Below are positions 1-61,616 of a stretch of DNA of 61,616 bases, in pieces. Position 1 is the first letter of the stretch, and each line of letters opens with the position of its first letter. The notes beneath the pieces are model-generated. The model was not told the origin of the DNA. It made no database searches and worked only from the letters and a program-made list of their open reading frames with translations. The stretch comes from Aneurinibacillus thermoaerophilus. GTDB lineage: Bacteria > Bacillota > Bacilli > Aneurinibacillales > Aneurinibacillaceae. The translations under genes and the position numbers were made by a program. Where the stretch lies: assembly GCF_900099925.1 (NCBI RefSeq), contig NZ_FNDE01000019.1:1-61616 (forward strand), read 5' to 3'.

Positions 1-148
1 ATCAACTTTGAAGCTGACCTTCACTTTCATGGGATATTTACCTCGCACACAAACGAGTGTCACTGTTCAGTTTTCAAGGAACTTCTTTTATTTCGCCTCT
101 TTTTAGTGGCGACTTTATAAAATTATCATAAACAATTTTAGGTGTCAA
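1..148 (-). promoter_or_regulatory. rRNA operon promoter and 5' leader
   Basis: On the minus strand a TTGACA -35 (143-148) is followed after 15 bases by GATAAT (122-127). TAATTT at 17 bases is the alternative -10. The transcript then runs off the left edge through a leader holding the box CCTTGAAAACTG (70-81), which is typical of rRNA processing stems in Bacillales and recurs, inverted, next to the 23S gene at the right edge. The position after bofA is that of rrnA in B. subtilis, so a 16S gene is expected just outside the window. The 16S itself is not visible. Confidence 0.75.
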
Positions 149-187
149 TATCTTTTGTTCATTTTCTTGAACAAAGTTTACATTAAC

Positions 188-217
188 AAAAATAAAAGCC
201 CGTAACGGCGGACTTTT
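188..217 (-). terminator. Rho-independent terminator of bofA
   Basis: A 9-bp stem (AAAAGTCCG/CGGGCTTTT with one G-T pair) with a 6-base loop is followed on the minus strand by ATTTTTGTT. It sits 40 bases after the bofA stop and separates bofA from the rRNA promoter. Confidence 0.75.
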
Positions 218-256
218 GATAATTTATCATAGTTAACAATCCATCGGCAACAAATT

Positions 257-523
257 TTATAGAATAAATTGCTTTATAATAACAAGTGCGACCAGTCCCG
301 GAAAGCCTAAAAAACCCGTAATCGTAACAGTAACAGGGTTTACAGGGATTTCAAAAGAAAAAGACTCGGCAACAAGGTTAAAAAGAAAAAGAATGATACT
401 TCCAATCACAACGTTCCCTAATCCCCATCCAATCCATTTTACCCACCCCCATGCTGACTGGTTCATTAAAAGAAAAACCAACACAGCCACCGCCACGACA
501 AGTCCAATTGTTAAATTATCCAT
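257..523 (-). CDS. bofA: BofA-family pro-sigma-K processing inhibitor
   Basis: An 88-residue integral membrane protein, the usual BofA size. Hydrophobic segments lie at about residues 4-20, 29-52 and 68-86. In B. subtilis BofA sits in the outer forespore membrane with SpoIVFA and holds the SpoIVFB protease inactive, delaying pro-sigma-K cleavage during sporulation; that role is family knowledge. Identification rests on the C-terminal half (NPVTVTITGFLGFPGLVAL), the size, and the position between recR and an rRNA operon, as in B. subtilis. The start has a good AAAGGAG site. The small gene yaaL, present between recR and bofA in B. subtilis, is not seen here. Confidence 0.88.
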   Translation of the reverse strand: MDNLTIGLVVAVAVLVFLLMNQSAWGWVKWIGWGLGNVVIGSIILFLFNLVAESFSFEIPVNPVTVTITGFLGFPGLVALVIIKQFIL

Positions 524-586
524 TCTTCCGCTCCTTTCTTTAATTCTATGGGGATCATGACCATGGACTGAAGATCTACTTACATT

Positions 587-1537
587 TTATTGAAAAAAAT
601 AAATGAGCACAGTAATCGTATTATTTAGCGCATGAAACATAATGGGAACCCAAATGCTTTGGTAATAATGGCGTAAAAAACCTAAAATCAGTCCCATTGT
701 AAATAGCGGTGGAAACAAAACAGGATCTACATGAATCACGCTAAATAATAAACTGGAACCCAATATACCAGCCAAAGCACCAAATCGCTCTACCAACGCC
801 GTTTGCAACACACCGCGAAACATCGTCTCTTCGGCCACCGGCACAAACAAACCAACAAGAATAATTTCAATCATACTTGCAAACCAGCTAACATTTTTGG
901 CCTGCAATACCTCACCGGAAATTTGTTCTTCCCGCCAAGAATCCAATTCAAAATTAAAATAATCAGCTATCGGTACTGTAACCACCAAATCAAGCAAAAA
1001 CGTAGAAAATAAATAAAAAATAATGATGACCCAAAGTAATTGTTTACCTTTAGCAGGGCGAACAAATCCTAAGTCACGCATTCTGTCCTTAAAAAGTAAA
1101 AGCGCCAACAACAGCATTATGAACTGCGACAAAAATGCTTCAAAAAATCCCCAGATAGAATGTTCGGAGAACCAAGGGTATTGAAAAAACAGATAAAGAA
1201 GGGAGATAATTCCGTGAAAGATCTGATATAAAGCGAAATAATACATAGCATATCTTCCGGAAACTCCTGTTTCCCAACCAAGAAATTCATTTTTCCTCAT
1301 TTTTAACAGGGCGGGAATAAAAAAGAAAGCAGGAATAATACTTAAAAATAAAGTACTGACAAAAAGAAAAAAACTAAATAAGGTTACTTCTTCAGACGAT
1401 TCTACACGCCATTTCCCTTGCTCGGTGGGCACCCACTGCAAAAATGAAAACTCAAGCCCTATGCTGGACGCATAACCCGCCAGCAATAGCAAAGCAGAAA
1501 AAAACGCTATTTTTTCCCACCGTTCATTTCTGTTCAC
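587..1537 (-). CDS. CPBP-family (CAAX/Abi) intramembrane metalloprotease
   Basis: A 316-residue polytopic membrane protein. The C-terminal third has the CPBP motifs in order: EETMFRG near residue 235 (glutamates and arginine of motif 1), FSVIHVDP near 265 (motif 2 His), and MFHALNN near 302 (motif 3). These residues form the metal site in the RCE1/CAAX-protease-like superfamily. The N-terminal 200 residues hold about five further hydrophobic segments. Some family members process peptides or prenylated proteins and others act in bacteriocin immunity; the substrate here cannot be inferred. The gene lies between bofA and recR, on the same strand but behind the recR terminator, so it is probably its own transcription unit. 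Confidence 0.85.
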   Translation of the reverse strand: MNRNERWEKIAFFSALLLLAGYASSIGLEFSFLQWVPTEQGKWRVESSEEVTLFSFFLFVSTLFLSIIPAFFFIPALLKMRKNEFLGWETGVSGRYAMYYFALYQIFHGIISLLYLFFQYPWFSEHSIWGFFEAFLSQFIMLLLALLLFKDRMRDLGFVRPAKGKQLLWVIIIFYLFSTFLLDLVVTVPIADYFNFELDSWREEQISGEVLQAKNVSWFASMIEIILVGLFVPVAEETMFRGVLQTALVERFGALAGILGSSLLFSVIHVDPVLFPPLFTMGLILGFLRHYYQSIWVPIMFHALNNTITVLIYFFQ

Positions 1538-1610
1538 ATACTCACCTCTCTATACCCTGTATCAGCATATTTATTCACTTTGTCCAACAAAAAGAACAAA
1601 CATAAAATAA

Positions 1611-1682
1611 AAAGCGGCGTTTCAACAAATACTGGTCCCTGATCCTCAAAGAGGATGACCACAATGTTGAACATACCGCTTT
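1611..1682 (-). terminator. Long imperfect hairpin terminator after recR
   Basis: Nested stems: AAAGCGG/CCGCTTT (1611-1617/1676-1682), TTCAACA/TGTTGAA (1621-1627/1665-1671), TGGTC/GACCA (1633-1637/1657-1661), ATCCTC/GAGGAT (1642-1647/1651-1656) closing an AAA loop. The minus strand continues with TTTTTATTTT. It begins 22 bases after the recR stop. At 72 bases it is far longer than an ordinary terminator. Confidence 0.75.
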
Positions 1683-1703
1683 CTTTTGAAAAGGATAGCA
1701 CTT

Positions 1704-2300
1704 CTATAGCTCTCGTCTTCCTTCCAGCGCTTTCGAAATGGTCACTTCATCTGCATACTCCAAATCTCCGCCAACCGGGAGGCCATGAGCAATTCGAGTG
1801 ACACGAATGCCAAACGGTTTCACCAATCGTGAAATATACATAGCCGTCGCTTCTCCCTCGATATTGGGGTTGGTAGCCAAAATCAGTTCTTTTACTTCCT
1901 CATTTTCTAGGCGGCGTAACAACTCTGGAATTCGGATATCTTCCGGCCCTATCCCCTCCATAGGGGAAATCGCGCCGTGCAATACATGATAATATCCATT
2001 ATATTCCCGCGTTCTCTCCATCGCAACCAAATCTTTCGGTTCTTGTACAACACAAATTACGGACTGATCGCGAGATGTATCGGAACAAATCCGACAAGGA
2101 TCCACGTCGGTAATATTCTGGCACACAGAGCAGTACACCAAATTTCGCTTAACATTTACCAATGCCTTCGCGATCTCTAAGACATCATCTTCTTTCATAC
2201 CCAACACAAAAAAAGCCAGACGTGCTGCCGTCTTTGGCCCAATGCCTGGCAATTTCATAAATCCGTCAATCAGTTTCGCTATCGGTTCGGGATAATACAC
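1704..2300 (-). CDS. recR: Recombination mediator RecR
   Basis: RecR, 198 residues, full length. It acts with RecF/RecO to load RecA on gapped DNA. Visible features are the N-terminal helix-hairpin-helix ([13 protein letters not shown], residues 17-29), a four-cysteine zinc finger (C57, C60, C69, C72) and a Toprim domain (about 80-175) containing [12 protein letters not shown]. It is the last gene of the dnaX-ebfC-recR operon, 23 bases after ebfC, which is the conserved arrangement in Firmicutes and many other bacteria. Confidence 0.97.
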
Positions 2301-2323
2301 GTAGGTCTCCCCTATATCTCAGA

Positions 2324-2644
2324 TTAGAATAATCCTGGTAGCTTCATGCCTCCGGTAAATTTACCCATACTTTTTGCCACCAGTTCATCAGCCTTGTTCA
2401 TCGCTTCTGTAACCGCAGCCAGCACCAAATCTTCCAACATTTCTACATCATCGGGATCTACAGCTTCCGGCTTAATTTTTACCCCCAGTACTTCTTTATG
2501 ACCATTGACCGTCACGGTCACCATACCGCCGCCGGATGTGCCTTCCACCGTCTGTTCCTTCAACTCTTCTTGCGCTTTTTGCATTTGCTGCTGCATTTTT
2601 TTCATTTGTTTCATCATGTTTTGCATATTTCCGCCACCAAACAT
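2324..2644 (-). CDS. ebfC: YbaB/EbfC nucleoid-associated protein
   Basis: A 106-residue YbaB/EbfC-family DNA-binding protein, thought to bind DNA as a dimer and to be linked with recombination or replication repair. The N-terminal Met/Gln-rich amphipathic helix ([19 protein letters not shown]) and the conserved [15 protein letters not shown] strand region are diagnostic. It lies 11 bases after dnaX and 23 bases before recR, with RBS AGGAGG before the start. Confidence 0.95.
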
Positions 2645-2655
2645 ATTGTTTCCTC

Positions 2656-4368
2656 CTAATCTTTTATATCTACCAAGTCTTCACCAAACAACCTTACCGC
2701 TTCCTCCACGATAGGATCAGGTTGCGATTCCGCTTCTGTATCTTGCTTCGCTCCCCCTTCGGTAGAAACAGCCAAAGATTCACTGATTTCTTTCCATTGA
2801 TTCTCCATTAACGTAAACAATTCAATGGGACGGTTGATAAATCCTTTTACAACTTCTTCAATGAGCTGCTTATTCAGTTCACGGGCCGTTGTTTCGCAAT
2901 GAATCACGCTTTTAAAACAAACGACCAATCCCGTCTGAGATAACGCTACAGGACGGCCGTCCAGAAGCCATGCATGTAGACGAAAACTTCTCGCTTTCAC
3001 CTGCTGGAGAATATCCGGCCAAATGGCGCATAGCCGTTTAAGTTGAGGTTCAATGGAATTGGCTGCTACTTCCCGGATTCGCGCGGTCGGAATTTTCACA
3101 GTCGGCTGCATGCTAGAACGTCTTGTTTCCCTGCGAGACGTAGAAGCCAAAAAGCTTGCCTGTCCTGTAGCGCCTCCTTGTTCCAACTGTTTAACCTGTT
3201 TCTCTAACATATGAATACGCCGCTTTAGTTGCTCTACATCTTCAGATAAACCTTCCGTCTCAGCAGCGGAAACCTGGCTTTCACCTTTGCTCTGACAAAG
3301 CTGAATCAGAATGAGTTCCAGCATGATTCGAGGCTGACTCGCCCGTTTCATGTCATGTTTCGCTTGATTCAGCCTTTCAATGATAAAAAACAAGCGGGAA
3401 CGATCAAACGTATCCCCAAGCCCCTTAAATTCGGGATCAAGTATCATACGATCCTGAATCTCTTCCAATTGAGGCGCCGTCTTATAAAGTAGAAGATCAC
3501 GAAAATAAAACAATAAATCATCCAAGAACTGATCCGGACTCTTACCGTTCTGAACAAGGCGCTGTACAATATCCAGCACGTCGGAAGCGGAACCTTCCTC
3601 AATACTTTTGGCTGCCTCCGCCAGCATCGTATGCGGGGCAGCGCCGGTAATCGCCATCACATCTTCAAGTTCAATTCTCTCGCCGCCGAATGAAAGCGTC
3701 TGATCAAGAAGACTGAGTGCATCACGCATACCGCCCTCCGCCATACGCGCGATAAACGTAAGCGCCTGGTCAGAAACCTGCACATTCTCCCCGGAAATCG
3801 CCTGCTTCATCCGTTTCACAATTAACGCGCTGCTAATACGCCGAAAATCAAAGCGCTGGCAACGCGAAATAATCGTGGCTGGAAGTTTATGTGGGTCGGT
3901 TGTAGCCAAAATAAAAATAACATGAGCCGGTGGCTCTTCTAACGTTTTTAATAACGCGTTAAACGCTTCCGGCGTCAGCATATGAACTTCATCAACAATA
4001 TATACTTTATACCGAACTTGCGTTGGCGCATACTTCACTTTGTCGCGGATATCGCGAATCTCTTCAATACGGCGGTTGGAAGCGGCGTCTATTTCCATGA
4101 CATCAACAACTGAGCCTTCCGTAATCCCACGGCAGGCAGCGCATTCGTTACACGGCTCAGGTGCGGGTCCTTTCTCGCAATTCACCGCCTTGGCCATCAC
4201 TTTGGCCGCGCTCGTTTTCCCTGTTCCCCTTGGTCCATTGAATAGATAAGCATGGGAAAAACGCTGTTCTTTAAGCGCATTCTGCAAAGTCCGCGTTACA
4301 TGCTCCTGGCCTACAATGTCCGCAAACGTCTGCGGACGCCAAATTCGATACAATGCTTGGTAAGCCAT
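2656..4368 (-). CDS. dnaX: DNA polymerase III subunit gamma/tau
   Basis: A 570-residue clamp-loader ATPase. Domains in order: AAA+ module with Walker A GPRGTGKT (45-52), a zinc-binding module (C64, C73, C76, C79), Walker B/DExx in DEVHML, sensor 1 with [10 protein letters not shown], then the collar region. After about residue 380 there is a short coiled coil and a divergent tau C-terminal region. It loads the beta clamp and links polymerase and helicase at the fork. First gene of the dnaX-ebfC-recR operon, with GGAGATG upstream of the ATG. Confidence 0.97.
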
Positions 4369-4521
4369 TTTGCATCTCCATCTTTCCTGTGTGCATCTAT
4401 TACAGTCTGCAAACTTCCATTACTCTATACAAATGCAAAAAAATGCACAGCCAATTAAAATTTTATGCGACTTTCATTATACCACTTTCTTTACTCGTCG
4501 GAAAAGGGAAAGAGAAAGCGG

Positions 4522-5946
4522 CTAGCAAGAAGGAAGGAGAACATGAAAAATGGTTCCGTAGCCTTTGTTCGACACTCGAATGCTACCACCCATGTCATGA
4601 ACAATCTTCTGACATACAGGCAAGCCAAGACCTGTTCCTTCTTCCTTCGTTGTAAAAAAAGGCTCGAAAATTTTATCAGCTAAATATGGAGGAATACCAG
4701 GCCCAGTGTCATGGATGGTGATCTCTACATAACTATCCGTATGGAAAAGCCGGATGGTAAGCGTCCCCTGTCCTCCCATCGCTTCGATTCCGTTCTTCGC
4801 AATATTCAAAAAAACTTGCTTCAGCATCTCGCTATCGCCCATAACAAGCGGAAGTGGACTTTCTTTTTCCACCAATACTTCCACTCCGTGCAAAAGAGCC
4901 TCATTCTCAACAATAGGAAGAATTTCCATAAATACCTGCTCTACATCAACCAGCTTGTACTGAATTTCTTTCTGCTTGCTTAAAAGCAAAAATTCGCTTA
5001 CCAATTCATTGATACGCTTGATTTCAGTCAACATAATGTCTGTATAACCCTTCTCTCTTTCCATTCCTGCTTCTACAAGCGATTTGCGGATCATTTGCAG
5101 AAATCCGTTGATGGAAGTTAACGGATTGCGTATTTCGTGGGCCGTTCCAGCAGCAATCTGACCAATCATGGCCAACTTATCGCTCCGCTCGATTTTATCT
5201 TCTAGAGAGCTCATATTTGTCACATTTTTAAAAATATAATATCCGCCCGTAATCTCCCCTGCTGCATCTCTTAACACATTAGAGTCCACAATCAATTCGA
5301 AGCGTTGATTGCCATTAAACCAGGAATAGGCTTTATCGGAAACGGTAACTCCTTTTAGCAAAGCTGAAGAAATAACCCCCTGCTCTTCCTTCATTCCTGG
5401 AAACGCATCCTCAATGGTGCGGTTAATTACATGACACTTCTCTACGCCAAGTATCTTGCAGGCTTCCTCACTAATTTCGGCGATACAAGCATCCTCATCT
5501 AATATAATAATTCCCAGATTAATGTTTTTGATAATTTGCTGGTAAAAACAAGATAACAGCGAATGATTGGTGTTCTCCTGGATAGTGGGTAGAGTAATAT
5601 AATGCGCCTCTTCTCCTCTGAAACTATAGCTGTAAATCAGTATATCACATGCACACGTTTTCCCGGAGCGTAACTTCAATAAGCCGCGCGGCACACGGTT
5701 TGACTTTTCGCTCATAATCCGAAAATGCTCAAGCCATGCACCAAAAGAATCTTTCGTCACAAACAAATCATAGTGGGTCTTCTTCTTTATTTGTTTATAC
5801 GTATGACCAGTTGCCTGAAGCAATATCGAATTCGCTTCTATCACCCGCCCCTCCTTGTCGAAAAAAAAGGCGGCGTAAGGAATACTATGTAAGTGACACA
5901 TTAACTCATCCATACCCATTCTTAACTGCAAAATGTTTCCCGGCAT
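4522..5946 (-). CDS. PAS-domain sensor histidine kinase, sporulation-kinase-like
   Basis: A soluble histidine kinase with no transmembrane segments. The frame is open to 5988, but the best start is the ATG at 5946, 7 bases after GGGGTGAG. In the longer numbering two PAS-like sensor segments (about 30-140 and 150-255) precede a HisKA domain with H284 in TAHEIRNPLTSINGF. The ATPase domain follows, with N-box near 395-401, DTGPGI at 427-432 and GTGLGL at 451-456. The H-box and overall organisation resemble B. subtilis KinA/KinE-type phosphorelay kinases; feeding Spo0F is an inference. No response regulator is adjacent. It interrupts the ancestral SRP RNA-dnaX neighbourhood. Confidence 0.85.
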   Translation of the reverse strand: MPGNILQLRMGMDELMCHLHSIPYAAFFFDKEGRVIEANSILLQATGHTYKQIKKKTHYDLFVTKDSFGAWLEHFRIMSEKSNRVPRGLLKLRSGKTCACDILIYSYSFRGEEAHYITLPTIQENTNHSLLSCFYQQIIKNINLGIIILDEDACIAEISEEACKILGVEKCHVINRTIEDAFPGMKEEQGVISSALLKGVTVSDKAYSWFNGNQRFELIVDSNVLRDAAGEITGGYYIFKNVTNMSSLEDKIERSDKLAMIGQIAAGTAHEIRNPLTSINGFLQMIRKSLVEAGMEREKGYTDIMLTEIKRINELVSEFLLLSKQKEIQYKLVDVEQVFMEILPIVENEALLHGVEVLVEKESPLPLVMGDSEMLKQVFLNIAKNGIEAMGGQGTLTIRLFHTDSYVEITIHDTGPGIPPYLADKIFEPFFTTKEEGTGLGLPVCQKIVHDMGGSIRVSNKGYGTIFHVLLPSC

Positions 5947-6042
5947 CTTATCTCTCACCCCATCTCCGGAGATATTTACCATATTCATATATTCTGTTTA
6001 TTTCTACAAACTCCTTTTTTGGGGCTTGGCTTTATTTATGAG

Positions 6043-6078
6043 AAAAACTCCTAGCGCTTTTATACGCTAGGAGTTTTT
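6043..6078 (-). terminator. Terminator of SRP RNA
   Basis: A perfect 14-bp stem (AAAAACTCCTAGCG and its complement) around an 8-base loop, 12 bases after the SRP RNA 3' end. It ends in T-rich sequence on both strands and could also serve transcription from the other side. Confidence 0.85.
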
Positions 6079-6089
6079 ATAAAACTAAA

Positions 6090-6355
6090 GCCGCACACCT
6101 GCCGTCGATACGCTCATCCGGGCGAATCCATGTAGTTAGCTCAAACCAGGCTCCCCTACGGCACACGAAATGATCCACTTATGGCTGCTTCCTTCCGGAC
6201 CTGACCAGGTTCATGGGTTTCCGTTGCGCAGGACCCGGTTCTCAACACCACTTTCACAGACCTGACCCCACATGAAACGCACCTCGGGCAGGAATTCAAC
6301 CCCGCTATAGCGGATTGCGGGTGCAGGGCACCGCTACCTCCCCGTCTAGTACGGC
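6090..6355 (-). ncRNA. scr: Signal recognition particle RNA (scRNA, large Bacillus type)
   Basis: The minus strand carries the SRP RNA hallmarks: the 5' Alu-domain segment GGGGAGGTAGCGGTGCC, the S-domain helix 8 signature GGTCAGGTCCGGAAGGAAGC with its GGAA tetraloop, and GGTCCTGCGCAACGG. The ends pair (GCCGTAC near 6355 with GTGCGGC near 6090), giving about 266 nt. This is the long form with an Alu domain, as in B. subtilis. The RNA binds Ffh and targets membrane and exported proteins. Exact ends were set by pairing and could shift by a few bases. Confidence 0.96.
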
Positions 6356-6485
6356 AAACTTATACACAATGTTTAGTTGCAGCATCGCTGCCTAATTATC
6401 TTATCAAAAAAGAAAAGACCGCGCAAGCCATACCCAAGCGACTTGCTCCTGTAAGTTATGGCACAGCAAAAATATCTTGTCTTGT

Positions 6486-7208
6486 TTACTTTTCTTGTTC
6501 AAGTTTGTCGAAGTTAACCAATTTATTAATTTCCTGAATCATCGCCGCAGCTTTATCAAATGACCCTTTCCCATTCGTAATATATGTATTTATCTCGATA
6601 AGCAGCCCGGTGACTTCCGGAAGTTCGAGCATATCCATATATTTTTGCAGTTCAGTTGTCCGTTTCATAATATCAAACGCCAATTCTGTTGAATACGGCC
6701 GTTTTGTCATCTCCGCAATTTCTTCGGTCATGACACGCACAATAGGAGCAATTTGCCCACGAAAAGGAGAGGCGCCCTCAGGTATTTTGGTAGCACGCCC
6801 TTCACGGTTAATTACAATTCCGTTCGTATATTTCGCATCTCCGGTAAATGGATCAATGGACATTTTATCAGGGCGTCCTTTGCGCGGCTGTTCCGCAGGT
6901 TTTTCAAAAGGCTGTTCGATAATGGAAAAGGTATCTTGTATTTTTTCCAAACGAGGATCCGAAACCGGAATTTTGGGCTTTTCCACTTTTTGATACACAA
7001 GGCTTTTGCGCATTTCTGCTTCAAATTCGGAAGGTGTAGCATTCTCGTCGATGTTGACTTGATAAGGCGGCTCGTTTATAGACCCAATATCTGTAATGTT
7101 TTCATCGTCCGCCTGCACATTCTGCATAATAGACGACACGATAAAAATTCCGACACTAATAACGGATGTTGCAACAATCAAGGATAAAACAATGCTTCTC
7201 TTTCTCAT
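6486..7208 (-). CDS. Hypothetical signal-anchored extracytoplasmic protein
   Basis: A 240-residue protein whose family I do not recognise. Residues 7-30 form one hydrophobic segment after a MRKR start (signal peptide or anchor, ending near VQADD). The rest is charged and probably outside the membrane: a Pro/Lys-rich stretch (about 75-120), then a helical C-terminal half with KRTTELQKYMDML. There is no cysteine pair or repeat. RBS AAAGAGGAG precedes the ATG. It lies upstream of the SRP RNA on the same strand and is probably monocistronic. Confidence 0.7.
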   Translation of the reverse strand: MRKRSIVLSLIVATSVISVGIFIVSSIMQNVQADDENITDIGSINEPPYQVNIDENATPSEFEAEMRKSLVYQKVEKPKIPVSDPRLEKIQDTFSIIEQPFEKPAEQPRKGRPDKMSIDPFTGDAKYTNGIVINREGRATKIPEGASPFRGQIAPIVRVMTEEIAEMTKRPYSTELAFDIMKRTTELQKYMDMLELPEVTGLLIEINTYITNGKGSFDKAAAMIQEINKLVNFDKLEQEK

Positions 7209-7659
7209 GTAGATTCTCCTCTTTCCCCTTTCTCAAAAAGGAAAAGCCATTCTTCCTCTAAAGAAATTCTTACATGTTTCCGCATTTTAGTCCAGAAATT
7301 TTTTCTCTTTAATAAGTCAATAAAAATAAGTCAATAAAGTTCCCGACGAGGCAAATTTCTTGGAGGCTCTCCTAACCATTCTGTATGTCTTCTAATAAGC
7401 CATGCCTTCCGCTAAGCCGATCCAACAAATTTTTCGGCAGATTTGTTCATATGTCAGCATATTGCCTTTGATCCATAAACTGAATAAAGTCGTTGATATA
7501 CTGAAATTTATATGGAATTCCTTCCTCAGTGAAACTTAAAAGGACGTCATGTTTACATTACTTTTCCTAGCTATAATGTTTTAGCAATTGGAAATCCTAC
7601 CTAATGGAATTGTAGTTATCATCAATTGTATTTTATAAAACCCTGTAAAGAGGCGAAAT
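7209..7659. other. Intergenic region upstream of the encapsulin locus
   Basis: About 450 bases without a gene. For the plus-strand IMEF gene, two weak promoter candidates are visible: TATAAT at 7572-7577 and TTGTAG-18-TATAAA about 20-50 bases before the start. No convincing Fur-type operator was found. Confidence 0.4.
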
Positions 7660-8292
7660 GTGATCATGATTGAACATTTATTAGAACTTTCCCATGTATT
7701 CAATCGCAATCGGGATAGAATCCGTATCTTTATGGACATGCTCTCTCCCGTGATTGCTCAAGCTCAAGACGAACATGAGCGCCTTTATTTTCATCACATT
7801 TACGAAGAAGAAGAACAACGGCTAGAACGGCTTGATGAACTTATGCCTAAATTGTCCCGCTTTTTAAATAACGAGCAGACGATTCGCATCACAAATCAAG
7901 AGTTCATTCATCTTCTCCAAGATATAAACCTGGAAAAATTGGGTCTGCACAACTTTTTGGAGCATCTGGATTTAGCGATGTACCACTTTAAAGACGAGGA
8001 ACATAACCAAATGCTACATTCCATGTTAGAGCAAACAAAAGCGGATTATTTATGGGTAAAAAAAATTCTTTCTCTCATGAACGAGAATTTTCCTTCTAAT
8101 AATTCCGTATCCGTCAAGGAATCAGAAAAGCATAATGTATTAACAGCAGCCCATGATCATGAACATGAAGCGAAAGAAAAAAAAGAGGCTCATCTTTCAG
8201 TCCCTGCGGTAAATTCAGCATTTCCTAAACCAAGCCTTTCTGTACGCCACAAGAAAGGATTAACCGTAGGAAGTCTTAAAACGTTACGTTAA
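7660..8292 (+). CDS. IMEF-type ferritin-like encapsulin cargo protein
   Basis: A 210-residue helical protein resembling iron-mineralising encapsulin-associated Firmicute (IMEF) proteins. Residues 1-150 are a ferritin-like helical region rich in Glu/His (YFHHIYEEEEQRLERL; HFKDEEHNQML). A His/Glu/Lys-rich linker follows (about 162-178, HDHEHEAKEKKEAH). The C-terminus LTVGSLKTLR matches the encapsulation targeting peptide pattern of family 1 cargo. By family knowledge (Quasibacillus thermotolerans) it oxidises ferrous iron inside the shell and nucleates a large iron store. The GTG at 7660 lies 6 bases after AAAGAGG; an ATG at 7666 is the alternative. The shell gene follows 25 bases downstream. 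Confidence 0.88.
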   Translation: MIMIEHLLELSHVFNRNRDRIRIFMDMLSPVIAQAQDEHERLYFHHIYEEEEQRLERLDELMPKLSRFLNNEQTIRITNQEFIHLLQDINLEKLGLHNFLEHLDLAMYHFKDEEHNQMLHSMLEQTKADYLWVKKILSLMNENFPSNNSVSVKESEKHNVLTAAHDHEHEAKEKKEAHLSVPAVNSAFPKPSLSVRHKKGLTVGSLKTLR

Positions 8293-8317
8293 CATCAAAC
8301 CAGGAGGTTTCAACATT

Positions 8318-9166
8318 ATGGACAAACTAAGAAAGTTCCCTGATTCTCCTCTGACCGAACAGAATTGGAATAGAATGGAAGAAATCGTAATAGAGGCAGC
8401 CAGAAGACAGCTTATTGGTCGCCGTTTCATTGATATTTACGGGCCATTGGGAGAGGGAATTCAAACTGTAAATAACGATATCTTTGAGGAGCCTCAAGAT
8501 GGAGGAATCAGCCTACGCGGAGAATCTTTAGAGCTGTCCCAGCCTACTCGTCGGGTCAATTTGTCTATCCCTATGTTATATAAAGACTTTATTCTTTACT
8601 GGCGTGACCTAGAACAAGCAAAAACGTTAGGAATCCCTATTGATATGAGCCCTGCTGCGAACGCCGCCGTCCAATGCGCCCGTTTGGAGGATAATCTTAT
8701 TTTTAACGGTTCTCCTCAATTTGAACTTTCTGGACTCATGAACGTCCCGGGTCGTCTTACCCACATCCGTGGTGAGTGGATGAAGTCAGGACAGGCTTTC
8801 GAAGATGTGGTTGAAGCGATTAGCAAACTACAGCAAATGGGATACACCGGCCCTTATGCTATGGTCTTATCTCCTGAACTCTACTCCCTTCTTCACCGCG
8901 TTCACCCTGGAACCAATGTCTTAGAAATTGAACACGTGCGCGAACTCGTAACGGACGGTGTATTCCAATCACCAGAAATTAAAGGAAAGGCTGGCGTGAT
9001 TGTAAATACGGGCCAACATAATTTAGATCTGGCCATTGCCGAAGACTTTCACACCGCTTACCTTGATACCGAGAATATGAATCATTTGTTCCGGGTACAC
9101 GAAGCAATTGTTCTCCGTATCAAACGCCCCAGTGCAATTTGCACTCTGGAGGATTCTGACAGTTAA
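8318..9166 (+). CDS. enc: Encapsulin shell protein (family 1, HK97 fold)
   Basis: A 282-residue encapsulin. The N-terminus MDKLRKFPDSPLTEQNWNRM and segments such as RRFIDIYGPLGEG, NAAVQCARLEDNLIFNG and the C-terminal SAICTLEDS are typical of family 1 shells. The length equals that of the T=4 Quasibacillus-type shells that carry IMEF cargo; T=4 symmetry here is inferred. It self-assembles into an icosahedral compartment around the cargo encoded immediately upstream. RBS AGGAGG precedes the ATG, and a strong terminator follows 13 bases after the stop, so the two genes form a closed operon. Confidence 0.95.
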   Translation: MDKLRKFPDSPLTEQNWNRMEEIVIEAARRQLIGRRFIDIYGPLGEGIQTVNNDIFEEPQDGGISLRGESLELSQPTRRVNLSIPMLYKDFILYWRDLEQAKTLGIPIDMSPAANAAVQCARLEDNLIFNGSPQFELSGLMNVPGRLTHIRGEWMKSGQAFEDVVEAISKLQQMGYTGPYAMVLSPELYSLLHRVHPGTNVLEIEHVRELVTDGVFQSPEIKGKAGVIVNTGQHNLDLAIAEDFHTAYLDTENMNHLFRVHEAIVLRIKRPSAICTLEDSDS

Positions 9167-9178
9167 AACAAAATCAAA

Positions 9179-9212
9179 AGAGGCACCTTCACAGGTGCCT
9201 CTTATCTTTTTT
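9179..9212. terminator. Bidirectional terminator after encapsulin
   Basis: A perfect 10-bp stem AGAGGCACCT/AGGTGCCTCT with loop TCAC (9179-9202), followed by TATCTTTTTTT on the plus strand. The minus strand reads TTTTGATTTTG after the stem, so it can also end the convergent gene at 9212-9694. Confidence 0.85.
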
Positions 9213-9694
9213 TATGCTATTCTTATCCGATTTCCCCTTTTTTTGTCTTCTCTCCTTGGTTCCATAAAGGAGAGATCAACCTCATTGGCAGCTACATTCA
9301 CTCCAATATCATCTACCAATTGTTCCACTTCTTTTCTGAACGTTGGGGTACAGCTTCCTGCATTTGCTTGAAGTAACTTTTTTAAGTATTTTAGCTTTTC
9401 AACCGTTTTGATCTGTCTATAAGATTCATTTGACATTTCACAAATGCGCTTATGAACCGGTTCTAAAATAATGCTGATTTCATCGACATGAGCAATAAAT
9501 TGCTTTCCTTGCTCTGTAATAAAACCTACAGAATAAATGGCGTTACCAGCCATTTCAATACTCGTGATCACGGCATTCGGGAATTGTTCTCCACTGCGCA
9601 AGCGAAGGTATTCTACCTCAATAACTCCGCCCAGTTTTCTCTCATTAGACAAAACAGTGTGGATATCCATCAAACCTTTTACTTGATACCCCAT
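9212..9694 (-). CDS. Hypothetical protein convergent with encapsulin
   Basis: A 160-residue soluble protein of no family I recognise. The N-terminal half (1-80) looks beta-rich (GGVIEVEYLRLRSGEQFPNAVITSIEMAGNAIY, split by turns). The C-terminal half is helical and ends in a basic tail (REDKKRGNRIRIA). A good AGAGGGGG site precedes the ATG. It faces the encapsulin operon across a shared terminator, so co-function is not implied by the layout. Confidence 0.65.
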   Translation of the reverse strand: MGYQVKGLMDIHTVLSNERKLGGVIEVEYLRLRSGEQFPNAVITSIEMAGNAIYSVGFITEQGKQFIAHVDEISIILEPVHKRICEMSNESYRQIKTVEKLKYLKKLLQANAGSCTPTFRKEVEQLVDDIGVNVAANEVDLSFMEPRREDKKRGNRIRIA

Positions 9695-9901
9695 TGCTGT
9701 CCCCCTCTATTACTCGTAAGCGCTTTTGTTGATATTGATTCTCAGTTTCATACTACTAAAGGACAGGACTCTTGTCAATAGTAAGAATCATTCTCGTCCC
9801 TTCCAATCCGTAGAAGTCAAAAATAACATATTGGTTCAACTAACAAACCACGTATGCTTCTTACGCCCAATACGGTTGTCACGTACATTCATTTTTTCAA
9901 C

Positions 9902-9937
9902 AAAAAACCTCCTTCCATGTTTATCCATGTTAGGAGG
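9902..9937 (-). terminator. Terminator downstream of tRNA-Ser
   Basis: On the minus strand CCTCCTaaCATG pairs with CATGgaAGGAGG, followed directly by TTTTTT. It lies about 170 bases after the tRNA and is the likely end of that transcript. A 63-codon frame covering it (9836-10027) is not supported as a gene. Confidence 0.6.
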
Positions 9938-10103
9938 CATATTCATAACATATATGTAACTGTAGAAAAATAGTTCTCGCTCATTCACCTTGCTAATTTT
10001 CGGATGAATCAGTCGCCTCGATTTCAACTATATCAACGTATCGCTTCCTGAATACACTAGCGTTCAAAAATGTTGATTTATCAAGCTTTGCATATGATAT
10101 GTA

Positions 10104-10196
10104 TGGCGGAGATGGAGGGATTTGAACCCCCGCGCGCCTTGCGACGCCTAACTGATTTCGAGTCAGTCCCCTTCAGCCGGACTTGGGTACATCTCC
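10104..10196 (-). tRNA. tRNA-Ser (anticodon CGA)
   Basis: A 93-nt class II tRNA on the minus strand. The acceptor stem GGAGATG/CATCTCC is followed by discriminator G and an encoded CCA. The anticodon stem-loop is ACTGA-CTCGAAA-TCAGT, giving anticodon CGA (reads UCG). There is a long variable arm (GGCGTCGCAAGGCGC) and the T arm GGGGGTTCAAATCCCTC. A tRNA-Ser also lies between serS and tadA in B. subtilis. Confidence 0.96.
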
Positions 10197-10527
10197 GCAA
10201 AAACTAAAACATGGAGTCTAGAAATTATGCTAGCATAATCTCTTCGGAAGAATCAACCCTCCACTTTCCTTTGCCACAAAATAACGATACATATACATAA
10301 TTTGTAACATTGTCGTTACAATAAACAACGACATTTCCAAGTCTGATACGAACGATTACCTTAATTATTCAGAGATTACAGACCGACCTGTTTGGCTTTC
10401 GGCGTACTGGCTATCATATTCATCCAGCAATAGTGATCCCGTTCCAAACTTCCAAAGAAGTATAAAAAATATAAATTTATGCCCTCTTGCATAAAGAAAG
10501 TACTTTTTATACCTAAATCTATAAGTA
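10197..10527. other. Intergenic region between tRNA-Ser and the TetR operon
   Basis: About 330 AT-rich bases. It must contain the tRNA-Ser promoter on the minus strand, but I could not fix it. No ORF, RNA or repeat was recognised. Confidence 0.4.
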
Positions 10528-10585
10528 TTGATTTTCCTCTTCTTCCCTTTTATAATAAAAAATGAATTTGAACTGACTAGTCAGT
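10528..10585 (+). promoter_or_regulatory. Promoter and palindromic TetR-type operator
   Basis: TTGATT (10528-10533) and TATAAT (10551-10556) are separated by exactly 17 bases. The perfect 14-bp palindrome ACTGACTAGTCAGT (10572-10585) starts about 10 bases after the predicted transcription start. This is the classic layout for autorepression by the TetR-family gene that follows. Confidence 0.8.
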
Positions 10586-10610
10586 ATAAAATGAGGTGGA
10601 CAAAAAAATA

Positions 10611-11201
10611 ATGCGCGCAAAAACGAAAGAGCTAATTTTCCAAGGAGCGCTTAAAGCGTTCGCAGAAAAAGGCTTTAACGAAACGACAATGGAACAAATC
10701 GCCGAAATTTGCGGCGTGGCCAAAGGCACGCTCTACTACAACTTTAAGACGAAAGAAGACCTGTATATATTCGTTATGGAATCCGGCGTCCAGAATTTTA
10801 TAGGCATGATTCATGATTATGTGGACGTAGTGAACAAAAACGACTTCCGACAACGTGTCATTCGGTTAATCGAGGCTCATTTGGACTTTTTTCAGAACGA
10901 ACAGGACTTCTGTCGTTTGCTGCTCAGCCGAAGTTGGGGCACACAGGAACGCCACCATACCATCCGCTACGTGCTGCAGGAATACTTCGTGCTTCTGGAA
11001 CAAGAACTGCAAACGGCGAAAGAAAAAGGTAAGTTGCCGTCAAATATTGAAGTGAACGCCGTCGCCAGCAGTTTCTTCGGCATGATTGGTTTTACGGCTA
11101 TGCGCACCATCATTCACGAAGGAACGCTCGACAATCCGGGACTGCGCTATAGCCTACAAAACTTGGCCCTCCATATGTTGGGCATTTTCGAAGAAGATTA
11201 A
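10611..11201 (+). CDS. TetR/AcrR-family transcriptional regulator
   Basis: About 196 residues from the preferred ATG at 10611, 11 bases after GAGGTGG. A GTG at 10596 would add five residues but would overlap that ribosome site. The N-terminal helix-turn-helix (TMEQIAEICGVAKGTLYYNFKTKEDLY) is typical of TetR proteins. The C-terminal ligand and dimer domain is helical (DFFQNEQDFCRLLLSRSW). It heads an operon with a HlyD-type adaptor (33 bases downstream) and an ABC-2 permease, so it probably represses their export system and responds to a lipophilic substrate. The promoter carries a matching palindrome. Confidence 0.92.
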   Translation: MRAKTKELIFQGALKAFAEKGFNETTMEQIAEICGVAKGTLYYNFKTKEDLYIFVMESGVQNFIGMIHDYVDVVNKNDFRQRVIRLIEAHLDFFQNEQDFCRLLLSRSWGTQERHHTIRYVLQEYFVLLEQELQTAKEKGKLPSNIEVNAVASSFFGMIGFTAMRTIIHEGTLDNPGLRYSLQNLALHMLGIFEED

Positions 11202-11234
11202 TTGTAAAGATAAATAAACAGAGGTGGGAGAGAA

Positions 11235-12593
11235 ATGAAAGCTATCCGTATCATTATGTTCAGCATCATGGTACTGCTGATCGGAAGCGGTGCGTATGCT
11301 CTGTCTTCTTACGGGGAAACAGGCCGCATCAAAGCGGCTTCTGTCAGCCAGCCAATCTCATATGTGGAAGCGACCAACATGAATGTAAGCTTTAAGATGA
11401 GCGGACGCATCAGCGAAATTTATGTTAAAGAGGGCGACCACGTAAAAAAAGGGCAGCTTCTGGCCCGTCTAGAAAGCAAAGAGCTACAGGATAAGGCGGC
11501 GCAGGCGCAAGCGACTCTAAACAAGGCAAACGCCGGCGTTGAACAGGCACAAGCCGCTCTAGAGGCAGCAAACGCCGGCGTTAAACAAGCGCAAGCAGGT
11601 GTATCGGCAGCTGAGGCGAAAAAGACGCAGGGCCAAAACGCGGTTAACGTAACCGCCCAGACAGCCGAACGCAAAGTCGCGCAAGCACAGGCGGCCGTAA
11701 AAGCTGCGCAAGCGCAACTGGACGCACTAAAAAATGGGGCCCGTAAAGAAGAACGCGAACAGGCAAAAATTAAAGCTAGTGCTGCGAAAGAAGCGTTCCG
11801 TATCGCAGAAGATAACTATAACCGTATGAAAACTCTATTTCAACAAGGCGCCGTACCGCAAGCGAAAGTGGATGAAGCAAAATTGAACTATGAGAAAGCA
11901 AAAGCGGAATACGAAGCAGCGCAAAAGCAATTGGAAATGGTACAAAACGGTCCGCGTCCAGAAGAAATCAAAGCCGCTGAAGCGCAGCTTGAACAGGCGA
12001 AAGCCGCAGCGGCACTGGCGGAAGCAAGCAAAGGAGAAGTTAAACTACGCGAAAGTGATGTGCAAGCGGCAGAAGCAGGTATTTCTCAGGCGTCGTCTTC
12101 CGTTTCTTCAGCTCAAGCCAACGTTACCAAGGCGCAAGCGACTGTGAACGAGGCAAATGCCAGCGTTGAACAGGCACGAGCGGCGCTGGCGGAAGCGAAA
12201 ACATACCTTAGCTATACGGAACTCCGTGCGCCGAGTGATGGGATCATTACCTCTCAATCAGCACAAATCGGTGAACTGGTAGGAGCCGGTTTCCCGGTAT
12301 TTACAATCGAAACAACACAAGATCGCTGGGCCAAATTCTACTTCCCAGAAACCGAGCTCAGCACCCTTAAAGTCGGCGATATTGTGAATATGAAACTGAT
12401 TTCAACTGGAAAAATGGTTAAAGGGAAAGTTACCGTCATCGAACCAGCCGCCGATTTTGCGATTCAAAAACCAAGCCAAAAAATGGGGGATACGGATATA
12501 CGCTCGTTCGGCGTAAAAGTTACGTTAATCAATTTGCCGGATACCGTAGCCACGGGTATGACGCTGCAATGGCAAGGTAAAGGGGCGAAGTAA
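11235..12593 (+). CDS. HlyD-family membrane fusion (periplasmic adaptor-like) protein
   Basis: A 452-residue protein with an N-terminal membrane anchor (about 4-26). A first lipoyl half-motif follows (about 50-80, GRISEIYVKEGDHVKKGQLLARLESKE in pieces), then a very long Ala/Gln/Glu-rich coiled coil (about 80-320) with internal near-repeats such as NAGVEQAQAALEAANAGVKQA. After it come the second lipoyl half (ELRAPSDGIITS) and a beta-barrel domain. It would bridge the inner permease to the envelope. RBS GAGGTGGGAG precedes the ATG. The coiled coil is unusually long and low in complexity. Confidence 0.9.
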   Translation: MKAIRIIMFSIMVLLIGSGAYALSSYGETGRIKAASVSQPISYVEATNMNVSFKMSGRISEIYVKEGDHVKKGQLLARLESKELQDKAAQAQATLNKANAGVEQAQAALEAANAGVKQAQAGVSAAEAKKTQGQNAVNVTAQTAERKVAQAQAAVKAAQAQLDALKNGARKEEREQAKIKASAAKEAFRIAEDNYNRMKTLFQQGAVPQAKVDEAKLNYEKAKAEYEAAQKQLEMVQNGPRPEEIKAAEAQLEQAKAAAALAEASKGEVKLRESDVQAAEAGISQASSSVSSAQANVTKAQATVNEANASVEQARAALAEAKTYLSYTELRAPSDGIITSQSAQIGELVGAGFPVFTIETTQDRWAKFYFPETELSTLKVGDIVNMKLISTGKMVKGKVTVIEPAADFAIQKPSQKMGDTDIRSFGVKVTLINLPDTVATGMTLQWQGKGAK

Positions 12594-12595
12594 CA

Positions 12596-13801
12596 ATGCA
12601 ATCTCCGCTCAAAGTGGGAGACATTATCCGCGAAGAGTGGCTCAACATTCTTCGCGACCGCCGTCTCTTTGCCATTCTATTTCTGGTACCACTGCTTTAT
12701 ACAGCGCTATTCGGCTACTTGTACAGCACCCAGCGTCTCGTTGACATTCCAACGGTCGTCTTCGATGGCGACAATAGTCAGTTGAGCCGGCAAATCGTTC
12801 AAGCTTTCGAGCAAACCGAGGCATTTCATATTATCAAGCACACGTTATCGGAAAACGAAGTGCAACAAACGATAGAAAGCGGGCAAGCACGCGTTGGAAT
12901 TATCATTCCAAATGATTTCTCCACGCGCTTAAAGCACGGAGAAAACGTACCGGTATTAACCTTGGTGGACGGCAGCAATATGCTCTTCTCCAACTCGGCT
13001 ACCCGTGCGGCCAACCAGGTAGTTACGACGTTCAGCTACGGGGTGTCTTCTGTTAAACTTAAACAACAAGGATTGCAGGACGAACAAATTGCGGCGACTT
13101 TCGCGCAGATTCCGTTCCGTTCCCGCGTTCTGTATAACCCGCTGTTTAATTATAACGAGTTTCTTGTATACGGCCTTATTGGTGCTATCCTTCAGCAGGT
13201 GCTTCTGCTTGGCGTAGCACTGACTGTGACACGGGATAAAGAAAAAGGCATCTGGAACCGTTTCGCAGTATGGCGCGGCTTACCCTGGAGAATCGCGTAC
13301 GCGAAGACCGCTCCGTACTTCCTTATCGGACTTGTGAACAACGTCAGTGCATTTGCACTTGCGCTGTACGTGTTCCACCTGCCTTTCCGGGGTTTATTCC
13401 TGCCTGCATTTGCATTAGCAATCAGCTTTGTGTTCGCTCTGCTCGGCATCGGATATTTGGCGAGCCTCTTCTCCGGGAATCAAGTAGGATCGACCCAGAT
13501 TACGATGCTTATCGCGGTACCATCCTTCCTTTTATCCGGCTTTACATGGCCGTTTGAAGCAATGCCGCACTCCTTGAACGTATTGGGGCACCTGCTTCCG
13601 CTCACATATTTTCTGGATGGGGTACGCGAAATATTTATCAAAGGACATGGTTTCGAAGCGATATGGCGGGATTGCGTGACGCTCGGACTTATGGGGGCCG
13701 TTACGTACTTTATCGCTTTCGTGATTACTCCGCTTTTTGTGAAGGCGGAAAATCAAGCTGAAAAGCAAGAAGAAGTGCGCCAGCCCTTTTTCCCTGCTTG
13801 A
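12596..13801 (+). CDS. ABC-2-type transporter permease
   Basis: A 401-residue ABC-2 permease. One transmembrane helix near residues 25-45 precedes a large extracytoplasmic domain (about 50-180), followed by about five helices (185-380). It contains the usual WPFEAMP motif before the last helices. It starts 2 bases after the HlyD-like gene, so the two are translationally linked. No ATP-binding subunit is encoded in the operon; the ATPase must be supplied elsewhere, or the permease works differently. Substrate unknown. Confidence 0.9.
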   Translation: MQSPLKVGDIIREEWLNILRDRRLFAILFLVPLLYTALFGYLYSTQRLVDIPTVVFDGDNSQLSRQIVQAFEQTEAFHIIKHTLSENEVQQTIESGQARVGIIIPNDFSTRLKHGENVPVLTLVDGSNMLFSNSATRAANQVVTTFSYGVSSVKLKQQGLQDEQIAATFAQIPFRSRVLYNPLFNYNEFLVYGLIGAILQQVLLLGVALTVTRDKEKGIWNRFAVWRGLPWRIAYAKTAPYFLIGLVNNVSAFALALYVFHLPFRGLFLPAFALAISFVFALLGIGYLASLFSGNQVGSTQITMLIAVPSFLLSGFTWPFEAMPHSLNVLGHLLPLTYFLDGVREIFIKGHGFEAIWRDCVTLGLMGAVTYFIAFVITPLFVKAENQAEKQEEVRQPFFPA

Positions 13802-13828
13802 TTACGGTAAAGACGTTGCCTAATACTG

Positions 13829-13869
13829 AAAAGCGCGAAAGGCCAGCAATAAGGCTTTCGCGCTTTTTT
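13829..13869 (+). terminator. Terminator of the TetR-HlyD-ABC-2 operon
   Basis: AAAAGCGCGAAAGGCC pairs with GG(C)TTTCGCGCTTTT around a short loop, followed by TTTTTT. It begins about 25 bases after the permease stop and lies between the convergent permease and tadA genes. Confidence 0.88.
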
Positions 13870-13876
13870 GATCAGC

Positions 13877-14347
<471 letters not shown>

Positions 14348-14467
14348 CTATCTCACCATCGTATTTTCTTTTCATTCCGCTTTATTTTCGCAATTTCTCT
14401 AGTCTCCTGTCAATTTTTATACTGCTATTAAGCTTTAAAGCAACATAAGGGGGGTTACCCCTACCAC

Positions 14468-14498
14468 GAAAAACGACCTCCCAACTAAATGAGAGGCC
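14468..14498 (-). terminator. Terminator of zwf-cyclase operon
   Basis: On the minus strand GGCCTCTC pairs with GGGAGGTC (two G-T pairs) around an 8-base loop, followed by GTTTTTC. It lies 13 bases after the cyclase stop. Confidence 0.65.
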
Positions 14499-14510
14499 TA
14501 GCGCATATCA

Positions 14511-15155
14511 CTATTTTTTGATTGTCAATCCTGCAAAAAGTAAAACACGCGCCGGAGCTGCTTCCGTCTCAAGCACTTTCAGCGGTGCCGCTACCATAAA
14601 ATATTCTCCCTCCAGCACCTCGCCAAGACGCAATCCTTCAAGAATAATAACACCGGCTTCGAACAATGTTTTATGTGTGGGATGGCCTGGCTGATCGCGC
14701 TCGATACCAAGCGCGTCAATTCCTACGCCACGCACCCCAATATCCGCCAGGTAACGGGCTCCATCTTCCGCGAGATAAACAAAATCGACCGTAAAATTAT
14801 CTGTTAATGAGTTGTATGTTTTCAACAAAACAAACTCGTCTTTTTGCAATTGAAATTTCTCAAGATCTGCGCGCGTAATGCCGCCATTTACTTCCGTCAC
14901 GTCAAGCACGCGGCAAAAACCCGACAGACGCTCTACCGGAATATCCGCCATCGTACCGCCATCAGGCAACATATGCAGCGGAGAATCGACATGCGTTCCT
15001 GTATGCATGTCCATGTCAATCCGTGATTCCCGGGCAGAAGACCTATTAAAATCCTGAACTACCCGGATATGGGGCTGCTTTTCTTCTTTATTCTTATACA
15101 CTGGCATACCATGATAAATCGGCATTGATATGTCATATATTTTGTACATCGCCAT
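14511..15155 (-). CDS. Cyclase/arylformamidase-family metal hydrolase
   Basis: A 214-residue member of the cyclase family (KynB-like). The metal-binding motif HTGTHVDSPLH is at residues 51-61, preceded by IDMDM. Family members include kynurenine formamidase and other amide hydrolases; no kyn genes are nearby, so the substrate is open. Its ATG overlaps the zwf stop codon (TAATG), which implies translational coupling with glucose-6-phosphate dehydrogenase. Confidence 0.85.
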   Translation of the reverse strand: MAMYKIYDISMPIYHGMPVYKNKEEKQPHIRVVQDFNRSSARESRIDMDMHTGTHVDSPLHMLPDGGTMADIPVERLSGFCRVLDVTEVNGGITRADLEKFQLQKDEFVLLKTYNSLTDNFTVDFVYLAEDGARYLADIGVRGVGIDALGIERDQPGHPTHKTLFEAGVIILEGLRLGEVLEGEYFMVAAPLKVLETEAAPARVLLFAGLTIKK

Positions 15156-16709
15156 TATTCCTCTTCTCTTTGATATTTCGGTCGTTCCACCGCTCTGATT
15201 GTTTTACGTTCGCGATGATCGCTTCCTGTCCACCAGCGTTTCCCGTCTTTCTGCAACAACTCATGTGCTTCCACTGGTCCCCATGTACCCACTTCGTATT
15301 CCGCAAGCGAACACGGGTCTTTATCCCAGGCGCAACGGATCGGATCGATAAACTTCCAGGCGAGCGCTACTTCGTCCCAGCGCGTGAAAAATGTAGAATC
15401 TCCCAAAATCGCATCATGAAGAAGACTTTCATAAGCTTCTGGTGAAGCGGCTTCGCAATCGTTGCAATACTCCATCCCAATCGGAATAATTTGACTGTCT
15501 GTGCCCTGCTTTTTCGCATTTAACAACAAAGTAATCCCTTCGTTCGGTTGAATACGAAAAATAAGCAGATTCGGCATTAAATCGTTATTTTTATTAAAGT
15601 ACAACCGTTTCGGCAACTCTTTAAACTGAATCACAATTTCCGTTAATTTCTCCGGCATTCGTTTGCCTGTGCGGATATAAATCGGAACATCCGCCCACCT
15701 GAAATTATCAATATAAAGTTTAGCCGCTACGAACGTTTCGGTTGTGGAGGCCGGATTCACATCCGGCTCTTCCCTGTAACCCAAAAATGACTTTCCACCT
15801 ATTGTTCCGGCAATATACTGTCCCCGTACAATGTGCCTGTCTACCTCTTCCTCCGAAAATCTACGCAGCGCACGCATAACCTTTACTTTCTCATCCCGGA
15901 TCGCCTCTGTTTTCAAGCGGCTCGGCGGTTCCATGCAAACCATCATGACCATTTGCAGCATATGATTCTGCACCATATCGCGGAGCGCACCCGCACGATC
16001 GTAGTATGATGCGCGATCTTCTACTCCCACCGTTTCGCTGGCCGTAATTTGAATATTATCAATGTGACGGTTATTCCAGAGCGGTTCAAACATGGAATTG
16101 GCAAAACGGATAACCTGAATGTTTTGCACCATTTCTTTCCCTAAATAATGATCAATGCGGTATATTTCTTCTTCCGCAAACGATCGTTTAATTTCTTCAT
16201 TTAATGCTTCGGCGGACGTATAGTCGTGACCGAACGGTTTCTCAATGATCAAACGCTTCCAGCCTTTTGTGTTCGTCAGACCACTTTCTTTCAAATTAGT
16301 TGCCACCGTACCAAATAGCTGTGGCGCGATCGCCAGATAAAACATGCGATTGCCCGACAATTTGTTCTCTTGCTCTTTCGCTTCTACCAACGATTGTAAA
16401 GCAGCATATTTTGCAGTATCTTTGACATCGAACGATATGTAAGAAAATCGAGCGGCAAACTGTTCCCATTCTTCGCCTGCACACAATGAAAGTCTGCTGA
16501 ATTCTGCAATCGAATTCTTTACCCAAGTACGGAATTCAAAGCTATCTATATTTTTACGTCCAACACCAATTACCGCAAAATTGCACCGCAGTTGTTTCTC
16601 ACGGTATAAGCTATATAAAGCTGGAAACAATTTACGCTTTGCCAGGTCTCCTGTAGCACCAAAAATGGTGAAAATAAAGGAAGGGATTGTTTCCTGTTGC
16701 GTAGACAAC
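15155..16709 (-). CDS. zwf: Glucose-6-phosphate 1-dehydrogenase
   Basis: About 517 residues. It oxidises glucose 6-phosphate to 6-phosphogluconolactone with NADP+ at the entry of the oxidative pentose phosphate pathway. The Rossmann motif GATGDLAKRKL near the N-terminus and the active-site segment RIDHYLGKEMVQN are intact. The frame allows a GTG at 16717, but that codon touches the GAGGAG site. The TTG at 16709 has an 8-base spacing and is preferred. A TATAAT-like -10 is visible at 16759-16764. It is coupled to the downstream cyclase gene. Confidence 0.95.
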
Positions 16710-16904
16710 GACCGCACTCCTCACTTCGGAAATTTTTCCTCAAAAATATTCATCGTATATTATATCCTGTTTTCTTATTACGAGAATTACAATTATTTTA
16801 CCATGTTGAACTTATTTCAGCCATTCACCCTATTGGTCGAACCAGCGAAACATCTGTGTACCTCAAGAAGGGAGATAATTGATGGAGAGAAAGTATACAA
16901 TAAA

Positions 16905-16942
16905 AAAACGAGACCCCAAGCTTATTGGGATGTCTCGTTTTT
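16905..16942 (-). terminator. Terminator of the acyl-CoA operon
   Basis: AAAACGAGA pairs with TCTCGTTTT across a loop that contains a CCC/GGG pair, and T/A tracts flank both sides. It lies about 30 bases after the alpha/beta hydrolase stop on the minus strand. Confidence 0.75.
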
Positions 16943-16973
16943 CTCCGCTTCCTTGTATGTTTCCTGTTCGCCT

Positions 16974-17681
16974 TCATATGCCCGCCAATACAAACCGACG
17001 AAACTCAAGTAGTGCCTGTGCGAATGGCTCTATCTTCTCCAGCATGATATAATGCCCTGCTCCTTCAATGACTCTAGTCTGTACATTCGTATTTGCTGCG
17101 ACCGCTTTTTCCAACGCGCCTTTCGGCAGCAATTTATCTTCAGATCCATATACCGCTAAAATCGGAATGTTCAGTTGTTTAAACGTGTCTTCCCCTTTGT
17201 ATTGATTGCAAGCAAAAAAATCATCATGCACAATAGAGGTTTCTACCCAGCTGAGCTGCTCTCGCTCTTCTTCCCACAATTCAATGGGCGTCTCTTTTCC
17301 ATAAGAAGCTTTAAATAAAAATTCTGGGAAACTACCGGCCACAAGTTCTTCAAGGATTTTCGGATGAACCGGCATCTCATAATGACTTGCGTCAAGCACA
17401 AGCCCTTTCACATTTGGATTGCGGGATGCCATTTCAATTCCGATCATACCACCCATCGAATGGCCGACTACAATCACATCCTGTCCGCCAATCTGCCCGC
17501 TTACCCAATCGGCGTACTCTTCAATGCTTTTGCAGCGCATGTTCGTATTTTCACCATGACCGGGCAAATCAAGCGCAATGCAGGAAACTCCGTCCATTCT
17601 TTCTACGAGTCCGCGAAATTTTGCTTTCGTTCCGCCCGCACCGTGAATCAATACAAAAGGAAGCTTTCCGGATTGGCTCAT
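16974..17681 (-). CDS. Alpha/beta-fold hydrolase
   Basis: A 235-residue alpha/beta hydrolase. An oxyanion-type HGAGG lies near residue 13 and the nucleophile elbow GHSMGG has Ser75. A probable acid is in YGSEDKLLP, and the catalytic His is in GAGHYIMLEK near the C-terminus. It is the last gene of the acyl-CoA operon, 10 bases after the acyl-CoA dehydrogenase. A thioesterase-like or ester-cleaving role is plausible from context but not shown. Confidence 0.88.
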   Translation of the reverse strand: MSQSGKLPFVLIHGAGGTKAKFRGLVERMDGVSCIALDLPGHGENTNMRCKSIEEYADWVSGQIGGQDVIVVGHSMGGMIGIEMASRNPNVKGLVLDASHYEMPVHPKILEELVAGSFPEFLFKASYGKETPIELWEEEREQLSWVETSIVHDDFFACNQYKGEDTFKQLNIPILAVYGSEDKLLPKGALEKAVAANTNVQTRVIEGAGHYIMLEKIEPFAQALLEFRRFVLAGI

Positions 17682-17691
17682 CGTTTTCCCC

Positions 17692-18831
17692 CTATAACAA
17701 TGATTTTGAAATAACTACGCGCTGAATCTGGTTCGTGCCTTCGTAAATCTGGGTAATCTTCGCATCACGCATCATGCGCTCTACCGGAAAATCCTGAATA
17801 TAGCCGTATCCGCCCAGAATTTGCACCGCATCTGTCGTAACCTTCATCGCGACATCGGAAGCAAATACTTTCGCCATAGAAGCCAGGCGCATCAACGCCG
17901 GTTCTTTCCCCGTGCTTTCGAGATTATCAAGCGCGCTGGCTGCCCGGTAGACAAGCCCCCGCGCCGCTTCTATCTGTGTCGCCATGTCCGCCAACATAAA
18001 CTGAATCCCCTGGAATGAGCCGATCGGGCGTCCAAATTGTTCGCGCTCTTTGACATATTCAAGGCAGACGTCCAGCGCCCCCTGTGCGATGCCGAGCGCT
18101 TGCGCACCGATACCTGGCCGGGTCTTATCCAGCGTTTTCATCGCCACAAGAAATCCCTGGCCTTCCTCTCCAATAACATTTTCCTCCGGTACACGACAAT
18201 CTTCGAAGAATAATTCCGCTGTCGGCGATCCTTTAATTCCCATCTTCTTTTCGATCTTTCCTATGCTTAATCCAGGTGTTCCTTTTTCGATCAAAAAAGC
18301 AGTAATACCTTTATCCGTCTTCGCAAAAACCGTATATATATCGGCGATGTTGCCGTTTGTGATAAAGCATTTTTGACCGTTTAGCCGGTAGTATTTCCCG
18401 TCTTTTTCTGCCCTCGTTTTCATACTTTTTACGTCAGAACCAGCGCTCGGCTCGGTCAGTCCGAAGCAGGCAAGCTTCTTCCCGGTCGCCAAATCAGGAA
18501 GAACCCTCCGCTTCTGTTCCTCGTTTCCGCTCAGCAATACTGGAAGGGAACCCAGTTCCTGCACAGTGATGATCTGGGAAGAAGAGGCGCACACACGCGC
18601 CACTTCCTCGACAATCAAGCAATAACTCAACAAATCAAGCCCGGCTCCGCCATATTCTTCCGGCAGATTAGCACCGATGTATCCATACTCGCTCAGCAAA
18701 TCCTTAATATCAAACGGATATTCGCCTTGCTCGTCGATTTCCGCCGCACGCGGCTTGATTTTTTCTTGTGCCAGCTTATGAATTTCCCGCTGAATTTCCT
18801 TCTGCTCTTCCGTTAATGCGAAATTCATCAT
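17692..18831 (-). CDS. Acyl-CoA dehydrogenase
   Basis: An FAD enzyme of about 380 residues that introduces the 2,3-double bond into acyl-CoA. The frame is open to 19038, but the first 69 codons overlap the upstream dehydrogenase gene and look non-native. The start MMNFALTEEQKEIQ at 18831/18828 follows GAGGGG. Family signatures are GLTEPSAGSDVKSMKT (FAD/substrate region), the catalytic-base segment IYEGTNQIQR and the QILGGYGYIQDFPVER segment. Chain-length specificity (short-chain or butyryl type) is likely but not determined. Confidence 0.94.
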   Translation of the reverse strand: MMNFALTEEQKEIQREIHKLAQEKIKPRAAEIDEQGEYPFDIKDLLSEYGYIGANLPEEYGGAGLDLLSYCLIVEEVARVCASSSQIITVQELGSLPVLLSGNEEQKRRVLPDLATGKKLACFGLTEPSAGSDVKSMKTRAEKDGKYYRLNGQKCFITNGNIADIYTVFAKTDKGITAFLIEKGTPGLSIGKIEKKMGIKGSPTAELFFEDCRVPEENVIGEEGQGFLVAMKTLDKTRPGIGAQALGIAQGALDVCLEYVKEREQFGRPIGSFQGIQFMLADMATQIEAARGLVYRAASALDNLESTGKEPALMRLASMAKVFASDVAMKVTTDAVQILGGYGYIQDFPVERMMRDAKITQIYEGTNQIQRVVISKSLL

Positions 18832-18832
18832 C

Positions 18833-19693
18833 TTACTTCGTTCCCCTCGTGTAATCATAGAATCCTTTTCCGGTCTTGCGTCCAAGGTGACCCGCGCGTA
18901 CCAGTTTGCGCAGCAGTGGCGCGCTGCGATACTTCGAGTCTTGTGTTTCTTCATACAGAGAGTCTTGCACATACAGCAGCGTATCGAGACCGATAAGATC
19001 AGCCAGCGCCAGCGGCCCGATCGGATGGTTCGCGCCAAGCTTCATGCCCTTGTCGATGTCCTCGGCGCTTGCCGTCCCTTCCATCAACACGAAAATCGCT
19101 TCGTTAATCATTGGAACGAGAATACGATTTACCGCAAACAGCGGCGCTTCTTTAACATCGATTGTTTCTTTGCCCATCTCTTCCACAAGAGCCTTAGCTT
19201 CCTGGTATGTCTGCTCTGTTGTGCTCTGGCCACGAATAAGCTCTACCAGCTTCATGACTGGCACCGGATTGAAGAAATGAACGCCGATGACTTTTTCCGG
19301 CCGATTCGTTACGCTGGCGATTTCCGTTACGCTCAAACCTGAAGTGTTCGTCGCGAGAATAACATCTTCGCGTACAATCTCATCCAATTTCTTGAACACT
19401 TCTTTTTTCAATTCCATATTTTCGCTGACAGCTTCAATAATGAAATCAGCGTCTTTAAGGCTGTTCCAATCTACTGTCGTTGTCAACACGCTTTCCAGTT
19501 CTTTTTTCCGCTCTTCCGTGAGGCGTCCCTTTTCAATGCTACGGTTCCAGTTTTTCTGAATGCCCGATAGTCCACGGTCAAAAAACTCTTCTTTCTGTTC
19601 TACAGCCACTACCGTAAAGCCGGCTTCCACTGCCGCCTGCGCAATACCTGAGCCCATTGTGCCGAAACCGATAATCCCGATTTTTTTTGCCAT
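18833..19693 (-). CDS. 3-hydroxyacyl-CoA (3-hydroxybutyryl-CoA) dehydrogenase
   Basis: About 286 residues from [16 protein letters not shown], which has GGGGGAG upstream; an upstream in-frame extension to 19750 overlaps the previous gene. The Rossmann motif GFGTMGSG is at the N-terminus, and the catalytic His region is [13 protein letters not shown]. The C-terminal helical domain includes [19 protein letters not shown] and the ending [12 protein letters not shown]. It is a stand-alone Hbd/MmgB-type enzyme using NAD(P)+. It sits between the hydratase and the acyl-CoA dehydrogenase with almost no spacing. Confidence 0.95.
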
Positions 19694-19715
19694 ATTGTTT
19701 CTCCCCCTGTTTTTA

Positions 19716-20477
19716 TTATTTATTCTGGAACCTAGGCTCCCTGCGTTCAAAGAAAGCAGCGACCCCTTCGTTCTTGTCTTCCGTTAGACAAATCTCACCG
19801 AATGCCTGCGCTTCCATCTCCAATCCTTCACTTAACGATGCTCTCAGTCCGTCATCAATCACCCGCTTTGCCGCACGAACGGCAAGCGGTCCGCGCTTCA
19901 TAATGATACCCGCCCAGCGCTTCGCTTCTTCAAGCGCGTTTTCTTCCACTAGGATCTCTACTAGACCTATACGATACGCTTCTTCAGCAGAGATAAATTC
20001 ACCGGAGAAAATCAACTGTTTTGCTTTGCCTGGCCCAACTAAGCGTGCAAGACGCTGCGTTCCGCCATAGCCGGGAATGATGCCAAGCTTTACTTCAGGA
20101 AGACCAAGCTGGGACTTGCGGCTCGCCACGCGAAAGTCGCAGGCCAGCGCCAGTTCAAGACCACCGCCCAGCGCAAAACCATCAATCGCTGCAATTACCG
20201 GCTGCTTCAATTCCGCAATGCGCTGAAAAATTCGCTGTCCTCGCCGGCAAAGTTCGATGCCATCTTCCTTCTTCAATTCCGGAAACTCTTTAATATCCGC
20301 ACCGGCTACAAATGCTTTGTCGCCCGCACCACAAATCACCACCACATCGCAGCTATCGCCGATAGTATGTAAAATTTCGTCCATCTGTTTGAAAAAGGCT
20401 TTGTTTAATGCGTTTACCGGGGGAGCATCAATCGTAATTAGACCAAGCCGGTTATCTACTTCCCAAGTTACTTTCAA
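19716..20477 (-). CDS. Enoyl-CoA hydratase/isomerase family protein
   Basis: A 253-residue crotonase-fold enzyme that hydrates trans-2-enoyl-CoA. The oxyanion-hole segments AGADIKEF and [17 protein letters not shown] are intact, with glutamates in [15 protein letters not shown]. It is the first gene of the operon, starting at a TTG 7 bases after GGAGGTG. It is preceded by a sigma-54-type promoter about 60 bases upstream, which fits regulation by the activator encoded next door. Confidence 0.94.
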
Positions 20478-20533
20478 TTTTCCGCACCTCCATAACGTCT
20501 ATTACTTATCTTGGTTCAGCATTTATGATTCAA

Positions 20534-20551
20534 AAGCAATAATGGTGCCAA
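20534..20551 (-). promoter_or_regulatory. Sigma-54 (-24/-12) promoter of the acyl-CoA operon
   Basis: The minus strand reads TTGGCAC, CATTA, TTGCTTTT: an essentially perfect YTGGCAC-N5-TTGCW element. The predicted start is near 20524, about 47 bases before the hydratase start codon. The neighbouring gene encodes a sigma-54 activator. Confidence 0.88.
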
Positions 20552-20594
20552 TTTTAAAAATTTATCGCCCCTAGAAAAATAGTAATTTATATAA

Positions 20595-20643
20595 AAAGGA
20601 AACAAAAAATTTGTTTCATTAAGAAACGAATTTGTTTCCTTTT
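20595..20643. promoter_or_regulatory. Paired palindromes: activator sites and/or terminator
   Basis: Two GAAAC...GTTTC palindromes lie side by side: 20599-20617 (GAAACAAA-3-TTTGTTTC) and 20623-20638 (GAAACGAATTTGTTTC). They are enclosed by AAAAAGG and CCTTTTT, so the whole block is also one large hairpin with T runs. It lies 50-90 bases upstream of the sigma-54 promoter (a usual place for enhancer sites) and just downstream of the activator gene stop. Either or both functions are possible. Confidence 0.65.
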
Positions 20644-20685
20644 TGGATTATCAATTCCTTAAAGATACAGATTTAAAGCCATTGC

Positions 20686-22062
20686 TTATTGTATGTTGTA
20701 CTTTTTTAACCTTTGATAGAAAGTTTTGCGACTAATACCTAGCCTTCGAATTGCCTCCGTGCGAGTCCGGCTTGTCCTAAGCACTTCTTCCAGCATTTCT
20801 TTCTCTGTTTTTTCAATCAGAGCTGGAAGATTTAAAGCATTGGTGCCGGACGCATACTGTCTCGATGGCTCTATGGGAGATTCGCTCAATACGCTTCCTT
20901 CCCGCACAAATGGCGGGACATCTTCCGGCACAAAGTAAGACTTGGAGCATACAGCAATCATACGCTCCAGCACGTTACTTAGCTCACGGACATTTCCCGG
21001 CCAATCATATCGTTCAAAAATTTCGTATACTTCTTGGGTTACGGTAACTTGCTTGCGATACTTCGATTTTAATTCACTTAAAATATTATTCATCAAAATA
21101 GGCAAATCCTGTTTTCTCTCCCGTACCGGGGGAATATGGATCGGCACAATATTCAATCTATAATACAAATCTTGACGGAATTTCCCTTCCCGCATTAATT
21201 TCTGCAAATCGCGGTTCGTGGCTGCAATGATGCGTATGTCAAGCGGATATATCGTCGTGCCACCTACTTTGATAAACGCTCTTTCTTGCAATACTCGAAG
21301 GAGCTTGGCCTGAAGAAAAAGCGAAAGCTCGCCGATTTCGTCAAGAAACAAAGTTCCGCCGTTCGCCAGCTCAAATAACCCGCGCTTTCCACCTTTGCGG
21401 GACCCAGTAAACGCGCCCTCCTCAAATCCGAACAGTTCGCTTTCAAATAATGATTCCGGAAGCGAGGCCATATTAATTGCGATAAACGGTTTATCACCGC
21501 GCGGGCTCGCCTCATGAATCGCACGGGCAAACACTTCTTTCCCTACACCGGTTTCCCCGAACAACAGTACTGTCGCTTCCGAATCAGCCACCTTTTTCGC
21601 CATTTCAACTGCCTGCCGCATGCCGGGCGCATGACTTTCTAGCAACGAAAAAATTTTTTGGTTTAGCTGTTTCTCAAGCTGTGTAGAATATGTTTTATAC
21701 CGCTGCAATTCCTCCTGCAAAGCGTAGAATTCGCTAATATCCTTCATGATCGCGACCGCTCCGATCAACTCCCCTTTTTCAATTAGCGGAGTCATATTAG
21801 CAAAAATATGAATATTAAGCGAATCCAGATAGCTATAATCATTAATCAACGGCTGTCCCGTTTTAAGAACTTCCAGAATCCGCGCTTTCGGTTCGACTTT
21901 GCTAAGTTTTTTGCCGATAATTTTGTGCACAGGTACACCGAACTGTACCGAATAAGCGGTATTAACGTATACGATGGTGCTATCTTTACTGATAACTAGT
22001 ACTGCGTCATGCATTGACTCAAGTATGGAAAGCAGATGATTCTCCAGCTTCACTGTCCTCAT
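20686..22062 (-). CDS. Sigma-54-dependent activator (PAS + AAA+ + Fis HTH)
   Basis: About 458 residues from the ATG at 22062; the frame is open further upstream, and a GTG at 22053 is possible. An N-terminal PAS domain (about 5-115) precedes the AAA+ module. That module has Walker A GETGVGKE, the sigma-54-contact loop GAFTGS (canonical GAFTGA with a conservative last residue), and Walker B GGTLFLDEIGEL. The C-terminal Fis-type helix-turn-helix is TRTEAIRRLGISRKTFYQRL. It belongs to the RocR/BkdR-like group. It is encoded directly upstream of the sigma-54 operon and is its probable activator, sensing a metabolite through PAS. Confidence 0.93.
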   Translation of the reverse strand: MRTVKLENHLLSILESMHDAVLVISKDSTIVYVNTAYSVQFGVPVHKIIGKKLSKVEPKARILEVLKTGQPLINDYSYLDSLNIHIFANMTPLIEKGELIGAVAIMKDISEFYALQEELQRYKTYSTQLEKQLNQKIFSLLESHAPGMRQAVEMAKKVADSEATVLLFGETGVGKEVFARAIHEASPRGDKPFIAINMASLPESLFESELFGFEEGAFTGSRKGGKRGLFELANGGTLFLDEIGELSLFLQAKLLRVLQERAFIKVGGTTIYPLDIRIIAATNRDLQKLMREGKFRQDLYYRLNIVPIHIPPVRERKQDLPILMNNILSELKSKYRKQVTVTQEVYEIFERYDWPGNVRELSNVLERMIAVCSKSYFVPEDVPPFVREGSVLSESPIEPSRQYASGTNALNLPALIEKTEKEMLEEVLRTSRTRTEAIRRLGISRKTFYQRLKKYNIQ

Positions 22063-22217
22063 CCCCCCTTTTTTTCTATGATATATCATCTTGAATTTTT
22101 CAGCATTTGTACGCTGGTAGATGAAGATGATCATTATTTATATACACATACAGGGAGAAAGTAACAAATAATGAAAATTCCAAATAAAAAAACTATGAAT
22201 TTCTTGAAAGTTCCTTA

Positions 22218-22245
22218 TGGACATCTTGTTTGATTAAATTATAAT
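22218..22245 (+). promoter_or_regulatory. Promoter for a 31-codon ORF
   Basis: TGGACA (22218-22223) and TATAAT (22240-22245) are spaced 16 bases apart on the plus strand, about 40 bases before the small ORF. Confidence 0.5.
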
Positions 22246-22284
22246 GAGATATAGTGTAATGATTAAATAAGGCAGGGAATTCAG

Positions 22285-22380
22285 ATGGAACGATTAAAGT
22301 CGGCGCTTACACTATTCATGACCATGTCACTTATTGTTTCAGTATATGTTCTTATTTGTCTTGGCATTTCATACATTTAA
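22285..22380 (+). CDS. Candidate 31-residue single-pass membrane miniprotein
   Basis: ATG to TAA, 31 codons. It begins MERLKSALTLF and continues into one hydrophobic helix of about 20 residues ending in CLGISYI. The N-terminus is basic, so an N-in orientation is likely. It has its own promoter-like element and is followed 22 bases later by a strong terminator, so it forms a complete small transcription unit. The ribosome site (GGCAGGG) is only moderate. No family recognised. Confidence 0.55.
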   Translation: MERLKSALTLFMTMSLIVSVYVLICLGISYI

Positions 22381-22402
22381 CTTTCCTTGCTTACATTATA
22401 CA

Positions 22403-22442
22403 AAATAAGGTGGTTCTCTCCAAAAGAGGCCACCTTATTTCT
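22403..22442. terminator. Bidirectional terminator (22.4 kb)
   Basis: An 11-bp perfect stem AAATAAGGTGG/CCACCTTATTT (22403-22413/22430-22440). It can end the plus-strand small ORF and the minus-strand kinase gene that stops at 22460. Confidence 0.85.
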
Positions 22443-22459
22443 TATTCCTTCCATATCCT

Positions 22460-23173
22460 TCACCCTATCGTTTCCTCTCCGTTCTTAAAACGGAGCGTTT
22501 TTTCTTTATCATAAAAAAACAGGCGGAACAACGAAGCTCCAAATGATTTGACTGAAAAATCTGTGTCTTTCTGACTTTCATATCTTTTTTTTACAAACTC
22601 GATGACCGACTTTGGAATTCTCTGCCGGGCAATAAAACGGTAAAATAAACGATATCCTTCTTTCAAATGCTCCCAGCGTTGGTCGCTGTCCTCTTTTACA
22701 TACTCGGAAACGTCAATTAATTTCACACCCGACTTCTGCAAAATAATATTTTTTAGATGAATGTCCCGTGGATTTAACCCTACACTGCGCGCATAGCGTA
22801 TCGCTGCGTCCACTTCTTCAATAACCCAAGGGGCAATATAAATTCCTCTTAAGAGACAGTCATACAAATTGAAACCTTGTTCGTAGCTTATCACAATAAA
22901 GTTATCGCCTCTGCCGTAAAAGCGAGGAAAATATGAGGTTTCTCCCAAGCGGCGGTACGCTTCTATCTCATTCGCCAATTTTTCTTCCCGGCCCGCCGCG
23001 TACACTTTAAATGCATATCTTCTGTGTTTCCAGTACACAAACACAGCCGCATCCGTCCCGCGTCCCACGCACTCCATCTCTTTCGGCACATACGCAATAT
23101 GCACAAGTTCATTCCCATCAACCGGGACAATTTTAATTTGCTCGATCAACGGAACGATCGGTTCCCACATCAT
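22460..23173 (-). CDS. Small protein-kinase-fold protein (YrzF-like Ser/Thr kinase)
   Basis: About 237 residues. The frame is open to 23287, but the first 38 codons lie inside a riboswitch, and the ATG at 23173 follows AAGGAAAGG at 9 bases. All kinase essentials are visible: glycine loop GRGTDAAVF, the ATP lysine in YAFKVY, the helix-C glutamate in NEIEAYRRL, catalytic NPRDIHLKNIIL (Asp and Asn), and metal-binding Asp in LIDVSEY. The C-lobe is short, as in YrzF-like or lipopolysaccharide-kinase-like folds. It is preceded by a yybP-ykoY riboswitch, which suggests manganese-controlled expression. The target is unknown. Confidence 0.8.
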   Translation of the reverse strand: MMWEPIVPLIEQIKIVPVDGNELVHIAYVPKEMECVGRGTDAAVFVYWKHRRYAFKVYAAGREEKLANEIEAYRRLGETSYFPRFYGRGDNFIVISYEQGFNLYDCLLRGIYIAPWVIEEVDAAIRYARSVGLNPRDIHLKNIILQKSGVKLIDVSEYVKEDSDQRWEHLKEGYRLFYRFIARQRIPKSVIEFVKKRYESQKDTDFSVKSFGASLFRLFFYDKEKTLRFKNGEETIG

Positions 23174-23213
23174 ACGCAACAACCTTTCCTTCGCTGTTGT
23201 TTGTATTTCTGTA

Positions 23214-23398
23214 ACAAAAAAGACCTCCGCACACCGCCAAGAAACGCCCGGGCAATGTGTGAAGGTCTTGCATACCCAATGGTTCAAAAAGGGCTCGGCA
23301 TACCGAGCGATTGCATCGCTGTATTGACGATATGCCGACCGGATTGTATCCGGTAGCTACTCCCCTAATTGGAGTCAGATTTATGTCTAACTCCAATC
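23214..23398 (-). promoter_or_regulatory. yybP-ykoY (manganese) riboswitch with terminator
   Basis: On the minus strand the aptamer (about 23366-23264) carries AGGGGAGTAGC, the CGTCAATAC segment followed by a hairpin, and GCAAGACCT. These are the conserved parts of yybP-ykoY RNAs. AAGACCT then pairs with AGGTCTT followed by TTTTTT (23216-23270), a terminator that competes with aptamer stem P1. An extra hairpin (TTGGAGT...ACTCCAA, about 23367-23398) lies 5' of the aptamer. By family knowledge Mn2+ would stabilise P1 and allow read-through into the kinase gene. Confidence 0.85.
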
Positions 23399-23652
23399 AC
23401 ACTCATATACATTACATGTCATGCCTTAACAACATTTTGTGGTTCGATAATTATTATATCACACTATCCTATTGCTTATAAGGTAAAAAAATGATCTAGC
23501 ACATTCTTCCATTTTCGGCTTAAGGCTGACTCGCTCCTCCGTCCCAGGACGTAGAAAAAATCAAACGGACGCCTGTTATAGTAAAAGTGCTTGTCAGGTT
23601 AAGATAAACTCAAGAAACGGAACATGAAACAAAAAATGAAGGAGGAAAGGGA

Positions 23653-23934
23653 ATGAAAAAGAAAGGCTCCTATCTTTTCGGGATGGGATTAATGGGATTT
23701 GGTGCCATTATGCTACTTGGCATCCTCAATCTCGGGTTTCTAATTCCACTATTCATCGCCGGATTTTTCATCTATACCGGCTGGAATCTTATCAAAAAAG
23801 CCCGGGGAAAAGCAGCGGTTACTACAACCAATCCGTTATACGATATGATGCCACGCCATCCCTATGAAACCAAACAGGTCGATGAATTAGATTTATGGGA
23901 ACAAAAAATAAACCAAGGAGGAACAAATTCATGA
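23653..23934 (+). CDS. Small membrane protein (lmo0954/LiaI-like)
   Basis: A 93-residue protein with a hairpin of two hydrophobic segments (about 7-25 and 27-45) and a charged cytoplasmic tail. It resembles the small membrane partners encoded just before PspA/LiaH genes in Bacillales and Listeria. RBS GGAGGAAAGG precedes the ATG. Its stop overlaps the pspA start (ATGA), so the two are co-translated. A membrane recruiter or sensor for PspA is the likely role. Confidence 0.8.
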   Translation: MKKKGSYLFGMGLMGFGAIMLLGILNLGFLIPLFIAGFFIYTGWNLIKKARGKAAVTTTNPLYDMMPRHPYETKQVDELDLWEQKINQGGTNS

Positions 23935-24593
23935 GTATTTTAAAACGTATGCGTAATATTACACTGGCAACTATGAATCAAGTATTGGATCATGTAGAAG
24001 ATCCAGTGGCGATGCTAAATCAATACATACGGGATATGGAAAGTGAAATCTCGCAAGCAGAACTCGCGATCGCCCGCCAAGTAGCTATTGAGAAAAAATG
24101 GAAAATGATGCTCGATGAAACGGAAGCACGCATCGAAAAACGCAGTCGTCAGGCTAAACTGGCAGTAGAAGCCGGAGACGAAGCCATTGCCCGCCGTGCG
24201 CTGGAAGACAAATTAATCTGCGAAAGCAAAGCAGAAGAGTACCGCAAGCAATACGAAACCGTCCGTGGGCAAACCAATGTTCTGCGCGGACAACTACAGG
24301 AATTGAAAGATAAATTCTATGAAATGCGCAACAAGAAAGCTGCGCTTATTGCACGAGCTAACGCTGCGCGAACAACCAAGCGAATGAACGCCGCCCTTTA
24401 CTCTATTGACACAGAAAACGTGACCAAAGGATTTGAAAGAATCGAAGAGCGTGTCATGATGATGGAGGTGGAAGCGGAAGCCGGACAACACATACGCGCT
24501 GCCCACCTCTCGCTCGAAGAGCAGGAACGCCAAGCTATCCTCAACGCCAAAGTGGAAGAAGAATTGAACAAACTTCTTCAAAGTAAAGCATAA
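23931..24593 (+). CDS. pspA: PspA/IM30 (Vipp1/LiaH) family membrane-stress protein
   Basis: A 220-residue, almost wholly helical coiled-coil protein. The start is the ATG at 23931, 8 bases after AAGGAGG. The N-terminal amphipathic helix is followed by the family block VLDHVEDPVAMLNQYIRDME. Long heptad regions (about 25-200) contain EARIEKRSRQAKLAVEAGDE. PspA proteins assemble into ESCRT-III-like rings that support damaged membranes. It forms an operon with the preceding small membrane protein. Confidence 0.93.
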   Translation: MSILKRMRNITLATMNQVLDHVEDPVAMLNQYIRDMESEISQAELAIARQVAIEKKWKMMLDETEARIEKRSRQAKLAVEAGDEAIARRALEDKLICESKAEEYRKQYETVRGQTNVLRGQLQELKDKFYEMRNKKAALIARANAARTTKRMNAALYSIDTENVTKGFERIEERVMMMEVEAEAGQHIRAAHLSLEEQERQAILNAKVEEELNKLLQSKA

Positions 24594-24627
24594 TCGGGTT
24601 TAATAGGATGGAAAGAAGATGCAATAT

Positions 24628-24668
24628 AAAGACTGCCGAGGGAATGTCCCTGTGGCAGTCTTTATTTT
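24628..24668. terminator. Bidirectional terminator between pspA and HU
   Basis: AAAGACTGCC/GGCAGTCTTT with an inner GAGGGA/TCCCT stem, then TATTTTTA on the plus strand. It serves the convergent pspA and HU genes. Confidence 0.85.
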
Positions 24669-24946
24669 TATCGTCCGTTAACCGCGTCTTTTAATGCTTT
24701 ACCAGGAGAGAATGCCGGTACTTTTGTCGCCGGGATTTCGATTTCTTCCCCTGTTTGCGGATTGCGGCCTTTACGAGCTGCGCGATGGCGGCTTTCAAAG
24801 TTTCCAAAACCAATTAATTGCACCTTTTCGCCAGCTTTCAGTGCTTCCGCAATAGATGTCAGGATCGCATCAACCGCCTGAGATGCTTGTTTTTTCGTCA
24901 TCTCTGTAGATTCTGCCACTTTCTCAATCAGCTCTGTCTTGTTCAT
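24668..24946 (-). CDS. hup: HU-family DNA-binding protein
   Basis: A 92-residue HU. It opens with [13 protein letters not shown], and the DNA-binding arm contains [22 protein letters not shown], followed by the closing helix KALKDAVN. It bends and compacts DNA as a dimer. RBS AAAGGAGG precedes the ATG. In B. subtilis the main HU gene lies elsewhere (hbs near spoIVA), so this may be a paralogue or a different placement. Confidence 0.96.
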
Positions 24947-25268
24947 ACATATCCTCCTTTATAATAAAAGTTTTGATGGAATCTTTTATTATATACTCAT
25001 TCTTTCAAAATACAAGCAATTTTAAACATGATTTAGAAGATAAAGCCAATTTTTTTGCTGTTTTTAGCGTACTTGATACCCAAATCTTCCAATTCTCTGA
25101 CAATATCATTCTCCTGCTCTTCTATCATCATACTTGCCAATAAGCAGAATGACAATAATATTTTCGAATTCAAAGATAGCGAATGATTGCTTTGCAATGT
25201 CAGGATAAGCTCTTTCTTCATACACTGCCATAAAATCAAAAAATCTTGTGGAAAAGGGGGGAAATGAT

Positions 25269-25490
25269 ATGGTGAAAGCAGGAAAAAAGTCGGCCACTAA
25301 ACATAAGTACGAACAAATCCCGCCAGAAGAACGTTATAAATTTACGATGAAAATTGTCACCTCAGACAAATGCATCGTCTGTAAACAACAATGCGAACGT
25401 GGTCTGACATATATTGAAAAAATGTCGCAGCCAGGTGCCATCGGCTATGGAGTACCCTGCATTTTAACGAAAGGAAAAGCCTACAAATAA
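25269..25490 (+). CDS. Small cysteine-containing hypothetical protein
   Basis: A 73-residue basic protein from the ATG at 25269 (AAAAGGGGGG upstream). It contains CIVCKQQCERG (about 38-48) and a further Cys in GYGVPCILTKG, so a zinc or iron site with four cysteines is possible. Family not recognised. It is monocistronic and convergent with the cobalamin operon. Confidence 0.65.
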   Translation: MVKAGKKSATKHKYEQIPPEERYKFTMKIVTSDKCIVCKQQCERGLTYIEKMSQPGAIGYGVPCILTKGKAYK

Positions 25491-25493
25491 AGA

Positions 25494-25540
25494 AAACCCG
25501 GCATACAAACAAGACAAGGCCTGCGTTTTATGCCGGGTTT
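25494..25540. terminator. Bidirectional terminator ending the cobalamin operon
   Basis: A perfect 12-bp stem AAACCCGGCATA/TATGCCGGGTTT. It lies 12 bases after the cobA-hemD stop (minus) and directly after the small plus-strand gene. Confidence 0.85.
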
Positions 25541-25551
25541 CTTTATCGCAT

Positions 25552-27027
25552 TTAGTTAACGATCGTTTCTTGCATAAGACAAGCCATCAAGTCCTCAATC
25601 GAAGGAGCGGCGGCAACATGAACCGTGCCACAACCAACCGAGCGGACAGCATCTGCTGTTTTTTCTCCCATACAGACAAGCATTTTGGAAGAGAGGAAAG
25701 GGAGCGGGTCGATCTCCTCGCGTTCCAGTGCATCGATAAGTATAGGCACGGAAGCTGCACTCGGAAATACAATCGCATCCACTCCTGCATCTTTCAACAA
25801 ACGCACCATATTCACATTATATTCCATGCACTCTTTTTTTTCATATACAGCCAGTACGTCACATTCGCCCCATTCCGCTTCGTAGCTTTCCGTTCGCTCC
25901 ACCACCGAAACATCGCCTACGACAAGCACTTTTTCCCTATCTGCCAGTGAAGACGGTCGCTCAGAATGTAAACCCATTTCACGAAGCTTGCGCTCTGTGC
26001 GCTGAGAAAGCGTATAAAACCGTGCTTTCAGCAAACGGATATCCCGGTTGCTACGACGATATGCCGCAAAAAAGAAATCAACGCTCTCCGGGGAAGTAAA
26101 CAAAATGTGTTCATATTCCCCGCTTCGCTCGATTGTTTGCTGCACCGTCTCATCATCCCGTTCACAGACAGCAAAATAGGGGTATTCTATAACATCGGCT
26201 CCCTGTTCCGTCAACGCTTCCGCTAGGTTTCCTTTTTCTCCGCCGGTACGCGCTACAAGAATCCGTCTTCCGAACAGCGGTTTGCGCTCGAACCATTGAA
26301 TCTTGTCACGTATGCTTACAATGTCTCCCACTAGCGTAATAGCAGGGTTTTTTAAATCGGCTGCGTTAACTTCGCGCACAATCGTTTCCAGCGTGCCCTG
26401 TACAGTTTTCTGCCGCCCCAGCGTTCCCCAGCTAATAAGCACGACCGGCGTTTGAGGCTTGCGCCCGTGCTTCATCAAATTCTTACAAATATGTGGCAAG
26501 TTCTTTACACCCATATAAAAAGCAATCGTATGGATTCCAGAAAGCGATGCCCAATCGACCACCGGCTTTCCGTCCGCCGTTTTCGCATGCCCGGTCACAA
26601 TGGCAAAGCTTGTGCCGTAGTCCCGGTGCGTCACGGGAATACCTGCATACGCAGGTGCCGCAATCCCCGCAGTAATTCCTGGTACAATCTCGTATTCCAC
26701 ACCGTGCTTGGCCAACTCTTCCGCTTCTTCCCCTACCCGGCCGAATACGGAAGGGTCGCCACCTTTTAAGCGTACAACTCGTTTGCCTTCCTGCGCTTTT
26801 TGGACAAGGAGCTCATTAATCGCTTCCTGGCGCAATGTATGATGCTTCGGGAACTTGCCGCAGTAGATAAATTCCGCGTCCGGCCTCGCAAAACGTAAAA
26901 AACGCGGATTGGCCAAACGGTCATACACAATGACATCAGCATTTTTAAGGCATTCAAGTCCGCGGACAGTAATCAATTTTTCGTCTCCGGGGCCTGCCCC
27001 CACCAGATAAACTTTCCCGGTTCTCAT
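25552..27027 (-). CDS. cobA-hemD: Fused uroporphyrinogen-III methyltransferase / uroporphyrinogen-III synthase
   Basis: A 491-residue fusion. Residues 1-245 are the SAM-dependent methyltransferase SUMT (VGAGPGDEKLITVRG; VRLKGGDPSVFGR; VPGITAG), which makes precorrin-2. Residues 255-490 are HemD (RRILVARTGGEKGNLAEALT), which closes uroporphyrinogen III. The fusion supplies the corrin ring precursor from hydroxymethylbilane. It is the last gene of the operon and overlaps cbiA by 4 bases. A precorrin-2 dehydrogenase is not present in the operon. Confidence 0.94.
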   Translation of the reverse strand: MRTGKVYLVGAGPGDEKLITVRGLECLKNADVIVYDRLANPRFLRFARPDAEFIYCGKFPKHHTLRQEAINELLVQKAQEGKRVVRLKGGDPSVFGRVGEEAEELAKHGVEYEIVPGITAGIAAPAYAGIPVTHRDYGTSFAIVTGHAKTADGKPVVDWASLSGIHTIAFYMGVKNLPHICKNLMKHGRKPQTPVVLISWGTLGRQKTVQGTLETIVREVNAADLKNPAITLVGDIVSIRDKIQWFERKPLFGRRILVARTGGEKGNLAEALTEQGADVIEYPYFAVCERDDETVQQTIERSGEYEHILFTSPESVDFFFAAYRRSNRDIRLLKARFYTLSQRTERKLREMGLHSERPSSLADREKVLVVGDVSVVERTESYEAEWGECDVLAVYEKKECMEYNVNMVRLLKDAGVDAIVFPSAASVPILIDALEREEIDPLPFLSSKMLVCMGEKTADAVRSVGCGTVHVAAAPSIEDLMACLMQETIVN

Positions 27028-28436
27028 GGCTTCATCTCCCTATCAAAGGCCTGTTGCGAACAGTTCTCCTTATATTTCAAACAGGCGGAAATCCACCGTT
27101 TGACAAGAGAAGGCTGAGAAGCAAAATGAAGGTGGGTATATCCCGCCACAAGATTTTTCAGAATGACGCCTTCCCGCTTACTGCCGAATCGGCTGCGTGT
27201 TTCATACGCCGGCTGAAAATCCGCTCCTGGTTCAAACGTCGAATAGTGGAACTCATGTCCGCGCGCTATTTCCCCTTCAGAAAGCAGGAAATTTCCTTTC
27301 ATCCCGGTCACTTCCCGGTACCCAAGCGCGGCACGCTTTGTATGCATTCTCGTCCGGCCCGGAATCACTCCGACCATATGATAGCTTTCACCATCAGTTG
27401 TCACAATTTCCTCGGTCAGATACATAAAGCCACCACACTCAGCGAACGTAGGCACTCCTCTCTCGATGGCGCGCCGTATTGAAGTGCGTACGCTCGCTTC
27501 GCGGGCCAATTCTGGTGCAAATTCTTCAGGAAACCCTCCTCCGATATATAAGCCGTTCACATCTTCAGGCACCGTCTCTCCGGCCAGAGGACTGAAAAAT
27601 ACACACTCCGCTCCCGCAGCTTCCAACATTTCGATGTTTTCCTGATAGTAAAAGTTAAATGCCGCATCTTTTGCAACAGCAATACGCACGATAGGTGCTT
27701 TGTCCAAAACAATGCTATCAGCTTCAGCATTAGCCTGCGGAAGCGGTGGAATATCAGCCAATTGAAGCAGACGGTCTACATCGATATGTTGCGCAATCAT
27801 TTCCCCAAGGCGGACAAACAACGGCTCCAGTTCTCCGCGCTCTACTGCCGGAAGCAGGCCAAGGTGGCGTTCCGGAATGCGCACTTCTGGCGTACGCGTA
27901 AGTGTTCCAAGCAATGGGATGCCGCATTCTTTTTCCACCGCCTCCCGGATCAGTTTACCGTGCCCTTCGCTTCCGGCGTGGTTGGCAATCACGCCAACAA
28001 TGGAAACCTTAGGGTTAAGCATCTGAAATCCTTTGACAACCGCCGCCGCACTACGCGCCATGCTTTGAACGTTCAATACAAGCACAACCGGGGTTTGTGT
28101 AAGAATGCTGATCTCCGCCGTGCTTCCGATATCTTCCGTTGGACTCTTCCCATCATAAAGACCCATAACACCTTCAATGATAGAGATATCAGCGTCTCTG
28201 CTGGCACGGGCAAGCACGCCGCGCATAACGTCCTCTTTGAGCATCCAGCTATCCAGATTGCGTGACGGACGGCCTGTAATCGCGGTATGATATGCCGGAT
28301 CGATATAATCCGGTCCGCACTTAAATCCCTGTACGGTTAAACCTCTCTGTTTCAGTGCAGCCATTAAGCCAAGCGTAACCGTTGTTTTTCCGGCCCCACT
28401 TCCGGTCCCGGCAATAATTATACGCCTGTTCCCCAT
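27024..28436 (-). CDS. cbiA: Cobyrinate a,c-diamide synthase CbiA
   Basis: A 470-residue ATP-dependent amidotransferase that converts cobyrinate to the a,c-diamide using glutamine. Walker A (GTGSGAGKTTVTLG) is at the N-terminus. The C-terminal class I glutaminase-like domain has its cysteine in FAECGGFMYL and a His in a HLHFASQ segment. It ends the corrin ring part of the pathway. A 4-base overlap with cobA-hemD and a 17-base gap to cbiG indicate one operon. Confidence 0.95.
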   Translation of the reverse strand: MGNRRIIIAGTGSGAGKTTVTLGLMAALKQRGLTVQGFKCGPDYIDPAYHTAITGRPSRNLDSWMLKEDVMRGVLARASRDADISIIEGVMGLYDGKSPTEDIGSTAEISILTQTPVVLVLNVQSMARSAAAVVKGFQMLNPKVSIVGVIANHAGSEGHGKLIREAVEKECGIPLLGTLTRTPEVRIPERHLGLLPAVERGELEPLFVRLGEMIAQHIDVDRLLQLADIPPLPQANAEADSIVLDKAPIVRIAVAKDAAFNFYYQENIEMLEAAGAECVFFSPLAGETVPEDVNGLYIGGGFPEEFAPELAREASVRTSIRRAIERGVPTFAECGGFMYLTEEIVTTDGESYHMVGVIPGRTRMHTKRAALGYREVTGMKGNFLLSEGEIARGHEFHYSTFEPGADFQPAYETRSRFGSKREGVILKNLVAGYTHLHFASQPSLVKRWISACLKYKENCSQQAFDREMKP

Positions 28437-28453
28437 ACTCTCCCTCCTCTCTG

Positions 28454-29599
28454 CTACGCAAGTATACCGACCGAAATCGTTACATTCCCGGATTTCTTCT
28501 TAGTTAACACAAGTTTTTCATTTCCGCTATACCGCTTGCAAGCCGGCTCGCTTACGCCGTATGCGCCCGTGAATTTAAACACTGTCTCAGAGGGCTCTTC
28601 AATGTTCATCTCATTCAATTCCTGCGGCGTATAATAGACAAACTCCCAGCCGTATTTATCACAAACGGAAAGCAATCCTGCCTCATCCTTTTTCAGATCA
28701 ATAGTGCAGATCGCTTTTACACTCCAAATGGAGAATCTAAGTTCATTCAACGTATCTTTGATGACGCTCTCTATTTCTTCCGCCGCAGTCCCGCGGTTAC
28801 ATCCGATGCCAAGTGCGATTACTTTCGGACGATACAGAACACCATTTTCCAGAATCGGCATCTCCTCCGGACGAAGCATGCGGTGTGTAATCACAAGTGC
28901 CGCATCTGGACTTGCCTCTATCGCCGCCTCAATCGAATCATAGATTTTAAGAGACGGAGGCATCGGCGTATCATGCATCCACCAATCTGTCTCGCCTGAC
29001 TCCTGAATAATCGCTACATGTTCCTCATTAACTACGGAAGCGCTAACCGGTGTTAGCTTCTTCTCAGAATCCGGGTCCCAACGCCAGCCAAAACGGCGCC
29101 CGAATAAGTCGACCGGAATCGTCTTTTGCACATCAGAAGCGGTGGTAATAACCGGCTGTGCGCCAAGTAAAGCCGCCACCTCCCGCGTCAATTCGTTTGC
29201 TCCACCTAAATGCCCGGACAATACGCTGATAGCGTGCTGTCCTCTATCATCAACCACTACGACACCAGGATCTGTCTTTTTATCTTTCAGCACCGGCGCA
29301 ATCATCCGCACAACCGCACCGAGTGAAATAAACAAAATAAGGCCTTCATATGCCGGGAAAAGCGCCGGAAACAGCAGCCGCACAGAGCCGTTGAATAGCT
29401 GAATACCCGCCGCTTCCTCATCGCCGTGCGCAAATTTGCTCATGTAGTATAAGTCAGCTTCGGGAAACTTTTTCTTAAGCGAACGCGCCATCTCAACCCC
29501 GTGCTTCGTAATCGCGACCATCGCGTATTTTCCCGTTTGTTTAATTTTCGGCACAACACCTTCCATAAGTTCAATAATGGCCGTTTCTGTGCGGCTCAT
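28454..29599 (-). CDS. cbiG: Cobalt-precorrin-5A hydrolase CbiG
   Basis: A 381-residue CbiG. The central region includes VVDDRGQHAISVLSGHLGGAN, the family signature. The C-terminal CobE/GbiG domain includes KVIALGIGCNRGTAAEEIE. CbiG opens the delta-lactone of cobalt-precorrin-5A and releases acetaldehyde, a step specific to the early-cobalt route. Its start overlaps cbiF by 4 bases. Confidence 0.94.
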   Translation of the reverse strand: MSRTETAIIELMEGVVPKIKQTGKYAMVAITKHGVEMARSLKKKFPEADLYYMSKFAHGDEEAAGIQLFNGSVRLLFPALFPAYEGLILFISLGAVVRMIAPVLKDKKTDPGVVVVDDRGQHAISVLSGHLGGANELTREVAALLGAQPVITTASDVQKTIPVDLFGRRFGWRWDPDSEKKLTPVSASVVNEEHVAIIQESGETDWWMHDTPMPPSLKIYDSIEAAIEASPDAALVITHRMLRPEEMPILENGVLYRPKVIALGIGCNRGTAAEEIESVIKDTLNELRFSIWSVKAICTIDLKKDEAGLLSVCDKYGWEFVYYTPQELNEMNIEEPSETVFKFTGAYGVSEPACKRYSGNEKLVLTKKKSGNVTISVGILA

Positions 29600-30372
29600 G
29601 ACGGAACCCCCTTACGGTAACGGTGCGTAAATTCTTTATCGTATAGTTTGGAACGAAATTCTTCATGGTTCGTAATATCCGGATCAAGAGCCCAGCCGGC
29701 TAATATCATCGCATGTGAGCGAATCCCCTTGGCACGCATATCCTCAGCCAAATTCTCCAGCGTAGAGTGGACAATGATTTGATCTGGCCAGCTTGCGCGG
29801 TACACTACAGCAACCGGCGTTTCTTTGGCCCAGCCCGCCGCCAAAAACTCTTCGACTACTTTTTTTACAAGAGTAGCGCTTAAAAACAGCGCGACCGTGC
29901 AGTGGTGAGAAGCCAGATCGCGCAACTTCTCCCGCTCCGGAACCGGCGTCCGTCCTTCAGCGCGCGTCAAAATCACCGTTTGCGTTAAATCTGGAACCGT
30001 CAGTTCAGCGCCAACCGCCGCGGCGGAGGCAAAGACGGAGCTAACACCCGGCACAATTTCGTACGCTATCCCGTTCTTTTTCAAAAGCACCATCTGTTCA
30101 AGAATCGCACCGTATACAGCCGGATCGCCCGTGTGAACGCGAACCACCTGTTTGCCCTGCCGCGCGCGGTCCACCATAATATTGACCATCTCCTCAAGCG
30201 TCATTCCCGCTGTCTTTATCACTTCCGCTTCCGGTTTCGCCCGCGCGATAAGATCTTCATTCACAAGCGAATCAGTCCATAGTACAACATCGGCCTGCTG
30301 CAGCAACTTGAGACCTTTAACTGTAATCAAATCCGGATCGCCCGGGCCTGCTCCGATAATGTAAACTTTCAC
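29596..30372 (-). CDS. cbiF: Cobalt-precorrin-4 C11-methyltransferase CbiF/CobM
   Basis: A 258-residue SAM methyltransferase of the corrin/porphyrin family, with IGAGPGDPDLITVKG at the N-terminus and VRVHTGDPAVYGAILEQM in the second loop. The latter is characteristic of the C11 enzyme. It methylates C11 of cobalt-precorrin-4. It overlaps both neighbours by 4 bases. Confidence 0.93.
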   Translation of the reverse strand: MKVYIIGAGPGDPDLITVKGLKLLQQADVVLWTDSLVNEDLIARAKPEAEVIKTAGMTLEEMVNIMVDRARQGKQVVRVHTGDPAVYGAILEQMVLLKKNGIAYEIVPGVSSVFASAAAVGAELTVPDLTQTVILTRAEGRTPVPEREKLRDLASHHCTVALFLSATLVKKVVEEFLAAGWAKETPVAVVYRASWPDQIIVHSTLENLAEDMRAKGIRSHAMILAGWALDPDITNHEEFRSKLYDKEFTHRYRKGVPS

Positions 30373-31079
30373 TTTCTCACCACCATCAGCGTTAAATATT
30401 CAAGCTCCAACCCTTTCAGCTCCGCCACGTTCGGCCAAATAACTTCTTCACCTGAGGTTACTTTCGTGACAACAGAAGCTTTGGAGAGCAAATCCAATTC
30501 CGCTAACAAATCAACCATCATATCGATAACCTTGGCCACTTTCAAAAACACGACGCAATCGTGGGTTAACAGCGCCTGTTTCATTTTTTCGCGATCTTCC
30601 GTCGCAGGCACTACCGCCACGTGTTCATCCCCATCCGCCAACGGCAAACCAAGCCGGGAAGCAACCCCATTAATAGAAGAAATGCCTGGTATTGAGACAA
30701 CTTTAACCTCCGGATACTTCTCCTGCATCAACCGCATCATATGGATGAACGTGCTATACAACATCGGGTCCCCTTCCGTAATAAACGCCACATCTTTCCC
30801 CTGAGATAGCCGCTCATACACCTCATCCACTGTGTTGTTCCATTCCCGCTCCAGAATGTCCTTATCTTTCGTCATAGGAAACACAAGGCCCAGCATTTCC
30901 TTCTCTCTCTGGTCGATATACTGCTCGGCAATCGCGTACGCGTAACTTTTGCTGCCTTTTCGTTTGCGCGGATAGGCAATAACTGGCGATTCTTTCATAA
31001 CCCGGTAGGCTTTCACAGTCAAAAGCTCCGGATCTCCCGGACCTACGCCTACTCCATATAATGTTCCTTTCGCCATCAT
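30369..31079 (-). CDS. cbiL: Cobalt-factor-II C20-methyltransferase CbiL
   Basis: A 236-residue SAM methyltransferase ([50 protein letters not shown]). These features fit the C20 enzyme CbiL/CobI. It acts right after cobalt insertion by CbiX. Four-base overlaps on each side indicate translational coupling. Confidence 0.92.
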
Positions 31080-32284
31080 TTCTCCTCCTTTCGTTTCGCC
31101 GTGACGATATAGATCGGATTCAGTCCTTCGAATCGGTTCATATGTAAAATCGGTTTGCTGCGTGAAATTTGAGCAAGCGTCACCGAAGTCTCGAAGCCTT
31201 CCGCTGCAAACGCCTGCATTGCTTCGTACAATGTTTCAATCGTAGCCGCATTCAATACAATGCGTCCGCCCGGTTTTAAACGCGAACAGCAAACATGCAG
31301 CAACTCCTTCATCTCACCGCCCGTACCGCCAATAAATACCGCATCCGGATCTGCAAACTCTTCCAATCCTGCGGGAGCACGCCCATGTACAACGGTAAAA
31401 TCGGTGCGGAACTTCCGCATGTTCTCCCTGCAGTTTTCCAAATCGGCCTCATTCTTTTCAATAGCGAATACTTCTCCCTTGCGACAGATGCGGGCCGCTT
31501 CAATCGCCATCGAACCTGTGCATGTGCCGATATCCCAGACGATGCTGTTCGGTTTCAATTCCAGGGCGGCCAGACTGAGCACACGAACCTCCCGCTTCGT
31601 AATCAGTCCTTTATCCGGCTTACGCTGTGCAAACTCTTCATCCGCGATCCCTAGCGGCCAATGCGGGGCCGGAGCCTCGCGTTTCAAAACTACAAGATTC
31701 AATGGCGCACATTCCGCCTCCGCCATTTCCTCCATGGTCATCCAGCGCGTTCTTTCCTCTACTCCACCAAGATTTTCAGCCACAAACGCCCGGTACTCGT
31801 TGACGCCGAACGAAAGCAAATAACGTGCAATCGCGGCCGGATTATTCGCTTCATCAGTCAGCAAACATACTTTGTCCAAGCCGTCAATTTTCTGGACAAG
31901 CCCTTTCATGCTGCGACCATGTACGCTCAAAAATTCACAATCCTGCCAGCTTTCCTGCATTTTCGCAAACGCCTGCTGAATGGAGCTTATGCCGGGGTAA
32001 ATTTCCACCGGTAGCTTCTTAGCCAAATACGAACCAATGCCATAAAACAGCGGGTCGCCAGAGGCAAGTACAACCGTCTTCTTGCCCGATTCCGCAATTT
32101 TGGACACGATAGCCGAAAGACCGCCTTTTACCGTAAGTTTCTCCCCATGGTATTCCGGGAAAAAACCCAAATGCCGTTCGCCACCAACCAAAAGTTCGCT
32201 TTCTTCAATCCACTGCCGGTATACGGGCAGCAGGCTTTCCGCTCCGTTATCTCCGATGCCTATCACTTTGACCGGGCTCTGCAA
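31076..32284 (-). CDS. cbiET: Fused precorrin-6B/7 methyltransferase-decarboxylase CbiET
   Basis: A 402-residue fusion. CbiE (C5 methyltransferase) spans about 1-200 ([28 protein letters not shown]). CbiT (C15 methylation with C12 decarboxylation) spans about 215-400, with SAM motif [16 protein letters not shown] and [15 protein letters not shown]. It corresponds to CobL of the aerobic pathway. It starts at a TTG 8 bases after GGGAG and overlaps the end of cbiD by 22 bases. Confidence 0.94.
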
Positions 32285-33369
32285 TCGACTCTCTCCCTTC
32301 CCAATATCTCGTTTTTCATAGTAATAATCACCGTTTCTATTTCTGCGTCACCGTCCATTTCTTTCAAGCCAGATTCACATACATAGCGGCACAAAAGCCG
32401 GAAAAATTCATCACAGCCTTGCTCCCGCATCAGATCGCCTACCTGGGAAGCAGTATTCGCTTCCCGGATCTGCTTCACAAGCGGTTCCGGCACGCCCGCT
32501 TCTTCCGCAACCCGGGCCAGAAAGCCGAAATCGACCGGTGCGCTTTTGGAATGCACCATCATAACCCCTTGGGCAACTTTGGAGAACTTGCCCATCATGC
32601 CGACAAGCGTCACGCGCTTCACGCCGTACTTCTTGCACATCTTTAGCGTAAAACCGACGAAATCGCCCATTTCGATAAACGCCTCTTCTGGATAGTCTTC
32701 ATACAGCTGCATGGCGAATTTTTCGCTGCGTCCCCCGGTAGTGGCAATTACATGTTCGCACCCGCATTCCACAGCAACCTGAATGGCCTGGGCAATACTT
32801 GCTTTAAACGCGGCGGTCGAAAACGGAACAACTGTCCCTCTCGTTCCAAGGATGGAGATGCCACCAATGATCCCCAGACGGGCATTCAACGTCTTCTTCG
32901 CAATTTCCTCTCCATCCGGAACGGAAATGACAATATGTATCCCCCGTTCCATACCATATTGATCCAATACTTCCTGCGCTGTCTCCATAATCATGCGGCG
33001 TGGTACCGGATTAATCGCAGCTTCCCCTACAGGTACAGGAAGGCCCGGTTTGGTCACTCTTCCGACGCCGACGCCACCGTCCAATGTAATACCTGGATTT
33101 TCCTTCCAGCTTACAGTTGATACAATAAGAGCCTTATGCGTTGCGTCAGGGTCATCGCCAGCGTCTTTAATAACCCCTGCCGTCGCGTTTTCCTCCCCAA
33201 ATTCTACATTTTGCATATGAAAAGTCACCCGCTCGCCAATCGGAAGAAGAATTTCGGCTTCCGTCACAGCTTCCTGCCGGATAAGGGACAAAAGGGCGGC
33301 TTTTGTGGCCGCCGTCGCATTTGATCCCGTCGTATAGCCATGACGCAATGTTTTTTCTTCGTCCGCCAT
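32263..33369 (-). CDS. cbiD: Cobalt-precorrin-5B C1-methyltransferase CbiD
   Basis: A 368-residue CbiD. The N-terminal [16 protein letters not shown] and [16 protein letters not shown] are diagnostic. It methylates C1 and is found only in the early-cobalt (anaerobic) pathway, so its presence settles the route. It starts 2 bases from the cbiC stop. Confidence 0.95.
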
Positions 33370-33371
33370 CT

Positions 33372-34022
33372 TTATCCCCGCTTTTCAGCCATGATGGATA
33401 ACGCGTTGACTGCTGCAACCACAATTGTACTTCCGCCTTTGCGTCCGACGTTTGTAATAAAAGGAATATCCAGCTTCGCTAACTCCTCTTTCGATTCGGC
33501 TGCAGACACGAATCCGACCGGCATGCCGATAATAAGTCCCGGACGGGCTACGCCCTCCTTCACGAGTCGAATCAGTTCTAAGAGCGCAGTTGGCGCATTT
33601 CCGATAGCAAAAATACCGCCGTCTGCTTCCTTCACCGCTTTCCGGGTTGCCACGATAGCCCGCGTTGTATTCAGGCGTTTCGCTTCCTCAATCACATCCG
33701 GATCAGAGATGTATACATGAACACTTCCCCCGAACTTCTCAATGCGAGGTTTGCTGATGCCTACCTGTACCATCTGAACATCAGCAACAATCTTCCGTCC
33801 TTCACGGATTGCGCGAATCCCTGCTTCAACAGCGTCCGGGTGAAACACCATACTCCTTCCAAGTTCAAAATCGGCCGACGCGTGAATCACACGTTGCACA
33901 ATTGGATATTGCTCCTCAGTAAATGGATGCTCTCCCAACTCTTCTGTAATGATTTCAAAACTTTTCCCTTCAATCTCCTGCGGCTGTACGGTTAACGGTT
34001 TAAACTCGGTATGAAAATCCAT
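33372..34022 (-). CDS. cbiC: Cobalt-precorrin-8 methylmutase CbiC
   Basis: A 216-residue methylmutase that moves a methyl from C11 to C12. The active-site His is in QRVIHASADFELGRSMVFHP, and GMPVGFVSAAESKE is a second family block. It overlaps the end of cbiJ by 23 bases. Confidence 0.95.
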   Translation of the reverse strand: MDFHTEFKPLTVQPQEIEGKSFEIITEELGEHPFTEEQYPIVQRVIHASADFELGRSMVFHPDAVEAGIRAIREGRKIVADVQMVQVGISKPRIEKFGGSVHVYISDPDVIEEAKRLNTTRAIVATRKAVKEADGGIFAIGNAPTALLELIRLVKEGVARPGLIIGMPVGFVSAAESKEELAKLDIPFITNVGRKGGSTIVVAAVNALSIMAEKRG

Positions 34023-34800
34023 CGTTTGCTGCCTCCTTCAATTTTTCTTTCAGTGTCTTAATCACTTCATCAAACTCAGAAAACACAGTTCCATACTCGA
34101 TTTTCGGACGAGCGATCATAATTGTCGGAATCCCCATCTCCAGCGCCGCTTCCAGCTTTTCGTCCACAGAGCCGACTTTTCCACTCTCTTTCGTAATCAT
34201 AAGCGTCACATCGTACTGCTTATAAAGTGCAGCATTTAGCTCTTTGGAAAACGGGCCTTGCATAGCTACAATATTTTTCTGTTCAATGCCAAGCTGTTCG
34301 CACTTTTCCATGTTGTCTTTGCGCGGCAACATGCGGGCCACCAGTGTAACATCAGGCAACCCCACCAGCTTTTCCGCGAAAATGTGCAATGTTTTGCTTC
34401 CGGTAGTCAGCATAATCACGCCTTTGTGACGTGCGGCCAGTTCAGCTGCCTCTACGTAATCGCGCACCACTGTAATCAAAGGGTGCGACTTCCTTTCAAT
34501 GGATGCGCGTTCGTAGCGAATATACGGCACATCCGCCCGTTTCGCGCCTTCAAGCGCGTTGCGCGAAGCTTCTTCCGCAAACGGATGGCTTGCGTCAACG
34601 ACCGCGAAAACTCCTTCTGCACGAATCAACTCACAAATTTCATCCGCGTTCATTCTACCAACACGCACAGGGAGTCCGGCTTCTGTCATGCTTTTGGCAG
34701 CGTTCTCCGTGACAACCGTTGTCAACAGTGGATACCCTTCTCCCTGAATGCGAAACGCCAGCTCCCTCGCGTCGCTCGTTCCTGCAAGCATAAGAATCAT
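34000..34800 (-). CDS. cbiJ: Cobalt-precorrin-6A reductase CbiJ/CobK
   Basis: About 267 residues from the ATG at 34800, which has AAGGAGAAGG upstream. The frame is open to 34908, but that extension overlaps the His-rich tail of cbiX and is read out of frame there. Family features are MLAGTSDARELAF, VVDASHPFAEEASRNAL, VPYIRYERAS and MITKESGKVGSVDEKLEAA. It reduces the C18-C19 bond. Confidence 0.93.
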   Translation of the reverse strand: MILMLAGTSDARELAFRIQGEGYPLLTTVVTENAAKSMTEAGLPVRVGRMNADEICELIRAEGVFAVVDASHPFAEEASRNALEGAKRADVPYIRYERASIERKSHPLITVVRDYVEAAELAARHKGVIMLTTGSKTLHIFAEKLVGLPDVTLVARMLPRKDNMEKCEQLGIEQKNIVAMQGPFSKELNAALYKQYDVTLMITKESGKVGSVDEKLEAALEMGIPTIMIARPKIEYGTVFSEFDEVIKTLKEKLKEAANDGFSYRV

Positions 34801-34801
34801 A

Positions 34802-35722
34802 TTAAGCCTTCTCCTTTTCCTTTTCGTGAGCTTCATGATGATGAGCATGGTGAGCATGCCCATGATGATGGTGGTGATGATGGTTACCATGATCATGATC
34901 GTGGTCATGATGCAAATCCATATGCTCTAACGCAAACAAGCGATACTGGCACGTATCGCAGTTCATCTTAACCTCATCTTGCAACGCTTCCTCAGCCCGC
35001 TCACAGAAAATATAGCGTAAGCCCGGATGAAAGCCAATGTATTCCGTCATTAAAAATTCACGGTCAGAATATTGAGACCGGAAGTGCTCCAGTTTGTCTT
35101 CCATCCGCTTCATGAGAATGCCGGTAAATAAAAGGTATGGAATGAGTACCACTTTTTTCGCGCCGAGTTTAAGACAGCGGTCAATTCCTTCTTCAACCGA
35201 AGGGCGGGTAACGCCGATAAAACATGTTTCTACCCAACGCACATGCAGACGTTCCCATAAAAGCCGCGAAAGTTTAAATACATCGCTATTGGCGTCAGGA
35301 TCGCTGCTGCCGCGCCCAATAATCAAAATTGCCGTATCTTCCGCTTCTTCTTCCACGTCAAATCCCGCCTCTGTAAGACGCGACTGCAAAACGTTCAGCA
35401 CTTCGTTATGAATACCAATTGGACGCCCATAAATAAACCGGACATGCGGATATTTTTCACGCGCTATATCCAGCGCAGCAGGAATATGAATTTTCGAATG
35501 TCCTGCCGGAAATAACATCATCGGAACAACAGCGACATAGGTCGCTCCCCGCACCACGCACGCATCAAGTCCCTGCATAACATCCGGCTCAGCAAATTCA
35601 AGAAAACAAGTCTCCACTACTGGAACGGGAATCTCCTGTTTTATCCCATCGACGAACCGTAGAATTTCTTCATTCCCCTGCGGATCTCGGCTCCCGTGTC
35701 CCACAAATAACACCGCTTGCAT
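34802..35722 (-). CDS. cbiX: Sirohydrochlorin cobaltochelatase CbiX with His-rich tail
   Basis: A 306-residue long-form CbiX with two chelatase half-domains. The N-terminal FVGHGSRDPQGNEE contains the catalytic His; the second half begins near residue 130 (AILIIGRGSSDPDANSD). A CDTCQ motif (about 264-268) lies near the end, and the last 35 residues are dominated by His/Asp (HHDHDHDHGNHHHHHHHGH). B. megaterium CbiX has a similar metal-rich C-terminus and an iron-sulfur site. It inserts cobalt into sirohydrochlorin; the tail may store or buffer cobalt delivered by CbiMNQO. Confidence 0.95.
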   Translation of the reverse strand: MQAVLFVGHGSRDPQGNEEILRFVDGIKQEIPVPVVETCFLEFAEPDVMQGLDACVVRGATYVAVVPMMLFPAGHSKIHIPAALDIAREKYPHVRFIYGRPIGIHNEVLNVLQSRLTEAGFDVEEEAEDTAILIIGRGSSDPDANSDVFKLSRLLWERLHVRWVETCFIGVTRPSVEEGIDRCLKLGAKKVVLIPYLLFTGILMKRMEDKLEHFRSQYSDREFLMTEYIGFHPGLRYIFCERAEEALQDEVKMNCDTCQYRLFALEHMDLHHDHDHDHGNHHHHHHHGHAHHAHHHEAHEKEKEKA

Positions 35723-35742
35723 GGTATTCCTCCTTTCCCCGT

Positions 35743-37359
35743 TTAATCCCCACAGACCGCTTCTACCAGCACCCGCACTGGAGCGTCTTCATGTTTAAAG
35801 CCCTCGATCTCTTTTACGCGCTTAAAGAACTTGTGGAACCGTTCATTTGGATGTCCTTCTTCCTTGTACTTGCGCAAAATCCGTTCAATCAGGCCGACAA
35901 CCTCTTCCGGTTCAATTCCTTCCGCTACCGGCTGGCCCACATGAGCGTTACGACCCGTCGTCTTTGCACCAAGGAATAAGTCGAACTTTCCTTTTCTGAA
36001 AACAAGCCCAATATCTTCCGTTACCGCACCATAGCAGGCCATTCCACAGCCGTTAAAGCCAATCTTAAGCTCCTTCGGTACCTGCATGCCGCCGAACAAT
36101 TCATCGATTTGCTCGGCATATGGAATTGCGTCCCTTTTCTCCCCGTCGCAGAAATCGCACGCCTTCAGCGTCACTACATCACCGACCGGCTGCACAAGCA
36201 GACCAGCCGCCCGCAATTTAGCGGTAATCTCCTCTGGCTTTACCGTTGGAACACTGACCCGAATCTGGTGATGTGGCGTATATTCCATCGTTCCTTTTTC
36301 GCCAACAATCTCCGCCAGCACCAGCATTTGCTGAGCCGTAATTTTTTTGTTAGCAACACCCGGAGATACAGCAAATTCAAAGATAGACTCCTGCACAAAT
36401 CCGGCTGTCTCCAGGGGATTTGATTCAGGCGCCGTACCATACAACTTGCCAAGCGCTTCTTCTGCAAGCGCACGGGTGTATGATTTTTCGGCCTGTTGTT
36501 CCTGCTCACCCGCAAACACACTGTGAAGCGCCCACGGTTCGTTTTCTGGACGTAAACGCTGATGTGGAGCCAGCGCCTGCTTGTCCGCATTTAACGTATA
36601 TTTGCGCTGATAACCGCGCGGCGTAATCATTTTTCCATCATAAAGCCGAGTCGAATTGTTTCCAATAATAACAGTGGTCAACATGCCGATTTCATGGTCC
36701 AGCATATGGGCCAAATCCGTAATGACGATTGACTGTCGCTCCCGATACGCGCTCTTGACAAGTCCAACCGGCGTGTCCGGCGAACGATATTTCAACAATA
36801 TACGCTGAGCCTCTTCGATTTGGCGCGTCCGGCGCCCGCTTTTCGGATTGTATAAAGCAATAACAAAATCAGCCTGTCCGGCCGCCTCCAGCCGCTTTGC
36901 AATCAGTTCCCACGGAGTCAAATGATCGCTCAGGCTAATGGTGCAGGCATCGTGCATAATCGGAGCACCAAGCAAGGAAGCACACGAATTAATGGCTGAA
37001 ATTCCAGGTATAACTTCGACCGCAATCCCTTCTTTCTCCGTCCATCCCTTTTCCATAAGCACTTCATATACCAATCCGGCCATGCCATATACACCAGCAT
37101 CACCACTCGAAATAACGCCGACTACTTTGCCTTGTTCCGCCTGACGCACTGCCTCCTGAGCGCGTCCTACTTCCTCCGTCATACCGGTCTGAACCACGAT
37201 CTGGTCTTCCCGCAACAACCCGCGAACAAGTTCCACATACGTGGTATAGCCAAGAATCACTTCGCATTCTTCAATTGCTTCGCGGGCTCGCTGCGTAATG
37301 TGCTCAAAGCTTCCAGGTCCAAATCCGATAATTAGTAATTTTCCGCGTTTTCCATCCAT
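35743..37359 (-). CDS. cbiH60: CbiH60: C17-methyltransferase fused to a ferredoxin/nitrite-reductase-like domain
   Basis: About 538 residues from the ATG at 37359 (GGGGTGAG upstream). Residues 1-245 are the C17-methyltransferase CbiH (IIGFGPGSFEHITQRA; VISSGDAGVYGMAGL; VIPGISAINSCASLLGAP), the ring-contraction enzyme. About 320-535 resembles a nitrite/sulfite-reductase half-domain, with cysteines CDFC and CGMAC that could bind a [4Fe-4S] cluster. The same two-part architecture is known for B. megaterium CbiH60. It is the longest methyltransferase of the operon. Confidence 0.93.
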   Translation of the reverse strand: MDGKRGKLLIIGFGPGSFEHITQRAREAIEECEVILGYTTYVELVRGLLREDQIVVQTGMTEEVGRAQEAVRQAEQGKVVGVISSGDAGVYGMAGLVYEVLMEKGWTEKEGIAVEVIPGISAINSCASLLGAPIMHDACTISLSDHLTPWELIAKRLEAAGQADFVIALYNPKSGRRTRQIEEAQRILLKYRSPDTPVGLVKSAYRERQSIVITDLAHMLDHEIGMLTTVIIGNNSTRLYDGKMITPRGYQRKYTLNADKQALAPHQRLRPENEPWALHSVFAGEQEQQAEKSYTRALAEEALGKLYGTAPESNPLETAGFVQESIFEFAVSPGVANKKITAQQMLVLAEIVGEKGTMEYTPHHQIRVSVPTVKPEEITAKLRAAGLLVQPVGDVVTLKACDFCDGEKRDAIPYAEQIDELFGGMQVPKELKIGFNGCGMACYGAVTEDIGLVFRKGKFDLFLGAKTTGRNAHVGQPVAEGIEPEEVVGLIERILRKYKEEGHPNERFHKFFKRVKEIEGFKHEDAPVRVLVEAVCGD

Positions 37360-37383
37360 ATATCTCACCCCATTACCGTTTTA

Positions 37384-38229
37384 TTAATCAACCAAACATC
37401 TCGCTAACCGTTCTTTCAAATCCGCAACATTACGTGGCCTCGCTTCTGTCTCAGGGAAAAACGAAGGTACGAGTGCTTCCCATACATCAAACAAAAGAGG
37501 AACACCCAACTGTAGCCCTTCCAGCACATCGCGCCGCGCAAACACCTCATTCGGTGCACCTTCCAATGCAAGCCGTCCATCTTCGATAACAAACACCCAA
37601 TCCGCCCACTCATAAGCTAGATCGATATCGTGCGTCGCCATCACAATGGTTGTCCCTTCTTCTCTGTGAATTCTTTCTAACTCTTTCATCAAAAGACGCG
37701 TATGCAGGCGATCGAGATATGCTGTTGGTTCATCTAGAAGTAAAAGCTCCGGTTCCAGTACCATTACTCCGGCCAGTGCTACTCTTTTCTTCTGGCCAAG
37801 GCTTAAGTGATGCACCGGACGCTCGCGGAAATGTTCCAGGCCGAAACGAACGAGCGCCTGTTCCACCTTCCGCTTCGCTTCATCATCCGAAAGACCTGCG
37901 CTGCATAAGCCGTATGAAATATCTTCAGCCACTGTGCTGGCGATAAGTTGCTGTTCCGGATCTTGAAAGACCAGTCCGACTTTCTGCCTGATTTGGCTGA
38001 GAAACGTACGCCGATAAGAGAATGCTTCCCCTTTCCACTTCACGACCCCGCGTTCTGGTGCATAAATTCCGTTCATATGCAAAAACAATGTCGATTTTCC
38101 GCAGCCGTTATGTCCGAGTAGTACGCAGCGCTTGCCTCTGGGCACCCGCATTGTCAGACCATTCAAAGCAGGAGTTTCACTTCCCGGGTATGTGTAGCAC
38201 ACATCCTCGATTTCCAAAAGCCAGTCCAT
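37384..38229 (-). CDS. cbiO: Cobalt ECF transporter ATPase CbiO
   Basis: About 281 residues from MDWLLEIEDV. ABC ATPase motifs are complete: Walker A GHNGCGKSTLF, Q-loop VFQDPEQQL, signature LSLGQKKRVALAG, Walker B LLLLDEPTAYLD and the H-loop ATHDIDLAYEW. It powers cobalt uptake with CbiQ, CbiM and CbiN. Its start lies 5 bases after the cbiQ stop. Confidence 0.94.
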   Translation of the reverse strand: MDWLLEIEDVCYTYPGSETPALNGLTMRVPRGKRCVLLGHNGCGKSTLFLHMNGIYAPERGVVKWKGEAFSYRRTFLSQIRQKVGLVFQDPEQQLIASTVAEDISYGLCSAGLSDDEAKRKVEQALVRFGLEHFRERPVHHLSLGQKKRVALAGVMVLEPELLLLDEPTAYLDRLHTRLLMKELERIHREEGTTIVMATHDIDLAYEWADWVFVIEDGRLALEGAPNEVFARRDVLEGLQLGVPLLFDVWEALVPSFFPETEARPRNVADLKERLARCLVD

Positions 38230-38234
38230 TCTTC

Positions 38235-39026
38235 TCACCTTCCCGTCCACCATTCAAGCGCAACCAACAGCAAAAAAACTGCTGCCGCCTCGGCCGCGTA
38301 TCTTCTCGAAACAAAAGCATGTGAAGAAGCTACTACCCTCAAGTCTCCATCAAATCCGCGCGCCGCAAGTCCAATCGAAAGCTGCTGATAACGCTGTACT
38401 GTCCGGGCAAATAATCGCGCAACCAATCCGCCGGCATCCCGCATCTTGCGCGAGAATCCATGTCGGGCTCCCCTTGCTTTATAGGCAATCCAAAGCTGTT
38501 CCACCGTTTCTAAAAACACGAAAACAAACCGATACATAACAAGCAACAAATCTGTCACCATACAAGGGACACCAATCCGCCGCAGCACGGCTAAAATTTC
38601 CGTAAATGGAACCGTCAACAAAATAAAATACAAACAAGAAACGGAAGAAAGCGAACGAAGCAATAACGCGCTCGCTTTCTTCATACCGGCCACGCCAATA
38701 TATACATGAAAAACTCCGAAAGAATAAATAAATACCGTCTGCTCTGTTATCTCCGCTATTGACCGCGCCGTAATTTCCAGCATAATTGGCGGCAAGCTAA
38801 GCGCAAGAAATAAAGAAATTGCCCCCAATAGCCGCAAATAAATACGCCAAGGAATGCCGGCATAGCCCACAATCCAGACACTCATCCATACAAAAACTGC
38901 TATGTGAGTAGGCGCGTGCGCCACCATAACAAAACAAAGCATAATAATGCCAATTACCAGTTTCTGAATCGGAGATACATGGCGCAGGCGATTCGTATAA
39001 GCAAGCGTATCAAGCTGAATCTTCAT
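38235..39026 (-). CDS. cbiQ: Cobalt ECF transporter transmembrane protein CbiQ
   Basis: About 263 residues from MKIQLDTLAY at 39026; an upstream extension overlaps cbiN and is not native. It has five or so hydrophobic helices and the coupling helix with ARGARHGFSRK and AARGFDGD, the conserved A-R-G motifs that contact the ATPase. It is the T component of the energy-coupling factor transporter. Confidence 0.93.
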   Translation of the reverse strand: MKIQLDTLAYTNRLRHVSPIQKLVIGIIMLCFVMVAHAPTHIAVFVWMSVWIVGYAGIPWRIYLRLLGAISLFLALSLPPIMLEITARSIAEITEQTVFIYSFGVFHVYIGVAGMKKASALLLRSLSSVSCLYFILLTVPFTEILAVLRRIGVPCMVTDLLLVMYRFVFVFLETVEQLWIAYKARGARHGFSRKMRDAGGLVARLFARTVQRYQQLSIGLAARGFDGDLRVVASSHAFVSRRYAAEAAAVFLLLVALEWWTGR

Positions 39027-39321
39027 CCGAACATTCCCGCTTTGTAGCCCGACCCTTATAATAACCGATGCCATACCCTATAATACCGGCGCCAAAGGCC
39101 GCCTGAAGCGCGAATAGAAGGCTTTCCGTCTCACTTCCCGGCGGTTCAAAAAGCGGCTCGAACCACGGTTTGTATTCTGGTGCCATTTCTGTCACCGCCT
39201 GTTCCGCCGCGCCGTCCGCTCCGCCAAAATCCGAATCTTTAATCATGACAAGCGGAATCACCATCAACGCAGCTACTACCAAAATAATCAATACATTCAT
39301 TTTCCAAACCGAATTTTTCAT
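39010..39321 (-). CDS. cbiN: Cobalt transport protein CbiN
   Basis: A 103-residue protein with two transmembrane helices (about 8-26 and 67-87) separated by an extracytoplasmic loop containing GADGAAEQAVTE and YKPWFEPLFEPP. CbiN stabilises metal insertion into CbiM. It lies 6 bases after cbiM and overlaps the cbiQ start. Confidence 0.93.
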   Translation of the reverse strand: MKNSVWKMNVLIILVVAALMVIPLVMIKDSDFGGADGAAEQAVTEMAPEYKPWFEPLFEPPGSETESLLFALQAAFGAGIIGYGIGYYKGRATKRECSDEDSA

Positions 39322-39327
39322 AAAGAA

Positions 39328-40086
39328 TTACGCTCCCCGTTTAATAGATTGCAGCGTGTTTAATTCTTGTCTGTTATACACCATAAGCCAGTTCCATACC
39401 AGCACCGTCAGCAACCCTTCGCTAATCGCGAGCGGAATCTGAGTAACCGCGAAAATTCCAGCAAACTTTGCGAAAGAAGCCAGCACTCCGCCACTTGCCG
39501 CCGGAAATGCCAGCGCCAACTGTAAAGAAGTAACAACATAAGTCGCCATATCGGCTAATGCCGCCGCCAGAAAAACGGCCAAACGTTGCTTTCCCGTTGA
39601 ACGAACAGTCAATCGGTACACACTATATGCTACGAACGGCCCAACCACGGCCATGGAAAACGCATTTGCACCCAATGTGGTTAGTCCACCATGTGCCAAG
39701 AGTACGGCCTGAAACAAAAGCACAAAGCTTCCTAACACTGTCATCGCCAGCGGGCCAAACAATACCGCCCCCAATCCCGTCCCGGTCGGATGAGAACTGC
39801 TTCCTGTCACGGATGGAATTTTCAGCGCTGACAAAACGAATGCAAATGCGCCCGCCAACCCGAGAAGCAATTTCGTCTCCGGTTGCTCTTTTGTTAATCG
39901 CTTAAGAGAACGAAGTCCCATCAGGAAAAAAGGTAAAAACAGCACCCACCAAAAAACGGCCCAACCTACTGGCAAAAAGCCTTCCATAATGTGCATCGCA
40001 TAAGCAGTGTTAGGTTCGTTAAGCGAAAAATAAAGCGCGAACCCCGCAACAACTGCAGCAAACGAGAGCATACGTTTTCTTTTCAT
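39328..40086 (-). CDS. cbiM: Cobalt ECF transporter substrate-binding protein CbiM
   Basis: A 252-residue S component with an N-terminal signal peptide (about 1-30). The predicted mature start is [13 protein letters not shown]; in CbiM/NikM the new N-terminal Met-His segment binds the metal. Later motifs are [18 protein letters not shown] and [21 protein letters not shown], which hold further metal-site histidines. It is the first gene of the operon, about 90 bases after the riboswitch terminator, and makes B12-controlled cobalt import the entry of the pathway. Confidence 0.95.
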
Positions 40087-40171
40087 TCACTTCTTCCTCC
40101 CTTTCATACATGCAATTTCTATCAGCAATAAGAAAATCTAGCAAGTTGCGCTCTCATCCTTTAATAATGAA

Positions 40172-40207
40172 AATAAAAAAGCATCTTTTCCCACAGAAAA
40201 GATGCTT
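40172..40207 (-). terminator. Riboswitch-controlled terminator of the cobalamin operon
   Basis: AAGCATCTTTT/AAAAGATGCTT with loop CTGTGGG-like bases, followed on the minus strand by TTTTTTATTTTC. It sits between the B12 aptamer and cbiM and is the expected OFF-state terminator. Confidence 0.85.
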
Positions 40208-40287
40208 CGGTAAACAAAAGCGCAAAATCAATCTACGTGCCTGTGTTATATGCCCCTTTGAACACCTCACCATCCTCGTGGTTTTGC

Positions 40288-40480
40288 AGTGTTTCTCTTC
40301 ACGGCAGGTCTCCTGGCTTCGGGTCTGACGAACAACCGCCCCCTTCCCATTTCACAGGCAGAAATAGTGGGTTTAATATCAGCAGTGTTCTTCCCTTCAC
40401 AGTGGCGGGACCGCGTCGGATTTGCACCGAACTTCCCTTTTAAGTTCTCCATTCCAGCATCTGGTGGAACTTTGAACACC
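40288..40480 (-). promoter_or_regulatory. Cobalamin (AdoCbl) riboswitch
   Basis: The minus strand holds the B12 box GCCAGGAGACCTGCC (about 40302-40317), the core GGTGCAAATCCGACGCGGT and CCCGCCACTGTGA. The ends pair through GGTGTT and AACAC. It precedes cbiM and a terminator, so bound cobalamin should shut off the whole 15-gene operon by premature termination. Confidence 0.95.
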
Positions 40481-40755
40481 GTAAAGTTTACATATACAGT
40501 TGTAAGTGAGCCCATGATAACATGAATTTGAAAATAATTCTACTGGTAAACACTTATTTTTTGAAAAATTATAGACTTTAGTACAGGAAAGAAATCAGAA
40601 TACTAGTAACAGCGCCAACCTAATTTATAAGACTCAGGCTTACTATTACTTTCATGTAGATCGAATCAAAAGAAATAAGAAACCCTGCCTTTTGGCAGAC
40701 AGGGGCGAAATTCAACTATTTAAGGCGATTAAAGTTTGGTATGGGTACCATCACA

Positions 40756-40959
40756 TTACGGTAAATTCCCGGATTTTCCGCACCCGCAAATCGCGACTGT
40801 TTTCGGTTCTTCAATATTCACAATGAACGGCTGTTTTCCTGTCCCTTTGTGAGAGCCATCACAATACGGAGGGTTCCCAGTCAAACCACAAGCACAATAA
40901 GCTTTTTTTCCGGGTTTCTCTTGTATTACATAGGGTTGCTTCCTATCATACATAGCCAT
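40756..40959 (-). pseudogene. CDGSH iron-sulfur domain protein, truncated by a nonsense codon
   Basis: From the ATG at 40959 (7 bases after GGAGGA) the frame gives 67 residues. The first CDGSH motif is intact ([16 protein letters not shown]), so one [2Fe-2S] cluster could bind. The second starts normally ([10 protein letters not shown]) but meets TAA at 40756-40758. The next codons, in the same frame, read C-D-G-T-H-T-K-L and then a natural stop at 40729-40731. One substitution therefore replaced the residue before the second CDGTH (usually Tyr or Phe). It may still make a one-cluster protein. Confidence 0.8.
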
Positions 40960-40970
40960 CTCCATTCCTC

Positions 40971-41072
40971 CTATATCCATCTTTTTTGCTCTTTCAACGT
41001 TCGTATTGTGATGAGAAAAAGGGTCGATTTACCAATTCCATTTTTTCCTAATACGAGACGGAAATATTCATC
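40971..41072 (-). pseudogene. P-loop ATPase fragment
   Basis: The minus strand encodes a short open stretch with [16 protein letters not shown], a good Walker A of the ABC/SbcC type, closed by a stop at 40971. There is a stop codon just upstream and no other ATPase motif, so it is a remnant. It overlaps the ribosome site region of the CDGSH gene. Confidence 0.55.
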
Positions 41073-41270
41073 CGTTATTTAATCAATCGTAGAAACAAGA
41101 AGAAGCGGAACATGGAACTTATTTGATTTTATCTTTTTGCAAACACAACATTGGTAATTTTGCACATTATTTGATTCTAAAGCAGGGAATTCTTTTTCAA
41201 ATTTCCATGGTCGAAGCCGTCTCATTTGGCAAATATATAGCTACCGATTAAGGGGTTAACAAACGGTTAT

Positions 41271-41480
41271 TTGGCAATACTGGCTCTTATCATCACAATG
41301 ATAAGGAGCGGATTATGTTATGAAAAAATCACTGATTACAAACTTACGAATGAAGCATTACGAAAGGAAGAGCGTGCGATTTCTGATGCTTTTTTCCGGC
41401 AGCGTGTGACGGCCGTTCGACTGATTCTTGAAGGTTTTTCTACGGTAAAAGCTGCAGAAGTACTGGGCATTTGTCACTAG
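41271..41480 (+). pseudogene. Transposase N-terminal fragment (IS630-like)
   Basis: The reading frame contains RVTAVRLILEGFSTVKAAEVLGICH, a helix-turn-helix resembling the N-terminus of IS630-type transposases. It then stops at 41478-41480. No catalytic domain follows, so it is a truncated remnant. The first 20 or so residues are probably not part of the original protein. Confidence 0.5.
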
Positions 41481-41579
41481 TCTGAGACGCCTTAGAAAAA
41501 GGCGCCGCTCACGTAAATAACACCTGAAATTTTTCAAACGAAGAAAGGGAACTGACCCTTCCCTATCTAAGTTAAAAAT

Positions 41580-41765
41580 ATGCTTAAGAAATTTTCGAAA
41601 TCACAAGTATGGATAATTGCTTTAGTGGTCTATGTGCTAAGTACCATTAATTACAAAAATCCTTCTACACTTGATAAGATATCCATTACTTTGGCATGTA
41701 TCTTATCAGCTCTTGTCATCTGGAATTTCGTATTACACTTATATAAAGAAAGGATTGAAAAATGA
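41580..41765 (+). CDS. Small two-helix membrane protein
   Basis: A 61-residue protein with two hydrophobic segments (about 9-25 and 33-54) and a short basic tail. Family not recognised. Its last codons overlap the start of the next gene (ATGA), so the two are expressed together. A clear ribosome site was not seen. Confidence 0.5.
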   Translation: MLKKFSKSQVWIIALVVYVLSTINYKNPSTLDKISITLACILSALVIWNFVLHLYKERIEK

Positions 41766-41962
41766 ACTATACCTTTAACAGTACAAAAGAGTTAAAACAG
41801 TTTATCGCAAAGGAAGTCTTGAGCTCGGCTGAAGCTATTGAATACCTAGGGATTAGTCGTGCACGTCTAAGCCAGTTAATTAAGAACGGCAAACTTATCC
41901 CCATCAAAAAACTGCAACGGGATAGTCTGTTCCTAAAAATCGATGTAGAGAAAAAAAAGTAA
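41762..41962 (+). CDS. Small helix-turn-helix protein (excisionase-like)
   Basis: A 66-residue protein with a helix-turn-helix of the MerR/excisionase type: SSAEAIEYLGISRARLSQLIKNGKLIPIKK, followed by a short strand and a basic end. Proteins of this size are often excisionases or small regulators of mobile elements, which suits this region. It is translationally coupled to the membrane protein before it. Confidence 0.6.
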   Translation: MNYTFNSTKELKQFIAKEVLSSAEAIEYLGISRARLSQLIKNGKLIPIKKLQRDSLFLKIDVEKKK

Positions 41963-42023
41963 GAGCTTGAAGAGTTAAGGAAGAAATACAGACCATATGA
42001 TTAAAAATAAGACCCGGCTACAC

Positions 42024-42187
42024 CGAGTTATTTTTGTTCTGGCATCCATGTGAATACGTAGTCAGGTTTCGAATTCTTTAGGACAAGCTGACCGTTTTCT
42101 GTATGTACTTCCCGTTTGCCTGTATCGATAAGCTTCTGAAGGTCTTCGGGTAAGGGGATATTGCCGTTTCCTGTTGCGGCCAAGTAA
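42024..42187 (-). pseudogene. AbrB-like small gene, copy 1 (5'-truncated)
   Basis: The minus strand encodes IPLPEDLQKLIDTGKREV, HTENGQLVLKN and DYVFTWMPEQK, closing with a stop. This is the same small protein as at 45268-45465 and 50416-50589. The N-terminus is lost where the TnpB fragment begins (about 42190). No ribosome site is visible. The pattern TG-x-I-x-LPEDL ... ENGQLVLK resembles a SpoVT/AbrB swapped-hairpin domain. Confidence 0.6.
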
Positions 42188-42198
42188 AGGAATCTCTA

Positions 42199-42303
42199 TC
42201 TCTGTCTGAGCTCACCTTTCGCTGTGAATGTGGTTTTGTGGCAAACAGGGACTAGAATGCTGCTACCAATGTCAAAAATGAAGGATTGCGACTGTTAACA
42301 TAA
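42199..42303 (+). pseudogene. tnpB: TnpB (IS605 OrfB) C-terminal fragment
   Basis: The plus-strand frame reads LTFRCECGFVANRD, stop, NAATNVKNEGLRLLT, stop. This is the zinc-ribbon end of TnpB (C-x-CG ... RDxNAAxN), interrupted by a TAG at the residue after RD. Only about 35 codons remain. TnpB is the RNA-guided nuclease of IS200/IS605 elements. Confidence 0.75.
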
Positions 42304-42415
42304 CTATAAATAGAGCATGGAACAGGCTCAATAGCTAAGTAAATTTCGTACTGTTAGGTATGATTACCTTAGAAGCCCCCATCTCCAAGCGAAGCGTAGG
42401 TGACGGGTAATTCAC
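42304..42415 (+). mobile_element. IS605-family right end with omega-RNA remnant
   Basis: After the tnpB fragment the sequence runs through GTTAGGTATGATTACC and AGAAGCCCCCATCTCcaagcgaagcg, split by a hairpin, and ends ...GGTAATTCAC at 42415. The CCCCCATCTC/GGTGACGGG hairpin and the TTCAC end match the usual right end of IS605-type elements, which also forms the 3' part of the guide RNA. The left part of the element is missing. Confidence 0.7.
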
Positions 42416-42508
42416 ATTGAATATAGGTTTTTGTCTATGTCATAAACCTATATATAAACATAATTTATGATGAGCGCTAACACTCGAAATATAAAGGAGG
42501 TATACTCG

Positions 42509-42784
42509 ATGTACTGGTATCATGATCCAAATTATGTGCAGCAGTATAGTCCGGACATACAACAATATGATTACTACGTTTATCCTGACCTTGAGAGACA
42601 ACCACAACTATTTGGGAGAGTTAATCAACTTGAAAGGCGTGTAAATGAACTAACCTTGCAAGTAAATCAGCTGCAAAATACGGTGGAACGTCATACAAGA
42701 AGGCTAAATCGGTTAAATCAACGTCTACGTGTAGTTGAGAATAGGCTGCAAATACCTTTTACTCCTTATGAAGGTGGATTTTAA
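42509..42784 (+). CDS. Tyr-rich/coiled-coil protein, possible spore-surface protein
   Basis: A 91-residue protein from the ATG at 42509, which follows AAAGGAGG. The N-terminus is rich in Tyr, Gln and Asp (MYWYHDPNYVQQYSPD). Residues 37-82 form a heptad coiled coil rich in Arg/Asn (NQLERRVNELTLQVNQLQN). Composition and a CATA-type -10 upstream suggest a late sporulation coat or exosporium component, but no specific family is recognised. Confidence 0.6.
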   Translation: MYWYHDPNYVQQYSPDIQQYDYYVYPDLERQPQLFGRVNQLERRVNELTLQVNQLQNTVERHTRRLNRLNQRLRVVENRLQIPFTPYEGGF

Positions 42785-42886
42785 TCAATCCAAGACCTTA
42801 AAAAACCTAATATAGGAAAAATCCTCATTTAGGGTTCTTAAATCGTTAATGTACAAAAGAATTGTAAATCTACAGCTTGATGCTCA

Positions 42887-42943
42887 ACGTCCGATAAGCT
42901 CTGTTATGCATAATCTGTTATGCATAAAGAGATTATCGGACGT
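42887..42943. repeat. 57-bp near-perfect palindrome
   Basis: ACGTCCGATAA (42887-42897) pairs with TTATCGGACGT (42933-42943), and CTCT with AGAG inside. The centre holds two copies of the self-complementary 10-mer TTATGCATAA separated by TCTG. No T run follows on either strand, so a plain terminator is less likely than a mobile or cruciform element. Confidence 0.75.
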
Positions 42944-42985
42944 AAGCAAACAAATGTAACTTACTTACTATTCTCCATCACGTTT

Positions 42986-43204
42986 TTATGGTGCAATTTT
43001 TGTTCCCATAAGTGAAGGAAGTGTATAGGATGTCAGATTATTTCCAATTGGATTAATTCCAGTTGTGAATTCGAGCCTAATGGATAGTCTATCATTTGCA
43101 TTTAATCTGCGTTGTATTTTTCTTCCTACGGTATTGGTTCCCGTTGCTCCAGTGGGACATGAAATCACAGCATTACCCTGTATGCATCTGTGAAAATTGC
43201 TCAT
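42986..43204 (-). CDS. Hypothetical small protein
   Basis: A 72-residue protein from the ATG at 43204 (GAGAG 9 bases upstream; an ATG at 43213 is also in frame). It begins MSNFHRCIQGN and includes SCPTGATGTNTVGRKIQ. Two cysteines, no membrane segment. Not recognised. It lies near other candidate spore-surface genes. Confidence 0.5.
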   Translation of the reverse strand: MSNFHRCIQGNAVISCPTGATGTNTVGRKIQRRLNANDRLSIRLEFTTGINPIGNNLTSYTLPSLMGTKIAP

Positions 43205-43360
43205 TATTTTCATCTCTCATTCGTTGTGTATAGGTATTTATTATTCTATTTTCTGAAAGTTGTCCTTGAAGCGGCATGTACCTACTAGAAATATCTTTCT
43301 TGAGATTTTACGTCTGATAACGTTCATTAAGTAGGCTGACTTAGATTAAAGTAACAGCAA

Positions 43361-43515
43361 AAAATCCCCGCCATCCATATGGATAGCGGGGTATCTTTTA
43401 CCATTTCATTAAATTTTTATTGCAAAATTTCAGCTTTTTTAGTGAGATAGTTGCAAATATGATTTTGCAAGCCAGCTATAAGGTTGTTTCTATCCCTCAT
43501 AGGTAAGCTACAAAC
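43361..43515 (-). repeat. CRISPR-repeat-bearing unit, copy A
   Basis: About 150 bases, repeated with roughly 70-75% identity at 46503-46663. Reading the minus strand: a 30-base CRISPR-type repeat (43486-43515), about 95 bases of conserved spacer-like and flanking sequence including ATCTCACTAAAAAAGCTGAA, and a terminator stem CCCCGC.ATCCATATGGAT.GCGGGG (43366-43391) with a T run. No second full repeat and no cas gene is present. Confidence 0.75.
43486..43515 (-). CRISPR. Isolated CRISPR-type repeat A
   Basis: A 30-base repeat; the minus strand reads GTTTGTAGCTTACC, then TATGAGGGATAGAAAC. It is close to the type I-B/III repeat family of Firmicutes that ends ATTGAAAC. It is identical to the repeat at 46634-46663. 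It stands alone, so this is not an array. Confidence 0.65.
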
Positions 43516-43848
43516 TCATTTTACATGAAAACATACATAATGAGAATCCTGGCGGTAGACGATGGATTTTAACTGTTCATTTCCATAACTATCCTTATAT
43601 ACCAATATTTTTAGACTTAGCGTACAATTTTTCCGAAATATTGGTTGTACCCCTCTTTCTAAATCAACAAAGAACTGATTGCGCTTCAGTCAACCAGTTC
43701 TTTATATTAGAAATTCTGTGAAATAAATTTTAAAAACTTGGGGAATGGATATAAATTCTTTCGCTATTTTTAATTACGATGATTTTATTTTTTTCTTTCC
43801 GAAAAAGTGATACTATTTGTTACATAAACAATATAAGGTGGAATTCTT
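43516..43848. other. Intergenic region with a hairpin
   Basis: About 330 AT-rich bases. An AAAGAACTG/CAGTTCTTT stem (about 43670-43702) followed by TATATT looks like a weak terminator. No gene recognised. Confidence 0.45.
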
Positions 43849-44055
43849 ATGCAAAATAAATCTATTTTAGCTTATACTCTAATTCTTTTACCTCTCGCAA
43901 TATCAATTTATTTTTTAATTAACCCCAAAGCTTTAATACCTAACGGATATGAATTAGCCATTGATGGTTATGTAATATCCAGAACCTTAATATTTATTTT
44001 TACTTTTTATTTATTATCTAAACTGGGATATTTTATTACTAACAAAAAAGATTAG
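43849..44055 (+). CDS. Small two-helix membrane protein
   Basis: A 68-residue protein with hydrophobic segments at about 7-24 and 43-62 and a KKD tail. AAGGTGG lies 7 bases before the ATG, and a terminator overlaps the stop. Family not recognised. Codon use is very AT-rich compared with the cobalamin operon, in line with the rest of this accessory region. Confidence 0.6.
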   Translation: MQNKSILAYTLILLPLAISIYFLINPKALIPNGYELAIDGYVISRTLIFIFTFYLLSKLGYFITNKKD

Positions 44056-44074
44056 CTAATTTACGCTAATCTTT
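44047..44074 (+). terminator. Terminator of the small membrane gene
   Basis: A perfect 10-bp stem AAAGATTAGC/GCTAATCTTT with an 8-base loop, starting inside the last codons. Confidence 0.7.
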
Positions 44075-44121
44075 CAGCTTGTAGACAAAGTCTAACTTCC
44101 AGGCAGGTCTACAAGCTGAAA
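44072..44121. repeat. Perfect 15-bp inverted repeat
   Basis: TTTCAGCTTGTAGAC (44072-44086) and its exact complement (44107-44121) enclose 20 bases. It lies immediately before the IS21 remnant and may be part of its end or another terminator. Confidence 0.7.
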
Positions 44122-44151
44122 TGCAACCTTCTTTTCCTATAATCTGTAACT

Positions 44152-44280
44152 TTAATCTTTCATATTAAAGATACGAGAATGATGCAGAAGTCGATCCAAC
44201 ATCGCTGTCGCAAGAACTGGCTCTCCCAATACTTTTCCCCATTCACCAAATGACTTGTTAAATAAGTAAACTTGGCTTTA
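44152..44280 (-). pseudogene. istB: IS21-family IstB C-terminal fragment
   Basis: The minus strand encodes YLFNKSFGEWGKVLGEP followed by VLATAMLDRLLHHSRIFNMKD and a stop, the C-terminal end of the IstB helper ATPase. The Walker motifs are missing. It is joined directly to the istA fragment. Confidence 0.8.
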
Positions 44281-44562
44281 CGAATGTGCGAAGCTTTTTC
44301 TCCAACTTTCCTTCTTGGTCTGCTTTTCGTAACTGAGAGTTGAGTTAGCTCCTGCTTCTATCATACGTTTATGCAAATAGTCTTTATAGCGGTCTGGTTT
44401 ACTTCCTCGGCTCGTTCGTTTCTTTTTCAAAGGCAGGGAGTTTTCCCAAAGATACTTACGAACTGTTTTTCGATCAATCCCAAACTGCCGGGCAATGTCA
44501 AAGATAGACATTCCTTTCCGGTATAACTCCTTAATCATAAAAAATTCCCCTCTCGTAATCAT
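44278..44562 (-). pseudogene. istA: IS21-family transposase IstA N-terminal fragment
   Basis: 94 codons. It has the IstA helix-turn-helix (IKELYRKGMSIFDIARQFG; DRKTVRKYLWE) and then a short linker, ending where the istB remnant starts. The DDE catalytic domain is deleted, so the element is dead. GAGGGGAATTTTTTATG-type sequence precedes the start. Confidence 0.8.
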
Positions 44563-44805
44563 GAACCATAGCTCCTCTCAGATATCTATGGTTCTTATTG
44601 AAAATAGTATCAATATGTAACTACTCCTAGAAGGTCATTAACCTATGTCAATGTACTAGATTCCCTTTACCAACTAATCACAGTGAAAAAGACATCGTCT
44701 TCTTTCCTTGTTCCCTTTTCTAGCATTTACCCGCTACCAAAACATTACCAAAGGCACAGAATTGCCCCTAGAATAAATTCTAGATTATTGAATTAAAAAC
44801 CCAGA

Positions 44806-45183
44806 TGGAACGGCCTTGTTGTATGCAGCACGATTGGCACTCCGCTGCTTGCTCGGAATTTCGACCGCGCCTAGTACTCCCTGCTGAAAAAATCGGGTCT
44901 TCCAAAGATTCGCTTCCACGATTTACGTCATAGACACGCTACTCTTATGTTGAAACAAGGAGTACATCCAAAAATCGTAAGCGAACGGTTAGGTCACTCA
45001 AATATCAACATCACGTTAGATACGTATTCGCATGTCTTCCCAGGACTGCAAGAAGCGGCTGCAAAAGAGTTTGGAAAATCGCTTTTCGGAGCCAAAAAAA
45101 AGGTAAAAATGCACTTTAGCAAAATAAAAGTTTGCAAAATGTTTGCAAATAGCCTCAAAACACAAAAAGACGCGGGTGCATAA
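44806..45183 (+). pseudogene. Tyrosine recombinase C-terminal remnant, copy 1
   Basis: Homologous to the end of the integrase pseudogene at 53136-54066. Readable segments are SLLKKSGLPKIRFHDLRHRHAT, in two pieces, and LGHSNINITLDTYSHV, containing the catalytic R, H and Y. A TAG replaces a Trp codon (DRA-stop-YSLL) and the N-terminal two thirds are missing. It is followed by an AbrB-like gene on the opposite strand. Confidence 0.8.
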
Positions 45184-45267
45184 AATCGCGCAAACCCGCG
45201 TAATTACTGACTTTATCGTGGTTTATTATCATAATTTCGTGACCATTTTGGTGACCACCTATGACCA

Positions 45268-45465
45268 TTAAAAACCCCGGCCTTGTGCCGAGTTATTTTT
45301 GTTCTGACATCCTGTAAATGCGTAGTCAGGTTTCGGGTTCTTTAGTGCAAGCTGGCCGTTTTCTGTATGTACTTCCCGTTTGCCTGCGTGGACAAGCTTC
45401 TGAAGGTCTTCAAGTAACAGGATAGCCCCTGTTTTGTCTACACGGGAGAAATAGCGTTTGTTCAT
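45268..45465 (-). CDS. AbrB-like small protein, copy 2
   Basis: About 65 residues from MNKRYFSRVDKTG (ATG at 45465, AGGAAGT upstream). It has the pattern KTGAILLLEDLQKLV ... HTENGQLALKN, suggestive of a SpoVT/AbrB DNA-binding hairpin. Its C-terminus (FTGCQNKNNSAQG) differs from copies 1 and 3 (FTWMPEQK) by a frameshift. It is the only copy with an uninterrupted start-to-stop frame. Confidence 0.55.
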   Translation of the reverse strand: MNKRYFSRVDKTGAILLLEDLQKLVHAGKREVHTENGQLALKNPKPDYAFTGCQNKNNSAQGRGF

Positions 45466-45677
45466 TTGCACACTTCCTTTTTGTTCTATATCACAACAAA
45501 AAGAAGATATGGGGAATGTTTTTGGGCAACCAAAATAGTGTTGAAAAACGGCTCACAAGTCAGCTTTTCATTTTTAAATACAAACAATGTACATTTGTCC
45601 TATGTGATACATCCATACACAATCCGTTTTCCTTCATAGTATGTAGTATGTCAAATTTGGAAGGAGGAAATTTGTAA

Positions 45678-46409
45678 ATGTCAATTAATTTTGATGAAAC
45701 AGCTAATGTAAATGAATGTGATGCGCGCGCGGTCCAACCTACCCTAACAGGAGGCAACCCTATTATCAAAATTCCAGTACTACTTCAGGAAGTGTCGGTG
45801 CAGCTGCCGCTAAGAGCGCGTATTACTTTTCCAGAAGATGTGCTTGAAATCAAGAAAATTAAAAAGCGCGTAAAATTAACGCAATGCCGTCTTATCCAAC
45901 CGCGTACCTTGCCGGGTGAAACACCCCGCAGTAAACTGTTCCTAAGTGGTTTTGTGCGCAAAAATATTCAGTATGCAACACCTACATGCCATAGTGATGA
46001 GGATGAGGTACGCTCTGTGATTCATTCGCTAACGGTTGATGTCCCGTTCGATTGTGTGGCGGAAATTACGACGTTCCTTACGCCCCCGGTGGGTCCTTTC
46101 TTTAATGTGCGCAACGAATTCGATTTTCTTGTAGAGCAGCCGCTACCCGCTGGCTTTCCGTCCAAAGACCGCCTCATGTCCACAGATTTATCCCAGTTTC
46201 ATCAACAAAGCGTTGAATTTTTCAACGAACAGGTCTTCTGCGAACTGGTTCGCGCTGATATTACCGAATGGGATGAAGCGACCGATCGGGAGCCACTGGT
46301 AAATGGTCCATTCGAAGAAGGAACGTTCAGAAACATTGTAGAGAAGATGGTGCTCGATATTACGGTCAAAGTCTTACAGAACCAGCAAGTACGCGTTGAC
46401 AGCCTTTAA
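45678..46409 (+). CDS. SPOCS-domain (DUF3794-like) spore-surface protein
   Basis: A 243-residue protein resembling the SPOCS/DUF3794 proteins of spore coats and exosporia. Blocks include IPVLLQEVSVQLPLRARITF, the strand region VLEIKKIKKRVKLTQCRLI, and KLFLSGFVRKNIQYATPT. RBS GGAAGGAGG precedes the ATG. A CATA element about 40 bases upstream could be a sigma-K -10. Such proteins form structural layers on the spore; the exact layer is unknown. Confidence 0.78.
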   Translation: MSINFDETANVNECDARAVQPTLTGGNPIIKIPVLLQEVSVQLPLRARITFPEDVLEIKKIKKRVKLTQCRLIQPRTLPGETPRSKLFLSGFVRKNIQYATPTCHSDEDEVRSVIHSLTVDVPFDCVAEITTFLTPPVGPFFNVRNEFDFLVEQPLPAGFPSKDRLMSTDLSQFHQQSVEFFNEQVFCELVRADITEWDEATDREPLVNGPFEEGTFRNIVEKMVLDITVKVLQNQQVRVDSL

Positions 46410-46502
46410 TATCTCCAGAATATTTTAAAGACGTATGAAGAAGCAGCCGCTGGCACAAAGGAATATCGACTTTGATTTGGTCAGCACGGTTCGCAACAAA
46501 TA

Positions 46503-46663
46503 AAAACACCCCGCCATCCGGACGACCGGATAGCGGGGTATCTTTTACCCCTTTCTTGAATTCTGGTTACAAAACTTCAGCTTTTTTAGTGAGATGGTTG
46601 CAGCGATGATTTGTCAAGCCAATTTATACGATTGTTTCTATCCCTCATAGGTAAGCTACAAAC
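46503..46663 (-). repeat. CRISPR-repeat-bearing unit, copy B
   Basis: Second copy of the unit at 43361-43515. It has repeat (46634-46663), conserved block ATCTCACTAAAAAAGCTGAA, and terminator CCCCGCCATCCGG/CCGGATAGCGGGG (46509-46538) followed on the minus strand by GTTTTTATTTG. The bases next to the repeat differ more between copies than the block beyond. Confidence 0.75.
46634..46663 (-). CRISPR. Isolated CRISPR-type repeat B
   Basis: A 30-base repeat identical to 43486-43515. It stands alone, with no neighbouring repeat within spacer distance. Its 5' end (minus) supplies the stop codon of a scaffold-like fragment. Confidence 0.65.
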
Positions 46664-46790
46664 TGAGAAATTGAACCTTGATACTCGACAGTAACCTAGC
46701 ATCAGCCGTCACAAGTCCCTTTAGAAACGCTTGTACATCTGCATTTTCTTTGTTTTCTTCTAAAAACTTTTTGATTTTTTCAAGGTTCAT
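46656..46790 (-). pseudogene. Phage scaffold-like N-terminal fragment
   Basis: 44 codons from the ATG at 46790, with AAGGAGG upstream: MNLEKIKKFLEENKENADV followed by QAFLKGLVT. This resembles the N-terminus of phage capsid scaffold proteins (DUF4355-like). The frame ends at a TAG inside the CRISPR-type repeat, so the rest of the gene was lost or replaced. Confidence 0.5.
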
Positions 46791-46949
46791 TGTTCATTCC
46801 TCCTTGCCTTGCAGTACGAGCCTACAAGTCATATTCGCCCGGTTTTATGCCGTATGGTATGGGGCAATAAAAAGGCTACCTTAAAATGCAGCTAGTTTTT
46901 TCTTATTGTCTACAGTTTTGGACCTTTACCAAAAAAGGCTGGCTTTTCA

Positions 46950-47759
46950 TTATTTAACAAGAAAGAAAGTATATTTATCCGATGGATTCTCTATCTCAAA
47001 CACGATTTTATCCCCATTACTATCATATTGTTGGTTAGGAACTAATTCTTTCGTTTTATTTATCGTATCGAATTGATATACTTTTGCATCTGAATATCCT
47101 TTAAATTCTAGTTGAAATTTTTCATAAGGTCCTCTGATTTCTACGGTTATAGGATTAGATATCGCACCTAAAGATTTGACATCATTTAAGTACTGCATAT
47201 CTTCCCTTAACACTACTGAATGATTTATATATTTATTTTTAATATAAAAACTCCCTTTAACATTAGAGGAGTTACTCAATTTTAACTCATGAACACCTAT
47301 TTCTTCGCCATCCTCTATACCATTATTATCACTGTCTTTGTTGTTGGGATTTAAATTCATTTCTATTTCTATACCATCATCTATCCCATCGCCATCTGTA
47401 TCTTTTAGTGTAGGATCAGTATGATATTTTTCTATCTCATCTTGGCTATTAAGTCCATCCCCATCTTCATCCACTTTTTTGGTTAAAGCAGGTTTTTTTC
47501 CCACATAAATAGATAGCGTCTTTTGATCCCATTCGACTTCTTTACCAAGTGATTCAGAGAAAAATCTTAAAGGTACATATACGGTTCCGTTATAAATAAA
47601 ACCAGGTTTAGATGTTGTTTTTTGTTCTCCATCGAAATAATACTTTAATGGTAAAAAGTCTACCTTGATAGAACTAGCAGCATAGACTACTCCTGAGCAG
47701 AAAATTGTTCCTGCTAAGAAACCAGCAGAAAGAAGCTTGATGTTTTTCGCCTTGCTCAC
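46950..47759 (-). CDS. Secreted stalk-domain and thrombospondin type 3 repeat protein
   Basis: A 269-residue protein with a signal peptide (about 1-28, ending VVYAASS). A copper-amine-oxidase N-terminal-like stalk domain follows (about 35-95: YNGTVYVPLRFFSESLG, VEWDQKTLSIYVG). Next are calcium-binding thrombospondin type 3 repeats (about 97-150: DEDGDGLNS, DTDGDGIDDG, DSDNNGIEDG). The C-terminal domain is beta-rich and unassigned. It is probably a cell-surface or secreted protein; its role is unknown. Confidence 0.82.
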   Translation of the reverse strand: MSKAKNIKLLSAGFLAGTIFCSGVVYAASSIKVDFLPLKYYFDGEQKTTSKPGFIYNGTVYVPLRFFSESLGKEVEWDQKTLSIYVGKKPALTKKVDEDGDGLNSQDEIEKYHTDPTLKDTDGDGIDDGIEIEMNLNPNNKDSDNNGIEDGEEIGVHELKLSNSSNVKGSFYIKNKYINHSVVLREDMQYLNDVKSLGAISNPITVEIRGPYEKFQLEFKGYSDAKVYQFDTINKTKELVPNQQYDSNGDKIVFEIENPSDKYTFFLVK

Positions 47760-47835
47760 AGAACTTTCCTCCTAGTCAATAATTCAATTATAAACATTTA
47801 TAACATTCTTACTGATATATCGTTATTAACCAGGA

Positions 47836-48030
47836 CTAATTATACATGTATTTAGACTTATTTATAATTTTTGTTATAGATATTACTTTTCTCCATTGCT
47901 CATACGTCATGTCAGACGGTACATAAATCACTTTACTTTTCGCATCCCGTGCGATGCGCTTACCAAGCTGTTCAGCAGCCTTGATGCGGTCTTTTATGCT
48001 CGGTGTTTTGTCGACAAAATATAGTTGCAA
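47836..48030 (-). pseudogene. Phage head-protein C-terminal fragment
   Basis: 64 codons including IKAAEQLGKRIARDAKSKV and YVPSDMTYEQWRKVI, resembling the C-terminal end of phage minor head (MuF-like) proteins. It lacks the main domain and a ribosome site. The assignment is tentative. Confidence 0.4.
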
Positions 48031-48097
48031 TGAAATCTGAAATACTCAATAGTAAATATCAGGATAATAAACTAATGAGAGAGGCAGGAATCGAATT

Positions 48098-48466
48098 ATG
48101 GATTTACATACTGTTCGTACCTATTGCTTGGAGAAAAAAGGAGCCATCGAAGATTTTCCGTTTGGTAAGGATATACATGTGTTCAAGATATGCGGAAAAA
48201 TGTTTGCTCTTCTTTCGAATCGAAATGGGAGCCTACACATCAGTCTAAAATGTGAACCAGAAATCTGTGAGATTTTACGCGAACAGTACCCTGCAATTAA
48301 GCCTGGTTATCATCTAAATAAACGACACTGGAACACTATCGAAGCCGACGGCAGTATTCCAATCGAGGAGATTTTCGGTATGATTGACCGTTCCTATCAG
48401 TTAGTTTTTAAAGGGTTGAAAAAGGCTGAAAGAGAGCTAATTACCAACTCGTTAAGAATAAAATAA
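48098..48466 (+). CDS. MmcQ/YjbR family protein
   Basis: A 122-residue protein of the MmcQ/YjbR (CyaY-like fold, DNA-binding) family. It has the typical ordering LEKKGAIEDFPFG, a FKICGKMFALL strand, SLKCEPE, PGYHLNKRHWNTI and the closing DRSYQLVFKGL. The molecular role of the family is poorly defined. GAGAGGCAGG lies upstream. It looks intact, unlike its neighbours. Confidence 0.88.
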   Translation: MDLHTVRTYCLEKKGAIEDFPFGKDIHVFKICGKMFALLSNRNGSLHISLKCEPEICEILREQYPAIKPGYHLNKRHWNTIEADGSIPIEEIFGMIDRSYQLVFKGLKKAERELITNSLRIK

Positions 48467-48473
48467 AAAGCGC

Positions 48474-48878
48474 TCATATGATTCCGAGCGCCGTGGCGAT
48501 TTGGAAGATCGCCTCCTTCTTTTTCATATAGTACTGCTCCTTTGTCAGTCCCATATCCAGATAAAGCGTAATATCCTTTACTCGCGTCGTCCCCAAGTAC
48601 TTTTCTTCGATAATACGACGTTCTATTTCGTCCAATGTGTATTGTAAGGCGCGTTCAATCTGACGCACTTTCATTTCTTTCTGCTTATCTGATTCGTACA
48701 ACGCAGGAAACAGCCCTCTCACACCTTGTTCTTCTTGCTCTTTCCGGTTCTGCACAGCTACCCGGAGAGCCTTGTACTTTTTCAGTTCTTTAACAACAAC
48801 CTTGCGTACTTCTTTCTCAATTAACTGCTGATAAAGAGGATAATTGCTCAGCAACCATTTTCGACTCCCCCTGCTCAT
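48474..48878 (-). CDS. ArpU-family phage late-gene regulator
   Basis: A 134-residue protein resembling ArpU/RinA-type phage transcription factors. The first half is helical and basic. The C-terminal helix-turn-helix-like region is EKYLGTTRVKDITLYLDMGLTKEQYYMKKKEA. Such proteins switch on phage late (packaging and lysis) genes. No late genes follow, so this is a prophage remnant, though the gene itself looks intact. Confidence 0.75.
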   Translation of the reverse strand: MSRGSRKWLLSNYPLYQQLIEKEVRKVVVKELKKYKALRVAVQNRKEQEEQGVRGLFPALYESDKQKEMKVRQIERALQYTLDEIERRIIEEKYLGTTRVKDITLYLDMGLTKEQYYMKKKEAIFQIATALGII

Positions 48879-48912
48879 GGTAAAATATTCTTGTCGAGTA
48901 AGAGCAGGGAAC

Positions 48913-48955
48913 CCCTCTCCGGTTGGTGGCCGGGAGGGGACTTTTGTTTTTTACT
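48913..48955 (+). terminator. Terminator (48.9 kb)
   Basis: CCCCTCtCCGG pairs with CCGGgAGGGG around TTGGTGG, followed by ACTTTTGTTTTTT on the plus strand. Confidence 0.6.
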
Positions 48956-48969
48956 TCCAAAATATTGTG

Positions 48970-49112
48970 TTAAACTTGCTCTTTCGGCAGTTCTTCTGTG
49001 AAAATGCCGTCCACGTTATCTAATGCCCAAATCCGTTCCTGATAAGCGATAAGCTTTCAACCACAAATTCTTGAATTGCGCTACTGCTGAAAACAATTGT
49101 TATCTTCTGCAT
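48970..49112 (-). pseudogene. Frameshifted small phage-type gene
   Basis: The ATG at 49112 has AAGGAGCG upstream and gives MQKITIVFSSSAIQEFVVES. The reading frame then breaks; a second frame continues AYQERIWALDNVDGIFTEEL and ends PKEQV at 48970. Joined, they would encode about 46 residues. Family not recognised. Confidence 0.5.
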
Positions 49113-49175
49113 CCCGTTCGCTCCTTCTCACAAGTAATGTTAACTGTAAGTAGCTAAAACTAAAGTTAATTTTTA

Positions 49176-49212
49176 ACATTTTGTCGTATATTATTTACAT
49201 TTTGTCTTATAT
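49176..49212 (+). promoter_or_regulatory. Tandem operator-like repeats before the XRE gene
   Basis: ACATTTTGTCGTATAT (49176-49191) and ACATTTTGTCTTATAT (49197-49212) are direct repeats with one mismatch, exactly 21 bases (two helical turns) apart, about 30 bases upstream of the XRE start. They are likely binding sites for the XRE protein. Confidence 0.6.
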
Positions 49213-49242
49213 ATTTTACAATAAAAACAGGAGGTGACATTA

Positions 49243-49452
49243 TTGCTGTGGAATCGCATCGCAGTATGCCGTGCTGAAAAGGGATGGACACAACAAGAAC
49301 TTGCTAAGCGCGTAGGCGTGAGTCGACAAACGATTGCGTCGATTGAAAAGAACAAGTATAACCCCTCGTTGATTCTTGCATTTAAGATTGCTTTGTCTTT
49401 TGAAAAATCCTTGACTGAAATATTTGGTTACCAGGAGGAAAATGAATTATGA
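49243..49452 (+). CDS. XRE-family regulator
   Basis: 69 residues from the TTG at 49243, 6 bases after AGGAGG. It is almost entirely one Cro/CI-type helix-turn-helix (GWTQQELAKRVGVSRQTIASIE, in two helices), followed by NKYNPSLILAFKIALSF, typical of YozG/immR-like small regulators. It is coupled to the next membrane gene by an ATGA overlap. Confidence 0.88.
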   Translation: MLWNRIAVCRAEKGWTQQELAKRVGVSRQTIASIEKNKYNPSLILAFKIALSFEKSLTEIFGYQEENEL

Positions 49453-49736
49453 AGATTCTTGGCATTTTTTTTATAATTACAGCAATCGTAGCCCAACTCT
49501 TTATTATGAAGTTTCAGGTCAGTCCTGAAGGAAATGACGAGCGTGGTAAATATATCCAAGTCAAAACCTCGTCTTTCTTGTATTCGTTTCTGTCTTGGGC
49601 CGTTGTCATCTCGTTCTTTCTTTCTAGCAAGAATGTTTTCACGTCAGAGCAGATGCTGAATTTGCTTCTATTTTTCTACGTTTCCCTCAATATCGTTGGT
49701 GCAGTATATATCTTTTGGAAACGCAAGACTTGCTAG
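49449..49736 (+). CDS. Membrane protein partner of the XRE regulator
   Basis: A 95-residue protein with about three hydrophobic segments (1-20, 43-60, 68-90) and the polar stretch SPEGNDERGKYIQ between the first two. Small membrane proteins coupled to an XRE gene are common in Firmicutes (DUF2178/DUF3796-like), but their function is unclear. It is followed by a terminator. Confidence 0.7.
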   Translation: MKILGIFFIITAIVAQLFIMKFQVSPEGNDERGKYIQVKTSSFLYSFLSWAVVISFFLSSKNVFTSEQMLNLLLFFYVSLNIVGAVYIFWKRKTC

Positions 49737-49759
49737 GCATCCTTAGGGATGCTTTTTTA
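49737..49759 (+). terminator. Terminator of the XRE operon
   Basis: GCATCC-TTAG-GGATGC hairpin (49737-49752) followed by TTTTTTT, starting right at the stop codon. Confidence 0.8.
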
Positions 49760-49889
49760 CTTTGGAAAGTCTCGGTTCGCCAAAACTGTATAGAATGAAA
49801 GTATAAGAAAAGCTACTTTCCCTAGTAACGGTGTGTTAACTCGTTTGCTATTTTTTGCAACTCTCGCATTGGTACTTTATATTTCCTTC

Positions 49890-50278
49890 CTCAAGGAAAA
49901 ATTAAAAGCCGGGAGCTTATATCAGGATTGTGGCAACATTTATAGGAACAACAGTACTCTCGCGCAACTTAGATCGCACTTGGTTTCGACTTATGAAAAA
50001 GGCCAATGTACCTCGTATTTGATTCCATGACCTACCTACGCTATACACATGCTACTCTTATGTTGAAGCAAGGAGTGCATCCAAAAATCGTAAGCGAACG
50101 GTTAGGTCGCTCAAATATCAACATCACGTTGGATACGTATTCGCACGTCCTCCCAAGACTGCAAGAGGCAGCCCTAAACAGTTCGCTGACACCCTTTTCC
50201 GGGGCAAAAAAGATGCCAAAAAATCGCTTTAGCGAAAAAAAGGGTTGCAATTGGGCTGCAATTTACCCAAAAACATAA
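49890..50278 (+). pseudogene. Tyrosine recombinase C-terminal remnant, copy 2
   Basis: Second remnant of the same recombinase. KAGSLYQDCG matches RAGELYQDHG of copy 3, and THATLMLKQGVHPKIVSERLG follows after a broken stretch. The catalytic His is lost (LGRSNINITLDTYSHV instead of LGHS...), and frameshifts separate the parts. It is followed by the third AbrB-like copy. Confidence 0.8.
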
Positions 50279-50415
50279 AAGGACGCGGATGCACAAAACA
50301 ATTCTTCTGGATTGTTATCCCGTTGCATTTTATTTGATTTTACCCTTTTGTAAACAGTTCGTTTGCAATTTGGTTTGCAGTTTCCATAATAAAAAATCTC
50401 GGACTTTGCACCGAG

Positions 50416-50589
50416 CTATTTTTGTTCTGGCATCCATGTAAATGCGTAATCAGGTTTAGAGTTCTTTAGGACAAGCTAGCCGTTTTCTGTATGGACTTCC
50501 CGTTTGCCTGCATGGACAAGCTTCTGAAGGTCTTCGGGTAAGAGGATAGCCCCTGTTTTGTCTATGCGGGAGAGGCAACGTTTGTTCAT
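50416..50589 (-). pseudogene. AbrB-like small gene, copy 3 (nonsense mutation)
   Basis: From the ATG at 50589 (MNKRCLSRIDKTGAILLPED) the frame runs to REVHTENG and stops at TAG (50476-50478), where copy 2 has CAG (Gln). Beyond it, in frame, LVLKNSKPDYAFTWMPEQK and a natural stop at 50416 complete the protein, so a single C-to-T change broke a 57-residue gene. Confidence 0.65.
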
Positions 50590-50903
50590 TTGTACACTTC
50601 CTTTTTGTTCCATTTCATAAAAAAAGGATCGCCTCCGAAATAAACATCTATAATGCAAATATAGAATTTACCTCTCATTCTATAATTTCTATATTTATTA
50701 CAGATGATGTTGCAAAACCAGCATAAAAATCCAATATTATGAATAAAAACACACGGCTGACAATGAAAGTGATAGCGATTTTTACCGTGCCAGCGTGGTT
50801 GCTCCATTCCCTGTTTATTTTTCAAAAAGGAGAAGACACGTTCAATTTCTGAACGACGCTGGAATAAAGCACGACCAAAGGTCGTCTTTAGGAAAGTAAG
50901 CAT
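50586..50903 (-). pseudogene. Transposase C-terminal fragment
   Basis: The first 60 or so codons read ALFQRRSEIERVFSFLKNK and QGMEQPRWHGKNRYHFHC. The conserved R-x3-E-R-v-F-x2-L-K segment is the end of DDE transposases of the IS4/IS5/IS1182 type. The upstream catalytic part is absent and the frame then runs into unrelated sequence. Confidence 0.6.
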
Positions 50904-51264
50904 AACACGGGCAAATGCATCTTTTCTCCTCCCACATTTTCTTTTATTTAAAGGGTCAACATAACTTTTCTTGAAATGCCAAGTCTTCCTGTTACATATT
51001 TCGTTTAAGGAATATCTAGCAGTCTATAAACGTCAGAACATGTTGTAAAACAGGGTCCTTGCATTATCTGTTAAAAATTTGGGCATCATAAGAGTATCCA
51101 TCTCGTTGGTTAATGGTTTGTGTGGTACTCACCATTCTTCCCAAACAGGTGGTTTTTTTATTGCCAATTATTCATAGAGTGTGTTTGCAACGCCCTCTAT
51201 GATATAATAGTAAAAAATATTTTTAATCTATAAATAATAGTGATACACTATGATAGGATAGGAT
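50904..51264. other. Intergenic region before mqo
   Basis: About 360 bases of AT-rich sequence. No gene, repeat or clear terminator was found, apart from the mqo promoter at its right end. Confidence 0.4.
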
Positions 51265-51347
51265 TATAATTGATCCAGAAAAGGTGTGTGACTAGGTCGC
51301 GCCTGGCTTGCTATAGCGCCTAAGCAGGAGCGCCTACATCCTTTCTG
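51265..51347 (+). promoter_or_regulatory. mqo promoter and 5'-terminal structured leader
   Basis: TATAAT at 51265-51270 predicts a start near 51276. There, a 72-base imperfect hairpin begins: CAGAAAAGGTGT (51276-51287) pairs with ACATCCTTTCTG (51336-51347) with one mismatch. Inside, AGGtCGCgCC pairs with GGaGCGCCT and GCTT with AAGC. No T run follows, so it is not a terminator. The mqo start codon is 30 bases further on. Confidence 0.55.
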
Positions 51348-51376
51348 CAAATCTTAGGGTATAAGGGACGGTAAAA

Positions 51377-52882
51377 ATGAGTAACAGACAAACTAGAACA
51401 GACGTTATCTTAATTGGTGCCGGAATTATGAGTGCGACTTTGGGAACACTGCTGAAAGAATTAGTGCCGGACTGGAAAATTACAGTGTTTGAGAGGCTCG
51501 CAAACGCAGGAGAGGAAAGTTCTAACGAATGGAATAATGCGGGAACGGGGCATTCGGCACTATGCGAGCTTAACTACACCGTCGAAAAACCGGACGGATC
51601 CATAGATATTAGCAAAGCTATAAAAATTAATGAACAGTTTCAGCTTTCAAGACAGTTTTGGTCTTATCTTGTAAACAGCAATCTGATACGTAATCCGAAG
51701 GACTTTATCATGCCATTGCCTCATTTAAGTTTAGTACAAGGGGAAAAAAATGTAACGTTTTTAAAAAAACGTTTTGAAGCGCTGTCTAAAAATCCCCTGT
51801 TTCAAGGGATGGAATTTTCCGATGATCCTCGAAAACTGATGGAATGGATTCCGCTTATTATGAAAGACCGTAAATCGAATGAACCTATAGCGGCAACAAA
51901 AATCGACTCTGGAACTGATGTCAACTTTGGCGCTTTAACACGCATGTTATTTGACCACTTAAAGAGTAAAAACGTTGATATAAAATTCAAACATAATGTT
52001 GATGATATTAAACGTACTAGCGACGGCTCGTGGGAATTGAAAGTGCGGAATGTCGATAGCGGTACCGTCGAACGCCATACTGCAAAATTCGTCTTTATCG
52101 GCGCCGGTGGAGGAAGCCTGCCTTTACTGCAAAAATCCGGTATTCCTGAAGGAAAACGTATTGGAGGATTCCCGGTAAGCGGACTATTTATGGTGTGTAA
52201 TAATCCAGATGTTGTAGCGCAGCATCATGCAAAAGTATACGGTAAAGCTAAGGTTGGTGCTCCTCCAATGTCTGTTCCGCATCTTGACACAAGATTTATC
52301 GACAATAAAAAATTGTTGCTCTTTGGACCGTTTGCCGGCTTCTCACCAAAGTTTTTAAAAAACGGTTCAATGTTTGATTTGTTAGGTTCCATAAAACCGA
52401 ATAATGTCTTAACTATGTTGGCAGCAGGCGCAAAAAACATTCCATTGACAAAATACCTGATCCAGCAAGTTATGTTATCGAAAGAAAAACGCATGGAAGA
52501 ATTACGCGAGTTTATTCCGAACGCCAAAAGCGAGGATTGGGATATAGTGGTAGCGGGCCAACGTGTGCAAGTTATCAAAGATACTGAGGCCGGCGGTAAA
52601 GGAACACTTCAATTTGGTACGGAAGTTGTTAGTGCCGCTGATGGCTCGATAGCTGCATTGCTCGGCGCTTCTCCGGGTGCTTCTACTGCCGTTCACGTTA
52701 TGCTTGAGGTATTAGAAAAATGCTTCCCACAACATATGAAAGAGTGGGAACCGAAAATAAAAGAAATGATTCCTTCTTATGGCGTGTCACTAGCGGAAAA
52801 CCCAGAGCTTTTCCAAGAAATTCATACTTCAACAGCGCAGACGCTTGGCTTAGCGGTTAAAAAACAGTACGCATACGCATAA
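51377..52882 (+). CDS. mqo: Malate:quinone oxidoreductase
   Basis: A 501-residue FAD enzyme of the membrane-bound type that oxidises malate to oxaloacetate and reduces quinone. N-terminal FAD motif [18 protein letters not shown], then [23 protein letters not shown], the family signature. [29 protein letters not shown] is the C-terminal block. Full length and intact. RBS AAGGGACGG. It lies inside a degraded accessory region, between a transposase fragment and an integrase pseudogene, so it may be acquired. Confidence 0.96.
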
Positions 52883-53058
52883 AGACGGTCCTTATTTGTC
52901 ACGACCATGCCGGACACAGAGGGACGGTTCTACTGTATGTTCAGACATTTCCTTATGCTTATATTTATTACGGAAACACTATGTCCATAGGAAGGCAAAT
53001 CAGCAATGCCGTACTAGTAAAATTGGCAAATCCGAAATAACCGAAAAACCCGTATGTG

Positions 53059-53110
53059 AAAGGAAGCATAAATTGCCGTTTTGGCAAATTTATGCTTCCT
53101 TTAGTTTTTT
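53059..53110 (+). terminator. Terminator downstream of mqo
   Basis: AAAGGAAGCATAAATT.GCC pairs with GGC.AAATTTATGCTTCCTTT, followed by AGTTTTTT. It lies about 175 bases after the mqo stop. Confidence 0.85.
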
Positions 53111-53135
53111 AACGAACTAAATACCGGTATGTTCG

Positions 53136-54066
53136 TAGAACCGTCTAACGAAACATTTGGTATCTACCTGGAGAATTGGCTAGAGGATAAAAAAACACAG
53201 TCCGGCCTAGTACATGGAAATCATACCGCTGGCTTGTCCGCCGCATTCTCCCGCACCTGGGCCATGTTCCTATTGCCAATCTAAAGCCACAACAGCTACA
53301 GAAAATGTATGTGTCCCTGCAAACAGAGAACAAACCGCTATCCTCCCGCTCCGTCCTTAAAGCTCACCTTGTCATTAAAGAAGCCTTGGACAGGGCTTTG
53401 AAATGGGGATTGGTACAGCGAAACGTAGCGGATATGGTAGACCCACCACAGCCGACAAAAGCAGAAATCAAAGTATAGGATGCAGAAAGCGCAGTAAAGT
53501 TCCTAGAGCTGGCTAAAAAAACCCGGTACTACATCGTGTTTATGCTTGTACTCACAACCGGTATGTGGAAGGGAGGAATCCTTGGACTACGTTGGGAAGA
53601 CATTGATTTAGACATGGGGCGGTTGTCTATCCGGCAGGCATTAGGCAGAGACAGGCTACTCCCTTCAAGAGCCGAAGTCCCGCAGTGGCTTCCGCATGGT
53701 TTCACTTACCGATGAAACTATAGAGGCGCTGCGTGCCGGTGAACTTTACCAAGACCACGGCCTTGTTGTATGCAGCACGATTGGCACTCCGCTGCTTGCT
53801 CGAAATCTCGACCGCGCCTGGTACTCCCTGCTGAAAAAATCGGGGCTTCCAAAGATTCGCTTCCAGATTTACGTCATACACACGCTACTCTTATGTTGAA
53901 GCAAGGAGTGCATCCAAAAATCGTAAGCGAACGGTTAGGTCACTCAAATATCAACATCACGTTGGATACGTATTCGCACGTCCTCCCAGGGCTGCAAGAG
54001 GCAGCTGCTAAACAGTTCGCTGACACCCTTTTCCGGGGCAAAAAAGAGGTCGAAAAATCGCTTTAG
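53136..54066 (+). pseudogene. Tyrosine recombinase (phage-type integrase) pseudogene, copy 3
   Basis: The longest of three remnants. Readable parts in order: a SAM-like N-terminal domain with WLVRRILPHLGHVPIANLKP, LSSRSVLKAHLVIKEALDRAL, then the catalytic domain with VLTTGMWKGGILGLRWEDID (the usual R-x-GE is altered), LARNLDRAWYSLLKKSGLP, LRHTHATLMLKQG and LGHSNINITLDTYSHVLPGL. At least two frameshifts and an in-frame stop break it. It converges on the 3' end of tRNA-Arg 100 bases away, the usual placement of a tRNA-integrating element. Confidence 0.88.
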
Positions 54067-54166
54067 CGAACAAAAGGGTTGCAATTGGGTTGCAATTTAC
54101 CCAAAAAAACAAAAAGACGCGGATGCACAAAATCGCGCAAACCCGCGTCATTCCTGACTTTATGTA

Positions 54167-54243
<77 letters not shown>

Positions 54244-54420
54244 TTGTAAAAATCGATACCTAATTTATTATACACATATGCCTTTCTTTTTTCAAACTCT
54301 CACCTTACTATCTAATACAAATCACAACTGCACACTCGCCATTATATCGCCGATTTTCCCGGAAATTGCCCGGTAACACTTCCAAAACAACAAAACTAAA
54401 CGACCATTTTTCGCAAAAAA

Positions 54421-54449
54421 GAAAAAGGGACTTTCTTATGAAAAGCCCC
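54421..54449 (-). terminator. Terminator of the ucpA-like gene
   Basis: GGGGCTTT pairs with AAAGTCCC (one G-T pair) around a short loop, followed on the minus strand by TTTTTC. It lies 19 bases after the stop. Confidence 0.75.
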
Positions 54450-54467
54450 TCTCTTACTCCCCTTTGC

Positions 54468-55265
54468 TTACGATGTCACGCCTACAGAAACAGTTTCCGG
54501 CAATGTGCTTCCACCATCAATCACCACATGCGTTCCAGTAATGTAGCTTGACTCATCAGAAGCCAAAAAAGCCGCCAGCTCTCCGACTTCCTCAATGCGT
54601 CCCAGTCTTCCTAACGGTACTCCGCTTGCAATTCCATCAACGACGGCATTAGGATTCGTTGCATTCGATTCCTTCGCAATTTGCTCTGCCATCGGTGTCA
54701 GAATGTATCCAGGACAAATCGCATTCACTGTTATATTATAACGCGCGACTTCCCGTGCTAATGCCTTAGTAAAGCCTAAAATAGCCGCTTTTGTCGTCGC
54801 ATAAGCCGTTTCCCCTTCATCAGCTACCATCGTTCCGGTCACAGAGGACATATTTACAATCTTTCCGTATTTATTTTCCACCATGTTTGGCAGAACAGCT
54901 TTTGTTACGTTCCATACACCCTTAATGTTTACATCAAATTGAAAATCTCTTGTATCATCACTCATATCCAAAAAGCTTGCAAGCCTAATAACGCCTGCAT
55001 TGTTCACAAGAACATCAATTTTCCCAAAATCCTGAATGGCTTGATCGATGCATTGCTTAATTTCTGTAAAGTTTGTCACATCAACCTGATAAGCTGTAGC
55101 CGCATATCCTTGCGATTCGAGTTGTTGCTTAACCTCAAATACCCGTTCAGACATATCAAGCAGTACAACATGAGCACCGTATTTTGCAAAAGTTCTGGCA
55201 ATACCTTCCCCATTTCCCATTGCTGCTCCTGTAACAACCGCAATTTTGTTATTGAGCTTTCCCAT
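54468..55265 (-). CDS. ucpA: SDR-family oxidoreductase, UcpA-like
   Basis: A 265-residue short-chain dehydrogenase. NAD(P)-binding GAAMGNGEGIA, NNAGV, catalytic Ser in NMSSVTGTM and YATTK with the Tyr/Lys pair. The C-terminal end FLASDESSYITGTHVVIDGG followed by STLPETVSVGV closely matches E. coli UcpA, as does IKGVWNVTKAVLPNM. The substrate of UcpA is not firmly known; furfural tolerance has been linked to it. Monocistronic, between tRNA-Arg and serS. Confidence 0.88.
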   Translation of the reverse strand: MGKLNNKIAVVTGAAMGNGEGIARTFAKYGAHVVLLDMSERVFEVKQQLESQGYAATAYQVDVTNFTEIKQCIDQAIQDFGKIDVLVNNAGVIRLASFLDMSDDTRDFQFDVNIKGVWNVTKAVLPNMVENKYGKIVNMSSVTGTMVADEGETAYATTKAAILGFTKALAREVARYNITVNAICPGYILTPMAEQIAKESNATNPNAVVDGIASGVPLGRLGRIEEVGELAAFLASDESSYITGTHVVIDGGSTLPETVSVGVTS

Positions 55266-55393
55266 TCTCTCTCTCCTATCAATGAAATTAATCTATCCTA
55301 AATTATAATATTAAACGAACAAATATCTACAATAATACCATTTTTTCTACAAATTGTTCACAATTAGCCAGTGCTTCAAAAGTTATATAAAGC

Positions 55394-55433
55394 AAAAAGA
55401 CGTACCACAGTTCTTATTGTGTACGTCTTTTCT
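55394..55433 (-). terminator. Terminator of serS
   Basis: AAAAGACGTAC pairs with GTACGTCTTTT around a 13-base loop, with T runs on the minus strand. It lies about 10 bases after the serS stop. Confidence 0.85.
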
Positions 55434-55442
55434 GCTCTATGC

Positions 55443-56729
55443 TTACTTTGCTTTCGGTACAAGCTTTTCCAGACCGCCCATATACGGACGAAGCGGTTCT
55501 GGAATCAGAACGCTACCGTCTTCCTGCTGATAATTCTCTAAGATCGCAGCCATCGTACGGCCAATTGCTAGGCCTGAACCATTCAATGTATGCACGAATT
55601 CCGGTTTCGATTTAGCTTCACGCCGGAAACGGATTCCCGCACGGCGAGCCTGGAAGTCTTCAAAGTTACTGCAGCTCGAAATCTCGCGATACGTATCATA
55701 GCTCGGCAACCATACCTCGATATCGTATTTCTTCGCCGCTGTAAAGCCCAAATCACCTGTGCACATGCTCATTACACGATACGGAAGCCCAAGAATCTGT
55801 AGCACCTTCTCCGCATTATTTACGAGGCTTTCCAGCTCATCATACGATGTTTCTGGTTTAACGAACTTGACAAGTTCGACCTTATTGAATTGGTGTTGAC
55901 GAATAAGACCACGCGTATCGCGCCCCGCAGACCCAGCCTCAGAACGGAAACAAGCACTGTATGCCACATAGCGGATCGGGAGCGTATCTCCTGGAATAAT
56001 TTCTTCACGATGATAATTTGTCACCGGAACTTCCGCTGTCGGTATGAGGAAATAATCAGTATCCGCTACTTTGAAGGCATCTTCTTCAAATTTTGGCAAT
56101 TGACCGGTGCCAATCATACTGTCACGATTCACAATGTAAGGTGGCATAATCTCTTCATAGCCGTGTTCAGTTGTATGCAAATCGAGCATAAAGTTAATCA
56201 ATGCACGCTCCAGTCGCGCGCCAAGCCCTTTGTAGAACACGAAACGGCTTCCGGTAACTTTGGCCGCCGCTTCAAAATCAAGAATGCCAAGGCTAGCTGC
56301 AATATCCCAATGCGGCTTCGGCTCGAATGTAAATTTCGGAAGCTCGCCCCAATGGCGCACCGGCACATTGTCATCTTCCGTCAAACCGACCGGCACACTT
56401 TCATGCGGCACGTTCGGAATCCCAAGCATAATCTGAGAAATTTCTTCTTCCAGCACACGGATCTGTTCATCATATTCTTTGATTTTTGCGGATACTTCTT
56501 TCATCTCCACGATTAAATCATCCGCATTTTGCTTTTCTTTTTTCAAACGCGCGATTTCATCCGATACAACATTACGTTTATTTTTCAACTGTTCGCTCTC
56601 CGCCAGCAGCCTGCGACGCTTTACATCCAGATCCTCGAATTTATCGATTTCATTCAATTTCTCGCCGCGTGTTTCCAGCGCTTTTTTAATAGCGGCAAAA
56701 TCATTGCGAAGGCGTTTAACATCTAACAT
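55443..56729 (-). CDS. serS: Seryl-tRNA synthetase
   Basis: A 428-residue class II synthetase. The N-terminal antiparallel coiled coil (about 25-105) binds the long variable arm of tRNA-Ser. The catalytic core has motif 2 in [22 protein letters not shown] and motif 3 in [27 protein letters not shown]. Preceded by a T-box leader. In B. subtilis pdxS and pdxT lie between dacA and serS; they are absent here. Confidence 0.97.
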
Positions 56730-56765
56730 GCATATCTCCTCCTGAATCCTTACTTGGAAAATAAA

Positions 56766-56990
56766 AAATCCCCTCCCTACTCAGGGACGGGATGATCCGT
56801 GTTGCCACCCTAATTCAGCATACAGCGCTCGCATGGCGCCTGTATGCCCTCTTACACATGATAACGGATGTAATATGATCCGGCTCTTCACCGCTAGCTC
56901 AGAGATGGATTTCAGCGGCCTGTCCGTTCGGTTCGCACCTTCCACCGACTCTCTGGACGCACAGCTTCCGCTTACTTGTTCCCGTCATAG
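56766..56990 (-). promoter_or_regulatory. T-box leader of serS
   Basis: The minus strand contains the T-box core AGGGTGGCAACACGG (about 56800-56814), followed by the terminator stem CCCGTCCCTGAGTAGGGAGGGG and TTTTTT (56766-56793). Upstream lies the stem I region with a GGACAGGCCGCTGAA segment. Uncharged tRNA-Ser should stabilise the antiterminator and switch on serS. I could not fix the specifier codon with confidence. Confidence 0.93.
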
Positions 56991-57099
56991 CCTTTCCTTA
57001 TTTGTTTAGAAAAAAACTATATAACTATACTCTACTATATCCGGAAACAAGATGCAAAATGTATCTCGCAAATAAATATCAAGAAAAAACGTTCAATGA

Positions 57100-58425
57100 T
57101 CAGGAGAACCAGCCTTTAATCATGTTCCCAAGGCTTGAAAAAATGTCGCCAATGAAACCGAAAAATGCACGGAATGCAAGACGAAGCCAGCCTGCTTCTT
57201 CCACTTCTTCTTTGGCAACCAACGTGCCGCCAGCCTTTTGTTCGTCGATCGGACGCAGGAATTCATCCGACTTGCCGTTCGGCCCAACAACTTTTACGTA
57301 ACCTACAGCTTGTCCTTGTTTTACCGGCGCCGTTACTTCCTGCAATACAGCCTTCGGTTTATAAGCCCCTTCTTCTCCCTTTTTGACCGGATACAACACC
57401 TGCTTACTGGTCACAGCGGCCACTTCTTTTGCCGTTCCTTTGTTGACTTTTGCATTCTCTCCACCTGAAATTTGAGCGCCCTGGGCAAGCAACGGCTGCA
57501 TTTTATAGTTACTAAACCCATAATCCAACAGCTTGCTCGTTTCTGTAAAACGACTTACAAATGATTTGGTACCCATAACAACTGTAATCAGGCGCACTCC
57601 GTTCCGTTCCGCCGTACCTGTAAAGCAGAAACCGGCCGCATTCGTATGACCCGTTTTCAAACCGTCTACACCTTTGTATTGTTTTACAAGTCCCGGAAGC
57701 ATCCAGTTCCAGTTATCCATTTTCAAAGCCTGTGGCGTACCTTCACGAAATATTTTCCGCGGAATTTTTGTCGTCTCCAACACTTCTGGATGCTGGGTAA
57801 TAAGCTCTTTTGCCAAAATAGCAGCGTCACGAGCGGACATTACAGTATCCCTGTCAGCGGATTCTGGTGCGAATGCCTTCAAATCCGCAAGCGGTAATCC
57901 GGTTGAATTCGCGAAGTATGTCTGCGTCATGCCAAATTCTTTCGCTTTTTGGTTCATCAGCTTTACAAACTCGTTTTCCGAACCGGCCACCGTTTCGGCC
58001 AGCATAACGGTAGCATCATTGGCGGAGTAAATCGCCATCGCTTCATACAGCTCTTTTACAGTATGTACGTCTCCCTTGGCAAGATACACACCCGAACTAC
58101 CCGATTTACCTAAGAACGCGCCGTAATCGTCAACCGTTACTTTCTGGTCCCAAGTAATTTTTTTCTTTTTAATCGCATCCAACACTAAATATTCGGTCAT
58201 CATCTTAGTCATACTGGCCGGAGGAAGCGCTTGGTTCTCATTGTATTTATAAAGAATTTTCCCTGTAGTGGCCTCAACCATAATGGCGGATTTGACATCC
58301 AGATTCAACGCTGGAGAAGCCGCCTGAGCCTGTCCGGGATTTATCATAAAAATAGGCAAAAAGAACATCAGCAACGCCAATGCTAAAGCCAGCGGTTTCT
58401 TTATCTGTTTCATATACATTGACAA
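57100..58425 (-). CDS. dacA: D-alanyl-D-alanine carboxypeptidase (PBP5-type) DacA
   Basis: About 441 residues. The TTG at 58425 lies 8 bases after GGAGG; an ATG at 58419 is the alternative. A signal peptide (about 1-35, ending GQAQA) is followed by the penicillin-binding domain with SxxK in PASMTK, SxN in YSAND and KTG in GLKTGHTNAAG. A C-terminal beta domain and an amphipathic membrane-anchoring helix at the end (LGNMIKGWFS) complete the family layout. It trims D-Ala from peptidoglycan stem peptides. Confidence 0.96.
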   Translation of the reverse strand: MSMYMKQIKKPLALALALLMFFLPIFMINPGQAQAASPALNLDVKSAIMVEATTGKILYKYNENQALPPASMTKMMTEYLVLDAIKKKKITWDQKVTVDDYGAFLGKSGSSGVYLAKGDVHTVKELYEAMAIYSANDATVMLAETVAGSENEFVKLMNQKAKEFGMTQTYFANSTGLPLADLKAFAPESADRDTVMSARDAAILAKELITQHPEVLETTKIPRKIFREGTPQALKMDNWNWMLPGLVKQYKGVDGLKTGHTNAAGFCFTGTAERNGVRLITVVMGTKSFVSRFTETSKLLDYGFSNYKMQPLLAQGAQISGGENAKVNKGTAKEVAAVTSKQVLYPVKKGEEGAYKPKAVLQEVTAPVKQGQAVGYVKVVGPNGKSDEFLRPIDEQKAGGTLVAKEEVEEAGWLRLAFRAFFGFIGDIFSSLGNMIKGWFS

Positions 58426-58476
58426 CTTTCGCACCTCCACTTTATTTAAACAACAATATGATTCTACCATACAACA

Positions 58477-58508
58477 TAAAAAAAGACAGGGAGTTTATGC
58501 CCTGTCTT
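58477..58508 (-). terminator. Terminator of guaB
   Basis: AAGACAGGG pairs with CCCTGTCTT around ATAAACT-like loop bases, followed on the minus strand by TTTTTT. It lies 25 bases after the guaB stop. Confidence 0.85.
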
Positions 58509-58533
58509 GCTAACTATTTTTTAACAACAACCT

Positions 58534-60036
<1,503 letters not shown>

Positions 60037-60051
60037 CTATATATTATCGAA

Positions 60052-60081
60052 AGTGTAACAAACAGCTTATTTTGATGTCAA
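60052..60081 (-). promoter_or_regulatory. guaB promoter
   Basis: TTGACA (60076-60081) and TACACT (60052-60057) are spaced 18 bases apart on the minus strand, about 50 bases before the guaB start. No purine riboswitch is visible in the short leader. Confidence 0.65.
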
Positions 60082-60190
60082 GAATTCTGTAATATTGTTC
60101 GGCTTTTCCGTTAATAATAAATGAGAAATAGCAATTTTAAGCACTTAATATTCCATTTTTACGAATAATTAGACAGAAAAGGTGAAAGGA

Positions 60191-61249
60191 ATGTACCAAG
60201 TTGTCCATACTATAATGTGTGAAAATCCCACAAAAAAAATGTGGGACAGTTATCTTTATTTTGAAAGCGAGCCCACAACTAAAGCGTTTCTACAGCAAAC
60301 GTACGAAAAACTAAACATTCCCAAAGCGAATGTATACGCCTTTCAAAATGCTTCCAAGTTTATTTATTATATCAAACAAGCGCGTCAATATTACGTTTCT
60401 GCAGTCAATAGTGATCTGTTGGTACAACCACTTTTGCTATATTATGGGATGGTAAGCCTACTAAAAGCTTATATTCTGACACGTGACCCCGATTATCCTT
60501 CTAATACACGCGTACTTCAACACGGCGTTACTAGCCGCAAAATCAAAAAAAATTACTACTCGCTTGCTGAAGATGAAGTAAAAGTACAAAAAGAAGGTCT
60601 GCTTCCTTATCTTCATTCATTTCTAAGCAAAGAAAACCTAAAGGAAAAGTACCGAATCCAAAGTTTATTAGCGGTAATACCAGAATTACAGCCCGCCTAC
60701 CAAAAATTATACAAACAAACCTCTCTGATTCCAGTTTCGCTCTCTTCTCACCGGAATTACGAAAAACTCTGCACGATTTTTTATCTCCCTGAATCTGTGC
60801 TCGATAAAGTTCATTTAACGTATAACGGATTTATTCATTATTTAAACCGTTACAACGAAGGCCAGGGCGTGTTTTTACCGTCCTCGTTAGAAGTGCCAAA
60901 GGGGATTATCCGCTTGGAATGGCATCATCCCAATCAAATTCATGTGACCGAAAGCGGAGACGGTTTTGCAAACAAACTATTTTTACACGATTATAAAGGA
61001 AATTTTTTCTACAAAATAAAAATGGAAACAGACTACAATATTTCTGAAATCGTAAACCATTACATGATCATGTACGTTTTGGGGATGCTATGCCGATATG
61101 AGACCGAACGCTGGGGTGAAATCGTATTTTCATTCATGTCAGAGGATATGTACATGATTCAGGAGTTTTTAGCATTATCAGCGAGAAAATTTCCGAATCT
61201 AGTGTATGATTTACTCCTAGAGGAGCGACACATTTTTCAAACAGATTAA
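60191..61249 (+). CDS. yaaC: YaaC family protein
   Basis: 352 residues from the ATG at 60191, with AAAAGGTG upstream; a GTG at 60182 would include that site. It matches YaaC by position (divergent from guaB, next to an rRNA operon) and by its helical N-terminal segment with YIKQARQYYVSAVNSDLLVQPLLLYYG, in pieces. The function of YaaC is unknown. No membrane segments or enzyme motifs were recognised. Confidence 0.85.
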   Translation: MYQVVHTIMCENPTKKMWDSYLYFESEPTTKAFLQQTYEKLNIPKANVYAFQNASKFIYYIKQARQYYVSAVNSDLLVQPLLLYYGMVSLLKAYILTRDPDYPSNTRVLQHGVTSRKIKKNYYSLAEDEVKVQKEGLLPYLHSFLSKENLKEKYRIQSLLAVIPELQPAYQKLYKQTSLIPVSLSSHRNYEKLCTIFYLPESVLDKVHLTYNGFIHYLNRYNEGQGVFLPSSLEVPKGIIRLEWHHPNQIHVTESGDGFANKLFLHDYKGNFFYKIKMETDYNISEIVNHYMIMYVLGMLCRYETERWGEIVFSFMSEDMYMIQEFLALSARKFPNLVYDLLLEERHIFQTD

Positions 61250-61288
61250 CTTGTTCCCGTTTGTACTTCTGCAAATACCGACAAACAT

Positions 61289-61335
61289 AAACCCCCTTAT
61301 CCAGCTTGCAATTGGATTGGACAAGGGGGTTTTTC
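61289..61335. terminator. Bidirectional terminator of yaaC and the rRNA operon
   Basis: AACCCCCTTATCCA pairs with TGGACAAGGGGGTT (one mismatch) around 14 bases, followed by TTTTCTATT on the plus strand. On the minus strand it lies about 60 bases after the 23S 3' end. Confidence 0.8.
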
Positions 61336-61396
61336 TATTATACCTTGAAAACTGAATCAGAAGAAACATGACGCACAGGATATCCAGTCTATCTTT

Positions 61397-61616
61397 GGTT
61401 AAGCCCTCGACCGATTAGTATTCGTCAGCTCCACGTGTTGCCACGCTTCCACCTCGAACCTATCCACCTCATCATCTATAAGGGGTCTTACCAGCTTACG
61501 CTGTGGGAAATCTCATCTTGAGGGGGGCTTCACGCTTAGATGCTTTCAGCGCTTATCCCGTCCGCACATGGCTACCCAGCTGTGCTCCTGGCGGAACAAC
61601 TGGTGCACCAGCGGTG
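61397..61616 (-). rRNA. 23S ribosomal RNA, 3' end (partial)
   Basis: The minus strand ends ...ACTAATCGGTCGAGGGCTTAACC at 61397 and holds the conserved 3' region including GTACGAGAGGACC-adjacent sequence and TAGATGATGAGGTGGATAGG. The rest lies outside the window. About 50 bases downstream the box CAGTTTTCAAGG (61343-61354) can pair with CCTTGAAAACTG of the 5' flank as a processing stem. No 5S gene follows before the terminator. Confidence 0.97.

Follow-up and report, generated by a model that had tools for sequence, protein, structure and literature searches.

A candidate manganese-responsive yybP-ykoY riboswitch precedes an atypical kinase gene in Aneurinibacillus thermoaerophilus and recurs beside this kinase family in Bacilli

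The described yybP-ykoY riboswitches, such as those of B. subtilis ykoY and meeY and of H. halodurans ykoY, share the L1 motif GGGGAGUAG, the L3 motif UCGUCA, and the 3' strand GCAAGACC, and the class combines a P1/P3 architecture with an overlapping terminator. In the literature, as far as the available texts go, the targets of Mn2+ riboswitches are transporters and membrane proteins of metal delivery, among them TerC, MntP, UPF0016 (MneA), a Mn/Ca ATPase, and similar membrane proteins. A comparative study from 2013, whose main text does not mention the word 'kinase' in the available version, noted that transporters seem to account for a large share of yybP-ykoY targets (PMC3766115). For H. 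halodurans ykoY, the accessible part of the source predicts an ON switch responsive to Mn2+ and connects raised YkoY production with a terminator deletion (PMC10898510). A literature search, based on partial texts and with Dambach 2015 and Price 2015 outside its scope, found no paper linking a yybP-ykoY switch to a kinase.

The locus described here lies in a window of 61,616 nucleotides, the whole stretch of A. thermoaerophilus DNA that was analyzed. It shares with the class the L1, L3, and 3' motifs, the P1/P3 architecture, the overlapping terminator, and a predicted ON switch, whereas its target is a kinase instead of a TerC-, MntP-, or ATPase-type membrane protein (Table 1). We consider it highly probable (roughly 85%) that a Mn2+-responsive, transcription-terminating yybP-ykoY riboswitch of the ON type controls this atypical RIO/Hanks-like kinase. 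The anatomy of the leader, the predicted mutual exclusion of aptamer and terminator, and a recurrent linkage of switch and kinase are documented here by sequence comparison; Mn2+ is the presumed ligand by virtue of class membership.

Table 1. Features of the kinase locus, with positions in the window.
Feature	Positions	Strand	Description
Putative promoter of the kinase leader	23453..23458	-	TATAAT -10 box after TGA (extended -10); box TGATATAAT
Upstream hairpin P0	23366..23399	-	14 bp; predicted fold -17.6 kcal/mol
yybP-ykoY (Mn2+) aptamer	23258..23373	-	Core GGGGAGUAG..GACC at 23264-23365; P2 hairpin; P1 of 3 bp
Intrinsic terminator	23216..23269	-	Stem of -29.2 kcal/mol, then TTTTTT; 5' arm begins at the aptamer's AAGACC
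Ribosome-binding site AGGAAAGG	23183..23190	-	9 nt ahead of the kinase ATG; from sequence
Atypical small kinase gene	22460..23173	-	237 aa; ATG at 23173; Lys56, Glu69, Asp137, Asn142, Asp154
Terminator-like inverted repeat and T run after the kinase	22402..22440	-	AATAAGGTGG..CCACCTTATTTT; read by eye

The first-pass annotation had recognized the aptamer from the motifs GGGGAGTAGC, TCGTCAATAC, and GCAAGACCT, all of which were found at 23365-23262 on the minus strand. The RF00080 covariance search that it had proposed gave a divided outcome: the match was significant in a query of 801 bases (E-value 2.1e-7), but its 33.7 bits lay under the gathering score of 45, and a default Rfam scan therefore listed no aptamer in the window. 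With stricter filters, RF00080 matched 180 of 398 Bacilli genomes at E<=0.05 and exceeded its cut-off in 33; the control that accompanied the search of the window's own genome responded in nine of 14 well-known genomes and passed the cut-off in two. Since 180 of the 398 genomes have a match but only 33 pass, the cut-off cannot decide in this case, and the Rfam miss was rejected as a refutation of the aptamer. A covariance model, R1, was therefore built from 29 aptamers that precede TerC genes in families other than that of the window (alignment A5). The sole place in the window reported by R1 at E<=10 was the aptamer itself, which scored 55.0 bits with an E-value of 4.5e-12 over 61.6 kb and of 5.7e-11 in a search space of 772 kb, as expected of a class member. 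The leader also folded with unusual stability (z -6.7), and none of 200 shuffles was equally stable. With the motifs, the R1 score, and the fold in agreement, the earlier identification of the aptamer was borne out.

Every L1, L3, and GC.AGACCUU column without variation among the 29 TerC aptamers was kept in the window, where GGGGAGUAGC, UCGUCA..C, and GCAAGACCUU represent L1, L3, and the 3' strand, respectively. Among five leaders of the Aneurinibacillus clade, 99.4% of the helix pairs were kept and three pairs had changed on both sides in a compensatory manner, with compensatory changes seen in P3; 15 of 500 shuffles reached the same level, and because five sequences are few, this is modest evidence when taken alone. 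Two P1 columns that are invariant in the TerC aptamers were altered, and CGUCAAUAC stood in the window in place of CGUCAUUAC. An aptamer that has drifted to another cation, or one that is a degenerate copy without switching activity, would be consistent with these differences, the short P1, the low RF00080 score, and the Ca2+ binding that a review, in its available text, ascribes to one class member (PMC9495176). Such drift or decay is nevertheless improbable: CGUCAAUAC was also found in other listed aptamers, the invariant columns named above are retained, and the terminators and helices have been maintained across the five leaders with their three compensatory pairs. Recent copying of the kinase aptamer from a TerC aptamer of the same genome was also considered and rejected; the two other RF00080 matches of this genome precede TerC genes, and both the P2 hairpin and the L3 variant of the kinase aptamer are absent from them.

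The 5' arm of the terminator is formed by the aptamer's own 3' strand, so that the two structures would exclude each other, and the competing terminator of the earlier description was thereby recovered as an expression platform overlapping the aptamer. In all 13 kinase leaders that were folded (the window and 12 others), the RAGACC strand was taken up by a hairpin. A T run directly followed this hairpin in nine of them and followed a second hairpin in the other four (H. okhensis, Robertmurraya, and the loci L111 and L132). By the logic of the class, for which the H. halodurans case serves as a model within the available text of its source (PMC10898510), the window leader is predicted to be an ON switch. 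At low Mn2+, AAGACCUUCACAC would pair into the terminator and transcription would end ahead of the kinase gene. When Mn2+ is high, docking of the aptamer would keep AAGACCUUCACAC in P1 and the L1 junction, no terminator would form, and the kinase would be made. The TerC consensus has the usual six contiguous pairs in P1, as do the kinase leaders of H. okhensis and P. abyssi, compared with three in the window and four in each of the genus's remaining four leaders; with a weaker P1, more Mn2+ should be needed.

Among the kinase leaders of the genus, that of the window alone has an extra hairpin abutting P1. The 3' arm of this hairpin, P0, ends in nucleotides of the P1 5' strand, and P0 is thus predicted to compete with P1. 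The hairpin noted in the first-pass annotation therefore exists and uses the P1 strand, but the case for the proposed tuning role is weak: no equivalent was found in the four relatives that share the switch (their folds reached -1.4 to -7.9 kcal/mol), and two of them offer no space for one, as their -10 box begins 24 or 41 nt ahead of the aptamer. P0 was accordingly rejected as a conserved part of the leader. In the window, 93 nt separate the TATAAT box from the GGGGAG that lies downstream of it; a convincing -35 box was not apparent for the kinase leader, and a sigma-70 scan did not list this promoter. Downstream, the repeat that follows the kinase gene was not listed by a terminator scan restricted to loops of 3-8, and the kinase is presumably transcribed alone.

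The next gene on the minus strand encodes a sigma-54 activator (22134-20686) and starts 326 bp beyond the kinase, and on the other side of the leader a plus-strand gene from 23653 belongs to a divergent PspA-type operon. Between the leader and this operon, a block at 23514-23585 on the plus strand (GGCTTAAGGC..CTCCGTCC..GGACGTAG..AAAATCAAACGG.CGCC) showed strong conservation across the very five genomes in which the kinase has the switch. In an Rfam scan of the region, the block gave a match at chance level (E-value 5.3). When its core was sought in 200 Bacilli genomes, four of the five switch genomes had it without mismatch, and the fifth and 10 others had it with two mismatches, a level at which a control was about as frequent. 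Possible identities for the block include an operator, an unusual promoter, and an RNA leader belonging to the PspA operon. Elsewhere, the window contains two CRISPR-DR2 repeats 3.1 kb apart (43486-43515 and 46634-46663, plus strand), a cobalamin riboswitch (40286-40498, minus strand), and cobyrinate synthase-like and uroporphyrinogen methyltransferase-like genes that were read by eye (25552-28436, minus strand).

The protein encoded directly after the switch had been described as a small kinase with all catalytic residues, which the family alignment confirmed: the five residues given in Table 1 were invariant in 59 of 59 sequences (alignment A4, for which 58 of 80 named kinases were used). 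They comprise the VAIK lysine, the helix-C glutamate, the catalytic Asp and Asn, and the DFG-type Asp of the kinase fold, with roles assigned by eye. No Pfam or NCBIfam model reached its cut-off for the window kinase. Pkinase (PF00069) scored 14 bits against a cut-off of 31.7 (E-value 0.033), and RIO1 (PF01163) scored 14.1 bits against 22 (E-value 0.036). In the AlphaFold2 model, which has a mean pLDDT of 91.3 and low values at residues 223-237, the protein adopts a kinase fold. When the top 1000 Foldseek rows were re-examined with VIA-align, Rio2 (Z 13.6, 3.4 A over 153 residues) and PknB (Z 13.3, 3.8 A over 176 residues) ranked highest, with RNase L, MSK1, PKR, and CurKC near them and the RNA kinase Ark1 (8yv4) at Z 12.4; no row among these 1000 identified a substrate. 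The model thus indicates a kinase fold in which the catalytic residues are intact; with Rio2, PknB, RNase L, Ark1, and others ranked closely together, it is compatible with several substrate classes. We take the family to be YrzF-like. RIO kinases can use Mn2+; use of this metal by the window kinase, which the first-pass annotation had raised, is conjectural.

The enzyme could accordingly be something other than a protein kinase, namely one that phosphorylates a lipid, a sugar, or an RNA, in which case a real switch would govern a metabolic or RNA-modifying step instead of signalling. The best NCBIfam match of the window kinase was the LPS heptose kinase RfaY, far under its cut-off (E-value 0.0011), weak Pfam matches to WaaY and APH occurred in 12 and seven of the 59 family members, the position of Ark1 in the fold list points in the same direction, and PAP2 phosphatases are operon partners of the kinase at some loci. 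The DxHxxN catalytic loop, which we presume to be APH-like, was counted on the same side. In contrast, Pkinase was the commonest Pfam match of the family (35 of 59 members at E<=0.1, best E-value 1.1e-6), RIO1 matched six of 59 at the same threshold (best 3.6e-6), and the profile of the 59 sequences found its best solved matches in protein kinases (PKC iota, E-value 4.1e-6, profile positions 29-152 of 217); Rio2 and PknB also take the first places among the fold matches, in a tie with others. A substrate other than protein is therefore a serious contender, somewhat short of an even chance. Of the link from Mn2+ to protein phosphorylation drawn in the first-pass annotation, the pairing of switch and kinase stands, but the protein substrate does not follow from a Pkinase E-value of 0.033 and a fold tied with an RNA kinase.

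Seven of seven genomes of the window's genus encode the kinase, and in five the switch directly precedes the orthologue; the two others form a separate branch. Since RF00080 with stricter filters lost the window's own match when run over 398 Bacilli genomes, aptamers were surveyed in these genomes with an exact motif pattern, which misses divergent aptamers because it is exact. The pattern matched 239 of the 398 genomes, and 150 rows were among the matches listed. All 150 were covered, seven of them through the window's genus and the others through 142 fetched regions (one with two rows). One pair of fetched rows, which came from different genomes but did not differ in the aptamer or the 60 nt beyond it, was counted once, which gave 142 distinct aptamers. 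Downstream gene families were defined by profiles of clustered ORFs, with Pfam applied to single representatives only.

Among the matches listed, TerC lay downstream on the same strand at 104 of the 142 distinct aptamers (one on the opposite strand) and the kinase family at 19 (none on the opposite strand), which makes the kinase the second most frequent downstream family of those counted in this Bacilli sample. Spo0M (12), DUF1232 (nine), DUF6376 (seven), CaCA (four), and PAP2 (three) followed per 142 listed aptamers. With the five genus members included, a same-strand kinase was found for 24 of the 150 listed rows, where about 0.05 pairings would be expected by our own estimate from genome sizes and one randomly placed kinase gene per genome. 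A second sample consisted of named kinase loci, which are close to the window protein because the best 80 of 467 relatives were kept, and some of which are shortened by contig ends. In these best 80, R1 found an aptamer upstream in sense in 12 and downstream in one; no antisense aptamer was found at E<0.01, with one weak match of 17.6 bits (E-value 0.33). The 12 include two loci that already stand in the genus count (L020 and L021, the same contigs as in genomes G001 and G002). The survey of homologous kinase genes suggested earlier thus revealed a real and recurrent pairing, and the notion that it is unique to the window was rejected.

The gene order behind the switch varied among taxa. For example, the kinase directly followed the switch in Aneurinibacillus, Halalkalibacter okhensis, and Paenibacillus abyssi, while the order switch-DUF1232-TerC-kinase was found in Alkalihalobacillus deserti, Halalkalibacter akibai, H. 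alkalisediminis, and Bacillus suaedae. The order switch-PAP2-kinase occurred in Mesobacillus maritimus, switch-DUF6376-kinase and switch-Spo0M-kinase were further orders, and a Desulfobulbaceae MAG had switch-small ORF-kinase-TerC, with an operon of TerC and the kinase also present in its sister. TerC and the kinase stood in one run in six of the 80 named loci, all six with a switch. It is conceivable that the kinase is an incidental passenger, functionally unconnected with manganese, of a switch whose main targets are other genes, as the family includes many kinase genes without a switch and the kinase was the second to fourth gene in nine of the 19 fetched linked loci. This is highly improbable, however, given that the kinase comes first after the switch in the window and in 10 of the 19 loci, and that the pairing recurs in distant branches of the kinase at a frequency far above the chance estimate.

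Several other genes were observed behind listed aptamers. The Spo0M-family genes occurred alone or before TerC or the kinase (L108, L110, L113, L116, L130, L131, L187, and L095), and a literature search found no paper naming both Spo0M and yybP-ykoY. The DUF6376 genes are lipoprotein-like (L100-L105 and L139), and several stand directly before the kinase or PAP2; no paper naming DUF6376 was found in the same manner. We take DUF6376 to be the YybP family. At a further locus (L115, G343:C14), a canonical Hanks-type protein kinase of 265 aa (Pkinase E-value 6.6e-34) is encoded by the second gene after a different yybP-ykoY aptamer, from which a small basic ORF separates it.

The linkage of switch and kinase was patchy. 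No aptamer was found upstream of the kinase in two of the seven genus members and in 68 of the 80 named loci (best 80 of 467). The aptamer pattern was present in 69 of 80 genomes taken from 108 further kinase-bearing ones, and in none of the 80 was it near the kinase, the closest distance on a shared contig being 41.5 kb (distances by script). Within the families of the listed aptamer rows, the link was found in 24 of 54 kinase-bearing genomes, a set drawn up by eye. R1 at E<0.05 detected no aptamer in 27 more kinase loci that lack a linked pattern match, seven of them from the window's family. On a kinase tree of 105 rows, of which 34 bear the switch through enrichment by choice, the switch label needs 11 changes, and at least 10 are forced by well-supported branches. 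The tree indicates that the pairing arose or was lost many times in Bacilli, with gains and losses not separable. Given this patchiness, control by Mn2+ would be one of several ways of running the kinase family.

As the pairing recurs in several other spore-former groups, Mn2+ probably controls an unstudied phosphorylation step, and the kinase would thus belong, together with TerC, to the manganese-excess regulon. TerC, PAP2, and a lipoprotein are among its operon partners, and for this reason the most likely role of the kinase may be to adjust Mn export, the cell envelope, or the metalation of enzymes that are exported. A broader reading, in which Bacilli possess a Mn-induced phosphorylation branch whose switch-controlled kinase phosphorylates a partner that serves Mn export, the metalation of exoenzymes, or the assembly of the envelope, is tentative and stands at perhaps one chance in three. 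If it held, an RNA metal sensor would feed a kinase instead of a transporter, and this kinase would be co-transcribed in many lineages with TerC, PAP2, a DUF6376 lipoprotein, or Spo0M. As the second commonest target family in this Bacilli sample, the kinase would tie metal sensing to phosphorylation, and a little-studied kinase family would gain a physiological context in manganese excess. TerC, PAP2, DUF6376, Spo0M, and DUF1232 form the set of candidate partners offered by the linkage.

The riboswitch described here adds a member to an established class, and its kinase target is unusual as far as the available texts go. The YrzF-type kinases (L242-L244) belong to the same family as the window kinase by profile (E-values 3e-52 to 6e-52) and are likewise small single-domain proteins, but they form a separate subfamily, and their 5.7-kb loci had no aptamer at E<0.05. 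The name YrzF is presumed for these kinases; the BofC and RuvB neighbors of L243 (Pfam) agree with the B. subtilis locus. The top structural row, A. fulgidus Rio2 (1tqi), shares 18% identity with the window kinase over the aligned part, and PknB, RNase L, MSK1, and others lie within one Z unit of it. Compared with the TerC operons of the Mn2+ regulon, in which TerC is the main downstream family among the matches listed, the window has the kinase alone under the switch, while two TerC genes stand under separate switches elsewhere in the genome.
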